64,000 nucleotides of DNA from Cylindrotheca closterium (Eukaryota > Bacillariophyta > Bacillariophyceae > Bacillariales > Bacillariaceae): NCBI GenBank assembly GCA_933822405.4, contig CAKOGP040000557.1, forward strand, positions 310,955 to 374,954, read 5' to 3'. A program made the translations under genes and the position numbers. Below the pieces are notes generated by a model. That model worked only from the letters and a program-made list of their open reading frames with translations, made no database searches and was not told the DNA's origin. Shown here piece after piece: positions 1-64,000 of this stretch; positions within the stretch are counted from its first letter, which is position 1; each line of letters opens with the position of its first letter.

Positions 1-2
1 CC

Positions 3-1301
3 CAGCATCAAGAAAAGATAGTCAGCATCCTGAAGCCAGGGCTAACACCATTGGATCATCCACTTAACGTGGGCATGCGAAGACAGTATAAAAAGGAGAA
101 CAACAAGGAATGGGTAACGGCACTGGATCCAAAGAATCCAGTCTACAATTTTTTGATCGAATATTATGGACTCAAGGGAGCCAAAGGTGTCCGGAAGTTA
201 TGCCGATGGTCTCCAAGCCCGGGGCTTTTAATGCATTGTCAGTCTAATCACATTGAAACTGTTGATCAACTGCATACACTTTCGGCGGCATATACACAAG
301 AAACGATCACAGACGTATCAACCATGTGCGATAGTGTATTACTTGAAGGAGCTGATGAAAACGATTTCGGATCCACGATACACTTGCGGGGGGCTACCGT
401 GGTGGATGGAGAGGGAGTTATGTACAGTCCAGCAACATTCTACGGTAAGGGGGATCCGTCACAAAGGGAAGATAGTATTCGATTGTCATCACCTTTCCTT
501 TGGTACCAATCGATTCTGCAACAGACACTGACAGCAGACCCAATTCTTCACTGTTATGGGCTCCATGAATGGGCCATGCAATATCAGCCGGAAGGCGCAC
601 CAATGTAAGTCACGCATTTGTGCAATTTTATCCTTCAAGATAGTTGTATTTTGGTCATCTGTCTCACATTTCTTCGGTTTCAATGCAGTCCTCCCAGTGG
701 CCAGTACCAGGCCCACCTTCCTTTGAGAGTTTCCCGAGAAGTGATCAATGAGACAGTCGAGCGTAAAGGTGTATCTTGTACACATGTCGGTAAGACTCTT
801 ACTCTTTTATCTCTCGAATATTTGAAACTTGATGCTCATTATCTGTTTCAAGATGCCCTTCGATTCTTTGCACAAGACGCTTTACCGCTGAACAAATTTG
901 GAGGCTCACTAAAGCGTGACGATCAAGTAAAGTTGGAGCAGCCAGCCTGCGTTCATGCCCATATGGACTTGCTCAAAGTTGCCCTCAAGCTGACACCATT
1001 TGGCGATGCACAACTGCTGCAATCCGTTTTGGAGATGGCCCTCGAGGCTCGCAAGCTGGATGTTGCAGCCAGTCCCTACGATGCATCTGCGTATGGAGTA
1101 GGGGTAATCCCCATTGATACACCGGAAGGGAGGGGCCAATACCGGGAGGATCAAATGAAACTCATGAAACGCGTCGAGCCGGTTCGAAAAAGTCTTCTGC
1201 GAGCTTATAGTAACTTGCTGCAGATAGCCTTTGACGATTCTATACTAGAGCTTGGAAAGACCAGGCTTCCGTCCAAGTCTCAGCAAGAACAGGTAACATG
1301 A
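3..1301 (+). CDS. Uncharacterised protein, 3' part; resembles an actinobacterial family
   Basis: The reading frame is open from the window edge, so the 5' end lies outside. Exons are <3..604, 689..789 and 853..1301, with GT-AG introns of 84 and 63 nt that keep the frame. About 383 residues are visible. Landmarks are PVYNFLIEYY and LCRWSPSPG near the start, LHEWAMQYQ before the first intron, CTHVDALRFF across the second intron, and EQPACVHAHMDL, ASPYDASAYG and IDTPEGRGQY near the end. From memory these match, in order, an actinobacterial family often labelled '3-methyladenine DNA glycosylase'. That label is not experimentally supported as far as I know and I see no glycosylase fold signature, so no activity is assigned. 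The last exon may instead splice at the GTAACA at 1293 to an AG near 1451, which would change only the last few residues. Confidence 0.75.
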
Positions 1302-1729
1302 CGTAGCTCTCGCATCACTAGCTTTCAAATCTTTCCTTTCATCTCATGCTATGAGAAGAGACTGCTACATGGTTCTGCGACGCAACTCCGATCTAGAAAT
1401 AATACTGTTACGCCTTTTCTCGAAGAGCCCATTAGTTTTTTGGAAGTTTCAGGTTTCACAATTGAGTATCGGTGTGTCGATTGCAACCGCGAAAGAATAA
1501 ATCATGACCGTGATTGACTCCAGAAAGCTGCCAGCTTGATAGTCCAAATCCAAAGCTTCTTGGCTTTTAGCTACCGACCATTGTATGATCTCCTCGAGTG
1601 GCTCATAATACTGGTTTCGAGTTCAGCTTGCTTCGACCTTCTGTTTCGTTGATGCAGGAGGACTCACTCGGAACCAATTCTTCGCCAGTTTTGCCAAAGT
1701 GTTTCAAAATGATAGAGCGTGATCACATA

Positions 1730-2330
1730 TCAAGAAGAACAAAACTGCGGCCCTTGGACGTTGATCCGTGGGCTTGTTCTGTTCCCCGAGCTCAAGTTCA
1801 TCCCTGAAAAATGGCCACCAATGCTGTCATCAAACGGATACTTTACGATGGAGGATTCGAGGCCACAATGCGAGTGAGATGCAGCAGTTTTCCGACTTCT
1901 GTCTTTCACCCCTTTCAGAAGCGGCTGAAGCGATGCCCTTTGCTGTCTTCCTTCCAGCCAACGTATCTCCATGAGAAACGGATTGTTGTTCAAGTACACA
2001 CGTCCAATACACCTCAATAGTGGTGTCTTGGTAGCAAACTTCATGATCGAGTCGCGCTGACATGACTTTTCCGTAAATCCAACGCTTCGATCTTGCAATC
2101 CTCCCACAACAAGATAGAGTCCAATGGCGTTAGATCACAAATCTTGTTGCCCAAGAGAAACAAGATTCGTAAGTTTGGAAACGCATTGCTCAATCCTTCC
2201 AAGCTATCGCTTGAAACACTCCCATATTCCAATCGAATCATTCAATCCGTTGCAAGGTTCTGCTCTCGAATACTTCCCCTCCACTTCTCATGCGGAATGC
2301 GGGCAAGTATGAAAGTCTATGAAATTCGAG
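1730..2330 (-). pseudogene. Degraded leucine-rich-repeat gene remnant
   Basis: On the minus strand one frame (2241 down to 2041) reads FPNLRILFLLGNKICDLTPL followed by KIEALDLRKSHVS, which has the spacing of leucine-rich repeats. Similar-looking text continues in a different frame from about 2050 down to 1730 (CIGRVYLNNNPFLMEIRW). Upstream of 2241 a third frame gives FESRTLQRIE before a stop. The pieces do not join in one frame and no good splice sites link them, so this looks like a decayed LRR gene of the kind common in diatoms. It lies between the first gene and the fucosyltransferase-like gene. A highly divergent live gene with introns cannot be excluded. Confidence 0.35.
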
Positions 2331-2541
2331 ATGTTGCAATCTGCAGTCTTCATGGCTTAGCCATTCTTGCAATATTGTTGCTGCCTATTTTGTCTCGAAT
2401 ACGCACTCATCACGGTCCCGTCGTAGGATAAAAAGTTTGACTACTTTGACCAAATAGTCGAAATTCAACAACATAAAAAATAACATCTCCCGTCGCATTG
2501 CATTGCATGCAACTCCACGTTCAAGACCCATTCATCGAAGG

Positions 2542-4278
2542 ATGCCAATAAAATTGGCGTCCAAAAAGAAGAGCTCTTCATCGTCCCCTTTCAGTACGAA
2601 GTACATCATTCTTCTACTGATTGGGGCGATCACTGCTGTCGTCTTTTTCAATGTTGGTTATGTCAGCAAAATTGTTCCTGACGATTTGATCATGGTGAAT
2701 CCCATGAACAAGAAAAGCTTTCAAGACGGGACAAAGTTCTTGAACAGCGCCCCAAGACCAACAGATCCTCCACGACAGCATGCACCTGATGATCATCAAG
2801 TTGCTGGATTGAATTGCGATAGATTTGGTGGCCCAAGTCCTGAAATTGCAAAAGAAATGGTCTACTGGCGTGACATTCCTGCCGACGCAAAGTTTGTCAG
2901 TCCATTTGCCGGCCATGGACCAGAGAGAAAATATCTTACTTTTGAACCAGATGAAGGAGGTTGGAACAATATCAGAATGGGTCTGGAAACAGTTGTTGCA
3001 TTGGCACATGCTATGGGCAGAACATTGGTCCTTCCACCTGAACAAGGCATCTATTTGATGCGAAAGGAAGATTCGAAAAAGAAGAATCGATTTACCTTTC
3101 GAGACTTTTTTCATTTCGAGTCGATTGAGAAAGAACATCCTGGAGTAAAAATAATCTCGATGGAGGAGTTCTTGGAGCAGGAGGTGAAGACTGGGCAATT
3201 TAAGGATGAATATGGACAACCCATGTACCCACCTGACACTGTCGATACGAGCACCTTGGATGGCCATCCCCGAAACGGAAGGGAATTTTGGCATTGGTTG
3301 CGAAAAGCTAGTAAGGCTCCTGTATGGAACTTTGATGAATGCGTTGTCGGAATACCTGCGCAACCGGGACCCGGTACGGAAAAACGGCTCCATGACACCT
3401 TTGAAGAAGCCGTCATTCGAAAGTTCCGAAATCCAGCCAAGTACCGAGACAACCCCACACAAGTCAACAGTATCCCAGCCTTGCGATTAGCAGAAATGCT
3501 AGCCTATCGAACCGGTGTATGCCAGTACTCGAACAAGTTTCAGAATGCCAAAGTCATGCATTTCATGGGCGACAATGCCTCTGGCGCTCGACTTCTTGTC
3601 CACTTTTATGCATTTCTTTTCTTTGAAGACTGGAAACAAGACCTGATAGCGAAACGATTTATAAGAGATCATTTACGTTACATTGATGAAATCCAATGTG
3701 GAGCAGCACGAGTGGTGAATGCTCTGCGAAAAATTTCCCGGGACAATGGAGATCCAAATGGGGAGTACAACAGCTTTCATATTCGTCGGGGTGACTTTCA
3801 GTACAAGGATACACGAGTGGAAGCTGAGGTCATTTATAAGAATATGAGAAACGAATTGGTGGAAAATTCCACAGTCTTTATTGCTACAGATGAGCGAGAC
3901 AAGTCATTCTTTGATCCGCTGAAAGAACATTATCATCTGTACTTTCTGGACGATTTCAATGATGAATTGTTGGAAGTCAACAAGAACTATGTCGGTATGC
4001 TGGATCAACTGGTTGCGTCACGTGGTCGGGTCTTTAGTGGTGCCTTTTACTCCACCTTTACCAACTACATCAATCGCGTCCGCGGTTACCATTCTCAAAA
4101 GAACAAATTACCGGGATATGAGATGGGTGCCATTGATAGCTACTACTACATTCCAAAAGGGACCAAGACATTTATGAAACATTATCACAGTATACAGTCA
4201 CCGATATGGGCTCAAGAGTTTCCAATTGGATGGCGGGACATTGACCACGATGTGGATGAAGCGTCCATAATATCATAA
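2542..4278 (+). CDS. GDP-fucose protein O-fucosyltransferase-like type II membrane protein
   Basis: Single exon, 578 residues from the first ATG; upstream in-frame codons lack an ATG. A short basic, Ser-rich cytosolic tail precedes one membrane anchor (YIILLLIGAITAVVFFNVGY, about residues 22-41), as in Golgi type II glycosyltransferases. The lumenal part carries family landmarks: LTFEPDEGGWNNIRMGLE followed by ALAHAMGRTLVLP, and HIRRGDF near residues 413-419, the conserved Arg-containing motif that contacts the donor phosphate in this superfamily. The C-terminal VFSGAFYSTFTNYINRVRG also fits. Predicted role: transfer of fucose or a related sugar to secreted proteins or glycans in the Golgi. 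The acceptor cannot be read from sequence. Confidence 0.85.
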   Translation: MPIKLASKKKSSSSSPFSTKYIILLLIGAITAVVFFNVGYVSKIVPDDLIMVNPMNKKSFQDGTKFLNSAPRPTDPPRQHAPDDHQVAGLNCDRFGGPSPEIAKEMVYWRDIPADAKFVSPFAGHGPERKYLTFEPDEGGWNNIRMGLETVVALAHAMGRTLVLPPEQGIYLMRKEDSKKKNRFTFRDFFHFESIEKEHPGVKIISMEEFLEQEVKTGQFKDEYGQPMYPPDTVDTSTLDGHPRNGREFWHWLRKASKAPVWNFDECVVGIPAQPGPGTEKRLHDTFEEAVIRKFRNPAKYRDNPTQVNSIPALRLAEMLAYRTGVCQYSNKFQNAKVMHFMGDNASGARLLVHFYAFLFFEDWKQDLIAKRFIRDHLRYIDEIQCGAARVVNALRKISRDNGDPNGEYNSFHIRRGDFQYKDTRVEAEVIYKNMRNELVENSTVFIATDERDKSFFDPLKEHYHLYFLDDFNDELLEVNKNYVGMLDQLVASRGRVFSGAFYSTFTNYINRVRGYHSQKNKLPGYEMGAIDSYYYIPKGTKTFMKHYHSIQSPIWAQEFPIGWRDIDHDVDEASIIS

Positions 4279-4523
4279 TATATTTTTTAAAAGGAGTGGT
4301 AGGACTAGCTAAAGTACGTTTTTGAATTTCTATTGTGCACTTCAATCGTACGTGAATCAAACGTCCAGCCGCCACCCCGTCATTCACTTCGATACTTCGA
4401 AACGTGCGATACTTTTATGGTGCCGGTAGACGAGAGGAGGAGTTGATGATTCTTCAACTTTTCCCAGCCACACTCTTGCATCACCTCATAACTTGAAACA
4501 AACAGTATTCTAAAGCAAGAAGA

Positions 4524-7100
4524 ATGGGAGATAATCCATCACCTGCATCCCTAACTCCGAGTCAGGCCTTGAATGCCAATGCTGCCTCCTTTAATCCCAA
4601 TGGTAACAGCGGGAATAATGGCAATAACAATAGTAACGCCAACAACAACAACAACAAGAATAAACGACGAAACAATCGTCGTCGTAACAATCGAAAGCCA
4701 AACAACAACGCCACCGCCAACTCGCAAGAAAAGCAAGAAGGAGAAAACAATGCTAGCTCCAATGCGTCAACAGGTCAAGCGCAAGCGCAAGGGCAAGGGA
4801 AGCGACGTCAGAGAGGAAAACAAGGCAATCAATCCAATGCCAATACTGAATCATCTTCTAATGCTCCACAAGAGGGTAACCAACAGAATAAGCAAGCCAA
4901 GCAAGGAAAAGCAAAGAACAACCGAAACAGAAAAAACAACCGAAAAGGCCAAAAGAAGTACCCTTGGAGAAAATTCATTCCCAAAGATACCATGGATCCC
5001 ATTACGTTGGAGAATTTGATTTCGTTGGAGTACCCACCATTTGCACTGGTCGCTACCGAGCCTTACACGCCCGTTCCAGTATGGCCACTTGCTACTCAAA
5101 GCATTGGCAATTCATCTGAAGGTCAAACTACGGGATCTGCAGCAAAGACGGAAAGTGTGGAAGAAGTCAATCGCAAACGTTTGCAAGAACAATGGGGGAG
5201 TTCGGTTCTGCCATCCGAAGCTCGAGGAGGAGAGCAAGGAAAAGAAGAAGGCATGCCTTTGGAGAAACGTCACTTGCATTTATATGATGGTAGAGCACTA
5301 GCCTACTATCTCGTGTCACAGTTGCAATTCATTGATCCGTTAAATCGGCGCGACTTGACGAGGCCTGAACTTTTGAACTTGGATGCATACTTAAAACGGC
5401 ATGGCTTCAATGACATGAGTGTCACGGAAGCCTACGATGCCAAGGGAATCACTTTAAGTTCGGCTGGTGCGGCGGCGAGCACTGCCGAGGGACGTGCCGA
5501 AATCATGCAACAGATTGCCACCAACCTGTTGAATGCTTTGTTTGGCGGTCAGTCCGTTTCGGCACCAACTACAACAACGAGGGCTCAACCGTCCGCGTTG
5601 CAAGAACAATATGCAGCCTTGCGCCGTCAAGAAGAGGATGCTCGTCAGAGTCAACAAACATTGCCATTTGCTTCGGATAATCCATTTGATTCTGGCATTT
5701 ATGGTTTCGAAGATGGTGGCGTCATGGTCGTGGACGATGATGAGAACCCAGGTCTTCGAGGGGATGGGGATCATACAGCTGCAATGCAGGCAGCACAGGC
5801 CAGACACCAATATGCTGCTGCCCAGGCCCAGGGGCAAACACAACAATCACATCCATTCTATTCTGCCAGACACATTGCCGACCGGTATGGAGACGGAAGA
5901 TCCATGAATACCACGGATGCATTCCCTGCCCTTCCTCCTGCCCCTGCTCCTTCGCAAGCTTCCAACAACAACAAGGCAGGAGTCAGTCGGAACCGAAATG
6001 GAATCCGCAGTGTCAGCAAGCCTGCACCAGTGTTCAAGACTCTCTCTCGCATCACTGGAGCTGTCAAGAAAACGGACCCCGAGGAAATGCAACGTCAATG
6101 GGAAGCGCGAGAAGAGGCTCGCCGGAAAGCAATTTTATCCAATCTCTCTTTTGGGACAAACGCTACAGCGGCAGCAATGCAAGATTTGCCACAGCCTCCG
6201 CCAACAGCAGGACAAGCACCTGTCACTGGTACCGAGGCCCAGCTTTCTCGGAATCGGGCTTTTGCCGAAGCCTTGGGAGTCAAGCCAGCGACGGTTCGCA
6301 ATCAGTTCAGTTCGGGGTGGGCTCGACCTACAGACACCAGGCTGAGCATTGATGAATTTGGCAACGAATTGAATGCAGCACTTTATCCAGACAGCTTGAT
6401 TCTCGAAGCACGGGAGCGTATGCCGCTAGTCTTGAAGGTGGAAAAGAAGTGGAAGGCTTTCCTTGCCGATGATTCTGCCGCATCACTGCCATTGAATGCA
6501 ATGGATCGACCAGCGAGGAAATTCGTTCACCACTATTCCGACTTTTGGAAGCTTCGAACTGAAAGTTTTGACCCAGAGCCGAAGCGATACATTCACTGTG
6601 TCAAAATGGTCGACACTGTCATGCCGCATCCTCTTTTGTCGCATGCTGTGCGCAACTGGCGGGGACCTACCATGCAAACCATAACGACGCAATCAGACCA
6701 TGCGGTGCAACAGACTGCCGGACAAACATCTTCGGAGGAAGTCAAGAGTAGTCTTCCACCGGAAGGCGAAGCTGTAGCTGCTCTTGATGCACTGCAGAAC
6801 TCGAGATTTGACGCTCTATCGTCCGAGCCAAAAGAAAGAACCAAACTTGACTTGGCCAAACGTTCCGTTCCATTGGAGTTGGCTCCTTTTGAACCACAGA
6901 AGGAGTACAGCCTGGCGGACGATTTGAAGAAGTCTGAGGAACGTCTCAAGGAGAAGAAACAGAAAGCACGAGAGGCAGCAAAACGACATCAGAAAGCTTT
7001 GGCGGCTGCATTTGCAAGCGATTCGGAAGATGAAAGAGAAGACAGCGAAGACGAGTGGCAAGAAACAGCCCCAGTCTTTGTTGGAGAAGAGGATGAGTAA
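4524..7100 (+). CDS. Low-complexity protein with U-box-like segment and NFX1-type R3H domain
   Basis: Single exon, 858 residues. The first ~150 residues are Asn/Gln/Lys/Arg-rich and probably disordered and RNA-binding. A split segment, DPITLENL (about 157-164) and YDGRALAYYLVSQLQFIDPL (about 253-272) followed by NRRDLTRPELLNLDAYL, has the general shape of a U-box but lacks most hallmark residues. The middle is Ala/Gln-rich. Near residues 635-700 the text LPLNAMDRPARKFVHHYSDF and SFDPEPKRYIHCVK aligns by eye with the R3H nucleic-acid-binding domain of NFX1-like proteins. The tail is a Lys/Glu coiled coil ending in an acidic stretch. It could be a ubiquitin-linked RNA-surveillance factor; that is inference. 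The R3H assignment is firmer than the U-box one. Confidence 0.7.
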   Translation: MGDNPSPASLTPSQALNANAASFNPNGNSGNNGNNNSNANNNNNKNKRRNNRRRNNRKPNNNATANSQEKQEGENNASSNASTGQAQAQGQGKRRQRGKQGNQSNANTESSSNAPQEGNQQNKQAKQGKAKNNRNRKNNRKGQKKYPWRKFIPKDTMDPITLENLISLEYPPFALVATEPYTPVPVWPLATQSIGNSSEGQTTGSAAKTESVEEVNRKRLQEQWGSSVLPSEARGGEQGKEEGMPLEKRHLHLYDGRALAYYLVSQLQFIDPLNRRDLTRPELLNLDAYLKRHGFNDMSVTEAYDAKGITLSSAGAAASTAEGRAEIMQQIATNLLNALFGGQSVSAPTTTTRAQPSALQEQYAALRRQEEDARQSQQTLPFASDNPFDSGIYGFEDGGVMVVDDDENPGLRGDGDHTAAMQAAQARHQYAAAQAQGQTQQSHPFYSARHIADRYGDGRSMNTTDAFPALPPAPAPSQASNNNKAGVSRNRNGIRSVSKPAPVFKTLSRITGAVKKTDPEEMQRQWEAREEARRKAILSNLSFGTNATAAAMQDLPQPPPTAGQAPVTGTEAQLSRNRAFAEALGVKPATVRNQFSSGWARPTDTRLSIDEFGNELNAALYPDSLILEARERMPLVLKVEKKWKAFLADDSAASLPLNAMDRPARKFVHHYSDFWKLRTESFDPEPKRYIHCVKMVDTVMPHPLLSHAVRNWRGPTMQTITTQSDHAVQQTAGQTSSEEVKSSLPPEGEAVAALDALQNSRFDALSSEPKERTKLDLAKRSVPLELAPFEPQKEYSLADDLKKSEERLKEKKQKAREAAKRHQKALAAAFASDSEDEREDSEDEWQETAPVFVGEEDE

Positions 7101-7903
7101 ATCATGAGACTACTTATTTTAAACGCTTAGCTTCCAAATTTGTTATTTGATTAGCATCTGATTCTCTAACGTAGACGAAAGCTCGAGAACGAATCATTGG
7201 ATTCCTTTCATCATACTGACGACGGTCGAACGACCGTCTCAACATCATTGCTCCGCAACACCAAGTCCGATCAATTTATCGAACTTGTGTGCGAGTATAC
7301 ATCAAGAAATACGTTTATTTCTTTCTTTCCCTCCCTCCACATCCCTGTTAGGCCATGCATTGCTGCAATTTGCATCAATGCATGACCTAGTAGGCAAGCA
7401 AGTCTCTGATATTCCGCTTTGCGGGATATCAAAGACTGGTCTTCTGGAACCGCACGCTTCGCGCGCAATCCAAAAGACCAGCTTCACACCACAACCCACC
7501 AGAGTCAGTCACACCAAGAAAGAATCCCTCACGGAAGACTATCTTCGATAGACCGATTATCTACTGATCACAGCTGAAATGCGAACCGGTCGATAAGATC
7601 AGACAACTTTTTAAAAAAAAATTCTTGACATTCCTGTTTTCACTCTGTAGTCATCGTTGTGTGAGACGACGGTAGTCTATTTTTAATAATGCGACGTCTC
7701 ACCTATGATTGAAGTCTACCTACTGCACCTGAAGAACGAGGCATAACAGATGTCTTATACGACATTGATTGAGATTCTTGCAGATTGACATTTGAGAAGG
7801 ATACGATCGTCATTTCTGTCGTGCATATGATTTTATCCTCACAATCCTCACAATAGTCTATCATCTACGGTATAACTTCCTTTCTGCACCCACTTCATTT
7901 TTC
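7101..7903. other. Spacer rich in inverted repeats
   Basis: No convincing coding sequence. By eye it contains at least five strong hairpins: 7221-7238, 7349-7389, 7402-7436, 7436-7481 and 7661-7702. They are described in the findings. Nothing else is recognised. Confidence 0.6.
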
Positions 7904-9020
7904 ATGACGGATAAACTGCAAGGATCGGACAAAACAGAATCCTCACTGGAATTTGGTAACCCAATGACCAACGAGAACAATCCAGCATCATCCAAACATT
8001 CCACAAACGATGACGAGTCTTGGGATGGTTGTTCCAACGACGAGGCTCCGAAACTAAACCGGGGGCGGACTGTAAGCTTTGGAGGAATTCCGATACCCGA
8101 CGAAACGCCTAGCACCAAAGGTCCCGAGGACATTCCCACTACAGTAGTCAATCCTGGTCTCTTGTTGGGGATGATTTTCGGGTGCGCCAAATGGTCTGAG
8201 GAACGTCTTCGCTCGACTGCATTGGGGCTCGTTTCGTCCATTACAGTCTTGGTGGTTCGGCTCCTACTGGATTCAGAACCCACCGCCTATCTGATTCATT
8301 CGATTGTTGGTAAGTGGCTGAATACTTCGCCGTCCACCACTGCGTCATCATCTAATCCAACTGCTCCTGGTATCTGGACCTGGCTCCATATTTGCAAACT
8401 ACACGTGTCCTGTCACAGTCTTTCTAGATATGGCACTGATTCATGCGTTCACCAATTCCATTTGGTTGAGTGTATCTGGGGAACTTGTGACCATCGCCAT
8501 GGCTTTTGCCTTTCACATGACCAAACAAACTGTTTGGGAACTATTGGAAACCACGATATTGGCCATTTTGTGCTCCTTCCACTTGATCAATTCGCGCAAC
8601 AAATACATGGACAACGCGAAAGAATTGCGACATGATCTGAACACAATTTGCCACGAGACATCGGGTCTCTTGTCCGCATCTGTTCGTTTGGACGATGAAG
8701 ACGAAGGAAGCGTCGTCGAAAATGAGGATCGGCGTGCGGCATTGATTCGACGCCAATCTAGTCGACGACTGCAACAGATTCGATCGACTATGGTCAATTG
8801 GGACAGCGATCGATCCATCGAATTTGATCCAGCCGACAACGATCATGTGGGAGATCTGGAGAAGCCCGTCTATTCAAAACACGGTGAAAAGGTGAAAGTC
8901 TGGGGAGAAAAATTCTTTGAACACTTTTTAGATGGAAGCGCTGGTGTGATGTACACTAGCTTCTTTGGATTGATTTTGGATGAAATGATTCGTTTGAACG
9001 ATGACATCAACTGCAAATGA
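7904..9020 (+). CDS. Small multi-pass membrane protein of unknown function
   Basis: Two exons, 7904..8309 and 8419..9020, joined across a 109-nt GT-AG intron to give 335 residues. The intron boundary restores a Val codon and leads into VFLDMALIHAF. The N-terminal ~85 residues are polar and acidic, then come hydrophobic segments around GLVSSITVLVVRLLL, ALIHAFTNSIWLSV, LVTIAMAFAFHM and TILAILCSFHLI. The C-terminal half is soluble, charged and contains a Ser/Arg-rich patch (RRQSSRRLQQIRS). I do not recognise a family. No signal peptide is visible, so the N-terminus is probably cytosolic. Confidence 0.75.
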
Positions 9021-9331
9021 GTTTCTACGGTGTGGGAAAGTGGTACAGAAATCTGAGTACATGATTTGGCGATAGAACTTTAGAGGAACAATATCTGTTG
9101 TACCATATGGATGTGATCAATAAATGACACGCATACGTCAGAAATCTTCCGTGTGAAAGTTTGAGTCTTCCTTCACACTTTCTGCAACCGACATAACTCA
9201 CATAGACATGGTCGTTCCTAACATTCGACATCCACGAAGTCTTCGTAACCAGCCCGTAGCGACCAAGACCAAGCCCCAGTATCACTTAAAACCTGACCAT
9301 GCCAACACCTGTGACACTTTCACTTTCAAGC
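9021..9331. other. Spacer, nothing recognised
   Basis: Short spacer between the membrane-protein gene and the RING-H2 remnant. No coding sequence, repeat or RNA gene seen. Confidence 0.5.
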
Positions 9332-10172
9332 ATGTCGGGAGACGCAGCACCTAAGGAGCAGGAGGTGACGGATACATTTCTCCTCAGGCAACAGTAGCAC
9401 TGGAGTCGGAGATCACAATCCGGTAGTATTTTGGATCTTCACTATTGAGATTGGTTTGAGCATTGCATGCGTAATCGTTACGCGGGTCTGGAAAAAATGC
9501 AAGACGCTTTGGGCACCTTTGATATGGAGAAGAAATCAAGAACACCGCATCAAGAACAGCAGCAAACAGAAGATTTTTCTCACCGCGAGAAAAGAAGGCG
9601 ACATTGGAGGCTTTTGAAGCTGGTATCGGTCGTCGAACACCATCGGCTCCTCACATCAAAAGTGTCTATCCAACCTATTACCCCTGCACATCCACATCCC
9701 AGTGCACATGAAGATCTGGATTCACAGGCAATCCAACAGTCTATTGAACGAAAACAACTCATTCAATCCAAAGTCCATTATCAAGTCGTCCTGCCGGACA
9801 AAATAAACATTTTATTGGAAGCTTTCGTTGAGGAAACAGTAATAGAACGACGCCACCGAAGCATCACACGATGATGACCATGATGACAATGGCGAAGATG
9901 GTGTCATTGTTTCCAACCAAGATACGAAGCCAAACAAAAAGAGCCTATCGTCATCATCTTTGTCCTCCTCTATTTACATGGCAGTGACGAACTTACCATC
10001 TTCCTGGAGTCTACGACCCAGCAAGAAGATTGTGTGCTCAATATGCCTAGAAGGATTTCAACCTGGGCAGACGATTTGCGTTGCCACAAACTCTTGCTGC
10101 AACCATATTTTTCACGAGGAGTGCATTGAATCTTGATTGGTGGACCATGGATGTTGTCCACTTTGCCGACGC
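9332..10172 (+). pseudogene. Broken RING-H2 membrane E3 ligase gene
   Basis: Read across frames this is a single-anchor RING-H2 protein. It starts with an ATG (9332), continues in another frame through GVGDHNPVVFW and a membrane helix (WIFTIEIGLSIACVIVTRVW, about 9433-9492), then through two further frames (GFEAGIGRRTPSAPHI; AIQQSIERKQLIQSKVHYQV), an acidic Asp/His stretch from 9870, and a RING-H2 finger from 10035. The finger keeps all eight ligands: CSIC, then CNHIFHEEC, then CPLC. It is interrupted by an in-frame TGA at 10134-10136 where the family usually has Trp. At least three frame changes plus the nonsense codon argue for a pseudogene. The family ubiquitinates membrane or secretory substrates; this copy is probably dead. 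Confidence 0.7.
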
Positions 10173-10199
10173 AATGTGATGCGGTGAGCAGAGCACTGC

Positions 10200-10282
10200 T
10201 GTTGAGGTAGATTTAGGACAGACAGATATCATCATCCGTAAAGGATCGCCTTTTGGCCGAGTGACCAGATTCTGCGCTGTCA
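10200..10282 (+). repeat. 83-bp direct repeat, copy 1
   Basis: Begins TGTTGAGGTAGATTTAGG and ends CTGCGCTGTCA. It matches copy 2 at 10519-10601 except for two bases (GTAAAGG against GTTACGG). It lies just after the RING-H2 remnant. No terminal inverted repeat or target-site duplication is obvious. Confidence 0.9.
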
Positions 10283-10518
10283 GGTTGTGAGCCCAACCAT
10301 GCGGTCGCCACTTCGAGTCTCGGACTCAGTGCGACATTCTTCTGCGCAATCGGATTGCTCGTGCCAAGACCTCCACTTGGTCTGGGGGAGGGATCCCACT
10401 CCAACTAATTCGAAACAGTTTGGGGGAAAGGGATGTCTGGTCTTCGTCCGCTCACACTTGCCTAATCTAAATCTAATATGCGTGCTCCATAACGCGGTGA
10501 TGTTCGCACGAGAGGGAG

Positions 10519-10601
10519 TGTTGAGGTAGATTTAGGACAGACAGATATCATCATCCGTTACGGATCGCCTTTTGGCCGAGTGACCAGATTCTGCGCTGTC
10601 A
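10519..10601 (+). repeat. 83-bp direct repeat, copy 2
   Basis: Second copy, offset 319 bp from copy 1. The 236 bp between the copies has no recognisable coding sequence. The 10602-11092 stretch after it contains an open minus-strand frame of unknown meaning and no recognised gene. Confidence 0.9.
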
Positions 10602-11092
10602 ACTGCGGTTCCCGGTTCCTTCTACAATATCACTGTACTGGCTCCATTTTGTTGCAATTCAAACTTTGGATTCGGCTTTTTCTAATTTTACATCTGGATG
10701 AAATTCCTCCTTGCATGAAGCTTTGGATTCCATTCGGACCAATACGTTTCTTTGCATGAGAACTCTGTATGTAGTAGGAAGGAATTTGAAACCAACGTCG
10801 CAATGTGTTGTAAAAAGCTCTTGGGACATCACTGTTGATTTCTTCCAGCGAGAAATCGCTGTGAGAATTTTCATATAGCGGTTTTTTCATTACGATATAT
10901 CTATTGTTGAACCACTTTCCAGTGCAGAACATTCTAATGTAAATATTGACTGCGACGCATCTGCCAAATGACTGCGAAGAACAAAAAGTGAGTGCCTTCC
11001 ACACCATTTTTTTCCAGTCACTCTTGTATACTCCACCAACAAAACAGAGACTTCCCAAAACCAACCATACAAGAATACCATCCAGAACTACC

Positions 11093-11590
11093 ATGCCAAT
11101 CCTACCCACCATTGCAACTCCTTTTGGCTCTGAACTAAGCTTGAGCGACCTGTTTGCCATTGATGACACCAGGCGAAAGAGAATCGATGCAAATTCTTCC
11201 AAAGATTCCCATGACACCATTGAAACAACATCCTGCTCAAAATGGAGCTTCAGTTTCCTCGAGGCCGAGGTATTGACACCCAAGAGTATTCTGAAGAAAG
11301 CAACAAACAGCAGTGGAAGCATCGACACGAACGAGGACGAACACTTGCAATCTTGGATTGAACAGCCCATTCCCGGTTGTATTGAGTCATCGATCGGCTC
11401 CAGCAATAGGCAAAGGCAGTACAGAAGAAGGATCTCGGGCCAGTCATCCAACAAGTACTATGCGTGCATGAAAAGACGTTTCCTTGGAAGACAGACACGC
11501 AGGAGTAGACAAGAACCAAGGGTTCGTCAAATAAGAACTGAGAAGACTGTAGAAGAACAATGGGTCCGCACCTGCAGATTCTTGTGGTAA
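11093..11590 (+). CDS. Tandem small basic protein, copy 1
   Basis: 165 residues from the ATG at 11093, which matches the start context of copies 2 and 3. I know no family. An acidic/polar N-terminal half carries LFAIDDTRRKRI, SKDSHDTIE and SILKK; the centre has SWIEQPIP; the C-terminal half is strongly Arg/Lys-rich and ends EKTVEEQWVRTCRFLW. The same order of motifs is kept in the copies at 12695 and 14447, and the last 13-14 residues are nearly invariant, which argues for selection on the protein. No signal peptide or membrane segment. The basic tail would suit a nuclear or nucleic-acid-binding protein, but this is only composition. Confidence 0.75.
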   Translation: MPILPTIATPFGSELSLSDLFAIDDTRRKRIDANSSKDSHDTIETTSCSKWSFSFLEAEVLTPKSILKKATNSSGSIDTNEDEHLQSWIEQPIPGCIESSIGSSNRQRQYRRRISGQSSNKYYACMKRRFLGRQTRRSRQEPRVRQIRTEKTVEEQWVRTCRFLW

Positions 11591-12694
11591 CGGAATGGGG
11601 AATCGCGCTCCTTCCTTACCCTTTCGTGATAGAAACAAAAACAATAAAATACATAATCGATACAATAAATACAGCACGACTGCATGCAGTAATCACATCT
11701 TTGCCATCGTGTCAACCAACAGATTGATTCTTCCATTCTAACAAGCGCAATGTACGACAATGCAATGAAGAGAATGCGACAAGAAGCCTGACCAAATGAT
11801 CCATTCGACTGAATGAATCGATTGAGAGAGTGTATACCGGTAGATGAGTTGAAGGAAAACGAAGAAGAATCTGAAGAATTTTGTCGTTGACGTACGCCCG
11901 AGATTCATTTGGAAGTAAGAGTCTACATTTGTTGTTTTGGAAACAAGCTCGCCACACTTTTAGATGTTTTTTTCAAATTGCTTTGACATGTCCAGGGTGA
12001 AAGGGCTCGGTAAAATACTGCTACGGTATTGACAGTCCCACCACGATATTCTGGCAAAGCATGGATGCACAATAATATTCGGCTGATGCGGCGGATACAG
12101 ACAATCATCCCACCCTGTCGGATAGTTTCCTTGAGATGTGGCGGAACCGATGATAATTTTGCTACAGCTTTGGTTTCTAAATGGGGACGACGGACTCTTT
12201 GCTGAACTCCCCTTTAAGACTTTTTAACAAATATAAGAAAACACTTTCAGTTTTCCATTGATTGACGAATGAATCTGCTTCCGCTCGAGAAAGCCACATC
12301 TTACTGTAAAATGTGACGTTTTTAATCCCGGTGCGATGAATAAGCTCTCTCTTTCTTCCAGTGGCTTATTTAACGGATTCTTTTTTGAAAGGAAACGAAA
12401 TGCTTTGGCGTTGTTTCATGTCCAGTGGCATTTGAATCTACTTATCGGCCGTTTATGAACCCACGGGTACTTTTCTCTTCCGTAGTTTAAAGTTAGCAAC
12501 CTACCTACATCCGTACCGGACAGAAATGATCCCATCAACTCGGAAGTTTCTCTTCTCCAACATGTCTTTCTCCTCGTCGTTGTGACCCCGCACTTCAACT
12601 TGGATGCCACCGGAACTCATTCCAGCACTAATTCGGTAGTTCAAAACAAACTTTTGTCTCATAAAGCAACATATTCATCAGTGATATCCCTATC
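11591..12694. other. Spacer between tandem copies 1 and 2; partly duplicated
   Basis: The part around 11935-12160 is similar to 13430-13650, and 12205-12330 is similar to 13880-14010. The part around 12500-12600 resembles 14255-14350. A minus-strand reading in 11712-12110 resembles one in 13219-13674 (see findings). No intact gene is seen. Confidence 0.6.
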
Positions 12695-13171
12695 ATGTCT
12701 ACTCGTATCCATAGTATTGAGATGCCGTTTATTTCTGAATTGAGTGGCTTGTTGGCCATCGACGACATCAAACGAAAGAGAATCGAGACAGATTCTTCCA
12801 CGGACTCCCATGACACCATTGATACAGCATCCTACTCTGAAGGGAGCTTCAGCAGCATCGAAGCCGAGGCGTTGGCCCTCAATAGCATTCTGAAGAAAAC
12901 AGAGAGCAAGGAAGGGGTGATTAAAGACAACGATAAAAACTGGCTGCGGTCTTGGATTGAACAGCCCGTCCCATCAACGACCTCCCTCAGAATAAGGCGC
13001 AGACGAAGAAGAAGTACAGCAATCGAGTCATCGCCCAGCAAATTTGAGTGTGTGAAGACTAGTTTCCCTGGAAGGGAGGGGCGTAGGAGTAGACGAGAGC
13101 CAAGGGCCCGTAAACCAAGAACTGAAAAGACAGTCGAGGAACAATGGGTCCGCACCTGCAGATTCTTATGA
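12695..13171 (+). CDS. Tandem small basic protein, copy 2
   Basis: 158 residues, ATG at 12695. Shares with copies 1 and 3 the blocks LLAIDDIKRKRIE, SHDTID, SILKKTE, SWIEQPVPSTTSLR, SFPGREGRRSRREPRAR and EEQWVRTCRFL. It is closer to copy 3 than to copy 1, and both 5' and 3' flanking DNA is shared with copy 3, so copies 2 and 3 look like a recent duplication of a unit of about 1.75 kb. The final Trp of the other two copies is absent because the stop comes one codon earlier. Function unknown. Confidence 0.75.
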   Translation: MSTRIHSIEMPFISELSGLLAIDDIKRKRIETDSSTDSHDTIDTASYSEGSFSSIEAEALALNSILKKTESKEGVIKDNDKNWLRSWIEQPVPSTTSLRIRRRRRRSTAIESSPSKFECVKTSFPGREGRRSRREPRARKPRTEKTVEEQWVRTCRFL

Positions 13172-14446
13172 TAAAAAGGAATGGGGAGTCAGTCGTGCTC
13201 CTTCCATACCCCTTTCTGCTAGTGAGAACGTATTGTACAAATACAATACTTCCTAAAATACATAATCGACACTATAAATTTAGCAAGTTCAAGTGTACCG
13301 GTAGATAGATGAGTTGTGCTTGTTATGAAGAAACACGAAGAAGAATACTGAAGAATGTTGTCGTTAGCGCTCGCACGAGTTTCATTGGAACAACAGAGTC
13401 GACATTTGTTGTCTTGGATACAAGCTTGAAACACTTTTAGCTTTCTTCCAGAGAAGAGAAGATTTTTAACATTTCCTCAAATTGTTTGACACATCCAGAG
13501 TAACAGGGCTCGATAAACTGCTGCTTGAGACAGTCCTACTACGACATTTTGGCAAAGAATGTACAGCCATATTCGGCTAATGCGGCGGATGTAGGCAATT
13601 ATCCCATCCTGCCGGGTGGTTTCCTTGAAATACGACGGAGCAGATTCAGTACCACCGCTCGAGAAAGTCACCAATTACTGTACCTGTACTATACTTTTGA
13701 AGCTCCGTTTAAAAATGACTCACTCGAAGTAATTAAATATATGCAACCCAAATGCATATGTCCAGAGGCCAGTGGCATCACTGTACTCATCAGCCGAGCA
13801 CGGGACTCGGCAGTCCAGTCAGTCACGCTACGGCACTTTTCTGCTGATGCATCCGTACAGAAATGATCCCATCATATCAAACTCTTTTTGAAGCTTTTTC
13901 AAAAAATAAGAAAAGACTTTCTGTTTTCCATTGACAAATAAATCTATTTCTGCTCGAGAAAGCCAGTTGTATTACTTCATATTTTGAGGGCCGTTTGCAA
14001 TCCCGGTACGATGGCGAGCATTTGTCTTCCAGTGGCAATTTTGAACGGACTCTTTTTCCAGTCGAAACGGTTCGCTTTGTTTTTCTAGTAATCCTGTACC
14101 GTAGTGTACCAGGTACACGTGTACCGGTACGTGTACTGTAGAGAGCATGTCAATTACTGCACGTCTTTTCATAAAAACCTGGTACGTACAAATTCTACGT
14201 GGCAATTCTATAGTCAAAACGATGTATCTAGTAGATAGTTATAATAGCCCCTGCGTCGTACAGAAATGATCCCACCAACTCGGAAGTTTCTCTTCTCCAA
14301 CAAGTGTTTCTTCTTCTTATGCCCCAGCACAGCAACTGAGATGCCACCGTGACTTATTCTGGCGCTATTTCGGTAATTCAAAACAAGAAAGACTTGGCTG
14401 TGTTCCTCATAAATCAATAGATTCATCATTTTAAAATATCCCTATC
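13172..14446. other. Spacer between tandem copies 2 and 3; duplicated flank
   Basis: Shares blocks with the spacer before copy 2 (see that entry). Contains the palindrome GGTACACGTGTACC at 14112-14125 within a GTAC-rich patch. No intact gene is seen. Confidence 0.6.
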
Positions 14447-14923
14447 ATGCCTATCCACAATACGCAGACGCCATTCAGTTCTAAATTGAGTGGTCTGTTG
14501 GCCATTGATGACACCAGGCGAAAGAGAATCGAGGCAGATCCTTCGTCCAAAGACTCCCATGACACCATTGATACAATATCCTGCTCTGAAGGGAGCTTCA
14601 GCAGCCTCGAAGCCGAGAATGCAATGGTCCTCAAGAGCATTATGAAGAAAACAGAAAACAAGGAAAGGGTTATTGAATGCAACGATAAAAACTGTCTACG
14701 GACTTGGATTGAACAACCCATCCCATCAACGACCTCCCTCAGAAGGCGCAGAAGAAAAAGTACAGCAAGCGAGTCATCATCGCCCAACAAGTATGAGTGT
14801 GTGAAGACTCGTTTTCCTGGAAGGGAGGGACGGAGGAGTAGACAAGAGAGAAGGGCCCGTGAAGCAAGAACTGAGAAGACTGTAGAGGAACAATGGGTCC
14901 GCACCTGCAGATTCTTGTGGTAA
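14447..14923 (+). CDS. Tandem small basic protein, copy 3
   Basis: 158 residues, ATG at 14447. Carries the same blocks as copies 1 and 2: LLAIDDTRRKRIEA, SKDSHDTIDT, SIMKKTEN, TWIEQPIPSTTSLRRRR, RFPGREGRRSRQERRAR and EEQWVRTCRFLW. A three-base insertion of Ser near SSKDS and a change of SILKK to SIMKK are the main differences from copy 2; all differences keep the frame. No known domain. The pattern of in-frame differences supports a coding role for all three copies. Confidence 0.75.
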   Translation: MPIHNTQTPFSSKLSGLLAIDDTRRKRIEADPSSKDSHDTIDTISCSEGSFSSLEAENAMVLKSIMKKTENKERVIECNDKNCLRTWIEQPIPSTTSLRRRRRKSTASESSSPNKYECVKTRFPGREGRRSRQERRAREARTEKTVEEQWVRTCRFLW

Positions 14924-15117
14924 CGGAATGGGGAATCGTGCTCCTTCCCCTTGTTCACTTCTTGTAAAATGCTGTATATTATCGACGATGTCTGGAACCA
15001 TTGGTCTATCTCTGTAACACTTTTTTCATTTAAAGGCAAAGAAGGTTATTGGGAAAGAAAAGTGGAAAAACACTTCAAGTGTCGAGAAGATGCGATTGAA
15101 TGAGATAGAGTTGCCGA

Positions 15118-15146
15118 AGCTCTTGTGATATATCACCACAAGAGCT
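15118..15146. terminator. Perfect stem-loop between convergent genes
   Basis: AGCTCTTGTG (15118-15127) pairs exactly with CACAAGAGCT (15137-15146) across a 9-nt loop. An overlapping 12-bp palindrome GTGATATATCAC spans 15125-15136. It lies between the 3' ends of tandem copy 3 and the oxygenase gene, so a 3'-processing role is possible but unproven. Confidence 0.3.
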
Positions 15147-15204
15147 GCGAAACCCACTCAAGTAGACTTCAAACGTGTTTTCACGTTATTTTGCTAAAAT
15201 AGTG

Positions 15205-16029
15205 TTAGCCGTATTGTTGGTCTTCCAATCGGGGATCTAGTCGGTATGCCCGGTTGTAGAGCAATATTGCCTTGTTTATCTCTCCGTTTGATTCTGATTC
15301 CTCCGCCAGTCCTAGGAATTGCCTTGCCTCGACCTCCGTTTTTGTTAACGTCGGTGCCGATTTCGGGTCTCGCTGGTACATGATCTCTGTTCGGAAGAGC
15401 CATTTTGGCGGACTGCCTGTCTTCAAAGGCTCTCCATCGTGCATCAAGTCATGGAAGAATACACTAGCTGTGCCTGCTTGCTCGGCCTCCACACGATGTA
15501 ATACATCTGACTCAGAGGTCGAGAAGATGCCATCATCATTAAGCACTGCATCGATTTCGTCCTTAACGAAGCGGGTGGCCCCGCCAAAGCCTGGTGGTCT
15601 ATCTGTGAGGAAACCGTTTATCGTAATAAATGATCTATGATGCTCGTCGACTTCATAGTAACCATCCCGATGTGGACCAAAGTGTCCTTCGCCTGGATAG
15701 CACACAAGCCTCCACCGGAAGTTCAACCCACATGGCTTCCACTTTCCGTACAATTGATTGTTCTTAGTGACCAAGCCAGGGTTCTGGTAATGTTCGTCAA
15801 TCACTATTTCTTGCGGGATTTGGTTCCTAATTCGGTCAAATATCCGGTCTGCCATTTCCTTGTCGTCCAAGCAAACCGTGGTGGAGTTGCGATGGCGGAC
15901 GTCGCCTGTGGCAGTTTTGTCTTGGATTCCAAGACTCTTGGCGCGTAGTACAAAGTGCTCGCACTCGTCTTTTGTCAATAGGTCTTGCACGACCCATGCG
16001 CTTTCCGGTATCAGTTCGTTCCACCTCAT
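15205..16029 (-). CDS. 2-oxoglutarate/Fe(II) oxygenase, prolyl-4-hydroxylase-like
   Basis: 274 residues from the first ATG at 16029; the open frame runs a little further upstream without an ATG, so a small 5' exon is possible. The jelly-roll core shows the iron and co-substrate ligands: HFGPHRDGYY (His and Asp), LMHDGEPL (distal His) and KWLFRTEIMY (the Arg that binds 2-oxoglutarate). The start, WVVQDLLTKDECEHFVLRA, is typical of the family. The tail (EARQFLGLAEESESNGEINK, then AILLYNRAYRLDP) resembles one TPR unit. Likely hydroxylates a protein side chain; the substrate is unknown. A perfect 10-bp stem-loop (15118-15146) lies just beyond its 3' end. Confidence 0.85.
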   Translation of the reverse strand: MRWNELIPESAWVVQDLLTKDECEHFVLRAKSLGIQDKTATGDVRHRNSTTVCLDDKEMADRIFDRIRNQIPQEIVIDEHYQNPGLVTKNNQLYGKWKPCGLNFRWRLVCYPGEGHFGPHRDGYYEVDEHHRSFITINGFLTDRPPGFGGATRFVKDEIDAVLNDDGIFSTSESDVLHRVEAEQAGTASVFFHDLMHDGEPLKTGSPPKWLFRTEIMYQRDPKSAPTLTKTEVEARQFLGLAEESESNGEINKAILLYNRAYRLDPRLEDQQYG

Positions 16030-16346
16030 CTTGTTCCAATTGTCTTTCAAATATTGTGAGGGAAATGAAATGGCAAATCAACCATGCACGTTTCAAGAGC
16101 ACTGACAATCGACTAACGTGACTAAAGATTGATTCATTTTTTCGAGCCGGTACTGTAGCTGGTACCGGTAGTACCAGGTACAGCAGCACAAGTGGTACTC
16201 TTAGCAGTACTTCTGTTCAAGGATTAGTTCTCTGTACAACGTACTACTATGGGACTTTAGCATTTCGATTTATTCGGCAGATGCATTGCCATCAGACAAG
16301 GCTTTTTGGGAATTTTCTGCTCCAAATTCAATGTCAGAGCAATTAG
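16030..16346. other. Spacer with GTAC-rich patch
   Basis: Contains 16150-16215, a run of related GGTAC/GTACC units including TACCGGTA at 16163. No gene recognised. Confidence 0.5.
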
Positions 16347-16896
16347 TTAGTGCTGTTGACAATCTCGGTTGGTTCTTTGCAGAGAATTATCCAAATATTC
16401 ATAAATATAGTGAATAGGAGCGTGCGCGTCGTCAGCATTCTCCTCTTCTTTCGATTGCTTGCTTTGAAATCCATTTCGAACGTAATGGCCATCCTTTTGA
16501 ATGAAGATTCGATCTGCCTCGTCCATCAAATCCATTGTCCCAAAGAGAACTACGTCATCATCAGCGCATGCGTCTTCCATTTTCGCCTAGGCCCGGTTGT
16601 AGACTTTCCACATGATTGATTCTTCGGTTGAAATTTATGTATCGAAAGTATTGGAATATCGCCTTCCTAGGATCGTCGTAGTAATCGAGTTCAAAGTGTG
16701 GAGCTACTTCAATAGTAGCCTCTACAATCAAATCGTCTCCGTCAACAACATCCCGATATTTGTTGGCAACATAGGTCTTGCCACATCCTGGTGTTGCGTA
16801 AATCAATTCGCCCCAGTGCATTCTAGGGAGTCGAGGGTAGTCTGAGTTTCGGATCACCATGATTCGAGTTTCTTTTTTTGCCTAGATTTCTGCTGG
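16347..16896 (-). pseudogene. P-loop NTPase-like gene, damaged and abutting the assembly gap
   Basis: From the gap downward on the minus strand the frame reads MHWGELIYATPGCGKTYVAN, a Walker A motif (GCGKT), then VVDGDDLIVEA, and stops at 16561. A second frame, from 16580, reads VVLFGTMDLMDEADRIFIQK and ends at 16347. The two look like halves of one protein of a small kinase-like P-loop family. They do not join in frame: the overlap needs a one-base shift and contains a TAG, and no plausible intron is available. This may be a true pseudogene or a sequence error next to the gap, which also hides the 5' end. Confidence 0.5.
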
Positions 16897-17124
16897 NNNN
16901 NNNNNNNNNNNNNNNNNNNNNNNNNNNNNNNNNNNNNNNNNNNNNNNNNNNNNNNNNNNNNNNNNNNNNNNNNNNNNNNNNNNNNNNNNNNNNNNNNNNN
17001 NNNNNNNNNNNNNNNNNNNNNNNNNNNNNNNNNNNNNNNNNNNNNNNNNNNNNNNNNNNNNNNNNNNNNNNNNNNNNNNNNNNNNNNNNNNNNNNNNNNN
17101 NNNNNNNNNNNNNNNNNNNNNNNN
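16897..17124. other. Assembly gap (228 N)
   Basis: Run of undetermined bases. The true length is unknown. It may hide the promoter or first exon of the P-loop gene and part of the promoter of the downstream wybutosine gene. Confidence 1.
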
Positions 17125-17222
17125 AAAATGTCTGTCCCTCCATCCAAAAACTAACTCTTCATCCAACATCCATCCAACAATAATTGGCAACCTGAAACCC
17201 GAAGAAAAAAGATAAAGAAAGA

Positions 17223-18854
17223 ATGGCAGACCCAGTATGGAGACAGCGTCGTCGAAAAGACTTTGAAAATGCTAAAGCACAGTGTCTTGGGAAGCGTGAC
17301 AAGTCCTTTGCTGGAAGAATCGACCCTCATGCCGTCGATATTTGTGGATTGATCAATGAACGTGACGAATATTACACCACCTCTTCGTGTGCTGGGAGAT
17401 GTTTCATGTACTGTGGCGAAGGAGTCAAGGCAACCAACGACTTTGTCAGATTTCGAATCAGTCATGAGCAAGTCAAAGAGCCGGACCGATATTTTAATCT
17501 ACAGACTATTGATGCCGATCCGACAGGCGGCGGGGATCCAATTCGAACAATTGGTCAATATGAGAATTCACTGGGAGATAAGCAGGGCACAATCATCGAT
17601 AATGAAGAGAAAAAGACGAAGCTTAGTGACCTTATTTGGTTTCGCTTTGAGCCCTTTATTCTTCATGTGGCATGTCAATCTTTGTCTGCAGCCAATGCGT
17701 TGATGAATGCAGCTCGTCCTTCGTTTAAGAATGTCGGATTGACCACATGGAAGGACAGTCGATATCTAGTAGCCATTTGGGGAGACGAAGGATTAGAAAT
17801 GCCACTGACAACACCCACTGGTCGCCCATTGCACGATGATCCCGTTTGGCTATCCGAACTGGTCAATGGACAGCATGAAAGAAACTGGGGCAAGATTGAT
17901 CGATTCTGTCAAACCATGCGGGAAATGCCAGCATTAACTGAAAAAGATATTGCCGACGAGGACGCACTAGAAGAACTGATGACAGAGAATGTTCCCAAGA
18001 GTTTTGACGTAATTGGAGACATTGCCTACTTGCATTCCATGCCCGAAGGGGATGCCAATGCTGTTGGAAAGGCAATCATGAAAAAGAACAAGCACATCAA
18101 GGTAGTTGTCGCACGACAAAACAATCTAGAAGGCACTGAAAGAGCTCCTGGGACCGATGGTTTGAAAACTATTGCAGGCGCCGAACGAGACCCAATTATT
18201 ACAACTCACGTTGAATATGGAATCAAATGCGTTGTCGATCTGAACCACACCTTCTTTAGTCCCCGAATGGGACAAGAACGATTGCGAATTTGCCAACAAG
18301 TTGCAAGGGGAGAAGACGTCCTCGTTTTGTTTTCTGGAGTAGGTATGGACGCTTTGCAACTAGCAGGCCGCACCGAGGCCTCCTCAGTGATTGCTGTGGA
18401 ATTAAATGAAATTGGGGTTCAATGTTTGAAGCGAGCCCATCGCATGTTGGAACGCAACAAGACTGTCAAGTGTGCAGGGGCGTCGGATCGTTTGCAAATT
18501 TTGCACGGAGATGTCATGGAGATTTTGCCTCGGGATCTTCCTAAGGATCACTTTGATAGAATATTGGCACCCAGACCCAAGGAAGGGGCCATGGATGGAG
18601 ACTTGGGTTCTGGTGACGGCGGCGCAGCCTTTTTGGATGTCATTCTACCCCATTTGAAGGATGGTGGAGAATGCCATTGGTACGATTTTGTGGCGGATCA
18701 CGAATTCCCCGACTGTCAACGGACACGAACCCTCTTGGAGAAGATGGGCGACAAACACAAGCTGGAAATCAAAATCTTGCATGTGGCCAATGCTGGAAGT
18801 GTTGCCAAGCGACAGCTGCGTGTGTGTGTTGACTTTAAGGTATTCAAGCGATAG
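17223..18854 (+). CDS. Fusion of TYW3-type and Trm5/TYW2-type tRNA-modification enzymes
   Basis: Single exon, 543 residues. Residues 1 to about 245 form a TYW3-like domain: SFAGRIDPHAVDICGLINER and YYTTSSCAGRC carry the family's TTSSCxGR signature, and SLSAANALMNAARPSFKNVG follows. From about 258 (FDVIGDIAYLHSMP) to the end is a class I methyltransferase of the Trm5/TYW2 superfamily: VDLNHTFFSPRMGQERLRI, the SAM loop VLVLFSGVGMDALQLA (about 366-381), AVELNEIGVQCL, and FDRILAPRPKEG in place of the usual NLP-type motif. Both activities act on guanosine 37 of tRNA-Phe in wybutosine synthesis. Which of Trm5 or TYW2 the second half represents is not decidable by eye. No organelle targeting peptide is visible. 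Confidence 0.88.
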   Translation: MADPVWRQRRRKDFENAKAQCLGKRDKSFAGRIDPHAVDICGLINERDEYYTTSSCAGRCFMYCGEGVKATNDFVRFRISHEQVKEPDRYFNLQTIDADPTGGGDPIRTIGQYENSLGDKQGTIIDNEEKKTKLSDLIWFRFEPFILHVACQSLSAANALMNAARPSFKNVGLTTWKDSRYLVAIWGDEGLEMPLTTPTGRPLHDDPVWLSELVNGQHERNWGKIDRFCQTMREMPALTEKDIADEDALEELMTENVPKSFDVIGDIAYLHSMPEGDANAVGKAIMKKNKHIKVVVARQNNLEGTERAPGTDGLKTIAGAERDPIITTHVEYGIKCVVDLNHTFFSPRMGQERLRICQQVARGEDVLVLFSGVGMDALQLAGRTEASSVIAVELNEIGVQCLKRAHRMLERNKTVKCAGASDRLQILHGDVMEILPRDLPKDHFDRILAPRPKEGAMDGDLGSGDGGAAFLDVILPHLKDGGECHWYDFVADHEFPDCQRTRTLLEKMGDKHKLEIKILHVANAGSVAKRQLRVCVDFKVFKR

Positions 18855-19035
18855 CCACTATTTTATTCAAAAAGCACATTCAAAATAGATAAAGCTATAC
18901 TCGCACTCGCTAGAAAGTAATTGAGCGATAGAGTTGCTAAGCAAAGGTGGACAGGTCGAAGTTTGTCACGTATTAGTATTATTATGTATCGTTCTTGAAA
19001 TCCCACAAGTTCCCTCTTTGCTGCACGCAAGCATT

Positions 19036-20388
19036 TTAATCTCTCCAAGACTCATCCGTGTGCAAATACTGATATTCTCCCGTTGCCTTGTTCCAAACCA
19101 TTCCTGGTTCGGCTTCGGTGACCTTGGCCGTTGCCGCCTGCATGAATTTCTTTCGCTCTTCCTCTTCTGCTTTTTTTCGTTCAAGTTCCTCTTGAGCCTT
19201 GCGTCGTTTGGTCTCGGTTTCCAATTGGACATTTCGTGCAGCCTTAGCCAACCCATGAATATTTTGGACGGCTGCGACTTGCTTTTCCAATTTCAGGCAA
19301 AAGGCCATGTCATCTTGATCTTGTTTCAGGGCAGTTTCCAACCACGGAAGGTACCGTATGGCTTCCAATTCCAGGGCCCTGCGTTCTCGAGCAATGCTGT
19401 GGAGTTCCTTGCGTTGATTCGTCACTCGTTTTTCATAGGCCAAAGTTTGCTTGTATTGCTGCAATAGTTCGTCACCCACCAGTGTATCAATTTGTTCCAT
19501 GGCGGAGGATTCGTCCAAATAACTGGCATCAATCGAGGAAAGCATGCCCTGACAATGATCGTAGGTGTCTTGTAGGGTGGCAACCTTGTTCCACAAATCC
19601 ATCAAGGAACTGGTAGATAGGACCGATCGGCGACGCGAGAGCTTGGCCGGCGAGGTACCACCCAAACCATCGCGTCCTCTCTTTTTGGATTTGTTATTAT
19701 TATTCAAATTACCCTTGCTCACTGCAGCTGCCTTGTCAAGATCCAATTCAATATCCAGCATGCGATCACCGGCATCCCCGAAGAGGTCATCGTCGTCGTC
19801 ATCATCATCGTCATTTCCCCCACTGTTGTTGTCGGCATCACCATCAAACGTTGGTTCACTCAAACCTTTGCTGCTCTTGTCAGGTGACGAAGAAGAATTG
19901 CTTCCCGACTTGGTGGGTGGTGAAAATCGACCCACATCAGTTTCGGCCGGGGCACTTGACGGCGATGCTGCAGGCGCCGAGGAACCACTTCCTCCACCAT
20001 TTCGATATGGTTCCATTCCTTGTAAGAGCTCATTGACATAGCGTATCGAAAAGACTCGCCGGTCTCCCCAAATCTTGACGGTCCTTCGGACCTTCTCCAC
20101 CATGGTGCCATTGTTCTGACAGACATATATCAATGCTTGCCCCAAAATAGGACTAAAGGCTTCCAAAAACTTGTTGCCGCGATTGCGTTTCGAGTTTTGT
20201 AGGACTTCATTGGCCACATACAGCAGGGGCAAATGCTGATCGGGTCGAGACTGGTGCAAGGCGTTCCGCCATTCTGTCACAGCCACACTGGAGGACTTGC
20301 CATAATGTTTCATCATGGCACCTGCAGCTGACTGAATGGCTGGAGCAGAGCCATCCAGGTTTCTCAATAAGGACCGGATATCAGACAT
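19036..20388 (-). CDS. RNA polymerase II CTD-interacting-domain protein (Rtt103/RPRD type)
   Basis: 450 residues from the ATG at 20388; the open frame extends upstream, but MSDIRSLLRNLD is the natural start. Residues 1 to about 135 form a CID fold: a helix bundle with WRNALHQSRPDQHLPLLYVA, NEVLQNSKRNRGNKFLEAF and VRRTVKIWGDRRVFS, all typical of Rtt103, RPRD and Pcf11-like CIDs that bind the phosphorylated CTD of RNA polymerase II. A Ser/Pro-rich linker, an acidic DDDDDDDD tract and a long coiled coil rich in Glu and Lys follow. The tail is a conserved-looking PGMVWNKATGEYQYL. Likely role: transcription termination or CTD phosphatase recruitment in the nucleus. It is head-to-head with NOP53. 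Confidence 0.85.
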   Translation of the reverse strand: MSDIRSLLRNLDGSAPAIQSAAGAMMKHYGKSSSVAVTEWRNALHQSRPDQHLPLLYVANEVLQNSKRNRGNKFLEAFSPILGQALIYVCQNNGTMVEKVRRTVKIWGDRRVFSIRYVNELLQGMEPYRNGGGSGSSAPAASPSSAPAETDVGRFSPPTKSGSNSSSSPDKSSKGLSEPTFDGDADNNSGGNDDDDDDDDDLFGDAGDRMLDIELDLDKAAAVSKGNLNNNNKSKKRGRDGLGGTSPAKLSRRRSVLSTSSLMDLWNKVATLQDTYDHCQGMLSSIDASYLDESSAMEQIDTLVGDELLQQYKQTLAYEKRVTNQRKELHSIARERRALELEAIRYLPWLETALKQDQDDMAFCLKLEKQVAAVQNIHGLAKAARNVQLETETKRRKAQEELERKKAEEEERKKFMQAATAKVTEAEPGMVWNKATGEYQYLHTDESWRD

Positions 20389-20858
20389 TCTTGCGCTTGA
20401 GTTCTTGAGAGAGGTTGTGAATGCAAGAGAGAGAGAGAAAAAGTCTAATGAATGATGTTTCAGTAGTATTGTAAGGTGTTTATCAACTATCCTCAATTTC
20501 TGATGATCTCTCTTTTCTGTCAATTCTATTCTTGCTTGCTTCCGATCAATAAAACCGCTGCAATCCGCTTTATTCCACTTGAAAACACAAAGCCGATCTC
20601 GTTATTGCAAATAACAATATTCAATGGATGTCCAAACAATGAAAAAGCTTGGCTCGTGAAAGATACATGTCGCACCTTTTGCTCCAATGCGACTGATGGT
20701 ACTGGTAGAAGTATCGTCGATCCGTCGTCCTACTCGGAGGAGTCGACTCTTCCTCAGAACCAGTGTTTCAAAATCGATCTCGCACAACTTTCTCATTTTG
20801 TTCTATCCAAGATCTCACATTCAAATAGTTGCCAACCTTACTACTATTATACAGTACC
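20389..20858. promoter_or_regulatory. Shared upstream region of CID gene and NOP53
   Basis: 470 bp between two divergent start codons. It must hold both promoters. No specific element is identified by eye. Confidence 0.5.
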
Positions 20859-22127
20859 ATGGGAAAGAAATTACAAGGTGCCAAACTCCGGGCCAAAAAG
20901 AGGAGCAAACTCGCCGCCCAGAACTCCCTGGAGACAAAAGCCGAAGAAGCCGAGACCCAACAGGTTACCACCAAAGCCAATGAGGAACTTTTTGTCGTGG
21001 ATACCACTGCCGTCCTTCCTTCCAAAAAGCAATTGGTCAAGAAAGAACAAAAGAAGCGAAAATTTTCCAACTCGGCCAAGGAGGAGGCCCAAATCAACAA
21101 ACTAGTGGACACGCATTCGCCCACCAAATTGCAAGAATTGGCAAAGGTTGAAACCGCAAAGCGCGCCAGAATTAAGAAGGATGTGGATCCAAGCTTTGAT
21201 TTGTGGGGGGATGATGGTGATGACAAAACGCCCAAAAGCAAAAAGGGTAGAACACAAAGTAAGAAAAAGCAGATTGCAACTTCTAATCCAGGAATTGGCC
21301 CCTCGCTTGCTGGAACCAAACCAGCCCACAAACCATCCAATTATTCGATCACTGCCATGCCTGACCCCAACACCAAGAAAGTTTCGGTGGATGTTGCCGA
21401 AGCGGGACAATCCTATAATCCTGATAGAATACAACACAGAAATGTTATCGCAAAGGCTGTTGAGGTGGAAGAAAAGCGTCAAAGAGCTGAAGAATTAAAC
21501 GCGGCTCCCATTAGCAAGGGCATGTCGGAAGAAACCAAAGCGTATCTCTTGGAGGATTCAGATTTGGACGATGATTCTTCCGATGAGTCTGACAGTGGCG
21601 AGCCCAAAGAAAAGGGCCCCATTGAAAAGAAAAAGGATAAACTAACCAGAGCCCAGCGGAATCGACAAAAGAGAATCAAACAGGAACTCTATGATATTGC
21701 CCAACGAAAGAAGGACAAAAAGTTTCAGAATTCGGTTGCAGAAGCCAAGGTCATTGCAAAACAACTTCGAAAAGAAGAGGCGGAAAAGCGTCAAAAGGCG
21801 CAAGCTCTCAACAAACTCAAGGAAGAAAGCGAGCGAACCAAAGGAAAGAATGTATACCATCAACTTGCAGACGAAAATCCTGTGGATGCTCCCACGTACC
21901 CTGTTGCACTGTCGAGTGAATTGAAAAATCATGGTGGCTCCCTACGAACCATCAAGCCAAAGGGATCTCTCGTCAACGATCGGATGGCCAGTTTCATGGA
22001 CCGTGGCATGGCCGCGAAGAAGCAGCTAAAGCAAAAAAGAATAGTCTCGGGAAAAAGAAGAAAATTCAAGGTGAAGGTCAGAGGAAAAGGTTTTGAAGCT
22101 TCCAAGGAAGGAGGAATCATGGGATAG
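20859..22127 (+). CDS. NOP53: NOP53/GLTSCR2-family ribosome biogenesis factor
   Basis: 422 residues; the ATG at 20859 is in a good context (ACCATGG) and gives the expected basic start MGKKLQGAKLRAKKRSK. Family landmarks are DPSFDLWGD, a Pro/Lys-rich segment with AGQSYNPD, the long charged helix RKKDKKFQNSVAEAKVIAKQ, and the C-terminal GGSLRTIKPKGSLVNDRMAS followed by MDRGM and a Lys/Arg-rich tail. NOP53 acts in the nucleolus in late 60S maturation, where it recruits the Mtr4/exosome to process 7S pre-rRNA. The length is near the family norm. No intron. Confidence 0.88.
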   Translation: MGKKLQGAKLRAKKRSKLAAQNSLETKAEEAETQQVTTKANEELFVVDTTAVLPSKKQLVKKEQKKRKFSNSAKEEAQINKLVDTHSPTKLQELAKVETAKRARIKKDVDPSFDLWGDDGDDKTPKSKKGRTQSKKKQIATSNPGIGPSLAGTKPAHKPSNYSITAMPDPNTKKVSVDVAEAGQSYNPDRIQHRNVIAKAVEVEEKRQRAEELNAAPISKGMSEETKAYLLEDSDLDDDSSDESDSGEPKEKGPIEKKKDKLTRAQRNRQKRIKQELYDIAQRKKDKKFQNSVAEAKVIAKQLRKEEAEKRQKAQALNKLKEESERTKGKNVYHQLADENPVDAPTYPVALSSELKNHGGSLRTIKPKGSLVNDRMASFMDRGMAAKKQLKQKRIVSGKRRKFKVKVRGKGFEASKEGGIMG

Positions 22128-22486
22128 ATTGTAGATTCTTATTATATCATAGTGTCTTTTTGCAAAAAGCTATTGTGCATTCACAAACTCTGGTATTTGG
22201 ATCTCCTAGATGTACTGTACAGTACAGCTCCATGTCTTGTGATTGTGACTTTGATTGACATTTCGAATTGGAAGTTACTTATGGCAAGGCTATAGTTTTA
22301 GAAGTTACTTATGACGCGGTCATTTATCGTTCGATATTTCACACGACAAAAAATCGGCCATTACCGGATAGAATTTTTTCACACCAGATGAAGTACGATA
22401 CCAGTACGAAGTTACGAGTTACCCTGCAACTATAGAAGACAATTAACCCAAAGCGGCCACATTAGATACCACTCCCACTAGTCGCA
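22128..22486. other. Spacer with 16-bp palindrome
   Basis: Contains the perfect palindrome TGTACTGTACAGTACA at 22211-22226. Otherwise AT-rich with no gene recognised. Confidence 0.5.
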
Positions 22487-24988
22487 ATGCCGTATGATGA
22501 CGATAGCTACGAAGACGACGATAGCTACGAGGCAGCAGATGATGCATATGAAGATGATGATAGTTATGAAGCTGACGACCAACCTCCTCCACCTGTACCT
22601 CACGGCAATGATATAGACGCCGACAGCTATGAGGACGATGGTGATAGCTATGAAGATGATCCACATGAAGCATCTTTGAGTGATCATCATCCTCCCAGAC
22701 CAGTTCCTGGTGACAACGACAGCTATGATGATGACAGTTACGAAGCAGAGGAGACAAATGTTCCTATTCCGCCCCCACAACATGATGATGACAGCTACGA
22801 GCATGATGATGATGATGACAGCTACGAACACGAGTCACCGGTTCCTCAAAAACCGCCAAGCGCACGACGAGGTGGCGACGACGATAGCTATGAACAAGCC
22901 GATGATGACAGCTATCTCCCAGATAATATCCGCCAAAATCCAGCCCCCTTTTCACCAGAACCATCAACCAGTCGTAGGAGTGGTGACGACGAGTATGAAG
23001 AGGACGATTCTCGATTCTCAATACCCCCGCCAGTGGCGGAGTATGCATCCGATTCGGACGAGGAAAAAACTGAGCAATCGGTTCCGTTCGACGACGAATA
23101 TGAAGAAGGTGGCGATAGTCAGAGTGAGGTTGGAGACATTGCTGGGGCGACCGGGAATATTGGTTCTAACCGCACTGAAGTGGCGCCACAGAAAAACGTG
23201 GTCAGGGAACCCGACAGCAGTGATGAGGAGGATGTCTACGCTGAAGAATCTCAGGATGATGACGGTGACACACAGTCAAGCTGGGGGAACCATGGTACCG
23301 CACAGTCCAGTGCCAAGCAAATGCCTATTAGTGATGATGACTCGGACAGTGATGACTCTGAACCAAATCCAACGGGATTTGTTGACAGCGATGAAAGCGA
23401 TGACTCGTCGGATGATGACGAAACGGGTGCACTGAAAGGATACAACTTTGATAACGATGATTTCTTTGATGAAGACAACGATGATGATAGTGACAACGAT
23501 GATAGTGATGGCGAATCTGAACCGTTTCAAAAGAGGCATGATACAAGGCAATCCAATCCTGGCAAGGACAAAATGTCGATATTCGGTCGCGAGGTCTCTG
23601 TTGCAGAGCGAGAAAAGAGTTTGTTTGCAAAGGAACGAAAGATGAACAGATATGTGGCTCTTGCCATCGCATGCATATGTATTGCGGGCATTGTAGGTGT
23701 GATTGTATACTTTGTTACGCCATCTGACGATGAGCCCGCAGCAGTTGCACCCTCACCAACACTTGGACCCTCTCCATCGCCCTCGTTAGCTGTTCAAAAT
23801 ACTGTCGAGAGTCTGTACTCAATTGCTCTCAGTACAAATGAAGTACCGGCTGCAAGCTTAATCCAGAGTATGGATCTACTTGCTGAACAAGTTTTCAATG
23901 CATCAAATGTCAATGTTGGAACAATAAGGAACCGGAAGCTTGCCATTGTAGGCGTGTCGCGCCCGTCCAGTTTGGAGGCTGCATCGACGAGTAAGGACTG
24001 TTGTGCTTGATGTTTGTGCAACGTTCAAGGATTACTGACAACCTGTTTTGTTTCAGCTTGTGCAAGTACACTAGGGGATACAATTAGGAATTTTTGCTAC
24101 AATGTCAAAGCAACGATTGTGGTTTTAACTGACATCCCCGACGACCCAATGCTCTCAACATATAAGCTAAAATTGAATGCAGCAATCCAATCTGGCAGCC
24201 TAGCTGAGATGTTATTGGAGGTAGATCCAGAATCAACAGTTCTGATTTACGTCGAGAATACAGGTGGACAGCCAACAGCTTCATACAGCCCTTCGAGCCC
24301 TACCGTTTCCAACAAACCCTCTTCAATGCCTTCACAATCCAGCCGCCCAAGTTCTAGTGGCGCACCATCTTCAGCACCGGTGGCTCCCCCTCCTTCCACA
24401 ACTTCGAGCAGGCCAAGCACAAGCAATGCCCCGTCGCTTTTGGCATCACAGAACCCAACATCATCTTTGAGGCCCACGCAATCATTAGCGCCTTCCACCT
24501 CCATGAGCCCAAGCTTCAGCATGGCTCCCAGTGCTGGGTCACCACCAACCTTATCAAATGCACCATCTGTCATGCCTTCCAACGCACCAAGCTTAAGCAA
24601 GAAACCGTCAGTATCAGCGGTTCCATCAGCAGCGCCATCCTCATCACAGGCACCCTCTTTATCGACAAGTCCCAGTACATCAAATCCCACTATCTCTCTT
24701 GCGCCCTCGGTTAGACCTAGTCTGCGCCCCAGTCGGACTCCATCCAATGTACCTACGCCTGCTCCAAGTGGTCGTCCTTCCGGTTCCGACCAAGAACCCA
24801 CCGTCCCACCCAGCAATAGGCCAAGTTTGGTTCCCAGTATCAGCAACAGGCCGACAATTACACCATCTGTGCGCCCGACTGCAGCCCCAACGGTTAGTGC
24901 AAGGCCAAGTGTTAGTTTCCAACCGTCGTTGAGGCCAATCATTTTGGAACTCCCATTTGACTTTGGATTCAATCGAAAAAAACAATAA
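22487..24988 (+). CDS. Membrane protein with Asp/Ser/Tyr/Glu repeats and PSxxPS-rich tail
   Basis: Exons 22487..23990 and 24057..24988 (66-nt intron) give 811 residues. Residues 1-150 contain nine DSYE repeats, mostly DDDSYE, and close variants (DSYD, DAYE). The region to about 365 is acidic and rich in Ser-Asp. A basic stretch (KERKMNRY) precedes one membrane helix (VALAIACICIAGIVGVIVYF, about 388-407). After a folded-looking segment of ~150 residues the tail (about 590-795) is built of PSxxPS/APS units. With no signal peptide this should be type II: the acidic repeats inside, the PS-rich part outside or in a vesicle lumen. PS-rich tails are frequent in diatom surface and cell-wall proteins. 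A link to silica or cell-wall assembly is a guess. Confidence 0.8.
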
Positions 24989-25109
24989 GCAGGATAGCGA
25001 AAGGCAATGAACTGAAAAATACTTTGCTTGGGGTCAAAAAGTAAAGTAATAGAATGAATCATCTTATGATTTGCAAACTCAAACATTGAAGTGATTGCTA
25101 TTGTTTAGT

Positions 25110-26148
25110 TTACGGCTTGAGGAATCGAGCACTCTCTTTGCATTGTCTCAAAATATTGGCAGCTTCGTTTAGTTCTGATTTAGCAGAGGATACTGCATCT
25201 CGTGAGAGGTTGTACCTCTGCTGCAAATTCAAGGTTTTGGCTCCAAATACACTCTGCGCTATCACCTCTTCTTCGGCAAGTTCAATGGCTGCTACAGCAA
25301 GTTCCATTATGGGAAATGTTAGGGAGGGAGTGTGAAAGAGAGCATCGTTCAAACATCGAAACGCTATAGGAATCAATAGTTCTCGTTGAATCGTCTCTTT
25401 CTCCAGCAGCAAGACTACAGCACGATGAGGTTGTGCAACGGAAATATCAAACATCATCCACCTCAGCACGAACTGTTCCGTTTCAACAACCTTCTTTTTC
25501 GCTTCCCAGTACTTTTCATTCAGACCAGGTGGATTCTTGTCCATTGTGACCCAATTGTCGTCGTCTTCGTCTTCGTCCACAAACAACATTTCGGCCAAAT
25601 TGATGACATCTCGAAGTCGCCTTGGTTCTTCTGCTGCCTTGCACGCCAAGAAGAGACAAGCAGCCCCAACCCATTTCCAATCACTGATTGATTTGTATTT
25701 TGCAAGATCGTCCTCAATGGCGGTTGCGAAACGATGCAGGAACAATAGAGCCGAGAATCGCGGCTCCACATCAAACTGCAATATATTCGATGCCTGAAAC
25801 GGAGATTTTCACTTGATGAGTTGTTTTCATTCTTACGCGAAAAGGTTGCTGAAAGAGAGTCAGTCGTCCCAGAAACTGCTGGCGTTCACATACCAAATAC
25901 AGCCGGCACAACAGTGGAAAGATTATGGGCCCTATTTCTTTCCCATTGGTAGCTCCTTCTAAGGGCGCGTTGAAAGCCAATGCTGATTGTGGAGGGTCAC
26001 TTGCTATACCATTGGAAGCCATTTCATCCCATCCACCATTATTTCTTTTAACTTTTGAAGGTTCGGTTTTCAGTTGTTGGAAATTGTGTATGAAGGAACG
26101 ATGGACAGGCTTTAGTCTCCCTTTCTCTGAAACTCCATCAGAAACCAT
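25110..26148 (-). CDS. Transcription-type cyclin (cyclin L/K/T-like)
   Basis: Exons 25837..26148 and 25110..25793 on the minus strand, split by a 43-nt GT-AG intron, give 331 residues. The join reads LFQQPFR|ASNILQFDVEP in frame. The cyclin box shows WKWVGAACLFLACKAAEEPR followed by RLRDVIN, the core seen in cyclins L, K and T, and EQFVLRWMMFDISVAQPH at the first-to-second fold transition. No destruction box or PEST region is obvious. Such cyclins partner CDK9/12/11-type kinases and act in transcription or splicing. Which subfamily cannot be settled by eye. Its 43-nt intron is the shortest in the window. Confidence 0.82.
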
Positions 26149-26581
26149 AGAACCATAAGGAACTTTCTGCTTGACGACATAGAAAGGGACAACATAGAAA
26201 GGGAGTATCTACATTGTAGAAAACGCACTCCAATGGATGATTGAGCCAGTCCAAGTACAAGTACACGTGTACCTGTTGGTGTTGCCATCAGCAGTCCTGG
26301 GAGTGGAGTATACCATTTACCATATCAAATTGCAACTCATTATCGTTTTTTCCCGCAAAAATTCAACGCATGCTCGCGTTTTCTACGACAAGTTGTACTT
26401 AAAAATCGAGGGAACGTTGACAAAATGCGCGCCAGCCAACACAGAAAGAAACTCACACATTCGCAAGACGAGAATTTGATGTGACAACAGTGCGATACAC
26501 AATTCTCACAACCCAAGACCAACCCAAGACCGACTCACCGTTCTCCTCTTGACAACTCTCACACAAGACTCTTCCATCATC
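26149..26581. other. Spacer with palindrome GTACACGTGTAC
   Basis: Holds the 12-bp palindrome at 26261-26272, the same 12-mer as at 14113-14124. It contains a CACGTG core (E/G-box-like) and could be a bZIP/bHLH site for either flanking gene. No gene recognised. Confidence 0.45.
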
Positions 26582-26761
26582 ATGACTTCTGTTTTCGACC
26601 GCTTATACCAACAATCCACTCAAGCGTCTTCTGCAAGAAACACTGCTCCCCGCCACACTCCCAAGAAATCGCCAAAAACTGTCAAGGCCAGTGATCTCAA
26701 GACCACTGGGCTTGACCGCCTTACCCGCCCGACATCTGCTTCTCTATCCAAGAGAAAGTAG
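26582..26761 (+). CDS. 59-residue SVFDRLY-motif protein
   Basis: Very short single-exon frame starting MTSVFDRLYQQSTQASSA and ending in a Lys/Arg/Ser-rich stretch (LDRLTRPTSASLSKRK). The N-terminal motif SVFDRLYxQSTxAS recurs at the start of the next gene (27114), 353 bp downstream on the same strand. I have a recollection of similar VFDRLY starts in diatom proteins, but no function is known to me. The recurrence is the main reason to accept so short a gene. Confidence 0.6.
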   Translation: MTSVFDRLYQQSTQASSARNTAPRHTPKKSPKTVKASDLKTTGLDRLTRPTSASLSKRK

Positions 26762-27113
26762 TGTCGTTGCGGTGTCATGGGGTGCAATATGACGCCTTAT
26801 GGGACGATGGGAAGGGGATTTTGATATTTCGATGCATGCACCAAATCTGTTGGAAATACGAAGAGGAGCTCGACGAAAAGCTTACCAATTTATGACAAGA
26901 GGCCACCGCTGTGAACAGCATATAGGCTAAATATTATATTAACACTGTGTAGTACAAGAATAATCATCATTATGATGAACGGTACAAGCACACTTACGCT
27001 GTTGCAAACATCGTCTGCCTGTTACAAAACTTTGAATGAGAACCCGGAGTTTCATTTTTGGCGAAAGAAAAAGAACACTTTCTTTATCGTCGTGTGATCA
27101 TGCATGTCAAACG
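26762..27113. other. Spacer, nothing recognised
   Basis: Spacer between the two SVFDRLY genes. No coding sequence or repeat seen. Confidence 0.5.
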
Positions 27114-27773
27114 ATGACTGAATCTGTATTCGATCGTCTCTACCATCAGTCCACAGCCGCATCGAGAGCGGCATCAATACATGGTGCTGACCCGCCTTCC
27201 TATGATGGACCATCCAACTCCACTTCATCGAATCGTGCACCTCATCGCCAACGAAAAACTCCAGCAACCACGACCAGAAGAAAAGATGAGGGGAGTGCCA
27301 AATCATCGATGGAAAAGGGAAACCCCGAGGGTGTTCCAACGAGTCCACCAGTAGCCGTCGCACCACCAATGACTTATTCTGGCCCATGGAGAATAGCCTC
27401 TACGAGCACATATGGTCGTCTCACTTTTCTGGATCCTGGATCATTGAAATTGTCTGCCGAACTTCACAGCTTCGATCAAGGTGAAATGGATGCCAGACGA
27501 TTTGCATGTCATTTGATAGCGGCTTTGTTTCGTCGTGACCACATGGCTGGGCGACATTGGGACTATGATGCACCATCCGCAAACCCCATTACGGAATCCG
27601 GTGCAGAGGAAAATAATAGTAACAACACTATACAGAGGTTCAAGGTGGAAAGGGAAGCGACTTGGGATTGGAAAGATATCTATTCGGTCGCAACAGCAAA
27701 AGGGACGATCAGCTTCAATACGGAGACGAATGAAATAAGATTGGAGGACTATAGCTACTATGCCGCTGGATAA
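27114..27773 (+). CDS. SVFDRLY-motif protein of unknown function
   Basis: 219 residues from the ATG at 27114, chosen because it places SVFDRLYHQSTAASRA at residues 4-19, as in the upstream small gene. A Ser/Pro/Arg-rich disordered region follows to about residue 95. The rest may fold: YSGPWRIASTSTYGRLTFLD, DARRFACHLIAALFRRDHM, and WDWKDIYSVATAKGTISF near the end. I recognise no family. No signal peptide or membrane segment. Confidence 0.72.
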   Translation: MTESVFDRLYHQSTAASRAASIHGADPPSYDGPSNSTSSNRAPHRQRKTPATTTRRKDEGSAKSSMEKGNPEGVPTSPPVAVAPPMTYSGPWRIASTSTYGRLTFLDPGSLKLSAELHSFDQGEMDARRFACHLIAALFRRDHMAGRHWDYDAPSANPITESGAEENNSNNTIQRFKVEREATWDWKDIYSVATAKGTISFNTETNEIRLEDYSYYAAG

Positions 27774-27877
27774 AAATGAATCATCTCCTGATACTATTTA
27801 TCTTGCGTAATGTATTTTAGCATCTTAGCAATCAATCAATCAATCCAATGATATTGATCTACCTCACATTCACTTTC

Positions 27878-29604
27878 CTAGTTTCGGAGTCTTCTACCAA
27901 TCTCTGTTTTGACCATTGTTAGCTCAGAGGCTGTTCCAGCGGCGATTGCACTGTTCTCGTTGGCACGTCGAAGTAGATAAGGCATCACTTCTCCAACTTC
28001 TCCATAAGGCAGATACTTGTAGACCCGATAACCATGCTTTCCAAGATTGAAAGACAAGTGATCTGACATTCCATATAGTTGGGCAAAGCAGATCGTAGGC
28101 GACTTTCGACTAATATTGTGTCGGTTCATCGATTCAATGGCCTTTTCAATACTTGCTTGATTATGCGAGGCCAACATGAACTCAACCTCCAACTTCGAGG
28201 CTGCACTGTGCTTCAACAGAAAATCGACAGCAGCGTCATAATTTGCATGGGTCTCTTCAATAGTATCTACAATGGGACTTGGTACACCCTTGGATGCGGC
28301 AAGTTCCCGTTCACTCTCCATGTAGGCCCCACGGACAAGCTTGGCACCAAAGTGGTATCCAAAACGCTCAGCTCGCTGCACATCGAGTTGCAGCCGTTCC
28401 GAGGCATCCTTGAGATAGCATTGATACGTATTGTAGATGATGGCCTTATCCGTCGTTTCACCGTCATTGTAAGACTGTTGAAGATCTGTGACAAGCCCGT
28501 CAATGGCCGGTTGGTATCGCACTTGTTCTGCGTCGATCAAAAGTCTCGTTCCCACACGATCAGCCTCTTTGGCAAGCTTATAGCCACGTTGGTACATGGC
28601 TTCAATAAGCTCAAGTTCTTCATCAGTTGGTGTTGCCATGGCCAATGGACCCGTTTCTTTGCAACTCGAGGTGATCTTTGGCAGATCTTTTGGTTGCAAC
28701 ATCATTGACCAGGTGAAATAGTCAATCGTCCCGGTGTTATTGGGATCAAATTCATCTAGTACATTCTTTAGGGTCGATTCGTCCACTGTGAAAAAGTATC
28801 TAGAAAGGTGGAATGTCTGAGTGAATCATGATCTGCATGACTGTCGTCAACAAAATGATACACGGCTTACCTGTAACCTTTTTCAAATTCTTCTCGACTG
28901 ATGAGACCGTCACCGTTCTGATCAAACTTGGCAAACAACTGTTTGGCTTCCTCAAAAGCTTGAGAGACGCGAGCAAGGAGCTTTGGGTTTCCTAGTGCTG
29001 TTACCTTGATGGCGGCATACCCATCATCAGAACCAGCAGCCACGTCATTGATGCATTGCAAAAATGTGTCGAGGTGTTTGTCACACTTGGCTTCAGATTC
29101 ATAATCATACTCTCGTGCTACCGCCGACGTAGGCTGAATGGCCTCATCTGGTACCTGTCCAGATGAAGCCGGGTCGTCACTTTCCGCGGCATAGTCCAAG
29201 ATTGCGCCAACTCCAAAACTATTCAAACTGTCAATCACTGGTTGGATTCGTTCGCGATCTTCGCCAGCACAAAAGTGGCCATACAGTGTTTGCTTCAGAA
29301 TTTTATCGGTAAGCGTCGGCGATATGCGTGTGGCTACTCGTAGTAGACGGTCGGCATTGGAGACTAGAATTGGAATCTGACAGAGTCGGAAGCAAGCAGC
29401 CGCTCGAAAAAGTTCGGCATTGCTCTTTGCCTGATATGCGGATTGGGCGTCGCTGAAGTCCGGAACCGGATTCTGATTATTGGACGCCCGGTCGTCAAAG
29501 TCATCCAAATCCAGAGTCGCGGTGCTCGCATACCTTGAAGACAAGTGGTTGTATGCTCTCGTGTTGAGTGGCCTCAACCTTCGAATAGTTGCAAATGCCG
29601 ACAT
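27878..29604 (-). CDS. PRODH: Proline dehydrogenase with inserted EF-hands, probably mitochondrial
   Basis: Exons 28871..29604 and 27878..28799, 71-nt intron, 551 residues. The start (MSAFATIRRLRPLNTRAYNH) is Arg-rich and free of acids, as in mitochondrial presequences. The FAD-binding barrel shows GAILDYAAE, IKVTALGNP, KLVRGAYMESER and the substrate/flavin motif LLRRANENS near the C-terminus. Between barrel elements lies a canonical EF-hand loop, DQNGDGLISREE (about residues 230-241), and a weaker second one (DPNNTGTIDYFT). The intron falls between the two. The enzyme oxidises proline to pyrroline-5-carboxylate and feeds electrons to the respiratory chain. The EF-hands suggest calcium sensitivity; that part is inference. 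Confidence 0.9.
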
Positions 29605-30528
29605 GATGGAAAATTGTGGTCAACGGCACACAAGTGTTTGTAACACCGAAAACACTTCCGATCATGTTTTGAGAGTTTCGTGACAGATTTGATGTCTTGG
29701 TACTTTGCAACGGTAGAACCGTACGTCAGACCAATCGGACTATTCGAATTTGAGCCGAATTTGTGAGTCAACAATATATCCAATGAGACACGGCTTGCTC
29801 AGATGACATTATCCCATGCGAAATTGCAGACCTCTGCCAGTAGTCGGTAGTATATCTTCCTTCTGTGAAAAGGAATTGTAGTTCCTGTATGTCAAAGTTT
29901 CATCGTGTAAACCATCGTGTAAACCAGACAATTAGACTGACAATGGTAATCATATGGAAAGATATTGTGGGCTACAGACAGTAGCGAGTACCCACCGATA
30001 AGAAGAGTACAGTGCCCTAGCTGCTTCTGATCAAAGTACTGTAAAGTCAGTCGCGAGTCAAATTCAAACACGGTTCTCCAACCATGCGATGAGTGTATCG
30101 TATGCACAAGGTTTGCTGGAGCAGACTAGGCAACGATGTTATTAATAGCTATTGAACACAATGAAAACGTTTCCATATGCTAGTGAATGAACGTTTGGAA
30201 GGTTGACAGTAACTGTGGGCTTGGCAGTTGAACTAGGTAGAATACATCTCAAAATTACATTGATGGTTCTTCTAATTCCAATATCAGCCACTTACTTGGG
30301 TGATAGCTTAGTAAAACGATTGGGTTGAGATGTGATGCCATTGCAATCAGCTTTGGGGTTCTTTGCCACCCGATTCAGGGTCAATATTTTGGGGTTCTTT
30401 CTAACCACGTCATCGAACAATCCGACTGGTTCAACATTTCCATCTGGCACCCGATCGAAGTTTGCGAATCATCACCTCAACGACCGTTCAACACCAATCC
30501 AAGATCATCCCTGTGTCCAGCTAAAAAG
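29605..30528. other. Spacer, no gene recognised
   Basis: Apart from a tandem duplication of CATCGTGTAAAC at 29901-29924, nothing stands out. It should include promoters for the proline dehydrogenase (minus) and plastid-protein (plus) genes. Confidence 0.5.
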
Positions 30529-31188
30529 ATGAAGTTCTCCAAATCCCTCCTTGCCGTTGTTGCATTGGCCAGCGCCCCAGGTGTTTCTGCATTTGCCCCT
30601 GCCTCCAATGGTCAAGCAAAGACTACCTCCCTCAACATGATAAATGAGGAATCCATGAAGAAGGCCGCCACCACCTTTGCTGCCGCAGCCTTCCTCATGT
30701 CCAATGTTGCTGCTGCCGCGCCTGCCTTCGCTGTCGATGACATGGACTTTGGAAGCACCCAAGTGATTGCTGCCCGATCTGGAGGTCGCGCTGGAGGTCG
30801 ATCCTCTGCTCGTGCTCCCTCTCGTGCTCCTTCGCGTTCGGCACCTTCTCGATCCACCACTGTGATCAACCGAAGCACCTACATTGCCCCCCCCGTCTAC
30901 AGCAGCCCTGTGTACGTCGCTCCTTACAACCCAATGCCCGGACTCGGTCTTTCCTTTGGTTTGAATGCCATGAACCAAATTGGTAACGACATGCGCGACT
31001 ACCGTCAAGAGGGTGAGATTCGTGACACTCGTAGTGAGTTGATGCGCAGCCAAGCACGTGAAGCTGAGATGGAGGCACGATTGAGACAACTTGAGGCCCA
31101 ACAGCAGGGACAACTCAGCGCACAACAGCAACAACAACTCATGATGCAAATGCAACAACAACAGATGTTACAACAACAAGCAAAGTAG
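30529..31188 (+). CDS. Plastid-targeted (probably thylakoid) small protein of unknown function
   Basis: 219 residues from the ATG at 30529; the open frame continues upstream, but this start gives a proper bipartite presequence. The signal peptide MKFSKSLLAVVALASAPGVS ends at SA|FAP, the diatom plastid import motif. A second hydrophobic stretch (FAAAAFLMSNVAAAAPAFA) suggests onward transport to the thylakoid. The mature part is Gly/Arg/Ser-rich (SGGRAGGRSSARAPSRAPS), then a Tyr/Pro segment (YIAPPVYSSPVYVAPYNP), a Met/Gln-rich amphipathic coiled coil and a poly-Gln tail. I know no named family. Confidence 0.75.
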   Translation: MKFSKSLLAVVALASAPGVSAFAPASNGQAKTTSLNMINEESMKKAATTFAAAAFLMSNVAAAAPAFAVDDMDFGSTQVIAARSGGRAGGRSSARAPSRAPSRSAPSRSTTVINRSTYIAPPVYSSPVYVAPYNPMPGLGLSFGLNAMNQIGNDMRDYRQEGEIRDTRSELMRSQAREAEMEARLRQLEAQQQGQLSAQQQQQLMMQMQQQQMLQQQAK

Positions 31189-31547
31189 AGCATCATCCTT
31201 GGCTAATTTCAACTAGATCATGATTTTGGAACTGTTGACATTTGTAGCTCCGCACAAGAAAATTGATTCATCTAGTTTGCCTCGAGACAACGAGTTTGTA
31301 GTCTAAAACATAGTAAGTATTCCAAAACCAATGTCACACGTCCAAAAAGATAAAAGATCTATTTGCATTAAATCACTAGCAACACAATCCCAATTCTGCA
31401 ACATCCAGACAGCACAACACTAACATAGACACGAAGTGTGGGGCCATCAAAGATATAAGGACATTACAGAAATCCGACTTTGGGGAGGGACGATGCGCCA
31501 CACGATGTTCGCATTTTGTTACAGTTTGTTGGAGCAGAAGAAGAAGT
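31189..31547. other. 3' region between plastid protein and beta-tubulin
   Basis: Convergent 3' ends; no gene or repeat recognised. Confidence 0.5.
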
Positions 31548-33763
<2,216 letters not shown>

Positions 33764-36700
33764 ATGGAAGAAAAGGAGGAGGCTGAGAGTTCGGTCCAAG
33801 ATGGAGCTTCAGAAGTTGCTTCGTCGCAAAGTTCAGTCTTTCTGGAATCTGAATTGGCTTTTCAACTAATTGAAACAATCACAATTACCACAGTCTTAAG
33901 CCAAAGCCAAGCGAAGGAATGCGATGATGCCTTGAGTCGAATACGGAAAATCTTTGATAAATACCTCGACCTTCCATCGTTGATGGACAAACATATTGGA
34001 AAGATAGTTGGCTTACTGACAAAGGCTGCGCAAGAGATTATGGCTTCCGATCTCATGGACCAGTTTTGGGATTCTTGTCTTCCACGAGTATTGTCGGCAC
34101 TCTATTCTCTGTCCAAAGTCCGTGGTAGAAAGCGAGTCCAAAAGTTTCTACCGCACACAGTGGATGATGTGGAAGTAGTCTTTGAAGCATTACGAAAGCT
34201 AGATGACTTGCGCAAGAATCATTCACAATCTGACGCAATGGCTGAAGGACCACAACTTTGGGAATCCATTCATTCATTGTGGAATTGGGTGGGGATCTTA
34301 AGTTTGGTACCCTTTAAGTCTTCCATTATTGTCGACGAGAAGAAAATATCTGACTTGATTGCACTGGGGAAGACGCACCTCTCGGATCCAGGTCCCATTC
34401 GGGAAATGGCGGCAAGCTGCTTGGCATCCTGGTTGTCACGGCCAGAATTTGAAGGAACAGATTTGGTATCCTTTGTCAAATGGTCCACTGAGATTCTGAT
34501 AGATATATCCTTCGATCGACGAAACGTGTTTTTGACCATGGGTTGCCTACAAACACTCGTTTCTATACTCAAGACTTCAAAGGCAAAGCGTGAAACTCTA
34601 ATCTCATTGATGGAACCGTTGTGGAATACAATTTCCAAGCTCTCGGAGAGCAATCCATCCAATCTGCTGCTCCGCAAAAATCTGATCAAATGGTGGACGC
34701 GTTTAGGGTGTGCCTATCTTCCTCCTCGAGTTGCATCTTGGCGGTATCAACGTGGACGTAGGTCGCTGATGGCCAACCTTTCGCAAAAAAAGTCACAGGA
34801 AGGCGATGATGCTGTTTCGGAGGATTCGTCTTCTTCTAGGAGCTCAGAAGATGACTTCTTCTTTGTACCAGACGAAGTGGAAGAAGCAATGGGACATGTG
34901 GTTGGTGGTCTGACAGATCCATCTACGATTGTGAGATGGTCCGCTGCCAAAGGGGTTGGTCGGCTCGCCGAGCGCCTACCCAAGCTATGTGGTGAAGATG
35001 TCGTAGATGCTCTGCTGCAATTGCTGGAAGATGTGGAAAAGGATAACGACTGGCATGGAGCATGTCTCGCGTTTGCCGAGTTAGCCAGACGGGGGCTTCT
35101 GTTGCCTCACAGGTTTGAAGAGGTGATCCCAAAAATTGCACAAGCACTCCATGTACGACTTTTGAAGTTCAGGTCTGTCGATGTCAACTTGCTAAATCCA
35201 AAGCAAACACTCACACCCCTTTTGGTAAATATAGTACGATGTCCCACGGCGTCAAACCAGTGTGGGAGCTCATGTCCGGGATGCCGCCTGCTATACGTGA
35301 GTTGTTGTTTTGCAATGATTGCATCCACTACATCATTCCGCGATGTGAGAACTGGTACTAATCTTGTCTTGCACAGATACTGGGCATTTGCTCGGGCCTA
35401 TTCTCCTGAAATGTTGAGGCCATTTGCGCCGCAGCTGAGTGAATCTGTGGTGGTTGCCTTTCTGTTTGACCGTGAGGTCAATTGCCGACGGGCTGCCAGT
35501 GCTGCCTTCCAAGAATTTGTAGGGCGGCAGGGGGCTCAGAACTTTAAGCACGGGATCTCAATACTGACTACAGCTGATTACTTCTCTTTGGGAAATCGAA
35601 TTGATGCCTACAAAATAATATCCTTGCATGTTGCACAATATGATGAATACAGGAGAGCCATGATAAAGAATTTGTATAACATCAAATTACAACACTGGGA
35701 CAAAGCCATCCGTACTCTTGCATCGCAGGCTCTTGGAAATCTGACACATTTGGATACGGAATACATTGAATCAACTACCATACCACAGTTGTTGGAGAAT
35801 AGTCTGGACCCAAGGAACGTTCAGCTTCGCCATGGCGCTGTTCTCGGGCTGGCGGAAATTGTAAATGCTTACAGTCGCTTGGTGAAAGAAGAAGTGCCTT
35901 TAGACCGCCTCTTGAAGGAAGAGACATTATCCAGTCTTGCTGAACTAGTCCCTGTAATCGAAAAGAAACGACTGTATCGTGGGAGAGGTGGCGAGCAGAT
36001 GAGACAGGCTGTCTGTCGTCTCATCGAGTGCATATCAATCGCAAAGATTCCTATGACTGTCCCCCAACAAGTAAGACCAAGTGGTGTATTCAATACGTGA
36101 TGTTGCCTCGAACTAACAGGTCTTCGTTTTCGTCTTCATCCGAAGGTACGATTACTCGATTCCATTGATGCATGTATTCCACACCCAAACGAAGTAATCC
36201 AGTTCCAGGCGGGCATGGCTCTTGAGGCTTTGATGCGATCATACTTTCCTGTCAGTGCAAAGGGACCTTCGGATCGGCTACAAAAGCGAGTCTTCGACAA
36301 GTATGTCAAAGAAGTAAAGACAAGCATCAACCCGGCTGTTACCAGAGGATTTGCGTTGGCGCTTGGCCATCTACCTCCAAAGCTTCTAGCTCCATCTGAA
36401 AAGCTTCTGACGACTGTACTGTCAACTCTATGCAAAATATCCCGACCTGATGCAACAGTTGGTTCTGACAAGGATGCCGAAACCAGGCGAAATTCCCTAG
36501 TCGCTCTAGCACGGATATGCAAGACTGTCGGGATTGACGAGGGGCCACCGAGCGATGCACCGTTTGTGGTTAATTTGACAGAGCGTCAAGTCAAGTACGT
36601 CTTTGAAGCTTTTTTTCGCGGTCTCGAAGATTACAACAAAGAACGTCGGGGAGACGTTGGATCCATGTCTCGGATTGCGGCGATGGAAGGTCTTGAGGCA

Positions 36701-37760
36701 TTGACTGTATTGGCAACAAGAACAAAACTTCCAAATGCATTCTTTTCGGAAGAAATTGCGACCAAAATTGTCGGAGGCCTGCTGAAACAACTATCGGAAA
36801 AGCTGGATGCAGTGCGATTGAAGGCTGGAGAGTGTCTTGTACGGATCCTGCGGCATTGCGATCCGCCAATACCCTACATTTCAAGTCGTGGCGAGCTTTA
36901 CTCTGCGCTGAAAATCGAAACCGACATCAATTGGGGCGATGCATCCGTAGTTTTTCCTCTTGTCATGAGTGCTGCCCAGATTGATACCTACTTCTCGCAT
37001 ATTATTTCTGGCTTGATTGTTAGCGTTGGTTGTCTGACACAGAGTGTAAGCAAGAATGCATCTTCCGTCCTACTGCAGTGGGTGAAACATGCCAGCAAGG
37101 AAGATGTTGATCGACTTGGAAATGGTGAGTTTGTCATTTTATCCTGTTGTGTAGAAGTATTTTTCATGCTTCTCACAAATATTTCTGACACAACTGCATT
37201 ATAGGTTTCTTGAAACTATTCGAAGAACACCAACATGAAGGACGGGTCGTCCTTCCTTTGCTAAAGACCATTGCACTATTGATGGAACGCGTGGCGATTG
37301 ATCAACTCATTAATGATGCCGCATTCGTATCATCTCTGTGCACACTGCTACGCGAAGAAGAGAAAGGTTGCAAGGATGTACATCGACTGACTTCTATTGT
37401 TTCAGTAACACTCGGTCTTGTAGGAACAAGTGGTGAAATAGAAAAGGTAAAGATTCATGTTATGAATTGTTGTGATTTGTGTTCGTTATCCCCGCTAATT
37501 CTTCCCCTCTACTGCAGGAGCCTCTAGCATTTGTTTGCACAATGCTCAAACACCCTTTCCCCAGGGTGCGACGCATTGCGGCGGAGAACCTCTACGTGCG
37601 ACTGCTGGAATCACCGGACCTTGATGGCGACAATCCAGCGCTAGAGTTGCTCTTGACGAATCCGTGGGACAGCGATCAGTCTCCTTTGAATGTGAAGAAG
37701 ATGGCTTCTGAGTTGGCGAGTGCCCTTGGAGTCGAATTGCTTCCCTCTGAAGAGGGATGA
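33764..37760 (+). CDS. TBCD: Tubulin-folding cofactor D (TBCD)
   Basis: Six exons: 33764..35152, 35235..35296, 35377..36070, 36146..37124, 37205..37446 and 37518..37760. The product is 1202 residues, close to the family length. It is an alpha-helical HEAT/ARM-type protein. The second and third exons are supported by the restored motif YDVPRRQTSVGAHVRDAACY|TYWAFARAY, which is characteristic of TBCD and is broken by two short introns that happen to leave long open frames. The fourth exon begins VRLLDSIDACIPHPNEVIQ. TBCD captures beta-tubulin from cofactor A and joins TBCE and TBCC to assemble the heterodimer. A Ser/Glu-rich acidic insertion lies near residues 345-370. It ends 35 bp from the stop of the convergent HSF gene. 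Confidence 0.93.
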
Positions 37761-37795
37761 TGATTCACCTACCAATTCAGCAATTGCTACGTTAT

Positions 37796-39151
37796 CTAGA
37801 CATCAACCTTTTCAGATACATCAGTATTATCCAAGACGATGTCCACGTTCTCCGTCTTTGCTTCTGGTGGCTTCATTTCGCCTCCCTCGGTAGTAGCTTC
37901 CAGCGAGACCTTCTCTTGGCACTGCTGAGGCATCATGGGATACGGGAAAGGAAAAGAACCGTACGGTTGGGGCATAGATTGAGGAGCACCTGTAATGATG
38001 TACAGTAACATATAAGAAATATAGCAATTTTTTCAGCAGCTGCGTCTTCAAAACATACCATTCTTTCCAAATTGCGCAGCAGCGTACGGATGCAGTCCAG
38101 GAGGATGAGTTTGAGCAATCGTGTATGGGCCTGCAACTCCGGCAGGCATCGGGTACATGTATGGTGTAAACATGTGAGGTGGTATCATGTGGTGCATAGG
38201 AATATGCTGTGGAAAATTGCTTGCTACATCTGGGAGTGTTGGAAGGGAGTAGAAATCTGGCTCCGAATCTGGGTCGTCGGGTTGTTTTGGAACTCCCTTG
38301 ATTCGAACTCTCTGCATATTGACGCAGAGGCCTGGTCGTCCTCTTAGAAATCGCTCATGATAATAGCCTCCAGTATCCGGACCACGAGTGATTCGTTTGA
38401 AGCCGTACAAATTTAACTGTCGTTGAAAGCTTTGGACTCGGGTTTGCCGAAAGTATCTGGTCATTATCTCTGCTTCAAATCTTTTTGGTTTGTGAATATT
38501 GAACGCTCTCCCATGTGGACAGAATGATACAATATCAGCCTTTCCTTCATATTCTGTTTGTCTTAGCATTCTTTGGAAAAAGGTGAGTGGATGCATACCG
38601 GTAGATAGATTGTCGATACATGTCCATATGCATCATTCAGAACAAACGTACCTGTGCAGCTTGACTGGGAAAACTTCCATAACCCCGCCCCGATTCCTCC
38701 CGTCAGGAACGGGGTCCGAGAGTTTGGAATAGTCTTTATAGCCACCCTTGGATTCCTCCTCCTCAGGTGTACCGGTATCATCATCCTTGCTTCCCACAGC
38801 GTCCCCCGTCAAGCCTCTTACGATAGCTTGATAAGGTGGAACGTATTGGACGTACGGGTTCGGGAGCTGAGGTTGGGCTTGAGGATAGTTGGGCATGGGG
38901 GCGGCGATAGTGCTGCTCTCTTGGCCTTCCGAAACCTTGCTCTCACTAGAATCACCATATTTCTCCTTGTCTACCGGTATCGCGGGAGGAATAGAGCCTT
39001 CATCTTTGCGTTCGGGATCCCCTTCCGATCGTGTCACTTCAGGAGTAGATTCTTCTCCCTTCTTTTCAGTCTTCACGTCTAAAGCTTCCTTGCTTTCTGT
39101 TGATTCAGTCAGGTCCTCTGCAGCACTCATAGTCTCGCTTTCAGCTGTCAT
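37796..39151 (-). CDS. Heat-shock-factor-type transcription factor, gene A
   Basis: Exons 38652..39151, 38059..38570 and 37796..37989 on the minus strand, 401 residues from the ATG at 39151. An acidic, Glu/Ser/Thr-rich N-terminal region of about 150 residues precedes the HSF DNA-binding domain. The domain reads FPVKLHRMLRQTEYEGKADI, VSFCPHGRAFNIHKPKRF, then SFQRQLNLYGFKRITRG and GGYYHERFLRGRP. An intron splits the domain inside KLH|RML. The usual Trp of the ISW motif is Phe here (VSFCPHG). After the domain the protein is Met/Pro/His-rich. No heptad oligomerisation region is obvious. The nuclear role and targets are unknown. Confidence 0.88.
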
Positions 39152-39606
39152 GTCCAATGCGATATTTGTAGCGCGTTCGTTTGATGGGAACACAACCGTT
39201 TCGGTGTTCGTGTGCAACGAAGGCTTGTTGCAAATGTTGATTGATGTCAGTAGCAGAGCACTCTGTAATTGCTATGTTTGCCAAGTTGTTAAATATTGGA
39301 TCAGCTGGTACCTGGCGCTGGGTACAGTTTGTACGGAGCTGATTTGCTAAGGAACAAAGCCAGCCGGCAGATGAGTTATTACTGAGGCTACAGAGCTGTT
39401 ACCTTCTGTTGAGTGTTCTTTGTTCACACAAAACTACAATAGTACCGGTGGCAGCTAAACTTCTGTACTACCATGCGATAGGGAACTAACTGGCAATGCA
39501 TGTATAATAAACGTTCAGTTATTTTGCCGTACAGCTATACATTCACTTGTTCAAATATGGCATCAATCGGCATGTGTACCCCATTTCAGTTGTTCAGTAT
39601 TTTTAC
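39152..39606. other. Spacer between HSF genes A and B
   Basis: No gene or repeat recognised. Confidence 0.5.
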
Positions 39607-40995
39607 CTAGTCCAATAGGCGACAAAGGACGCGGGAGAGTTCGGCATCGCTGGACAATGCGTTATCTCCAATAGGATCAAAAATGTTGCTAAAGTCCACT
39701 GCTTGTTGCACGCTGTTGTTGACAGAATCTTGAGAAAAGCTATCAAGCAGCAACTCGCTGATTTCATTATCATCGAGTGAGTTTTGGTTGGGCAACATTG
39801 GGGGCATTTGATACTTGGCGGGACTGGGAAGTCTTGCAGCAGCCAAGCCGGGATGGATTAGGCTTCTAGACATGGTTGCAAGTGGTGAATAGTTGGAAGA
39901 GTTTTCAACAATGGTTGCTGCAGCCTGGGGCAATTGTTCTTGGTAGGACTGTCTCCAGACATCTTGTTCTTGTTGTGGCGAGGATGCGAAGGGTGTTGGG
40001 GCAATGGCTTCGCGGGCGTACATTTGATTGGGGTAACCATCATCTGAGTTATCACAATCACTAGTTTGAGGAGTGACATGCATGGGAGACTTGACAGGAG
40101 GCTGTTGTTGGAGGAAAAGAGAGAGCATACAGGTTAGGCGATTGATTCATTTTCTTCCAAGAATTTCAAGGTAGTACTTCGTTCTACGTACCATCAAGTA
40201 GAAATTGGGTTCGCGTTCGGGGCTACTGGCAGCCTTGAATCGAGTGCCCTTCACCTTGGTGCGGACCATGCGATTGCAGAGGAATGTCTTGCCGCGAAGA
40301 AAGAGTTCGTGGTAGTAACCACCACTGTCATCACCACGAGTGATGCGGTTGAATCCATATAGATTCAATTGCCGTTGAAAGCTGGTGAGCTTGGTCTGGC
40401 GAAAGTATCCTGGCATTACGTGATCAGCAAACTCTTTGGGCTTGTGAATCACAAAGCACCTTCCATGAGGTTGCCATGAGATGATATGGCTAAGTCCATC
40501 GGCTTCAACTTGGTCCAAGATAGCGTGAAGCTTGATAGGGAAGGAAATGGAGACTCCACCACGGCGATCGGTGGGGTCAGCTTGATCATATTCTTCCGTA
40601 TCATTGGCGTGATCGTGATAGTCGTGGACCACAAAGTGACGATCATTTTGCTTGGCAGTCTTGCCTGGCTTTTGAGGTTTGCGACGACGCTTAGGCTTGG
40701 GCTTTGTTGGAATGGCGCTTCGGGCAAGCTGGTAAGATTGCAAGGCAGAGAAAGTAGTTGGGATTCCGTAAGAAGGACCTGTGTATTCCGCCTTTCCCGT
40801 GGGCATCGTGGAGTTGTTGTCCGTTTGGACAGTTCGTGTTGGGACAGTCTCTCGTGCTTGATTGGCCAAAGCAGATTCATTTAGACTGTTTGCCATGAGA
40901 TATTGAGCATTGACTGCTCCTGTTTGGAGCTCTAGAAGCTGTTGCGCTCGTGCTCGACGACGGAACGCGGCAATGGTGCTGTTGGGATTACACAT
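39607..40995 (-). CDS. Heat-shock-factor-type transcription factor, gene B
   Basis: Exons 40192..40995 and 39607..40101, 90-nt intron, 432 residues. Before the DNA-binding domain lies a basic patch, KPKPKRRRKPQKPGKTAKQN, a likely nuclear signal, and then DRHFVVHDYHDHAND, shared with gene C. The domain reads FPIKLHAILDQVEADGLSHI, ISWQPHGRCFVIHKPKEF, SFQRQLNLYGFNRITRG and GGYYHELFLRG. The intron follows EPNFYLM just after the domain, the same place as in gene C. The second exon is Gln/Pro/Ser-rich with an acidic C-terminal segment (FSNIFDPIGDN), which resembles FRNIFDPN in gene C and may be an activation motif. Confidence 0.9.
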
Positions 40996-41520
40996 TCTTC
41001 AATTCAGTAACAGTGCGTTTGGTTTGTGAGTTCGCTGTGGTTTGGTTTGGTTCGGGTTTGGGTTGCACGCACAGCGTTGTGTTGATGGATACAAGAGATT
41101 CGACTTTTGTGCCTGATGAGAAATGGGCGATGCGGTAAGGACAGCCAGTGTTTGCTGCTGTTTCCTGAGTGTTCAACAGGTACCAGGTACCGTATAGAGT
41201 AACGATCGGGGTTCGGTTTTGTGAAGGTGAAATTATCCATCTGTCGTGCGTAAAATCAGTCAATCTTTTGTTGTGCGTTAAGTAGATAAATCTTTGCGTT
41301 AAGTGCGTTAAGGACGCATAATCGAAACGGAGAAATTTAGAAATTTGTTGTGAAGGTTGAGATCATCTTCAAAACTCAAAAAGGATGCTCAAAATCATCT
41401 ACCGTGACGACTCATTGGACTCTTCCATATATGTGAAACTTTTCAGAATGCTTTTTTTACTACAACAACAACAACAACCCCAACAACCCCGACAACAATA
41501 ACAAAACCCCCAGAAACAGC
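40996..41520. promoter_or_regulatory. Region between HSF gene B and MATE gene
   Basis: 525 bp between divergent start codons. A short repeated motif AAGTGCGTTAAG-like occurs near 41278-41318 and GGTACCAGGTACC near 41178. Otherwise no element recognised. Confidence 0.45.
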
Positions 41521-43173
41521 ATGACAATATTTGCCGCTCCAGAAGGAGAGCAAAAAGAAGTTTTATGGTACGACAAGAGTGAGCGAGAATGTTTGTCGAA
41601 ATTAGAGGCAGCCGAAACGAGTAAAGATGAGGGTGAAGAGTTTGACCTCTGGCAAGAATCCAAGTCTCTTTTGGGAATCGCTCTTCCCGCCGTTGCTGTA
41701 CAATTTAGCGTCCTGTTTATCTTTCCTCAAACAGCATCTATGGTGGGAAGAAATCTGGGAAAGGAACAATTGGCAGGATTCTCATTGGGGTCACTTGTGG
41801 GAAATTTGACTTGCCTTTCCGTCATGGTGGGTGCCTTGACAGCTGCTGACACACTTATGCCTAGAAGCTTTGCGGCGGAAAACTACGCAGAAATGGGAAG
41901 ATTGGCAGTTCGAGGAATGATTTTATGCAGCCTATTATTGATCCCACCAGTAATTCCACTATGTACAATGATGGAATGGGTGTTTGACAAGTTGGGCCAA
42001 GATCCAGAAGCTTCACATTTGGCAACTCAATGGATTCGGATATACTTGATTGGTGTTCCAGCGATGCTTTTGTTTCGAGTGGTCCAAAGTTTCTTGAACG
42101 CCCAACATCAAGTATGGCCCATGGTCTATTCCAGTCTTGCCGCTTGTTTTCTGGTACATCCCTTTTTGCTCAAGATCTTGGTATCAAGATTGGAATTCAT
42201 TGGTTCCAGTCTGGCCATTTGCATGACACAATACGTCATGATTGCTTTTCTGTTTGCGTACATGTGGTTCAATCCAGTCCACCAAAAGGAATCCTGGCCT
42301 GGAATGAGCAAAACATTTTTCCTCGAGTCCATTAGTCCCCGTCCAATGTTGGCGTTTTTGAGTCTGAGTATGGGAGGGGTTTTGAGTCTGAGCGAGTGGT
42401 GGTTTTGGTACGTCCGGTCCAAAGTGCATAACATTTGGTTGATGCATACATTGTACAACACAGTGGACACTACAAAACTCATTTATTTATTATTTATTGC
42501 AACCTGGGACAGGGAGACGGTTTGTTTCATTGTGGGTTCTTTTGGCGTCGTTCCGCTCTGTGTCCACACGATTGCCTACCAATTAGTCCCATTGCTGTTT
42601 ATGATTCCGCTGGGCATCATGATAGGCTTGACGGTAAGGCTTGGCCACTTGATTGCCTATGATGTCCCAAAAGCCAAAAAGTTGGCTGCCTGGTGCATGG
42701 GATTCACCACTCTTTTGGGATTGGTCGTGTCCACTCTGCTCTACAAGTTTCGAATTGGAATTGCCATGTTGTTTTCCACGGATGAAGAAGTCATTCAGGG
42801 ATGCAAGGAGATTTGGCCCAAACTGTGCTATTATATTTTCGTCTTGTACATTTTTGGAATCAACAGTGCCATTATGAGGGCTCTGGGAATGCAATGGCAA
42901 ATGGCTGCCATCATTTTTGGGTGTTTGTGGGTGGGGACACTACCAGCCTTGGCCTATTTTTCCATTCACCAGGGTGGTGGAATTGATGCAGTTTGGAGTA
43001 CCTTGCCCGTTTTCTATACGGGCATGCAATTCCTGTTGGCCTATTCCTACATTCGGGAGGATTGGTATGAAATAAGCAAAGAGATTAGGAGGCATGCGCT
43101 TGAGAGCGTAGAAGAAGCCAACGGCAAGCTTGTGAATGAAGAAACCAAGCTGCTCACGCAAGAATCTCGATAG
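41521..43173 (+). CDS. MATE-family multidrug/organic-cation efflux transporter
   Basis: Exons 41521..42407 and 42513..43173. The 105-nt intron is a multiple of three and free of stops, so the unspliced frame is also open. Splicing gives EWWFW|ETVCFIVGSFGVVPL, the conserved MATE sequence, and a 515-residue protein; the unspliced form would insert 35 residues there. About twelve membrane helices are visible, with family motifs near SLLGIALPAVAVQF, GFSLGSLVGNLTCLS and ALTAADTLMPRSFA in the N-lobe and HTIAYQLVPLLFMIPLGIMI in the C-lobe. It should export organic cations or metabolites using a proton or sodium gradient at the plasma membrane or vacuole. It sits between HSF genes B and C. Confidence 0.93.
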   Translation: MTIFAAPEGEQKEVLWYDKSERECLSKLEAAETSKDEGEEFDLWQESKSLLGIALPAVAVQFSVLFIFPQTASMVGRNLGKEQLAGFSLGSLVGNLTCLSVMVGALTAADTLMPRSFAAENYAEMGRLAVRGMILCSLLLIPPVIPLCTMMEWVFDKLGQDPEASHLATQWIRIYLIGVPAMLLFRVVQSFLNAQHQVWPMVYSSLAACFLVHPFLLKILVSRLEFIGSSLAICMTQYVMIAFLFAYMWFNPVHQKESWPGMSKTFFLESISPRPMLAFLSLSMGGVLSLSEWWFWYVRSKVHNIWLMHTLYNTVDTTKLIYLLFIATWDRETVCFIVGSFGVVPLCVHTIAYQLVPLLFMIPLGIMIGLTVRLGHLIAYDVPKAKKLAAWCMGFTTLLGLVVSTLLYKFRIGIAMLFSTDEEVIQGCKEIWPKLCYYIFVLYIFGINSAIMRALGMQWQMAAIIFGCLWVGTLPALAYFSIHQGGGIDAVWSTLPVFYTGMQFLLAYSYIREDWYEISKEIRRHALESVEEANGKLVNEETKLLTQESR

Positions 43174-43318
43174 AGAAACATTGAGCTATACCAATTAGAA
43201 TTGAAAAATAGTCTTAAGGGTATTATAAGTAAAAAATATAATTATAATATATAAGAATCTAAGAACATGGGTGCGTGTCCGTACCTACGGACACACTGAT
43301 CAGGTCTCTAAATCAAGT

Positions 43319-44616
43319 CTAAACTTGGGTCAAGAGTTGTTCCAGAATGTTTCCGAGCTGTTCGTCATCTTCGATCTTCTCTGGAATTTGCATGTTTGGA
43401 TCAAAAATGTTACGAAAGTCGTCCATGGCATTCCCGTTTTCCAGGAAAATCTCATCAATGGCAGCATCAAAGGCATTATCATCCGAGGCTGGGGCCTTGG
43501 GAGCTTGGAAATCAGTCATGAAACCAGCGCCCATGAGAGGAGTTGGCTGCATTTGCTGCTGCTGGGGCATCTGATAAGCGAATTGGTCTACAGCAGACAC
43601 GCTTAGGGAGGGCAAGCTTGGAGTCTGGATGGAAGACATGACTGGAAAGTTCAACCTCAAAGCAGCAGGAGGCATGCTGCTGGTTTGAGGAAGACTTCTC
43701 ATCTGCTTGGGACTTTGGTAGCTTCCATCTTCCACACTGGATTCATCGGATGTTGGTGGGGTATGTGTGACAGGATTCTGAAAGGGAAGAGTTGAAAGAA
43801 AAGAGAGATGTTAGCACAATGTATTCACGATTGGATTGCTTCAAGCTTTCCGCTTGTCATTCACAACTCAAAACTTACCATTGTATAGAAGTCAGGCTCA
43901 TTATCAGGACTGCTGGCAGCCTTATACTTGGTTCCCTTGATCTTAGTTCTGCACATGGTCTTTGCGAGAAAGACTTTTCCCCGTAGGAATAGCTCGTGAT
44001 AGTAACCCCCATTGTCCTTGCCTATCGTCAGCCTAGAAAACCCGTACAAGTTCAACTGTCGCTGAAAGCTTGTGAGCTTGGTCTGACGAAAGTATTTGGG
44101 CATGACATAATCAGTGAATTCCTTTGGTTTGTGAATCAAAAAGCACCTTCCATGTGGCTGCCACGATATAACATGGCTCAAACCATCTTCTTCCACCTGA
44201 TCTAGAATGGCATGAAGCTTGATAGGAAAGGACATGGAGACTCCTCCACGGCGTTTTGAAGAGGGAACGTCCTGCAGGTCGTTCTCCGGGACATCATTTG
44301 CGTGATCATGATAGTTGTGGACCACGAAGTGACGATCGTTTAGTTTGGCTGTCTTGCCTGGCTTTTGGGGCTTGCGACGGCGTCTTGGCTTCGTGGCATC
44401 TTGCTTGGCTCCCATAAAAGGACTGTCCTGGACAGATTGAGGCATGCTCATGGGCATGGCGCTACGAGCATCCCCAGCGGAGGAGCTCATCATGAGAGGC
44501 ATAAAGTTGCTTTGAAGGCGCTGAGAGAGCAAAGAAGGAGTCTTGGAAATCATCGAGTTAGGATTGGCCGTGGCCAAAGACCTAGGGCCTCGTCTTGCGC
44601 TGTTGGTAACACACAT
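43319..44616 (-). CDS. Heat-shock-factor-type transcription factor, gene C
   Basis: Exons 43879..44616 and 43319..43777, 101-nt intron, 398 residues. Close paralogue of gene B: basic patch KPRRRRKPQKPGKTAKLN, then DRHFVVHNYHDHAND, then the DNA-binding domain (FPIKLHAILDQVEEDGLSHV, ISWQPHGRCFLIHKPKEF shifted to VISWQPHG, SFQRQLNLYGFSRLTIG, GGYYHELFLRG). The intron follows EPDFYTM, matching gene B. The second exon is Pro/Gln/Met-rich and ends with NAMDDFRNIFDPNMQIP and an acidic tail, comparable to the end of gene B. Nuclear transcription factor; targets unknown. Confidence 0.9.
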
Positions 44617-45138
44617 TGTTCAAACAGCTAAATCAAAAGTGTCTACTGAATTGCAATTGCTTTGACGTTAGTGTTGCTTGAAGAGGTGAAGTCTCTTTGA
44701 AAGAGGGTTGATTTTTGCTTTATTTGAGGCTCCGCTGCTGTTTCTCCCAACGAGCGCAATCGTTCCCCACCTCCGTTCTTCGCTCTGTACATTAAGTACC
44801 AGCATCGAAGAATGTACCACGAAATATCGTAGAAACGACACTTTTCCCTCCCAGAGAACTTGTCAATCAGATATTTATTAATGTTCTGTTGAATTCCTTA
44901 AGTAGACGCAATCGCAAAGGTGTTCGAACGTCATTACTCCCTATGTCTCCTGAGCACTATGACCCTCTAGGGCCGGAACGTGGCGAGCACGACACTTGAA
45001 ATCGTTATTGGACACGGCAGTCTCGTCGTGGGGAGATGGTCCCAGAAGACCGCACCGGAGCGAAGGAATGAATCGTCAAATTGCAACTAAACAAGCGCCA
45101 CTGAGCTGGAGCGATTGGTGCCACTTGACCTTTTATTA
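44617..45138. other. Spacer between HSF gene C and cyclase 1
   Basis: Upstream of HSF gene C and downstream of cyclase gene 1. GC rises around 44960-45080 but no RNA gene or coding sequence is recognised there. Confidence 0.45.
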
Positions 45139-48110
45139 CTAGCCTCCCTTTCGAATTGGTGAAAAGTTGGAGGGAGGTTTCCATCCATGCTTTTTCATTT
45201 CTTCCAAAAAGTAATTGGAAGGGCCGTCATCAAATCGCTCCAGTACCATTTCAAAGAACCTTCGAGCACTCATCCAATCTCGAGCATAATACTTTTCCAA
45301 TCCTGAGGAAAAGTCTTGAATGACAGCCGTAGTGTACTTTTCTCGGATCATTCGAATATCTTCTTGGAGCCATTCGCGGTCTTTGTATTGTTGGACTCCC
45401 GTGGGAAGCTCTAGTTCCTTTTTGTCGGGAGCCGGTGTTGTCTTGGCTTTTTCCTTTTCAAACATGCCCGAGGCGTCGGCATTGTTGGCCGTTTTCAACT
45501 CGTCACTGGCGCCACTACCCCTACTCATACTCATGCGACGGCCAGGTCTTCGTTTGGCAAAGGACTGGTTCGTATTTTTTGGCTTTTCTTCTGGAGTGCC
45601 TTGATTCTTCTTCCACAATGTGCTCAAATCCATATCAAAGGTGAGCAGTTCCATTCGCATTTCCATTTTCTCATCAATCGAAGGCTCGTAGGTTTCATCT
45701 TCATCTTCTGGAAAGTACACTTGATCAATCTTGCGGCAACGGCGTTGGATTTTGGGATCCAACAGGGTATAGAAACTATCGGACACTAGCATTTTCAAAC
45801 CGTATTGCTTGGTTGACGATTCCAAAAACTCGGCCTTTTCCACAGCCTCGCTTACATAGGTAGCATCAATCTTTCGTTGAGATCCAATGGCACCTTGGAC
45901 AGCCTTTCCAGCGTGTATGCCAAATCCCATTTGGACAATGGCACCGGATCGCTTCTTCATTTTCGCTAGCAAAGCATTCCGGGCGTTTTCGGACATGGCC
46001 TTCATGTAGAAATCATCGTACTGGAGGGCCATGCAGATCTTGACCACGGACAATAGGGCCTTGTCGGCTTGATTGTGTTTGCATGTCAAAGTGTAGGACG
46101 TGTCATCATCGTCCAGCAGCCAACTCACAAGAAAGGCGTCTCCAACATTCTTGTTGGCAGAACCTCCGTAAGAGTGACAAATGGAATGAACCACGGCCGC
46201 AATACGGTTGGTAAAGACAAAAACTTCTTCTTGCAAACTCTCAGTGGCATCTGTGAACTGACGGATATCGCAAAACAGAAAAATACATGATACGGTGGAA
46301 CCCTGTTCGTTCAAAATCAGCGTATTCGTTTTCTGGCCCTTTTGCAAGTTGTTCCGGATAATCTCGACTCCAGCGCTTCCAAATCCCACTTTCATGAGAT
46401 TTCCAATTTGCAAAATTGTTGACATTAGAAAGGCAGTCTCCATTCCTTTGAGCACATCCTTAGTCCACTGGGATTTGTCCGCAATGATATCCTCTTCAAA
46501 CAGAAACTTTTTGAATCGAGAGTTGTTTTGGTATCCCAAGGGATCTAGCGTCAACATCCCCAGTAGCCGAACCATGCGTTCAATAGGAGTAATAACCAGC
46601 GTCATGATAGGCCCAGCGAATGCAGCAACACCCAGGAACCAAATGAGGCAAGAGAAAATGGTGGCAAAGAATTGAATCCGAGCTTCGTCCACCCGCTCCT
46701 CGCGAAAGACAAACAGGCCCTTGGAAATGTTGCCATCAACGTCGGTGACAGTAATTTGAAGTTTCTCTCGTTCCCGCAGGTCGTTGATGATGTAGCCAAC
46801 GCCATATTCAAAAGGTGTCTCGACACTTTTGGTTTGGTATTCGAATAGACCTGGAACGGAAATTCTGGCCGCATCCAATGCCCTTTCAATTGTATAGTTG
46901 CCAGTGTTGACAGCATTCACACTCTGACCATGCAAAACTACCATGGCAGCAGGTGCGGTTGCTTTGTTCTCAAAGTACGAAAATAGAAGCGTCAGCAGTA
47001 AACTGGCCAAAATCGTGATGGCCAACCTTTGTCCTGTTATTTCTGCCATGGCCCTTCCAACTTGAGTTTGTTCTTTGATATCCATAGTCGAAGAGTTTCG
47101 AAATCGTGGTCCGCCATTTGTTGGTTGTCCATTGGCTCCTCTCATACTGTGTAGTCTCGTCATGCTCATTTTCCATCTCCAGGCTCTTTGAATTTTAATG
47201 GCTGCTAGGTGACGTTTCAGATCACGATTTGGATCCGATACCAGTCCAAAATAGTGCAGGGCTCTCTTTGCAGGGCTGTATCGGACACCGATTCCCTCTG
47301 CCTTGAGTTTGGCTGCAGCGGACAAGTCCACTCCTTCCATGTCACTCTTTTTCATTGCTGCTCGTCGTTCTTTGAAGCGTTCATAATGCCAAATTGGGTT
47401 ACACCTCTTGAGATAAAAGTAAAAGTTGATTTTGCTAGAAATATCAATCACTTTGTCAGAAGGAATCAAACGGGCGATTCGAGCGGCCTTGGGTACCAAA
47501 ACGAGCAACTCGGGGCTGAAGGAAACTGGGACTTTGCTGTTCACTTGATCAAAATTTGTCTGGCAAAGGAAAGGTAGGGGTAGACAGTGAGATTTGTGTA
47601 TATTTCGAGATCAAACCAATGTCACTGAAGCAGTAATTCACATTATCCAATCCAAACCCAACCAACCCAACTTACCGGTACTCCATAAGCATCCAGCTCA
47701 ATATCAATCGTTGGAGATTCAAACTCTTCTTCGTTGATATAAGAGATGTCGTACAGCATTGCGAAAGATGAAACGACGTCACACCAAAACATAAATGATC
47801 CAATGCCAAACGACCTTGAAGATTGTCCTTCCTGCCGTTGCCGATTCCAGCACGTGTTGAATCCAAAATATTCTGGGTTGATCACCATATTCATGATTGT
47901 GTCGATAACAAAAACCGCAAATGCAACCGTGTATAAAATATCAAAGATTATGTCAGCCTCTTTTGGAAAGAATATAAATTGAATGGATGATCCAAAGAGT
48001 AAGAGGACCATAGCAATTAGAATGGTAGCTTTCCATATCGGGCTTCGAACAACTTTGTACATGAACCTGCTGATTGGGGTGCGATGTAACGGAACATTCT
48101 GTGGATCCAT
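45139..48110 (-). CDS. Nucleotidyl cyclase with voltage-sensor-like domain and IQ motif, paralogue 1
   Basis: Exons 47676..48110 and 45139..47559, 116-nt intron, 951 residues. Four helices near the N-terminus: S1 ATILIAMVLLLFGSSIQFIF, S2 IIFDILYTVAFAVFVIDTI, S3 GSFMFWCDVVSSFAMLY, and S4 VPKAARIARLIPSDK, where K-x2-R-x2-R is followed by Pro. An IQ motif (IKIQRAWRWKM, ~266) follows. A helix at ~321-342, an extracytosolic region of ~100 residues and a helix at ~445-470 precede the class III catalytic domain (~565-745). Metal-binding Asp residues are in FLFCDIRQFT and NVGDAFL. The base-selecting positions read Lys (NKNVGD) and Asp (RKIDAT), predicting ATP. The usual transition-state Asn/Arg are Glu and Phe (SEAVEKAEFLES). 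A Ser/Lys-rich linker and helical tail end the protein. Confidence 0.88.
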
Positions 48111-48554
48111 AATTTATTAAAATTATATTGGAGACGCCTGTGGAATAATTATGCTGATCTTTTCTGAAAGCAACGCTGGAAACAGCTTGAAAGGGTTGTT
48201 GTTGTAAGAGTATTGATGGGTGTGGAGAGTATTATGTTGCATTCCCAACTTCCGTTTCTCGTCGCTCACTTGAACTTGTTTGTCGCCTTCAAACGGTCGA
48301 ACTAGTCGAACATGTCTCCTGTTCTTCGAAATTTTGGAAACAAAATTGAATCGATTATTTGAGAATAAGAATAATATCTACCAAACAGCAGCTGTGACAT
48401 CGAAACGGATTGCATGATTCTAATATTAGTATTAAGCAAGCTTCAAAAGGAAACTTGAGATACTAGTGACAATTCATATTGCACCTTATCATCAAGGACT
48501 CCTTTTTAAACTGCTCCTTCTACTAGATCAACTTCTGGATCGGAGGTATGTACT
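48111..48554. other. Spacer upstream of cyclase 1
   Basis: No gene or repeat recognised; should contain the cyclase 1 promoter. Confidence 0.5.
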
Positions 48555-49328
48555 CTAAAATCGCTCCGATCCTTTTTGTGCGTATCCCAACTCTTCCCAG
48601 CCAAGAGTTGCCCGAATCTTCTGTAAACGTTTCAAGTTGGTGTTGGAATCACTAACAGGTTGTGTCAGTGGATAGACAAAGACAGATGTTCGGCTCGCTG
48701 ATCGATACAACACCAGATTGTCTTCTGGCCGCAAGATAAACTCCAAATCGTCCAAACTACCAGTCCCTGGTGGCGATTGAGTCGGAACCGTTGCATGCAA
48801 ATAAGAATCGGTCAACTCCACAATTTGCATGTTGGTGTCCGCATTCAGAACAGCTGATTGCAAGGATTTCCATGCTTTCGTTGCGTCCGATGTTTCCGTC
48901 AGGTAGGTCCAGGGTGGTGAGAAACGAGATGGATTCTTGACGGATGATGTAGAAACACCGTTTTCGGTGGCCGAGACTCTCGAAAGACGACCATCGGCAT
49001 TGTTGACTTGCAAATCACCGACACAAGTTACAACCGTTTGGGAAGGATTTGTCGTGGTCTTGCAGCCCCTTCGTCCGGCTTGAGTAGGAAAACTCTTAGG
49101 GGGATCACTAACCTCTGCTGACGCGGAGCTGATGACAAGGAACCCTTGAGTTGCCAATCCGATGGTAGCCGCAATTGTAGATCGGCGAGACAGCATCAGC
49201 TCATTTCGTGGCAAGGGCGAACCCATTTTGTTGCCACTCATTGGTTGATGATTCCATGCTTCGCATGTGCAAGACGATAAGATAAGAATACTATATATCG
49301 AGCATAGAACGGTGGATAAAGACACCAT
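48555..49328 (-). CDS. Plastid-targeted DUF1499 protein, probably thylakoid lumen
   Basis: 257 residues. The presequence is tripartite: a signal peptide ([20 protein letters not shown]) ending at CEA|WNHQ, an accepted diatom plastid-import site with Trp in the aromatic position; then a transit-like stretch; then a twin-arginine lumen signal ([20 protein letters not shown], ending near SSASA). The mature domain shows the DUF1499 pattern: [48 protein letters not shown] and [13 protein letters not shown]. Plant and algal DUF1499 proteins are chloroplast proteins of unknown biochemical function. Head-to-head with the following gene. Confidence 0.82.
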
Positions 49329-49521
49329 GTTGGCTGCGATTTATTGGATGTATTTTAGACAACTAGAGCATGAAATGGATGGCGGATGACGTCACAGTAT
49401 GCGACCGCTCCGACTTCATGAAGGATTGGTTTCAATGGAAACGAAACGAAACGAAACCCATCCATTCATCCGCTCGTTCATTCATTCAAACTGCTGTCAA
49501 AACTACCACACCAATACTTTC

Positions 49522-50376
49522 ATGTTTTCAGCAAATGAAAATATAGTGCTGCGGCAACACAAACGCCGCATTGTACAATATGTAGAAGAAACAATGCCTG
49601 ACGAAGCCCTTGATTTTGGAACCACAGTGATGGTCATGCAAATCACCTGCAAGGCTCCTGGCTGCGTCCCTTTGGAAACTGCCATCATCATTGTATTTCC
49701 GCAATCTCCAGAAGAATTGATTCCTGATTTACCAGAAAGCAAAGATGGAGGCTCCTACAAGACCAAAATATTGAAACCAATGGCGGAAGTCACCAAAGAC
49801 GATGTGTTGGACTCCTTGCCGTCCCAATTCACAGGTGGACGAAGGACTATGGAGAAACTCTGCATTGGAGCCCGCGATGTCATGTTAGCACAAATCACGC
49901 AGCTGTTTGGGGAAGAAAGTGATAGTACTGTGGGTGATCGTAAAGCCATGGCAGAATATATGCAGCTGTGTCTTCAGCAGTACATTGACAATGGTTGCAA
50001 GCCACCGCCACTTGGAGTACCCGTTGCGATGATTCCATCCAAAGCGCAAAAGGGTGGCGTCACTATAGACGCTCAAACTGATACAAAAGAAACTGGCAAG
50101 GCTCCGATCGGCGCCAAGAGTGCGGGGGGTGCCGAAGAGGAGGTTCAAGAGGAAATGGCGAATTTGTCAGCATCATCAACAACAACCACCACCGTCACCA
50201 GTGCACGAGCCTCCGCCGTGAGACATTCCAACAGGGTGAACAATTCGATCAATCCAACCAGATCAATATCTAACTTATTCAACCGAGAGCATGCGCCGGG
50301 AATTCGACAACCAGGTTGCCCTTGTTGTGACCCAGATAACCCGAACGGTATAATGGGGCAAATGTTGAATATTTAG
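49522..50376 (+). CDS. Conserved-looking protein of unknown function
   Basis: 284 residues from the ATG at 49522. The frame is open to 49399 with earlier ATGs, but these would leave under 200 bp for two divergent promoters and add a low-complexity start. The core (about residues 5-150) reads IVLRQHKRRIVQYVEETMPD, GTTVMVMQITCKAPGCVPLE, TAIIIVFPQSPEELIPDLPE and MEKLCIGARDVMLAQI. It looks like a compact alpha/beta domain, but I cannot name the family. The C-terminal third is Ser/Thr/Ala-rich and ends with PGCPCCDPDNPNG, a cysteine cluster that could bind metal. Confidence 0.7.
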   Translation: MFSANENIVLRQHKRRIVQYVEETMPDEALDFGTTVMVMQITCKAPGCVPLETAIIIVFPQSPEELIPDLPESKDGGSYKTKILKPMAEVTKDDVLDSLPSQFTGGRRTMEKLCIGARDVMLAQITQLFGEESDSTVGDRKAMAEYMQLCLQQYIDNGCKPPPLGVPVAMIPSKAQKGGVTIDAQTDTKETGKAPIGAKSAGGAEEEVQEEMANLSASSTTTTTVTSARASAVRHSNRVNNSINPTRSISNLFNREHAPGIRQPGCPCCDPDNPNGIMGQMLNI

Positions 50377-51025
50377 GGTTAGGGTTGGTTCTATACTGTG
50401 GTATATAAATCTAGAGAACTATGTATGGCAATTCAATGACGAGAGGCTGAAAAGCAGGAATAGGAATTGAAAGAAGATAGGAGGATGACTATTATAATCG
50501 GCACACTTAATTATCAATTCTTATCCCTCACCGTCAACCGACATGTCTTGATCTACAGTACATCTATATCCATATCTGTGTTGATGTCTTGATCATTATC
50601 CATGGCTGTGTTGTTACATGTTGTTTGGTTTGATCGTTTGGTTGGATTTTCATTTTTTGATATGTGTTAGAGGCGACCAAAACCAGTCCAAAGAATCAAA
50701 TGAAGAACAGTTGTTCAATTCATGTCCGCGTCCGTTTCAGATGCGGACACTGCAAACAGCACCACGACGCCGCTCGTAAATGTCTGTTGTACCTACTGTA
50801 TTCTTTGGGATTGCACTTGAGACTCTATACCCAAATCACGCATTGCTTCATCGCACAATACTAGACAAAGACCATTCGCACTGGCTTTCTAGACTTTCCA
50901 CGATCCAAACAGACAATTGATTGACTTCGACAAGCTTTTCAGAGGCAGCCGTTGAAGCAATCAATTCAACTTCCGAACAACCCAGCCACTGTCCAGATTA
51001 GTACTTCCGTCCAATCCATGCAATC
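50377..51025. other. Spacer upstream of cyclase 2
   Basis: Imperfect short repeats of TGTTGATGTCTTGATC-like sequence occur around 50540-50605. No gene recognised; the cyclase 2 promoter and 5' leader should be here. Confidence 0.45.
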
Positions 51026-54000
51026 ATGCGGAGGTCTATGCATACCAACAATTCCTCAAGCTTTGGTGCTGGAGATAGTGTCTCCATGTCACGCAGTTCC
51101 CAGGCGTTTCGGTCTTCCATTATGCTCGAAAGTTCCGTATCCGCCCAATCGAATGCAAGGTCCTGCTGCACCAATTGCTGGGAATCAACCACTATGAAAA
51201 TCATCAGGCTTCTTATGAAGAAGGCCATTCGCTCGGTGGTATGGAGAGCGCTGCTGATTATTTTGTCAATATATCTCTTATTTGGTTCTCAGATTCGGCA
51301 CTTATTAATTCCATCATCTATGGATGGTGCGTTTGACACTATTTCTTTGGTAGTCTTTGGATTTTTCATTCTTGACATGATCATACGAGTGATGATATAT
51401 CCAACTTACTTCAGTATTGGTTGCTGCAATACTAGTGGTGTGAATGGTGGAAATGATATTCAAACTGGTTGTGTAATTGGAAGTTTTGTGTTTTGGTGTG
51501 ATCTTGTGTCTACCATTACTTTACTCTATGACATTTCTTGGATCAACAAAGATGAATATAGTGTGAGGGAGATTGAAATTCAACTGAATGAATTTGGAAT
51601 ACCGGTAAGTGCCCGATGAAAATCAGATGCCATCTTGTACATGTGTTGGCCGACTAGTTTTCTGACAAACGGTTTTACCCAATCTAGATTGCTGGCGTTG
51701 GTCCCCACAGTAGGCTCGGCTTGGGGGAAGTGGAAATCGAATTATTGTTGACCATTGCCCGTACTGCTCGAGTTGTTCGGTTCATTCGATCTCGTACAGT
51801 GGTGAACATGAGTAACAAAGTGAACTGGTATTGGGCATTTGAAAAGTTGCGATGGCTTGACCCATTCTATTGTCGACGAAAGCTACGCAAGAAGAAGAAA
51901 CCAACCCAAAGGAATTCTCTGGGTATGGCAACCGAGCACAATCCACGTGCTGGAATGGGAACTGCAGCGTATCAGAGGGGAATCTCCGCTGCGGTTCAGG
52001 TTCGGGAGGAAATGGAAGCTAGACAAGCTAGAGAATCGTCGAAGCGATGGTCTGTGATGAGAGTATTGCAAACTATGGGTTTACGAGATAGCGATAAAGG
52101 TGCACTGTCGGAAAATGAGGCAGCGAAGCGGATTCAGCGGGCCTGGCGAAAGCATTTCAAAGCCGGTCAAGGCTCGTACAGTAGCGAAAGTTCCGACTTG
52201 CCAGACACTGGTTCAGTAATGGGTGGGAACTCGAGAAAGAGTGGCACCTTTCGAATTGCTAGTTCTCGATTCCAGCAGAAGTCTGGAACACTGCAGGAAT
52301 CACAAGTTGGTAGTGATATGAGAGAGCTCACGGGACAACGGGTGGCATTAGGGGTTCTTTTTTCTCTAGTATTCACAGTGCTGTTCACGTACACAGAGCC
52401 GTCAACAACAACAGAGTCCGCAATGATCGTGCTCCACAACCAAACGAGAAATCTTGCGTTTGAACGACCCGTTCTTAATGCTGCCAAAGATTCATCTGTT
52501 CCACATCTATTCAAATACAAGACATCTAGGGACCATGACTTTGATCTGCCTTTGACTGACATTAATGGAAACGAGCTCAAAGAACGCGATCAGCTTGTTG
52601 TGACGGTGATCGATCCCGACGACCGAAAATCGATTGGATGGTTCTCAAATCGTCGATTGGAAACTCAAAAGGCTCTGACGTCAATTGTTGCAACCTTTTT
52701 CATCATCATTATTTGGTTCGTTGGAATGTCAGCATTTGCAGGGCCGGTCATGGTACTTGTTGTCACACCGATTGAGAGGATGGTCAGGCTCTTGGGCATG
52801 TTAATGCTTGATCCACTGGGGTATCAGTCAACGACGAAGTTCAAGAAGTTCCTCAGGGAAGAAGACGCACTAATCCAAGGGACTCGATGGACCAAAAAAG
52901 TTTTGAGGGGGATGGAAACTTCGTTTCTCATGTCTACAATTCTGAGAATTGGATCTTTGATGAAAGTTGGCTTTGGTGGTGCTGGAGTCGAAATCATTCG
53001 TAACAACTTGCAAAAGGGCCAGACCAAAAATGTGCTGATTCTTAGTTCTCAGGGTTCCACAGTCTCTTGCATCTTTCTGTTCTGTGATATTCGTCAGTTC
53101 ACCAACGCAACAGAAAGTCTGCAAGAAGAGGTTTTCGTTTTCACAAATCGAATCGCCGCGGTGGTTCATTCGATTTGTCATTCCTATGGTGGGGCTGCAA
53201 ATAAGAACGTTGGTGATGCTTTTCTGCTCAGTTGGTCACTTGAGGATCCTGAGAGTAGTCGAGTATCGAGAGCTCGGAGTATGGGAGACAGCGGTCTCAG
53301 AGCTTCCAAGGAGCAGGCTGACAAAGCACTGCTCGCAGTTACAAAGATTAGCCAAGCGCTGTACTATGATAAGTTTTATCTGGAACCGTTGAGTGAAGTT
53401 GCAAGAGCCAGACTAAAGGAGAAGCTACTGAAAAAGAAGACCGGCCCTGTTGTCAAGATGGGTTTCGGCTTGCATGCTGGAAAAGCTGTCCAAGGTGCCA
53501 TTGGTTCGCAGCGAAAAATTGATGCGACGTATGTTTCCGAAGCAGTCAACAGAGCTGAATTCCTTGAATCAGAAACGAAGACATATGGCTTGCAGCTTCT
53601 TATGTCGGGCATTTTCCACAGCCTTCTGACCGAAAGCACGAAGAGGCGTTGCAGAAAAATTGATCAAGTGTATGTCCCAGATGACGATGATGAAGACGAT
53701 GAAGACGATGGCCATTGGAGGGACGAGGATGAGTTGATTCATTTACATACGTTCGACATGGATATCAGTGCAATATACCGAACGCCTCAACCACGAAAGA
53801 GTGCTCCAAAAACAGACATGTCATCCGACGGGGGATCAAGTGATCTTGAAAAAGGCCGTAACAAGCGTTTGGAACGTGTTCGGTCTAACCGTAACATGCG
53901 GAACCGTCGGCGATCGTCCCTATCCCTTCGCCCAAGCGGAAGACTTTCTCTTTCCGTTTCGGAAGAGGTACAATCGGCTGTAATGGATGGTGCAAGTGTC

Positions 54001-54327
54001 AGCTCAATGCGGACCGCTGAGGAGCCTTCTGATTTCAGTGGACCTCAAGATCTCGTTTTGCCGCGAGGCCCTGCTATATACAACAAAAATGCGTGGCTGT
54101 CACCAGAGATGAAACGCATGCGCGAAAAATACGTACAAGGTCTCTTCTTTCAAAACTATGCGAAGGGTTTGAAAGCATTTTACAACAAAGATTGGGACAC
54201 GGCGAAGCAATGCTTCCAAACGGTACTCAATGAATCAGATGATGGGCCGTCTCGTCATTTCTTGAAGAGAATCAAGGAATGTAACGGAGTGCCACCCAAG
54301 GACTTTGTGCCCTACAGGAAAATGTGA
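51026..54327 (+). CDS. Putative voltage-sensing, IQ-motif adenylyl cyclase, paralogue 2
   Basis: Exons 51026..51604 and 51688..54327, 83-nt intron, 1072 residues. A Ser/Cys-rich N-terminus precedes four helices: S1 ALLIILSIYLLFGSQI (~70-92), S2 DTISLVVFGFFILDMIIRVM (~100-123), S3 GSFVFWCDLVSTITLLYDI (~152-173) and S4 LLTIARTARVVRFIRSRTVV (~212-230). S4 has Arg at i, i+3, i+6 and i+9, the voltage-sensor pattern. No pore loop follows. An IQ motif (AAKRIQRAWRKHF) lies near 338-350. A receptor-like module (helices ~412-430 and ~524-550) leads to the class III cyclase (~650-830): FLFCDIRQFT and NVGDAFL hold the metal Asp residues; Lys in NKNVGD and Asp in RKIDAT predict ATP. The transition-state Asn is kept (SEAVNRAEFLES) but the Arg is Phe. 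Disordered basic and helical C-terminus. Confidence 0.9.
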
Positions 54328-54489
54328 TTGTATGTAGTAGTTCTATTAGTCAACAACAGTTGTTTTATTATTCCACCTTCTGTACCGGTACTGCAAGGAA
54401 CGAAAAGGTGGGACTAAAGTAGGCTTTTGAAACATCCAACCACCTTTTTTCGATCGATATCATTTTGTAGGTGGAGATTTTCAAAGGCG

Positions 54490-55890
54490 ATGGACACTGA
54501 TGATGCTCTTGGACCATCCCGAGAATCGGAAGACTCGGCGCTTTCAAAGGTTCTGCTTATTCTCTTATCCTCTGTGATCGCCATTCTTGTTGCTTCAGTA
54601 AAATGGAAGCATAGTTTCAAGCTCTTTCTTATTCCGAACAACAATGCAACAAAAGCACAACCAAAGACTTCTCCACCAACCGTTCCCTTTATTTTGATTC
54701 GAAAAGAAGGAGATGTTCTCCCATCCCGGAAAATCCGGAAGTCAATGGATAAATACAAGAGCGATACCTATCATGCTCTCAAAGGACTGAGTCAACAAAT
54801 GGATCAAGCAATCGAACTTGAACATGGACTTTCGATTCATCAAGGAGCCAAGCTATCCACAAAGATCCAAAGAAGAATACAAAAACTGTCCGATATCTTT
54901 GATCACAATGAGAAGATAATTCGAAGTCTTCTTGCTCCCATGGATTTTATTACATCTCTTCCAGATAATGGAATCATCCAGTCGAAGGGAGAAATGTTGA
55001 AGAGAGACGAGGAAGTGTATTCAGAAAGTGGACAAAGCAACCCGAACTATCCGAATCCATCCACATTACCCCATTCATCAAAGCAGAATGCAACAAACTT
55101 GCTAGAAGAGAATGTCTATGATATGACGGCCCAAATCATTGCCCATTTGGTGCGAGATTGGTCAGCTGCTGGGTCCAACATTCGGGAAAGCCTTTACTTG
55201 TGGGTTTGTCGGGAACTAGTGAAACGATCCAGGCATCGACAAGACCCTGTACTGGTCCCTGGTGCGGGGATGGGACGACTTGCCTATGATATATACTCAC
55301 TTGGCTTTACAGTCGAGGCCAACGAGATATCCCCGGTGATGGCGGCGGCCGCAAAGTCCATTCTAATAGAGAATAGTTCTGGTTTGATATATCCATATGC
55401 CTTGGATGCAATGTCCAATGAGGTAGAATCTTCGAGGCGATATGATAAAGTGTCCTTTCCAGATGTCCCTGTGGTACATCTGTCAGAAAAATTCTCGCTG
55501 TCCTTTACGATTGGAGACTTTGCCGGAGCCTATTATTCAACTCAAGCTTCGACTTTTGGTGCCGTCACGACCTGCTTCTTCATTGACACTGCTACAGATA
55601 TTTACGAATATATTGCATTGATTAAGGGCTTGCTGAAGCCAAAGGGTATCTGGATAAATGTTGGTCCGGTCCAGTGGCATGCAAATGCTCTGTTGCGACC
55701 GTCGGCAGATGAATTGAAAGATTTGCTCCTAGCCTTTGGATTCACAATCATCACTTGGAGTATCGACAACAAACCCGTCCCCTACCGACATGACAGCGCC
55801 TCCGACGGAAGCGGAAGAGATTCATTTGTACGATCCACAAGTTTTGAAGGCTATCGTCCACTGAGATTCGTGGCCATTCGAGAATATTGA
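54490..55890 (+). CDS. N2227-like methyltransferase (carnosine N-methyltransferase family), membrane-anchored
   Basis: 466 residues from the first ATG (54490); the frame upstream lacks an ATG. An N-terminal helix (VLLILLSSVIAILVASV, ~20-36) anchors it, which is not typical of soluble carnosine N-methyltransferase. The family core begins near YDMTAQIIAHLVRDWSAAG and contains the SAM loop VLVPGAGMGRLAYDI (~253-267), FTVEANEISPVM, SFTIGDFAGAYY, and VTTCFFIDTATDIYEYI followed by LLKPKGIWINVGPVQWH. These match the N2227 family by eye. The substrate in diatoms is unknown; in animals members methylate the histidine of carnosine. The C-terminal RPLRFVAIREY is also typical. Confidence 0.87.
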   Translation: MDTDDALGPSRESEDSALSKVLLILLSSVIAILVASVKWKHSFKLFLIPNNNATKAQPKTSPPTVPFILIRKEGDVLPSRKIRKSMDKYKSDTYHALKGLSQQMDQAIELEHGLSIHQGAKLSTKIQRRIQKLSDIFDHNEKIIRSLLAPMDFITSLPDNGIIQSKGEMLKRDEEVYSESGQSNPNYPNPSTLPHSSKQNATNLLEENVYDMTAQIIAHLVRDWSAAGSNIRESLYLWVCRELVKRSRHRQDPVLVPGAGMGRLAYDIYSLGFTVEANEISPVMAAAAKSILIENSSGLIYPYALDAMSNEVESSRRYDKVSFPDVPVVHLSEKFSLSFTIGDFAGAYYSTQASTFGAVTTCFFIDTATDIYEYIALIKGLLKPKGIWINVGPVQWHANALLRPSADELKDLLLAFGFTIITWSIDNKPVPYRHDSASDGSGRDSFVRSTSFEGYRPLRFVAIREY

Positions 55891-55921
55891 AAAATGTGCT
55901 TTGCTTCAGCTACATTTTATT

Positions 55922-57703
55922 TTATGTTGTTTGGACATTGGTAGGAATTGAAGAATACCCACTTCTTCGACGATTCCAGCAAGATGCTGCTAGCATCCCA
56001 GATACAAAGCAAACGATTGCCACCGTCAGCAGCAAAATTGAATGAAACCATTGATGCCTCGAACGGGCCCTATTCCCCTTTGATAGTCCTTCGAATGCTG
56101 GAATTTCAACGTCCATGTAGGCCTCGTCGTTTACAAAACGGGTGATCAAATCAAGAGCAGGTACCGGTACATTATTGGGAACCAAATGCCCAGAGTTGTA
56201 GACAATAACAAAGTCAAGTTTGCCGTACGTCTTGGCATACCCCGCCATATTGTCTTCGACCATCCAAAGCCCTCTTTTGGCTTCGTTCTTCCAGCCATTC
56301 GCTCCGTCCCAATTCATTTCATCCAGGAGTTTCTCTGATCCTTGAGCGCAGACACTGATATCTCGATCACCATTGTAAATAAGCACTCGAATTCCTGCCT
56401 CATCCAGAAGCTCTGCGACGTACGGCACTACGGATTCTGGCTTGTCGTGCACGAGGAGGGTTTTCCCGGGCAAAAGTTCTTCTTCCAATCTTCGACCAGC
56501 CCCAGGAATGCATCCCATCCATGGCACTGTTATGTAATCGGGTACGTTGAGCGCCTTTCGAACCTCAGGATTACTCATGAACACATCAAATGTGTTGTTT
56601 GCATCATTCAAAATCGGATATGTATCCCAAGTTGTCACGTCGTAGACGTTCGGAATCTTATCCGGGAAGAGGCCAGCACCGGCAGCTTGCATGGTCGCCC
56701 CCATAATGTTGCACTCATCGGGGACATTAAAGTCGTGAAGTGGAGGATCCAATTTATCGCCTGCTTTGCATGCATCCCAGGCTTCAAACAAGTTGGCACG
56801 TGTTGGAGAGTCGATCATGCCGTGCCAGTAGGCATAATCAATGACTGCGGACCCCTGTCCCATCGCATCCATCCATCCTATTTCGCAGCAAAATTTTACA
56901 CTTTTAGATTCAAATCGAATCTCATTATTCGTGTCATGGTGATATTATGTTCCCTTACCATTCCCTAGTGCAATTCCACTCAAATTTATCGTCCTGTGTT
57001 CACCCTTCACATTTTCGGTATGGATCTTATGGGCAATCGACGGAACATACATCCCGGCATACGACTCGCCGAAGATGAAAAGCTTCTTCGTCGCCATGTC
57101 TGGAAACGTTGTAAAGAAGTTCTGCAAAAAGTTGTAAAAGTCTTGAGAAAGATCTGCCTCGTCAGTTACTGTCGGACCCCAAGAAAAGCCAACATTGGTC
57201 GGCTGCTCAATAAACATCATGTTTGTAGCACGTGTCCAGGCCCATTTATTATGGGTAAACGGTTCATCGTAAGAAGTCTTTGGATACCCTGCCCGATAGT
57301 GAGGAGATGTGACGGGGGCCGTTTCAAAGAAATTTCCAGCACTGAACGATGAGCAACCTGGTCCACCATTGAGCCAACTGAGTTGGATTTGAAGGCATGA
57401 GTTGTCTGCGACTTGTCCGTACAGTGACCAATTTACACTCCACAGTACTCACATTGTTATGCTATCTAGATCTTTATTGGCTTGAAACATCCAAAACATT
57501 AGTTCCCCTCTCTTTTCTTCGTTCTCTTTTCCCGATTCTTCAATGTCGATTGGCAACAACCCAGCGTACATCTTGCCATCAAACTTTGCATAATTCGGCT
57601 CGATCTTTTCTAGACCTTCGACAAGAAAGTCCGAAGCATGGTATGCATGTGTCGATATCACCAGTGAGCTAAAAATGGAAATAGCGAATACATTCATTGT
57701 CAT
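55922..57703 (-). CDS. Serine carboxypeptidase (S10, Kex1-like) with C-terminal membrane anchor
   Basis: Exons 57453..57703, 56959..57377 and 55922..56877 on the minus strand, 541 residues. Signal peptide MTMNVFAISIFSSLVISTHA. Splicing restores the oxyanion-hole motif I|WLNGGPGCSSFSAGNF and GLALGN|GWMDAMGQ-type sequence (here ALGNGWMDAMGQ). The catalytic triad is visible: GESYAGMYVPS (Ser, ~187), YNGDRDISV (Asp) and YNSGHLVPNN (His). A membrane helix (SILLLTVAIVCFVSGMLAA) near the C-terminus with a short basic tail gives a Kex1-like topology, suggesting residence in Golgi, vacuole or plasma membrane with the protease domain lumenal. It removes C-terminal residues from peptides. Convergent with the methyltransferase gene, 31 bp apart. 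Confidence 0.93.
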
Positions 57704-58006
57704 CGAAAATATGGCCCACCTAAAAATGACTGATGCTTTGGATCCAGGTGTCAATGAATGAGAATCTCACAGCCATCCAATCAATCGATCCGATCAACGT
57801 ATATCAACTGTTCCGACTCTTTGGACTAAATCTTTTACTAATGGATTTTGTTTTTTAAAACTGGGATCACGATTTCAGATTGCGTTTCTGCAGAACTAGT
57901 ACCAGTGTAACCAATTACTGTGAAACTTTGACTCTTTGGCGAGACTTTCCGAGCTAGAAAATAAATATCTAATAGCCGAAATATTTGAGACGAGGGCTGG
58001 ATAATT
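57704..58006. other. Spacer, nothing recognised
   Basis: Between the carboxypeptidase start and the next gene's stop. No gene or repeat seen. Confidence 0.5.
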
Positions 58007-59071
58007 CTAGTAGGGCTTGGCACTTTTCTGCTCAAAATCCTCTTTCGGCTGTGTTTGAGTGCGGGGTGGGCTTTCTTCGCGGTGTTGTGCATATGCAGGT
58101 TCCACATGCTCCTGAGCTTCAAGAGAATCATCAATCTCAAACTCCGTATCCAGTTCAGCGTTGGCCCTTGCGGTGTTTTGGCATTGATCTACCAACTCTG
58201 TTCCCACTTGACTTTGTTTGCAAAATGTTCGAGGAGGCTCCAAATGCTTGTGGCGAAAGGCCCAACGAATGCGGTGACAGACTCGTCTGACGAACTGGTG
58301 TCTTTTGTTGGCGACCCAGATTCCACCAAAGAGAACTCCAAGGATCCATCCGACAAAAATAGCCGCCTCTGTCCCTAGGACAGATCCCAAAAGCAATGCG
58401 GAGTCTGCCGCTGCGAAGGCGAAGTACATGATCATGAAGATCGAATAGAAGAATCCAGTAAACATATTACTAGGACTGAAGACTTGGGCAATGTGGTAGA
58501 ATGATGCAGCCACAAAGTAGAAAATGCTAGCTGAGAATTCGAAAACAAGGGTGAAAAAGGTTGCATGGAAGGTTGTGATCAACGCAATGCACATGTCCAC
58601 CGGACTGGACCTGAGACAGTAGTGTGGGAGCTTTTGCTCAGGCTCTTCTTGCCTATCTGCAGGTGTGGACTGTTCGGTCAAGTCATCTGATGCATGAGTT
58701 GTTGTGGATAAAACGTACTTCGCTTCTCCATCACTAGTTGCGTTGTACTGGTGGGCATTGGGGGGGTGAGCCTCCCTTTCGCCATCTGCAGCTGGAACGG
58801 CAACTGCAGTAGCACAGGGCATGTTCACGGTCTGCTCATAAATAGACCACCATGGATTTCCAGGAATGAAGAATCGCTCATCAATCTCGATCTGCGCATT
58901 CTCAGGGTGGAGGGTAGCAATCCAAGAAATGTACTCAGAACTTGCTCCAGAGTTATGAACAAGATGGTTGTCCAGATGGTCGCGAATGATGGATTCTCCA
59001 GCTGCTCTCGCTTCTGCTGCTTGCAGCTCGGGATCTTGATTTGCTCGGTTTAGGATTGGCGGGGACTTCAT
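58007..59071 (-). CDS. Multi-pass membrane protein of unknown function
   Basis: 354 residues from the ATG at 59071. The N-terminal region reads MKSPPILNRAN, then ESIIRDHLDNHLVHN, YISWIATLHPENAQIEI and RFFIPGNPWWSIYEQ, a block I believe recurs in other diatom proteins, though I cannot name it. An acidic linker leads to a hydrophobic core (~160-275) of about four helices: LITTFHATFFTLVFEF, FVAASFYHIAQVF, GFFYSIFMIMYFAFAAA and AAIFVGWILGVLFGGIWV. A basic segment (NKRHQFVRRVCHRIRWAFRH) and an acidic Gln/Glu tail follow. No catalytic motif recognised. Confidence 0.78.
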   Translation of the reverse strand: MKSPPILNRANQDPELQAAEARAAGESIIRDHLDNHLVHNSGASSEYISWIATLHPENAQIEIDERFFIPGNPWWSIYEQTVNMPCATAVAVPAADGEREAHPPNAHQYNATSDGEAKYVLSTTTHASDDLTEQSTPADRQEEPEQKLPHYCLRSSPVDMCIALITTFHATFFTLVFEFSASIFYFVAASFYHIAQVFSPSNMFTGFFYSIFMIMYFAFAAADSALLLGSVLGTEAAIFVGWILGVLFGGIWVANKRHQFVRRVCHRIRWAFRHKHLEPPRTFCKQSQVGTELVDQCQNTARANAELDTEFEIDDSLEAQEHVEPAYAQHREESPPRTQTQPKEDFEQKSAKPY

Positions 59072-59331
59072 GGTGCTAATAGTTGTTTCGGACTGATGTA
59101 GTATCTTGGTTCTGTGGTGCAAACTATGAGATACTGCAGCGAGCGAAAGACAAATCAATCGGGCTATGACTGGTATTAACCATGATATTTGACGCGAACT
59201 AAAACGAGCATTTGAACTCTATTGTGTTTCATGAAACTTTCATCTCCTGATTCGTGAACCTACTCTTGCTTTTCTTGGGACTTCGCCCAAGATTGTCACG
59301 ATTCGATCCATTCGACATCAATGTAAGGCAG
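59072..59331. other. Spacer before the microsatellite
   Basis: No gene recognised. Confidence 0.4.
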
Positions 59332-59332
59332 C

Positions 59333-59403
59333 CAGTCAGTCAGTCAGTCAGTTAGTTAGTCAGTCAGTCAGTCAGTCAGTCAGTCAGTCAGTCAGTCAGT
59401 CAG
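59333..59403 (+). repeat. (CAGT)n microsatellite
   Basis: About eighteen tandem CAGT units, with two TAGT variants near the middle, in the spacer upstream of the unknown membrane protein and the zinc-ribbon gene. Confidence 0.97.
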
Positions 59404-59531
59404 ACTACCTCAAAACACCACCTGACCAACATGTATGATTCATTCAACATAATAATGGGGTACAATCACCGACCATACTGTACATCTTGAGCCACGTCTA
59501 ACACTTTTTAAAAAAACCACAAATTATTGAG

Positions 59532-60392
59532 ATGTTCCCAGTCAGAGAAAATAAGAAACGGCCGCGAGAAACAGCGGAGAATGGAGAAGGACCAAGCGCA
59601 ACATTGTCCGAAATTTGCAGTTTCTGTCGCGGATCACCAACCGCCCTCCAAGTGCTAGTTCCAGTTCGACATCGAAAGAAGCGAGTTCCAGCGTCTTATT
59701 GTGTTTTCTGCTATTACACAACATCAGTGGTTCGACTAGATGCAGATAAATTTGTAGCTGTGTACGACCAATCTCAGCTAGACGAACAGCTACCTTCCGT
59801 CCAAAAGATATTTGGTGAGGTATTTGTTGAAATTCGAAAGGAGCTTGAGGTTGAATCGGAACGCGCCTTTCAGAAACAAAAGGCTGATCCTTTGGCGATG
59901 CTTCATCGTGCTCCAAATAGAAAGCTAAAGGCACCACCAATGGGACCAGATAAAAAGGCTGGCAAGAAAGCAGATGGAGGATTCTTACGAGACATACCGA
60001 TTCCAGAACGCCTCCTGCAAACACAACAACGACAGGCTGAGCTACAACGAGCTCAAACTGAACGTATGAACCGAGTAGCAAGTCAAAATGATGAGTCTGT
60101 CAGCTTATTTCAACGACGCAAAGCGTCAAAGAAATCTATTTGGAATCTTGCCATGGAAACTTCCAAACAAGCTAGCACTAAGCCAATTTCTTCCATCAAC
60201 GAAATGGCAATCGAAGCGTCGGCAACTTGCTCTTCATGTGGAAGTACAAATATTCGTAGTTTCGGGAATATTACTAGTCGCAACCAAGATATGAGAAAGG
60301 GTGAAACTTGGGGTATGAAAGATAGAGGCGGCGAGGTTGTGTCAAAGTATCAGTGCAACAGCTGTGGGAAGACATGGCATGAGGAAGACTAA
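59532..60392 (+). CDS. Zinc-ribbon protein with C-terminal TFIIS-like finger
   Basis: 286 residues, single exon. Near the N-terminus a Cys cluster, ICSFCRGSPT (CxxC) and SYCVFCYYTT (CxxC), could bind one zinc. A charged helical linker follows. The C-terminus has CSSCGSTNI and QCNSCGKTWHEED, two CxxC pairs separated by about 35 residues with RKGETWG between, the layout of a TFIIS-type zinc ribbon. Such ribbons occur in elongation factors and RNA polymerase subunits, so a transcription or RNA-linked role is plausible, but the TFIIS acidic catalytic pair is not seen at the usual site. Convergent with the chitinase gene. Confidence 0.78.
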   Translation: MFPVRENKKRPRETAENGEGPSATLSEICSFCRGSPTALQVLVPVRHRKKRVPASYCVFCYYTTSVVRLDADKFVAVYDQSQLDEQLPSVQKIFGEVFVEIRKELEVESERAFQKQKADPLAMLHRAPNRKLKAPPMGPDKKAGKKADGGFLRDIPIPERLLQTQQRQAELQRAQTERMNRVASQNDESVSLFQRRKASKKSIWNLAMETSKQASTKPISSINEMAIEASATCSSCGSTNIRSFGNITSRNQDMRKGETWGMKDRGGEVVSKYQCNSCGKTWHEED

Positions 60393-60440
60393 ACTTTCAT
60401 GGGAATCGTTTTTCACATGCCATATAACGGTCATAAATGG

Positions 60441-61747
60441 TTACAAGTCACTCGCTGAAGAAGGACGTGACGCACGAGGTTTCAAGATGGATGAAAGCTC
60501 CTTAGCATATTCGATTCCATTGTTTCCTTCTTCGCCAATAACCCAAAACATGAATCCGCGAGGTGTCACCCCATATTCAAGCAATTGACGGTATGCTGAT
60601 TGAATCTGTTCCGACGTGAAAAATATGACCTTTTCGCCTTCATTAATGGCCCACCCATTCGCCAGGCCGATCACGAGCTTGGACAAGGGAAGTTCCACAG
60701 TGCGACTCGAGTATTGGAGGGTTTTGTCCTGCTCAAAGTCTACGTACCATTGCCCCTTATTTTCATTGTAACCATTAACAAAAGTTTTTAAATAATCCCC
60801 AGGAAGCACTTTGCCATAATGTACACTCATGGCAGCTCGTGAATAGGATTCGTAGAGTTGCACCGACACAAAGTTAATATAGGCTCCAAATCTGGAAAAG
60901 AGATAGGCATAGACATTGCTTCCGAAATAGTGAAACTCGTTATGCCTGGTAAATAACACGAGCAATATAAATCTGATCGAACGTCGAGATAATTGACACT
61001 GCACTATGAATGTACGAGTACTCACCACCGTCGATCTGGTTCTGCAAGATTGACAGATCGCGAGAAACTGGACCGGCCAAGATCGAAATACGATTGAGGC
61101 GGGGCCATCCCGATGATGTATCCATCTTCGTTAGCCAAACGACTGATATCGCCCATTAGATTTAGACATTCAACAGAAAATGTATTGGTTGGACTGTCCA
61201 AATTATCATGCCCCTCCAAGTCCCAATCAATTCCATCAAAGATATCACCAACGTGATTTTTCCAAATCTCATACCATTGTTTAGCGGTTAGCGATGTATC
61301 CAGATGGGGCCCATTCCATCCTGATTTATGGTGAGATCAGGTCTTAGAGTTAAACATATGTTGGATATAGGTGTCGAATATCCTACCTCCAAATGACACC
61401 AAGTGAAGCGTATCCTGGTACCCTTCTGTATCCAACTTCGAAATCAGCTGGCGGATATTATCAAAGTTCAATGAATTTTCGGTGATGATGATTTCACCGG
61501 TAGATATCTCCTTGCTAATCTCCATAAACGACCAAACCACGACATTCACTCCAGCAGCGATGGATTTTGCCACCTTTTCATTGCAATCTGTTGCATACCC
61601 AATCAACACTTTTTCGGGCAGTCGCCGCCTTCTGCCTTGCCGTCTTTGTTGGAAGTCTGATTTCGATAAAGCGGCTGTGAGTTCCATCCAGCAAGATATC
61701 CAAAGGAGAGTGCAAAGCAACAGGGGGGGCTTTCGCACTGCTGGCAT
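60441..61747 (-). CDS. Secreted GH18 chitinase-like protein
   Basis: Exons 61387..61747, 61026..61320 and 60441..60945 on the minus strand, 386 residues from the ATG at 61747. The signal peptide MPAVRKPPLLLCTLLWISCW ends near LTAALS. The barrel starts VLIGYATDCN. Splicing joins SFGG|WNGPHLDTSLTAKQW. The catalytic motif is intact: FDGIDWDLEG fits DxxDxDxE, with Glu as proton donor. Later barrel strands show GMAPPQSYF, INFVSVQLYESY, LVIGLANGWAIN and GFMFWVIGEEG. Diatoms of some groups make chitin fibres, so chitin turnover is possible, but other GH18 substrates cannot be excluded. No chitin-binding module is present. Confidence 0.9.
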
Positions 61748-61894
61748 CTTTGTTTTGTAAGAAGGGTGGTGGGTGGTGGTGACAACGGGAAAATATTCTG
61801 CATAAGATTTTTTTAAGTTATTCGGATGAATCAAAAATAAGTCGTCTAACGACTACACTTCCACAAAAGTTACTCCAAAGCGAAATCAGAAGAT

Positions 61895-64000
61895 CTACAA
61901 GCGTTCGCACTTCTCCTGCAACTCGCCAACCTTTCCATCTGCTCCCCAGTCCTGATAATACTGGATTGCGTTACTGAATTGGTACTTCGCTCCTTCGGGA
62001 TCGTCGCACACATCCAACAGGAAATCAGCATACCGCTCGTTGAACATCCCAGCGTGGTGCAGTTCTCCATTTCGCCCTGCGAAGACAATGGCTTGCTTAT
62101 ACTTTTCCGTGGCTGCTTCAATCTTCTTGGATAATGCAGCATCTTCTGCATCCAACAACATTACAAAATGAACAACATTTGGATTCCCAGCTTTTTCCCA
62201 TCGCTGGAGTATTTTTCGAAGCCTTTTTGCAGCGACCTTGTATTTCCGCTTCTTGGTACGACGGGCCATCACATACAAAGAAACCGCTTGATGGAAGTTG
62301 TCAATCATAGTTAGAATGGTTCCAGGAAGAGACTTCTTCAACAGGTCTCCATTCTGAATTGAAATATCCGCCGCAGCTTCGAGGTCGGAGAAGAAAAGTA
62401 TTTCGCATTGGGTAAAGTGCACGGTACCAATGTATATTGATGTCGTTTTCCATTCGTCGGGGATGAAATAGGCACCGGTGGAGCGAAGGGATTGGCGACC
62501 ATTTTTTCCCTGCAAGTTCTTTATCAGATGAATCATGAGCTTCAGTGTAACCACGTGATCTGCCCTGCCGCCCTCTTCAACATGGGTCAATGCTTTTTGG
62601 CATTCTTCCAAAAGAGGACCCAGTTTCTTGCCAGTGATATATGGCACCATGGCAACTGAAAACAGTAAACTCCAATTGGCATATTCTGTATCGCCTGCCC
62701 TCATGGATAAGTTATATGCTTCTGCTAATAACGGAATGGATTGTTGTAGGGGCTTGGCAAAACACAAGCCATTGGTATGGGCTTCTTGTATTGTAATGCC
62801 TTTGTTTGCTTCACCAATGATATCTTGTATTGCAAAGGCGCATTCGCCAAGACGCAACGTAGTCTTATAGTCTTCCTGAAGATGAAGAACAAAGCCACCA
62901 AGGTTACAGAAGCTTCTAGCGGAGTTATGAGTGATTCCTTGCTTCATTGTTAACTCAACGTCCTTGCAACAGCTCACAGCAGCCAGGAAGAGTCTTCCTG
63001 ACATGTAGCTAGAATAGTGCAGCAGATGCAAGAGATCAGATATCGCTCCCTGTTTTTCATCATTTACGATTTCCAGCGACTTGTAAAAGTCTTTCGGTGC
63101 CTCTTTGATCAGTTTCAACGTCCTCCGGAACGCTGAAAGCGCTTGCGCCGGGGCCAAACCAACACGCCAAATTTGATTATATCCAAGCTCACGAAGTAGA
63201 TGGATCACATACTCGGTTGCCTCAGCATGCTTCGATTCTACCGAGGATAAGGTCCATGCTCGTGCAATGCGCATGGGAAGTGTTTCCATCACCGATATGT
63301 CCTTTTGGTTGAAGATTTCCTTGCTGTATTCGTCTGCTTTGTCGATGTTACCGGAAATGAGTTGCATATGTGCGCCAATCGTGTAGAGATCAAGTGCCAA
63401 GGAGCGGTCCATTATCCACACGTTGCTTGGAAGCATATTGATCCCTTTCTCCGCATACCTTGCAGATGCTTCAAAAGCAGATATGCTGCGAGCCTTCTTT
63501 GCTGCTCGCAAGTTCAGCGCTGCAAACTCGATATTGATCTTTTCGGTGCCTCTGTTGACCAGATTGGTGATCTTGAACAGGTCGTCTTCGAGCAAATTTT
63601 CGTCCAAACCGAGAAGCAACTGTTGCCCGACTTGGAATTGAATAGCATTCAAATGATCAGGAGTGTTCAGCGTCATTGCGGCCTCTTGAACCTTGTCATG
63701 GACCCATTGATACAAGTTGTAACCATTGCCCTCCACTAACAACTCCCTTTCCGCCTTTGAAAGCATTGACCGCACTTCATCAAGGATTGTGCTCTCGTCT
63801 TGACTCGGATTCCGCATTTTCCAGAGTACCAGCAAGGTTTCCACGCGGAAATTCATCCCGAGACAAGCTGCTAACTGCAAGAGTTCCTGTACATCTTTGG
63901 ACAAGAAGCGAATACGATTTTGCAGCAAAGTGGCAACATTGGCAGTTGACATTGTGGATTCTTCAATCTCGTTTACATCAAAAGTCCATTTCATAAGCCC
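61895..64000 (-). CDS. C-terminal part of a large ATPase/TPR-type signalling protein
   Basis: The frame is open to the window edge, so the N-terminus is missing; about 701 residues are visible. The text LLQLAACLGMNFRVETLLVL, YQWVHDKVQEAAMTLNTPD and QFQVGQQLLLGLDEN, then FKITNLVNRGTEKIN and LNLRAAKKARSISAFEASAR, matches by eye the region after the AAA_16 ATPase in large serine/threonine-kinase and histidine-kinase proteins of cyanobacteria, for which diatom relatives are known. The rest is helical, TPR-like. What sits N-terminal (kinase) cannot be seen, and no C-terminal GAF, kinase or cyclase module follows: it stops after ELQEKCERL. Confidence 0.78.
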   Translation of the reverse strand, partial: GLMKWTFDVNEIEESTMSTANVATLLQNRIRFLSKDVQELLQLAACLGMNFRVETLLVLWKMRNPSQDESTILDEVRSMLSKAERELLVEGNGYNLYQWVHDKVQEAAMTLNTPDHLNAIQFQVGQQLLLGLDENLLEDDLFKITNLVNRGTEKINIEFAALNLRAAKKARSISAFEASARYAEKGINMLPSNVWIMDRSLALDLYTIGAHMQLISGNIDKADEYSKEIFNQKDISVMETLPMRIARAWTLSSVESKHAEATEYVIHLLRELGYNQIWRVGLAPAQALSAFRRTLKLIKEAPKDFYKSLEIVNDEKQGAISDLLHLLHYSSYMSGRLFLAAVSCCKDVELTMKQGITHNSARSFCNLGGFVLHLQEDYKTTLRLGECAFAIQDIIGEANKGITIQEAHTNGLCFAKPLQQSIPLLAEAYNLSMRAGDTEYANWSLLFSVAMVPYITGKKLGPLLEECQKALTHVEEGGRADHVVTLKLMIHLIKNLQGKNGRQSLRSTGAYFIPDEWKTTSIYIGTVHFTQCEILFFSDLEAAADISIQNGDLLKKSLPGTILTMIDNFHQAVSLYVMARRTKKRKYKVAAKRLRKILQRWEKAGNPNVVHFVMLLDAEDAALSKKIEAATEKYKQAIVFAGRNGELHHAGMFNERYADFLLDVCDDPEGAKYQFSNAIQYYQDWGADGKVGELQEKCERL

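Follow-up and report, generated by a model that had tools for sequence, protein, structure and literature searches.

Several protists are known to join cyclases to voltage sensors. The adenylyl cyclases of Paramecium, Tetrahymena and Plasmodium have a voltage-sensor domain fused to the cyclase (Weber 2004), and cAMP production upon a change of membrane potential has been reported in Paramecium. In 2025, two "bimodal" proteins of Phytophthora parasitica, PPTG_13136 and PPTG_13761, were presented as sensor-cyclases without a pore (PMC12223298). Excitability itself is not foreign to diatoms, since Odontella fires action potentials (PMC8002053). As for the catalytic side, the Asn-x-x-x-Arg motif (NxxxR) has been discussed as crucial to the transition state of class III cyclases and as missing from heterodimeric systems with a single site, namely tmAC, sAC and NeoR; the metal-binding aspartates are supplied by the opposite protomer, and NeoR with its motif restored still did not regain activity (PMC12264004).

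Here, we analysed a stretch of 64,000 nucleotides of the diatom Cylindrotheca closterium (hereafter the window, at its full length). It contains a gene, AC1, whose product has in succession a four-helix sensor-like domain, an IQ-like motif, a fifth helix, an outer domain, a sixth helix and a class III cyclase. AC1 could quite possibly be the pore-less, sensor-bearing subunit of a membrane adenylyl cyclase built from two complementary subunits, a proposal in which the voltage response, the heterodimer, the production of cAMP and the calmodulin input are what we infer.

AC1 is a single two-exon gene filling positions 51026-54327 of the forward strand, with a product of 1072 residues. Exon 1 (51026..51604, +) encodes residues 1-193, i.e. 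the N-terminal tail and helices S1, S2 and S3, and exon 2 (51688..54327, +) encodes residues 194-1072 and the stop, from S4 through the C-terminal helical repeat. The intron (51605..51687, +) has 83 bases, GT..AG borders and phase 0, and the relative P0002 has nothing inserted at its position. The start codon is M1 or M5; P0002, which lies on a 3.5 kb contig, starts at M5 and matches AC1 from there onward at 87%. The GenBank protein P0001 of C. closterium is identical to the predicted AC1 across 974 residues. Yet this public model begins at Met99, lacking S1, and extends past AC1 into the next gene, which could hint that exon 1 came from another gene or that AC1 and its paralogue AC2 were pseudogenes. 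We find this scarcely credible, given the full-length match of P0002 and the intact frames of both genes. Moreover, 25 of 128 related proteins (one being P0001) carry sensor and cyclase in one chain, their alignments starting ahead of AC1 residue 120 and reaching past residue 800, and five of them have MMETSP transcript names (P0056, P0078, P0080, P0081 and P0101), which argues that exon 1 is part of the AC1 gene. Together with a matching intron in AC2, these spanning relatives bear out the earlier sequence-only reading that one gene covers the interval, and they largely dispose of the concern, voiced there, that its first exon might belong elsewhere.

The part of P0001 beyond AC1 has the precomputed domain PF07942, which we take to be of methyltransferase type. 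This methyltransferase-type gene lies downstream of AC1 (54490-55890, +) and is fused to it in P0001; the MAG protein P0003 has the same precomputed domain set as this fusion model.

The first four helices lie on the forward strand. S1 (51236..51307, residues 71-94) is the helix of model 1, described below, renumbered to AC1 through the alignment with P0002. Model and conservation place S2 at 51314..51397 (residues 97-124, with F114-x-x-D117-x-x-x-R121), S3 at 51485..51529 (residues 154-168, with D159) and S4 at 51727..51789 (residues 207-227, with R218, R221, R224 and R227). An F-x-x-D-x-x-x-R in S2 and an Asp in S3 form the usual charge-transfer layout of voltage sensors. We counted conservation, in AC1 numbering, over the rows having a residue at the column in a 187-row alignment; its rows, aligned automatically, comprise incomplete proteins, near-identical entries (P0001 being AC1 itself) and some proteins with translated introns, and one protein alone, P0128, was dropped beforehand. 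In S4, position 218 is Arg or Lys in 136/146 rows, R221 is kept in 146/147 and R224 in 145/150, and position 227 has 104 Arg and 7 Lys among 155 rows. The aromatic F114 of S2 is found in 41/49 rows, D117 in 46/50 and R121 in 37/50, while position 159 of S3 has 41 Asp and 6 Glu among 48 rows. The arginines at every third residue of S4 and the charged residues at sensor-like places of S2 and S3, both noticed previously in the single sequence, are thus conserved among diatom relatives. When AC1 residues 56-260 are shuffled 20000 times, the pattern [RK]xxRxxRxx[RK] turns up by chance in 200 of the trials. It occurs 10 times in the 30917 residues of the window's long open frames, the AC1 S4 being the most hydrophobic occurrence.

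Profile searches gave less. The sequence profile of the sensor found nothing among PDB sequences up to E 10, and the Ion_trans search that had been suggested for this segment succeeded in part: 2 of 16 sensor segments matched (best E 0.0027), but the other 14 did not. Structure was more informative. Two AlphaFold models were used, model 1 of P0002 (57 rows) and model 2 of P0076 (82 rows), the latter with what is probably a translated intron within its S3-S4 loop; both are predicted with high confidence over S1-S3 and with less over S4. Foldseek by itself returned zero matches at E <= 0.001 for either model, and the sensor matches came from re-alignment of its lists with VIA-align, a tool that cautions on helical bundles. 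With model 1 the sensor of Ci-VSP ranks first among the 202 chains aligned. With model 2, voltage-gated superfamily channels make up 49 of the best 50 entries; 31 of the best 50 alignments are confined to the sensor, and the others extend into further parts, some at 13-15 A. The anticipated likeness to Ci-VSP is therefore seen in model 1, whereas model 2 resembles almost only channel sensors. Since the top structural matches are sensors, these models support a four-helix S1-S4 fold. Conservation and the two predicted structures likewise support a lone, pore-less voltage-sensor fold fused to a cyclase, the central proposal of the sequence-only reading.

Might this sensor be a conductor of ions or protons in its own right, or a channel that the cyclase regulates? 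Lone sensors are able to conduct protons (PMC13095418) and the authors of the Phytophthora study leave a channel option open (PMC12223298). But in AC1 some 170 residues separate S4 from the fifth helix, a folded outer domain stands between helices 5 and 6, and no GYG/GFG-like selectivity filter is present in AC1 399-567 or AC2 315-485, which makes conduction highly improbable. A six-helix channel was rejected for lack of a pore.

Between S4 and the cyclase, conservation marks an IQ-like motif (52120..52158, +; residues 338-350, AAKRIQRAWRKHF). Its IQxxxR core is kept across the family, with I342 and Q343 each in 172/175 rows and R347 as 165 Arg and 8 Lys of 174, but the Pfam IQ profile stays below its cut-off in AC2 and is not reported for AC1, so that the IQ motif claimed earlier holds as a conserved core and not as a Pfam domain. 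This motif is our one reason to infer that calmodulin may regulate AC1. The fifth transmembrane helix follows at 52303..52386 (+; residues 399-426; sequence and model), then the outer domain at 52387..52650 (+), with two helices and four strands in the models. A sixth transmembrane helix continues into a cytoplasmic signalling helix at 52651..52809 (+; residues 515-567 from the models; 517-569 for the signalling helix in model 1, numbered as in P0002). Beyond the cyclase there is a C-terminal helical segment (54085..54279, +), its helices taken from the model and TPR-like by eye.

The cyclase domain (53056..53688, +; about residues 650-860) is the only Pfam domain of AC1 at cut-off (PF00211, 28.5 bits against 21.9). 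Its metal-binding aspartates are invariant, D660 in 176/176 rows and D703 in 170/170, which upholds the earlier assignment of a class III domain with both metal sites. The proposed Lys/Asp pair of base selectors fared less well: the Lys is there (K699, 170/170), but the second selector is a Thr (T807, 165/165). Bacterial adenylyl cyclases, photoactivated ones among them, align with the cyclase profile and likewise have Thr at this position. Lys/Asp at the base position are associated with adenylyl and Glu/Cys with guanylyl cyclases (PMC2576301). The Lys at the base selector supports an adenylyl type for AC1, as far as residues can tell.

The transition-state residues are another matter. The Asn position is Glu in 152/165 rows and Asn in 5, namely AC1, its GenBank copy P0001 and three close relatives; the Arg position is Phe/Tyr in 160/167 rows and Arg in 0/167. 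AC1 thus reads N..F (N814, F818) where the family mostly reads E..F, and the full motif is absent from every family row, AC2 included. From the residues, class III membership of AC1 appears to hold by fold and not by a complete active site. The earlier idea of a complete, self-sufficient cyclase finds no support as it stood, and the domain instead looks like a C1-type half that requires a partner. Could AC1 still be, in a slightly modified form of the earlier view, a voltage-sensing adenylyl cyclase that works as a plain homodimer and has other, non-canonical residues doing the work of Asn-x-x-x-Arg? The invariance of Lys/Thr along with the metal aspartates would fit, as Lys/Thr should be superfluous in a C1-like half, and AC1 keeps Asn814 in front of a position that is Arg in 126/165 rows. 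Yet the replacement of the transition-state Arg throughout the family and of the Asn in most rows, the absence of NxxxR from the heterodimeric single-site systems cited above and the presence in the same genome of proteins with the complementary residues (see below) render it unlikely. With NxxxR missing, the ordinary homodimer was set aside as first-choice reading.

AC1 has a paralogue, AC2, lying head-to-head with it on the reverse strand (exon 1, 47676..48110, -; exon 2, 45139..47559, -). AC2 has 951 residues, 44% identity to AC1 over 1022 columns, the same layout and an intron at the matching place, likewise between codons. We searched the genome (47.6 Mb, 572 contigs) with the first 650 residues as query and found AC1 and AC2 alone (4 exon matches). 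In C. fusiformis, P0007 and P0135, one of each type, share a scaffold by name, so that the pair looks conserved there. In AC2 the S4 is weakened (KAARIARLIP). Pro at position 227, as in this AC2-type S4, occurs in 28/155 rows, and the nine of these with position 121 visible all have Asn (8) or His (1) instead of the S2 Arg. Sensors of this family can thus weaken, by loss of the fourth S4 charge and of the S2 Arg. One may then wonder if the fold, while real, is no functional voltage sensor at all, being a structural or other-binding module that leaves the role of true receptor to the outer domain, which has high model confidence in both models. The strong retention of the S4 charges, the S2 Asp and the S3 Asp in the remaining rows speaks against this, and we consider it rather improbable. 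Beside AC2 we also noted a cluster of open frames that by eye are heat-shock-factor-like (38048-38596, 40147-40995 and 43861-44616, -).

The named members of the family are diatoms, from Cylindrotheca, Nitzschia, Seminavis, Fistulifera and Mayamaea to Entomoneis paludosa, Attheya septentrionalis, Thalassionema frauenfeldii and Odontella aurita. Nearly all relatives have a precomputed PF26726, as do the 120 listed of the 523 matches in a protein search with the cyclase region of AC2. P0128 matched in the profile search at E 1.4e-12 without PF26726, and its Pfam numbers presumably stand for bacterial-type sensor domains. Among viral contigs, 600 pattern matches yielded 0 confirmed relatives.

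If AC1 is a half-enzyme, where is the other half? The part of AC1 from helix 5 to the cyclase, used as genome query, found besides AC1 and AC2 only two further genes (6 matches), C124 (C124:~202000-206800) and C542 (C542:~28500-24000), or L025 and L026, on contigs other than that of AC1/AC2. The membrane half of C542 finds itself and C124 and no third gene in the genome (3 matches). By eye, their open frames encode an N-terminal multi-helix part, then two helices with an outer domain between them, followed by the signalling helix, the cyclase and a similar C-terminus; ahead of the membrane part the two have a segment in common (GDTVLVF../GDAVLVF..) that resembles, again by eye, a small fold of SH3/Tudor type. 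Their cyclases are narrowly above the PF00211 cut-off (23.0 and 23.4 against 21.9). In both the first metal Asp is replaced by Ala, and the second by Pro (C124) or Glu (C542), and both retain Lys, Thr, Asn and Arg. On residues, their losses are the opposite of those of AC1 and complementary to them, which makes the two proteins candidate partners encoded in the same genome. By eye they have an S4-like helix (R-x-x-G-x-x-R-x-x-[RK]), but the stretch over which they resemble the AC1 sensor is limited to S1-S2, so that we claim no working sensor for them.

How unusual are these patterns? As a control we took 33 full-length and 70 N-terminal partial cyclases out of the 170 PF00211 matches in the genome, and scored the 33 at the Asp, Lys/Glu, Asn and Arg columns. 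Both Asp are kept in 32/33, and all of Asp, Asp, Asn and Arg in 30/33; two (L044 and L049) have lost only the Arg, like AC1 itself, and in L059 all four positions are degenerate. The pattern of C124 and C542 is found in none of the 33. At the position of the AC1 Lys, Glu is present in 33/33 full-length and 70/70 partial controls, and the adenylyl-type Lys is restricted to AC1, AC2, C124 and C542 among the 107 cyclase stretches examined; this exclusivity applies to those stretches, as the remaining PF00211 matches, many of them C-terminal pieces, lie outside the sample. Many of the 103 guanylyl-type stretches sit in neighbouring clusters, e.g. on contigs 534, 535, 539 and 414.

These elements can be arranged into a mechanism for a two-subunit enzyme. 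A change in membrane potential would shift the conserved S4 arginines past the S2 and S3 acids, in a direction that we can only presume. This motion would pass through the S4-IQ linker to helices 5 and 6 and the signalling helix, which would alter how the cyclase domains meet. AC1 or AC2 would be the C1-like half, supplying the pair of metal-binding aspartates, and C124 or C542 the C2-like half, supplying Lys, Thr, Asn and Arg; a dimer of an AC1-type subunit and its partner would then contain two sites, one of them able to work on ATP and the other degenerate. AC2, with its weaker sensor, might be a second subunit with a different voltage range or none, and perhaps the small outer domain is where a ligand binds. 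Our confidence in the split enzyme is restrained by the two controls sharing the Arg-only loss of AC1 and by the lower model confidence in S4. A stronger version, in which adenylyl cyclase here is a voltage-gated enzyme divided between two types of sensor-bearing subunit, AC1/AC2 on one side and C124/C542 on the other, these being the only adenylyl-type cyclases of a genome otherwise rich in guanylyl-type ones and putting cAMP directly under membrane potential, is conceivable but doubtful.

Coupled to cAMP, a sensor without a pore would offer diatoms a direct route from voltage to biochemistry. A split, sensor-bearing adenylyl cyclase, if true, would be an unusual natural instance in which voltage controls an enzyme that is not a phosphatase, and possibly a tool to convert voltage into cAMP. 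Elsewhere in the window, we observed three adjoining frames (11093-11590, 12695-13171 and 14447-14923, +) for a small protein with TEKTVEEQWVRTCRFL at or near its end.

How does AC1 compare with the known systems? The cyclases of ciliates and Plasmodium, as described in the accessible text, carry a K+ channel pore, whereas AC1 has neither pore nor filter. Ci-VSP, the best structural match of model 1, and its relatives likewise let a lone voltage sensor drive an enzyme; this enzyme is a phosphoinositide phosphatase, and they have neither a cyclase nor an outer two-helix module. Raphid pennate diatoms, as far as we know, have no flagella. The bimodal proteins of Phytophthora, a stramenopile like diatoms, share with AC1 an N-terminal Ion_trans/S4-type sensor without a pore helix and a C-terminal cyclase, but they are reported in flagellated or ciliated organisms, mainly on the flagellum (PMC12223298). 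If the diatom and Phytophthora families are one, a purely ciliary role cannot apply to every member, given the pennates. Compared by description only, the N-terminal domains of the two Phytophthora proteins are given 5 and 3 helices, and the section concerned mentions neither an outer domain nor an IQ motif nor a split site (PMC12223298). The layout is less isolated than it seemed earlier, given the Phytophthora proteins. Among the titles, abstract openings and passages listed, bioRxiv being outside them, we found no sensor-cyclase in diatoms and no split site in such proteins. Three features would be new among sensor-cyclases, as we found none of them described in print for such proteins: a putatively split catalytic site, an IQ-like motif and an outer domain.

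A parallel for the split site is found in the heterodimeric rhodopsin guanylyl cyclases, RGC/NeoR, where sensor-bearing membrane cyclase halves, one of them lacking NxxxR, form one active site per dimer (PMC12264004). Unlike AC1, these are fungal proteins that sense light and make cGMP, and their partner genes are clustered, while neither C124 nor C542 shares a contig with AC1/AC2. A loss of the metal Asp in the partner, as in C124 and C542, is not among the features that the accessible text describes for RGC/NeoR. In mammalian tmAC (C1/C2) and in soluble guanylyl cyclase (GC), one site is built from complementary degenerate halves, as we propose for AC1; by the descriptions available, tmAC has no S4 sensor and holds both halves in one chain, and soluble GC is not a membrane sensor.
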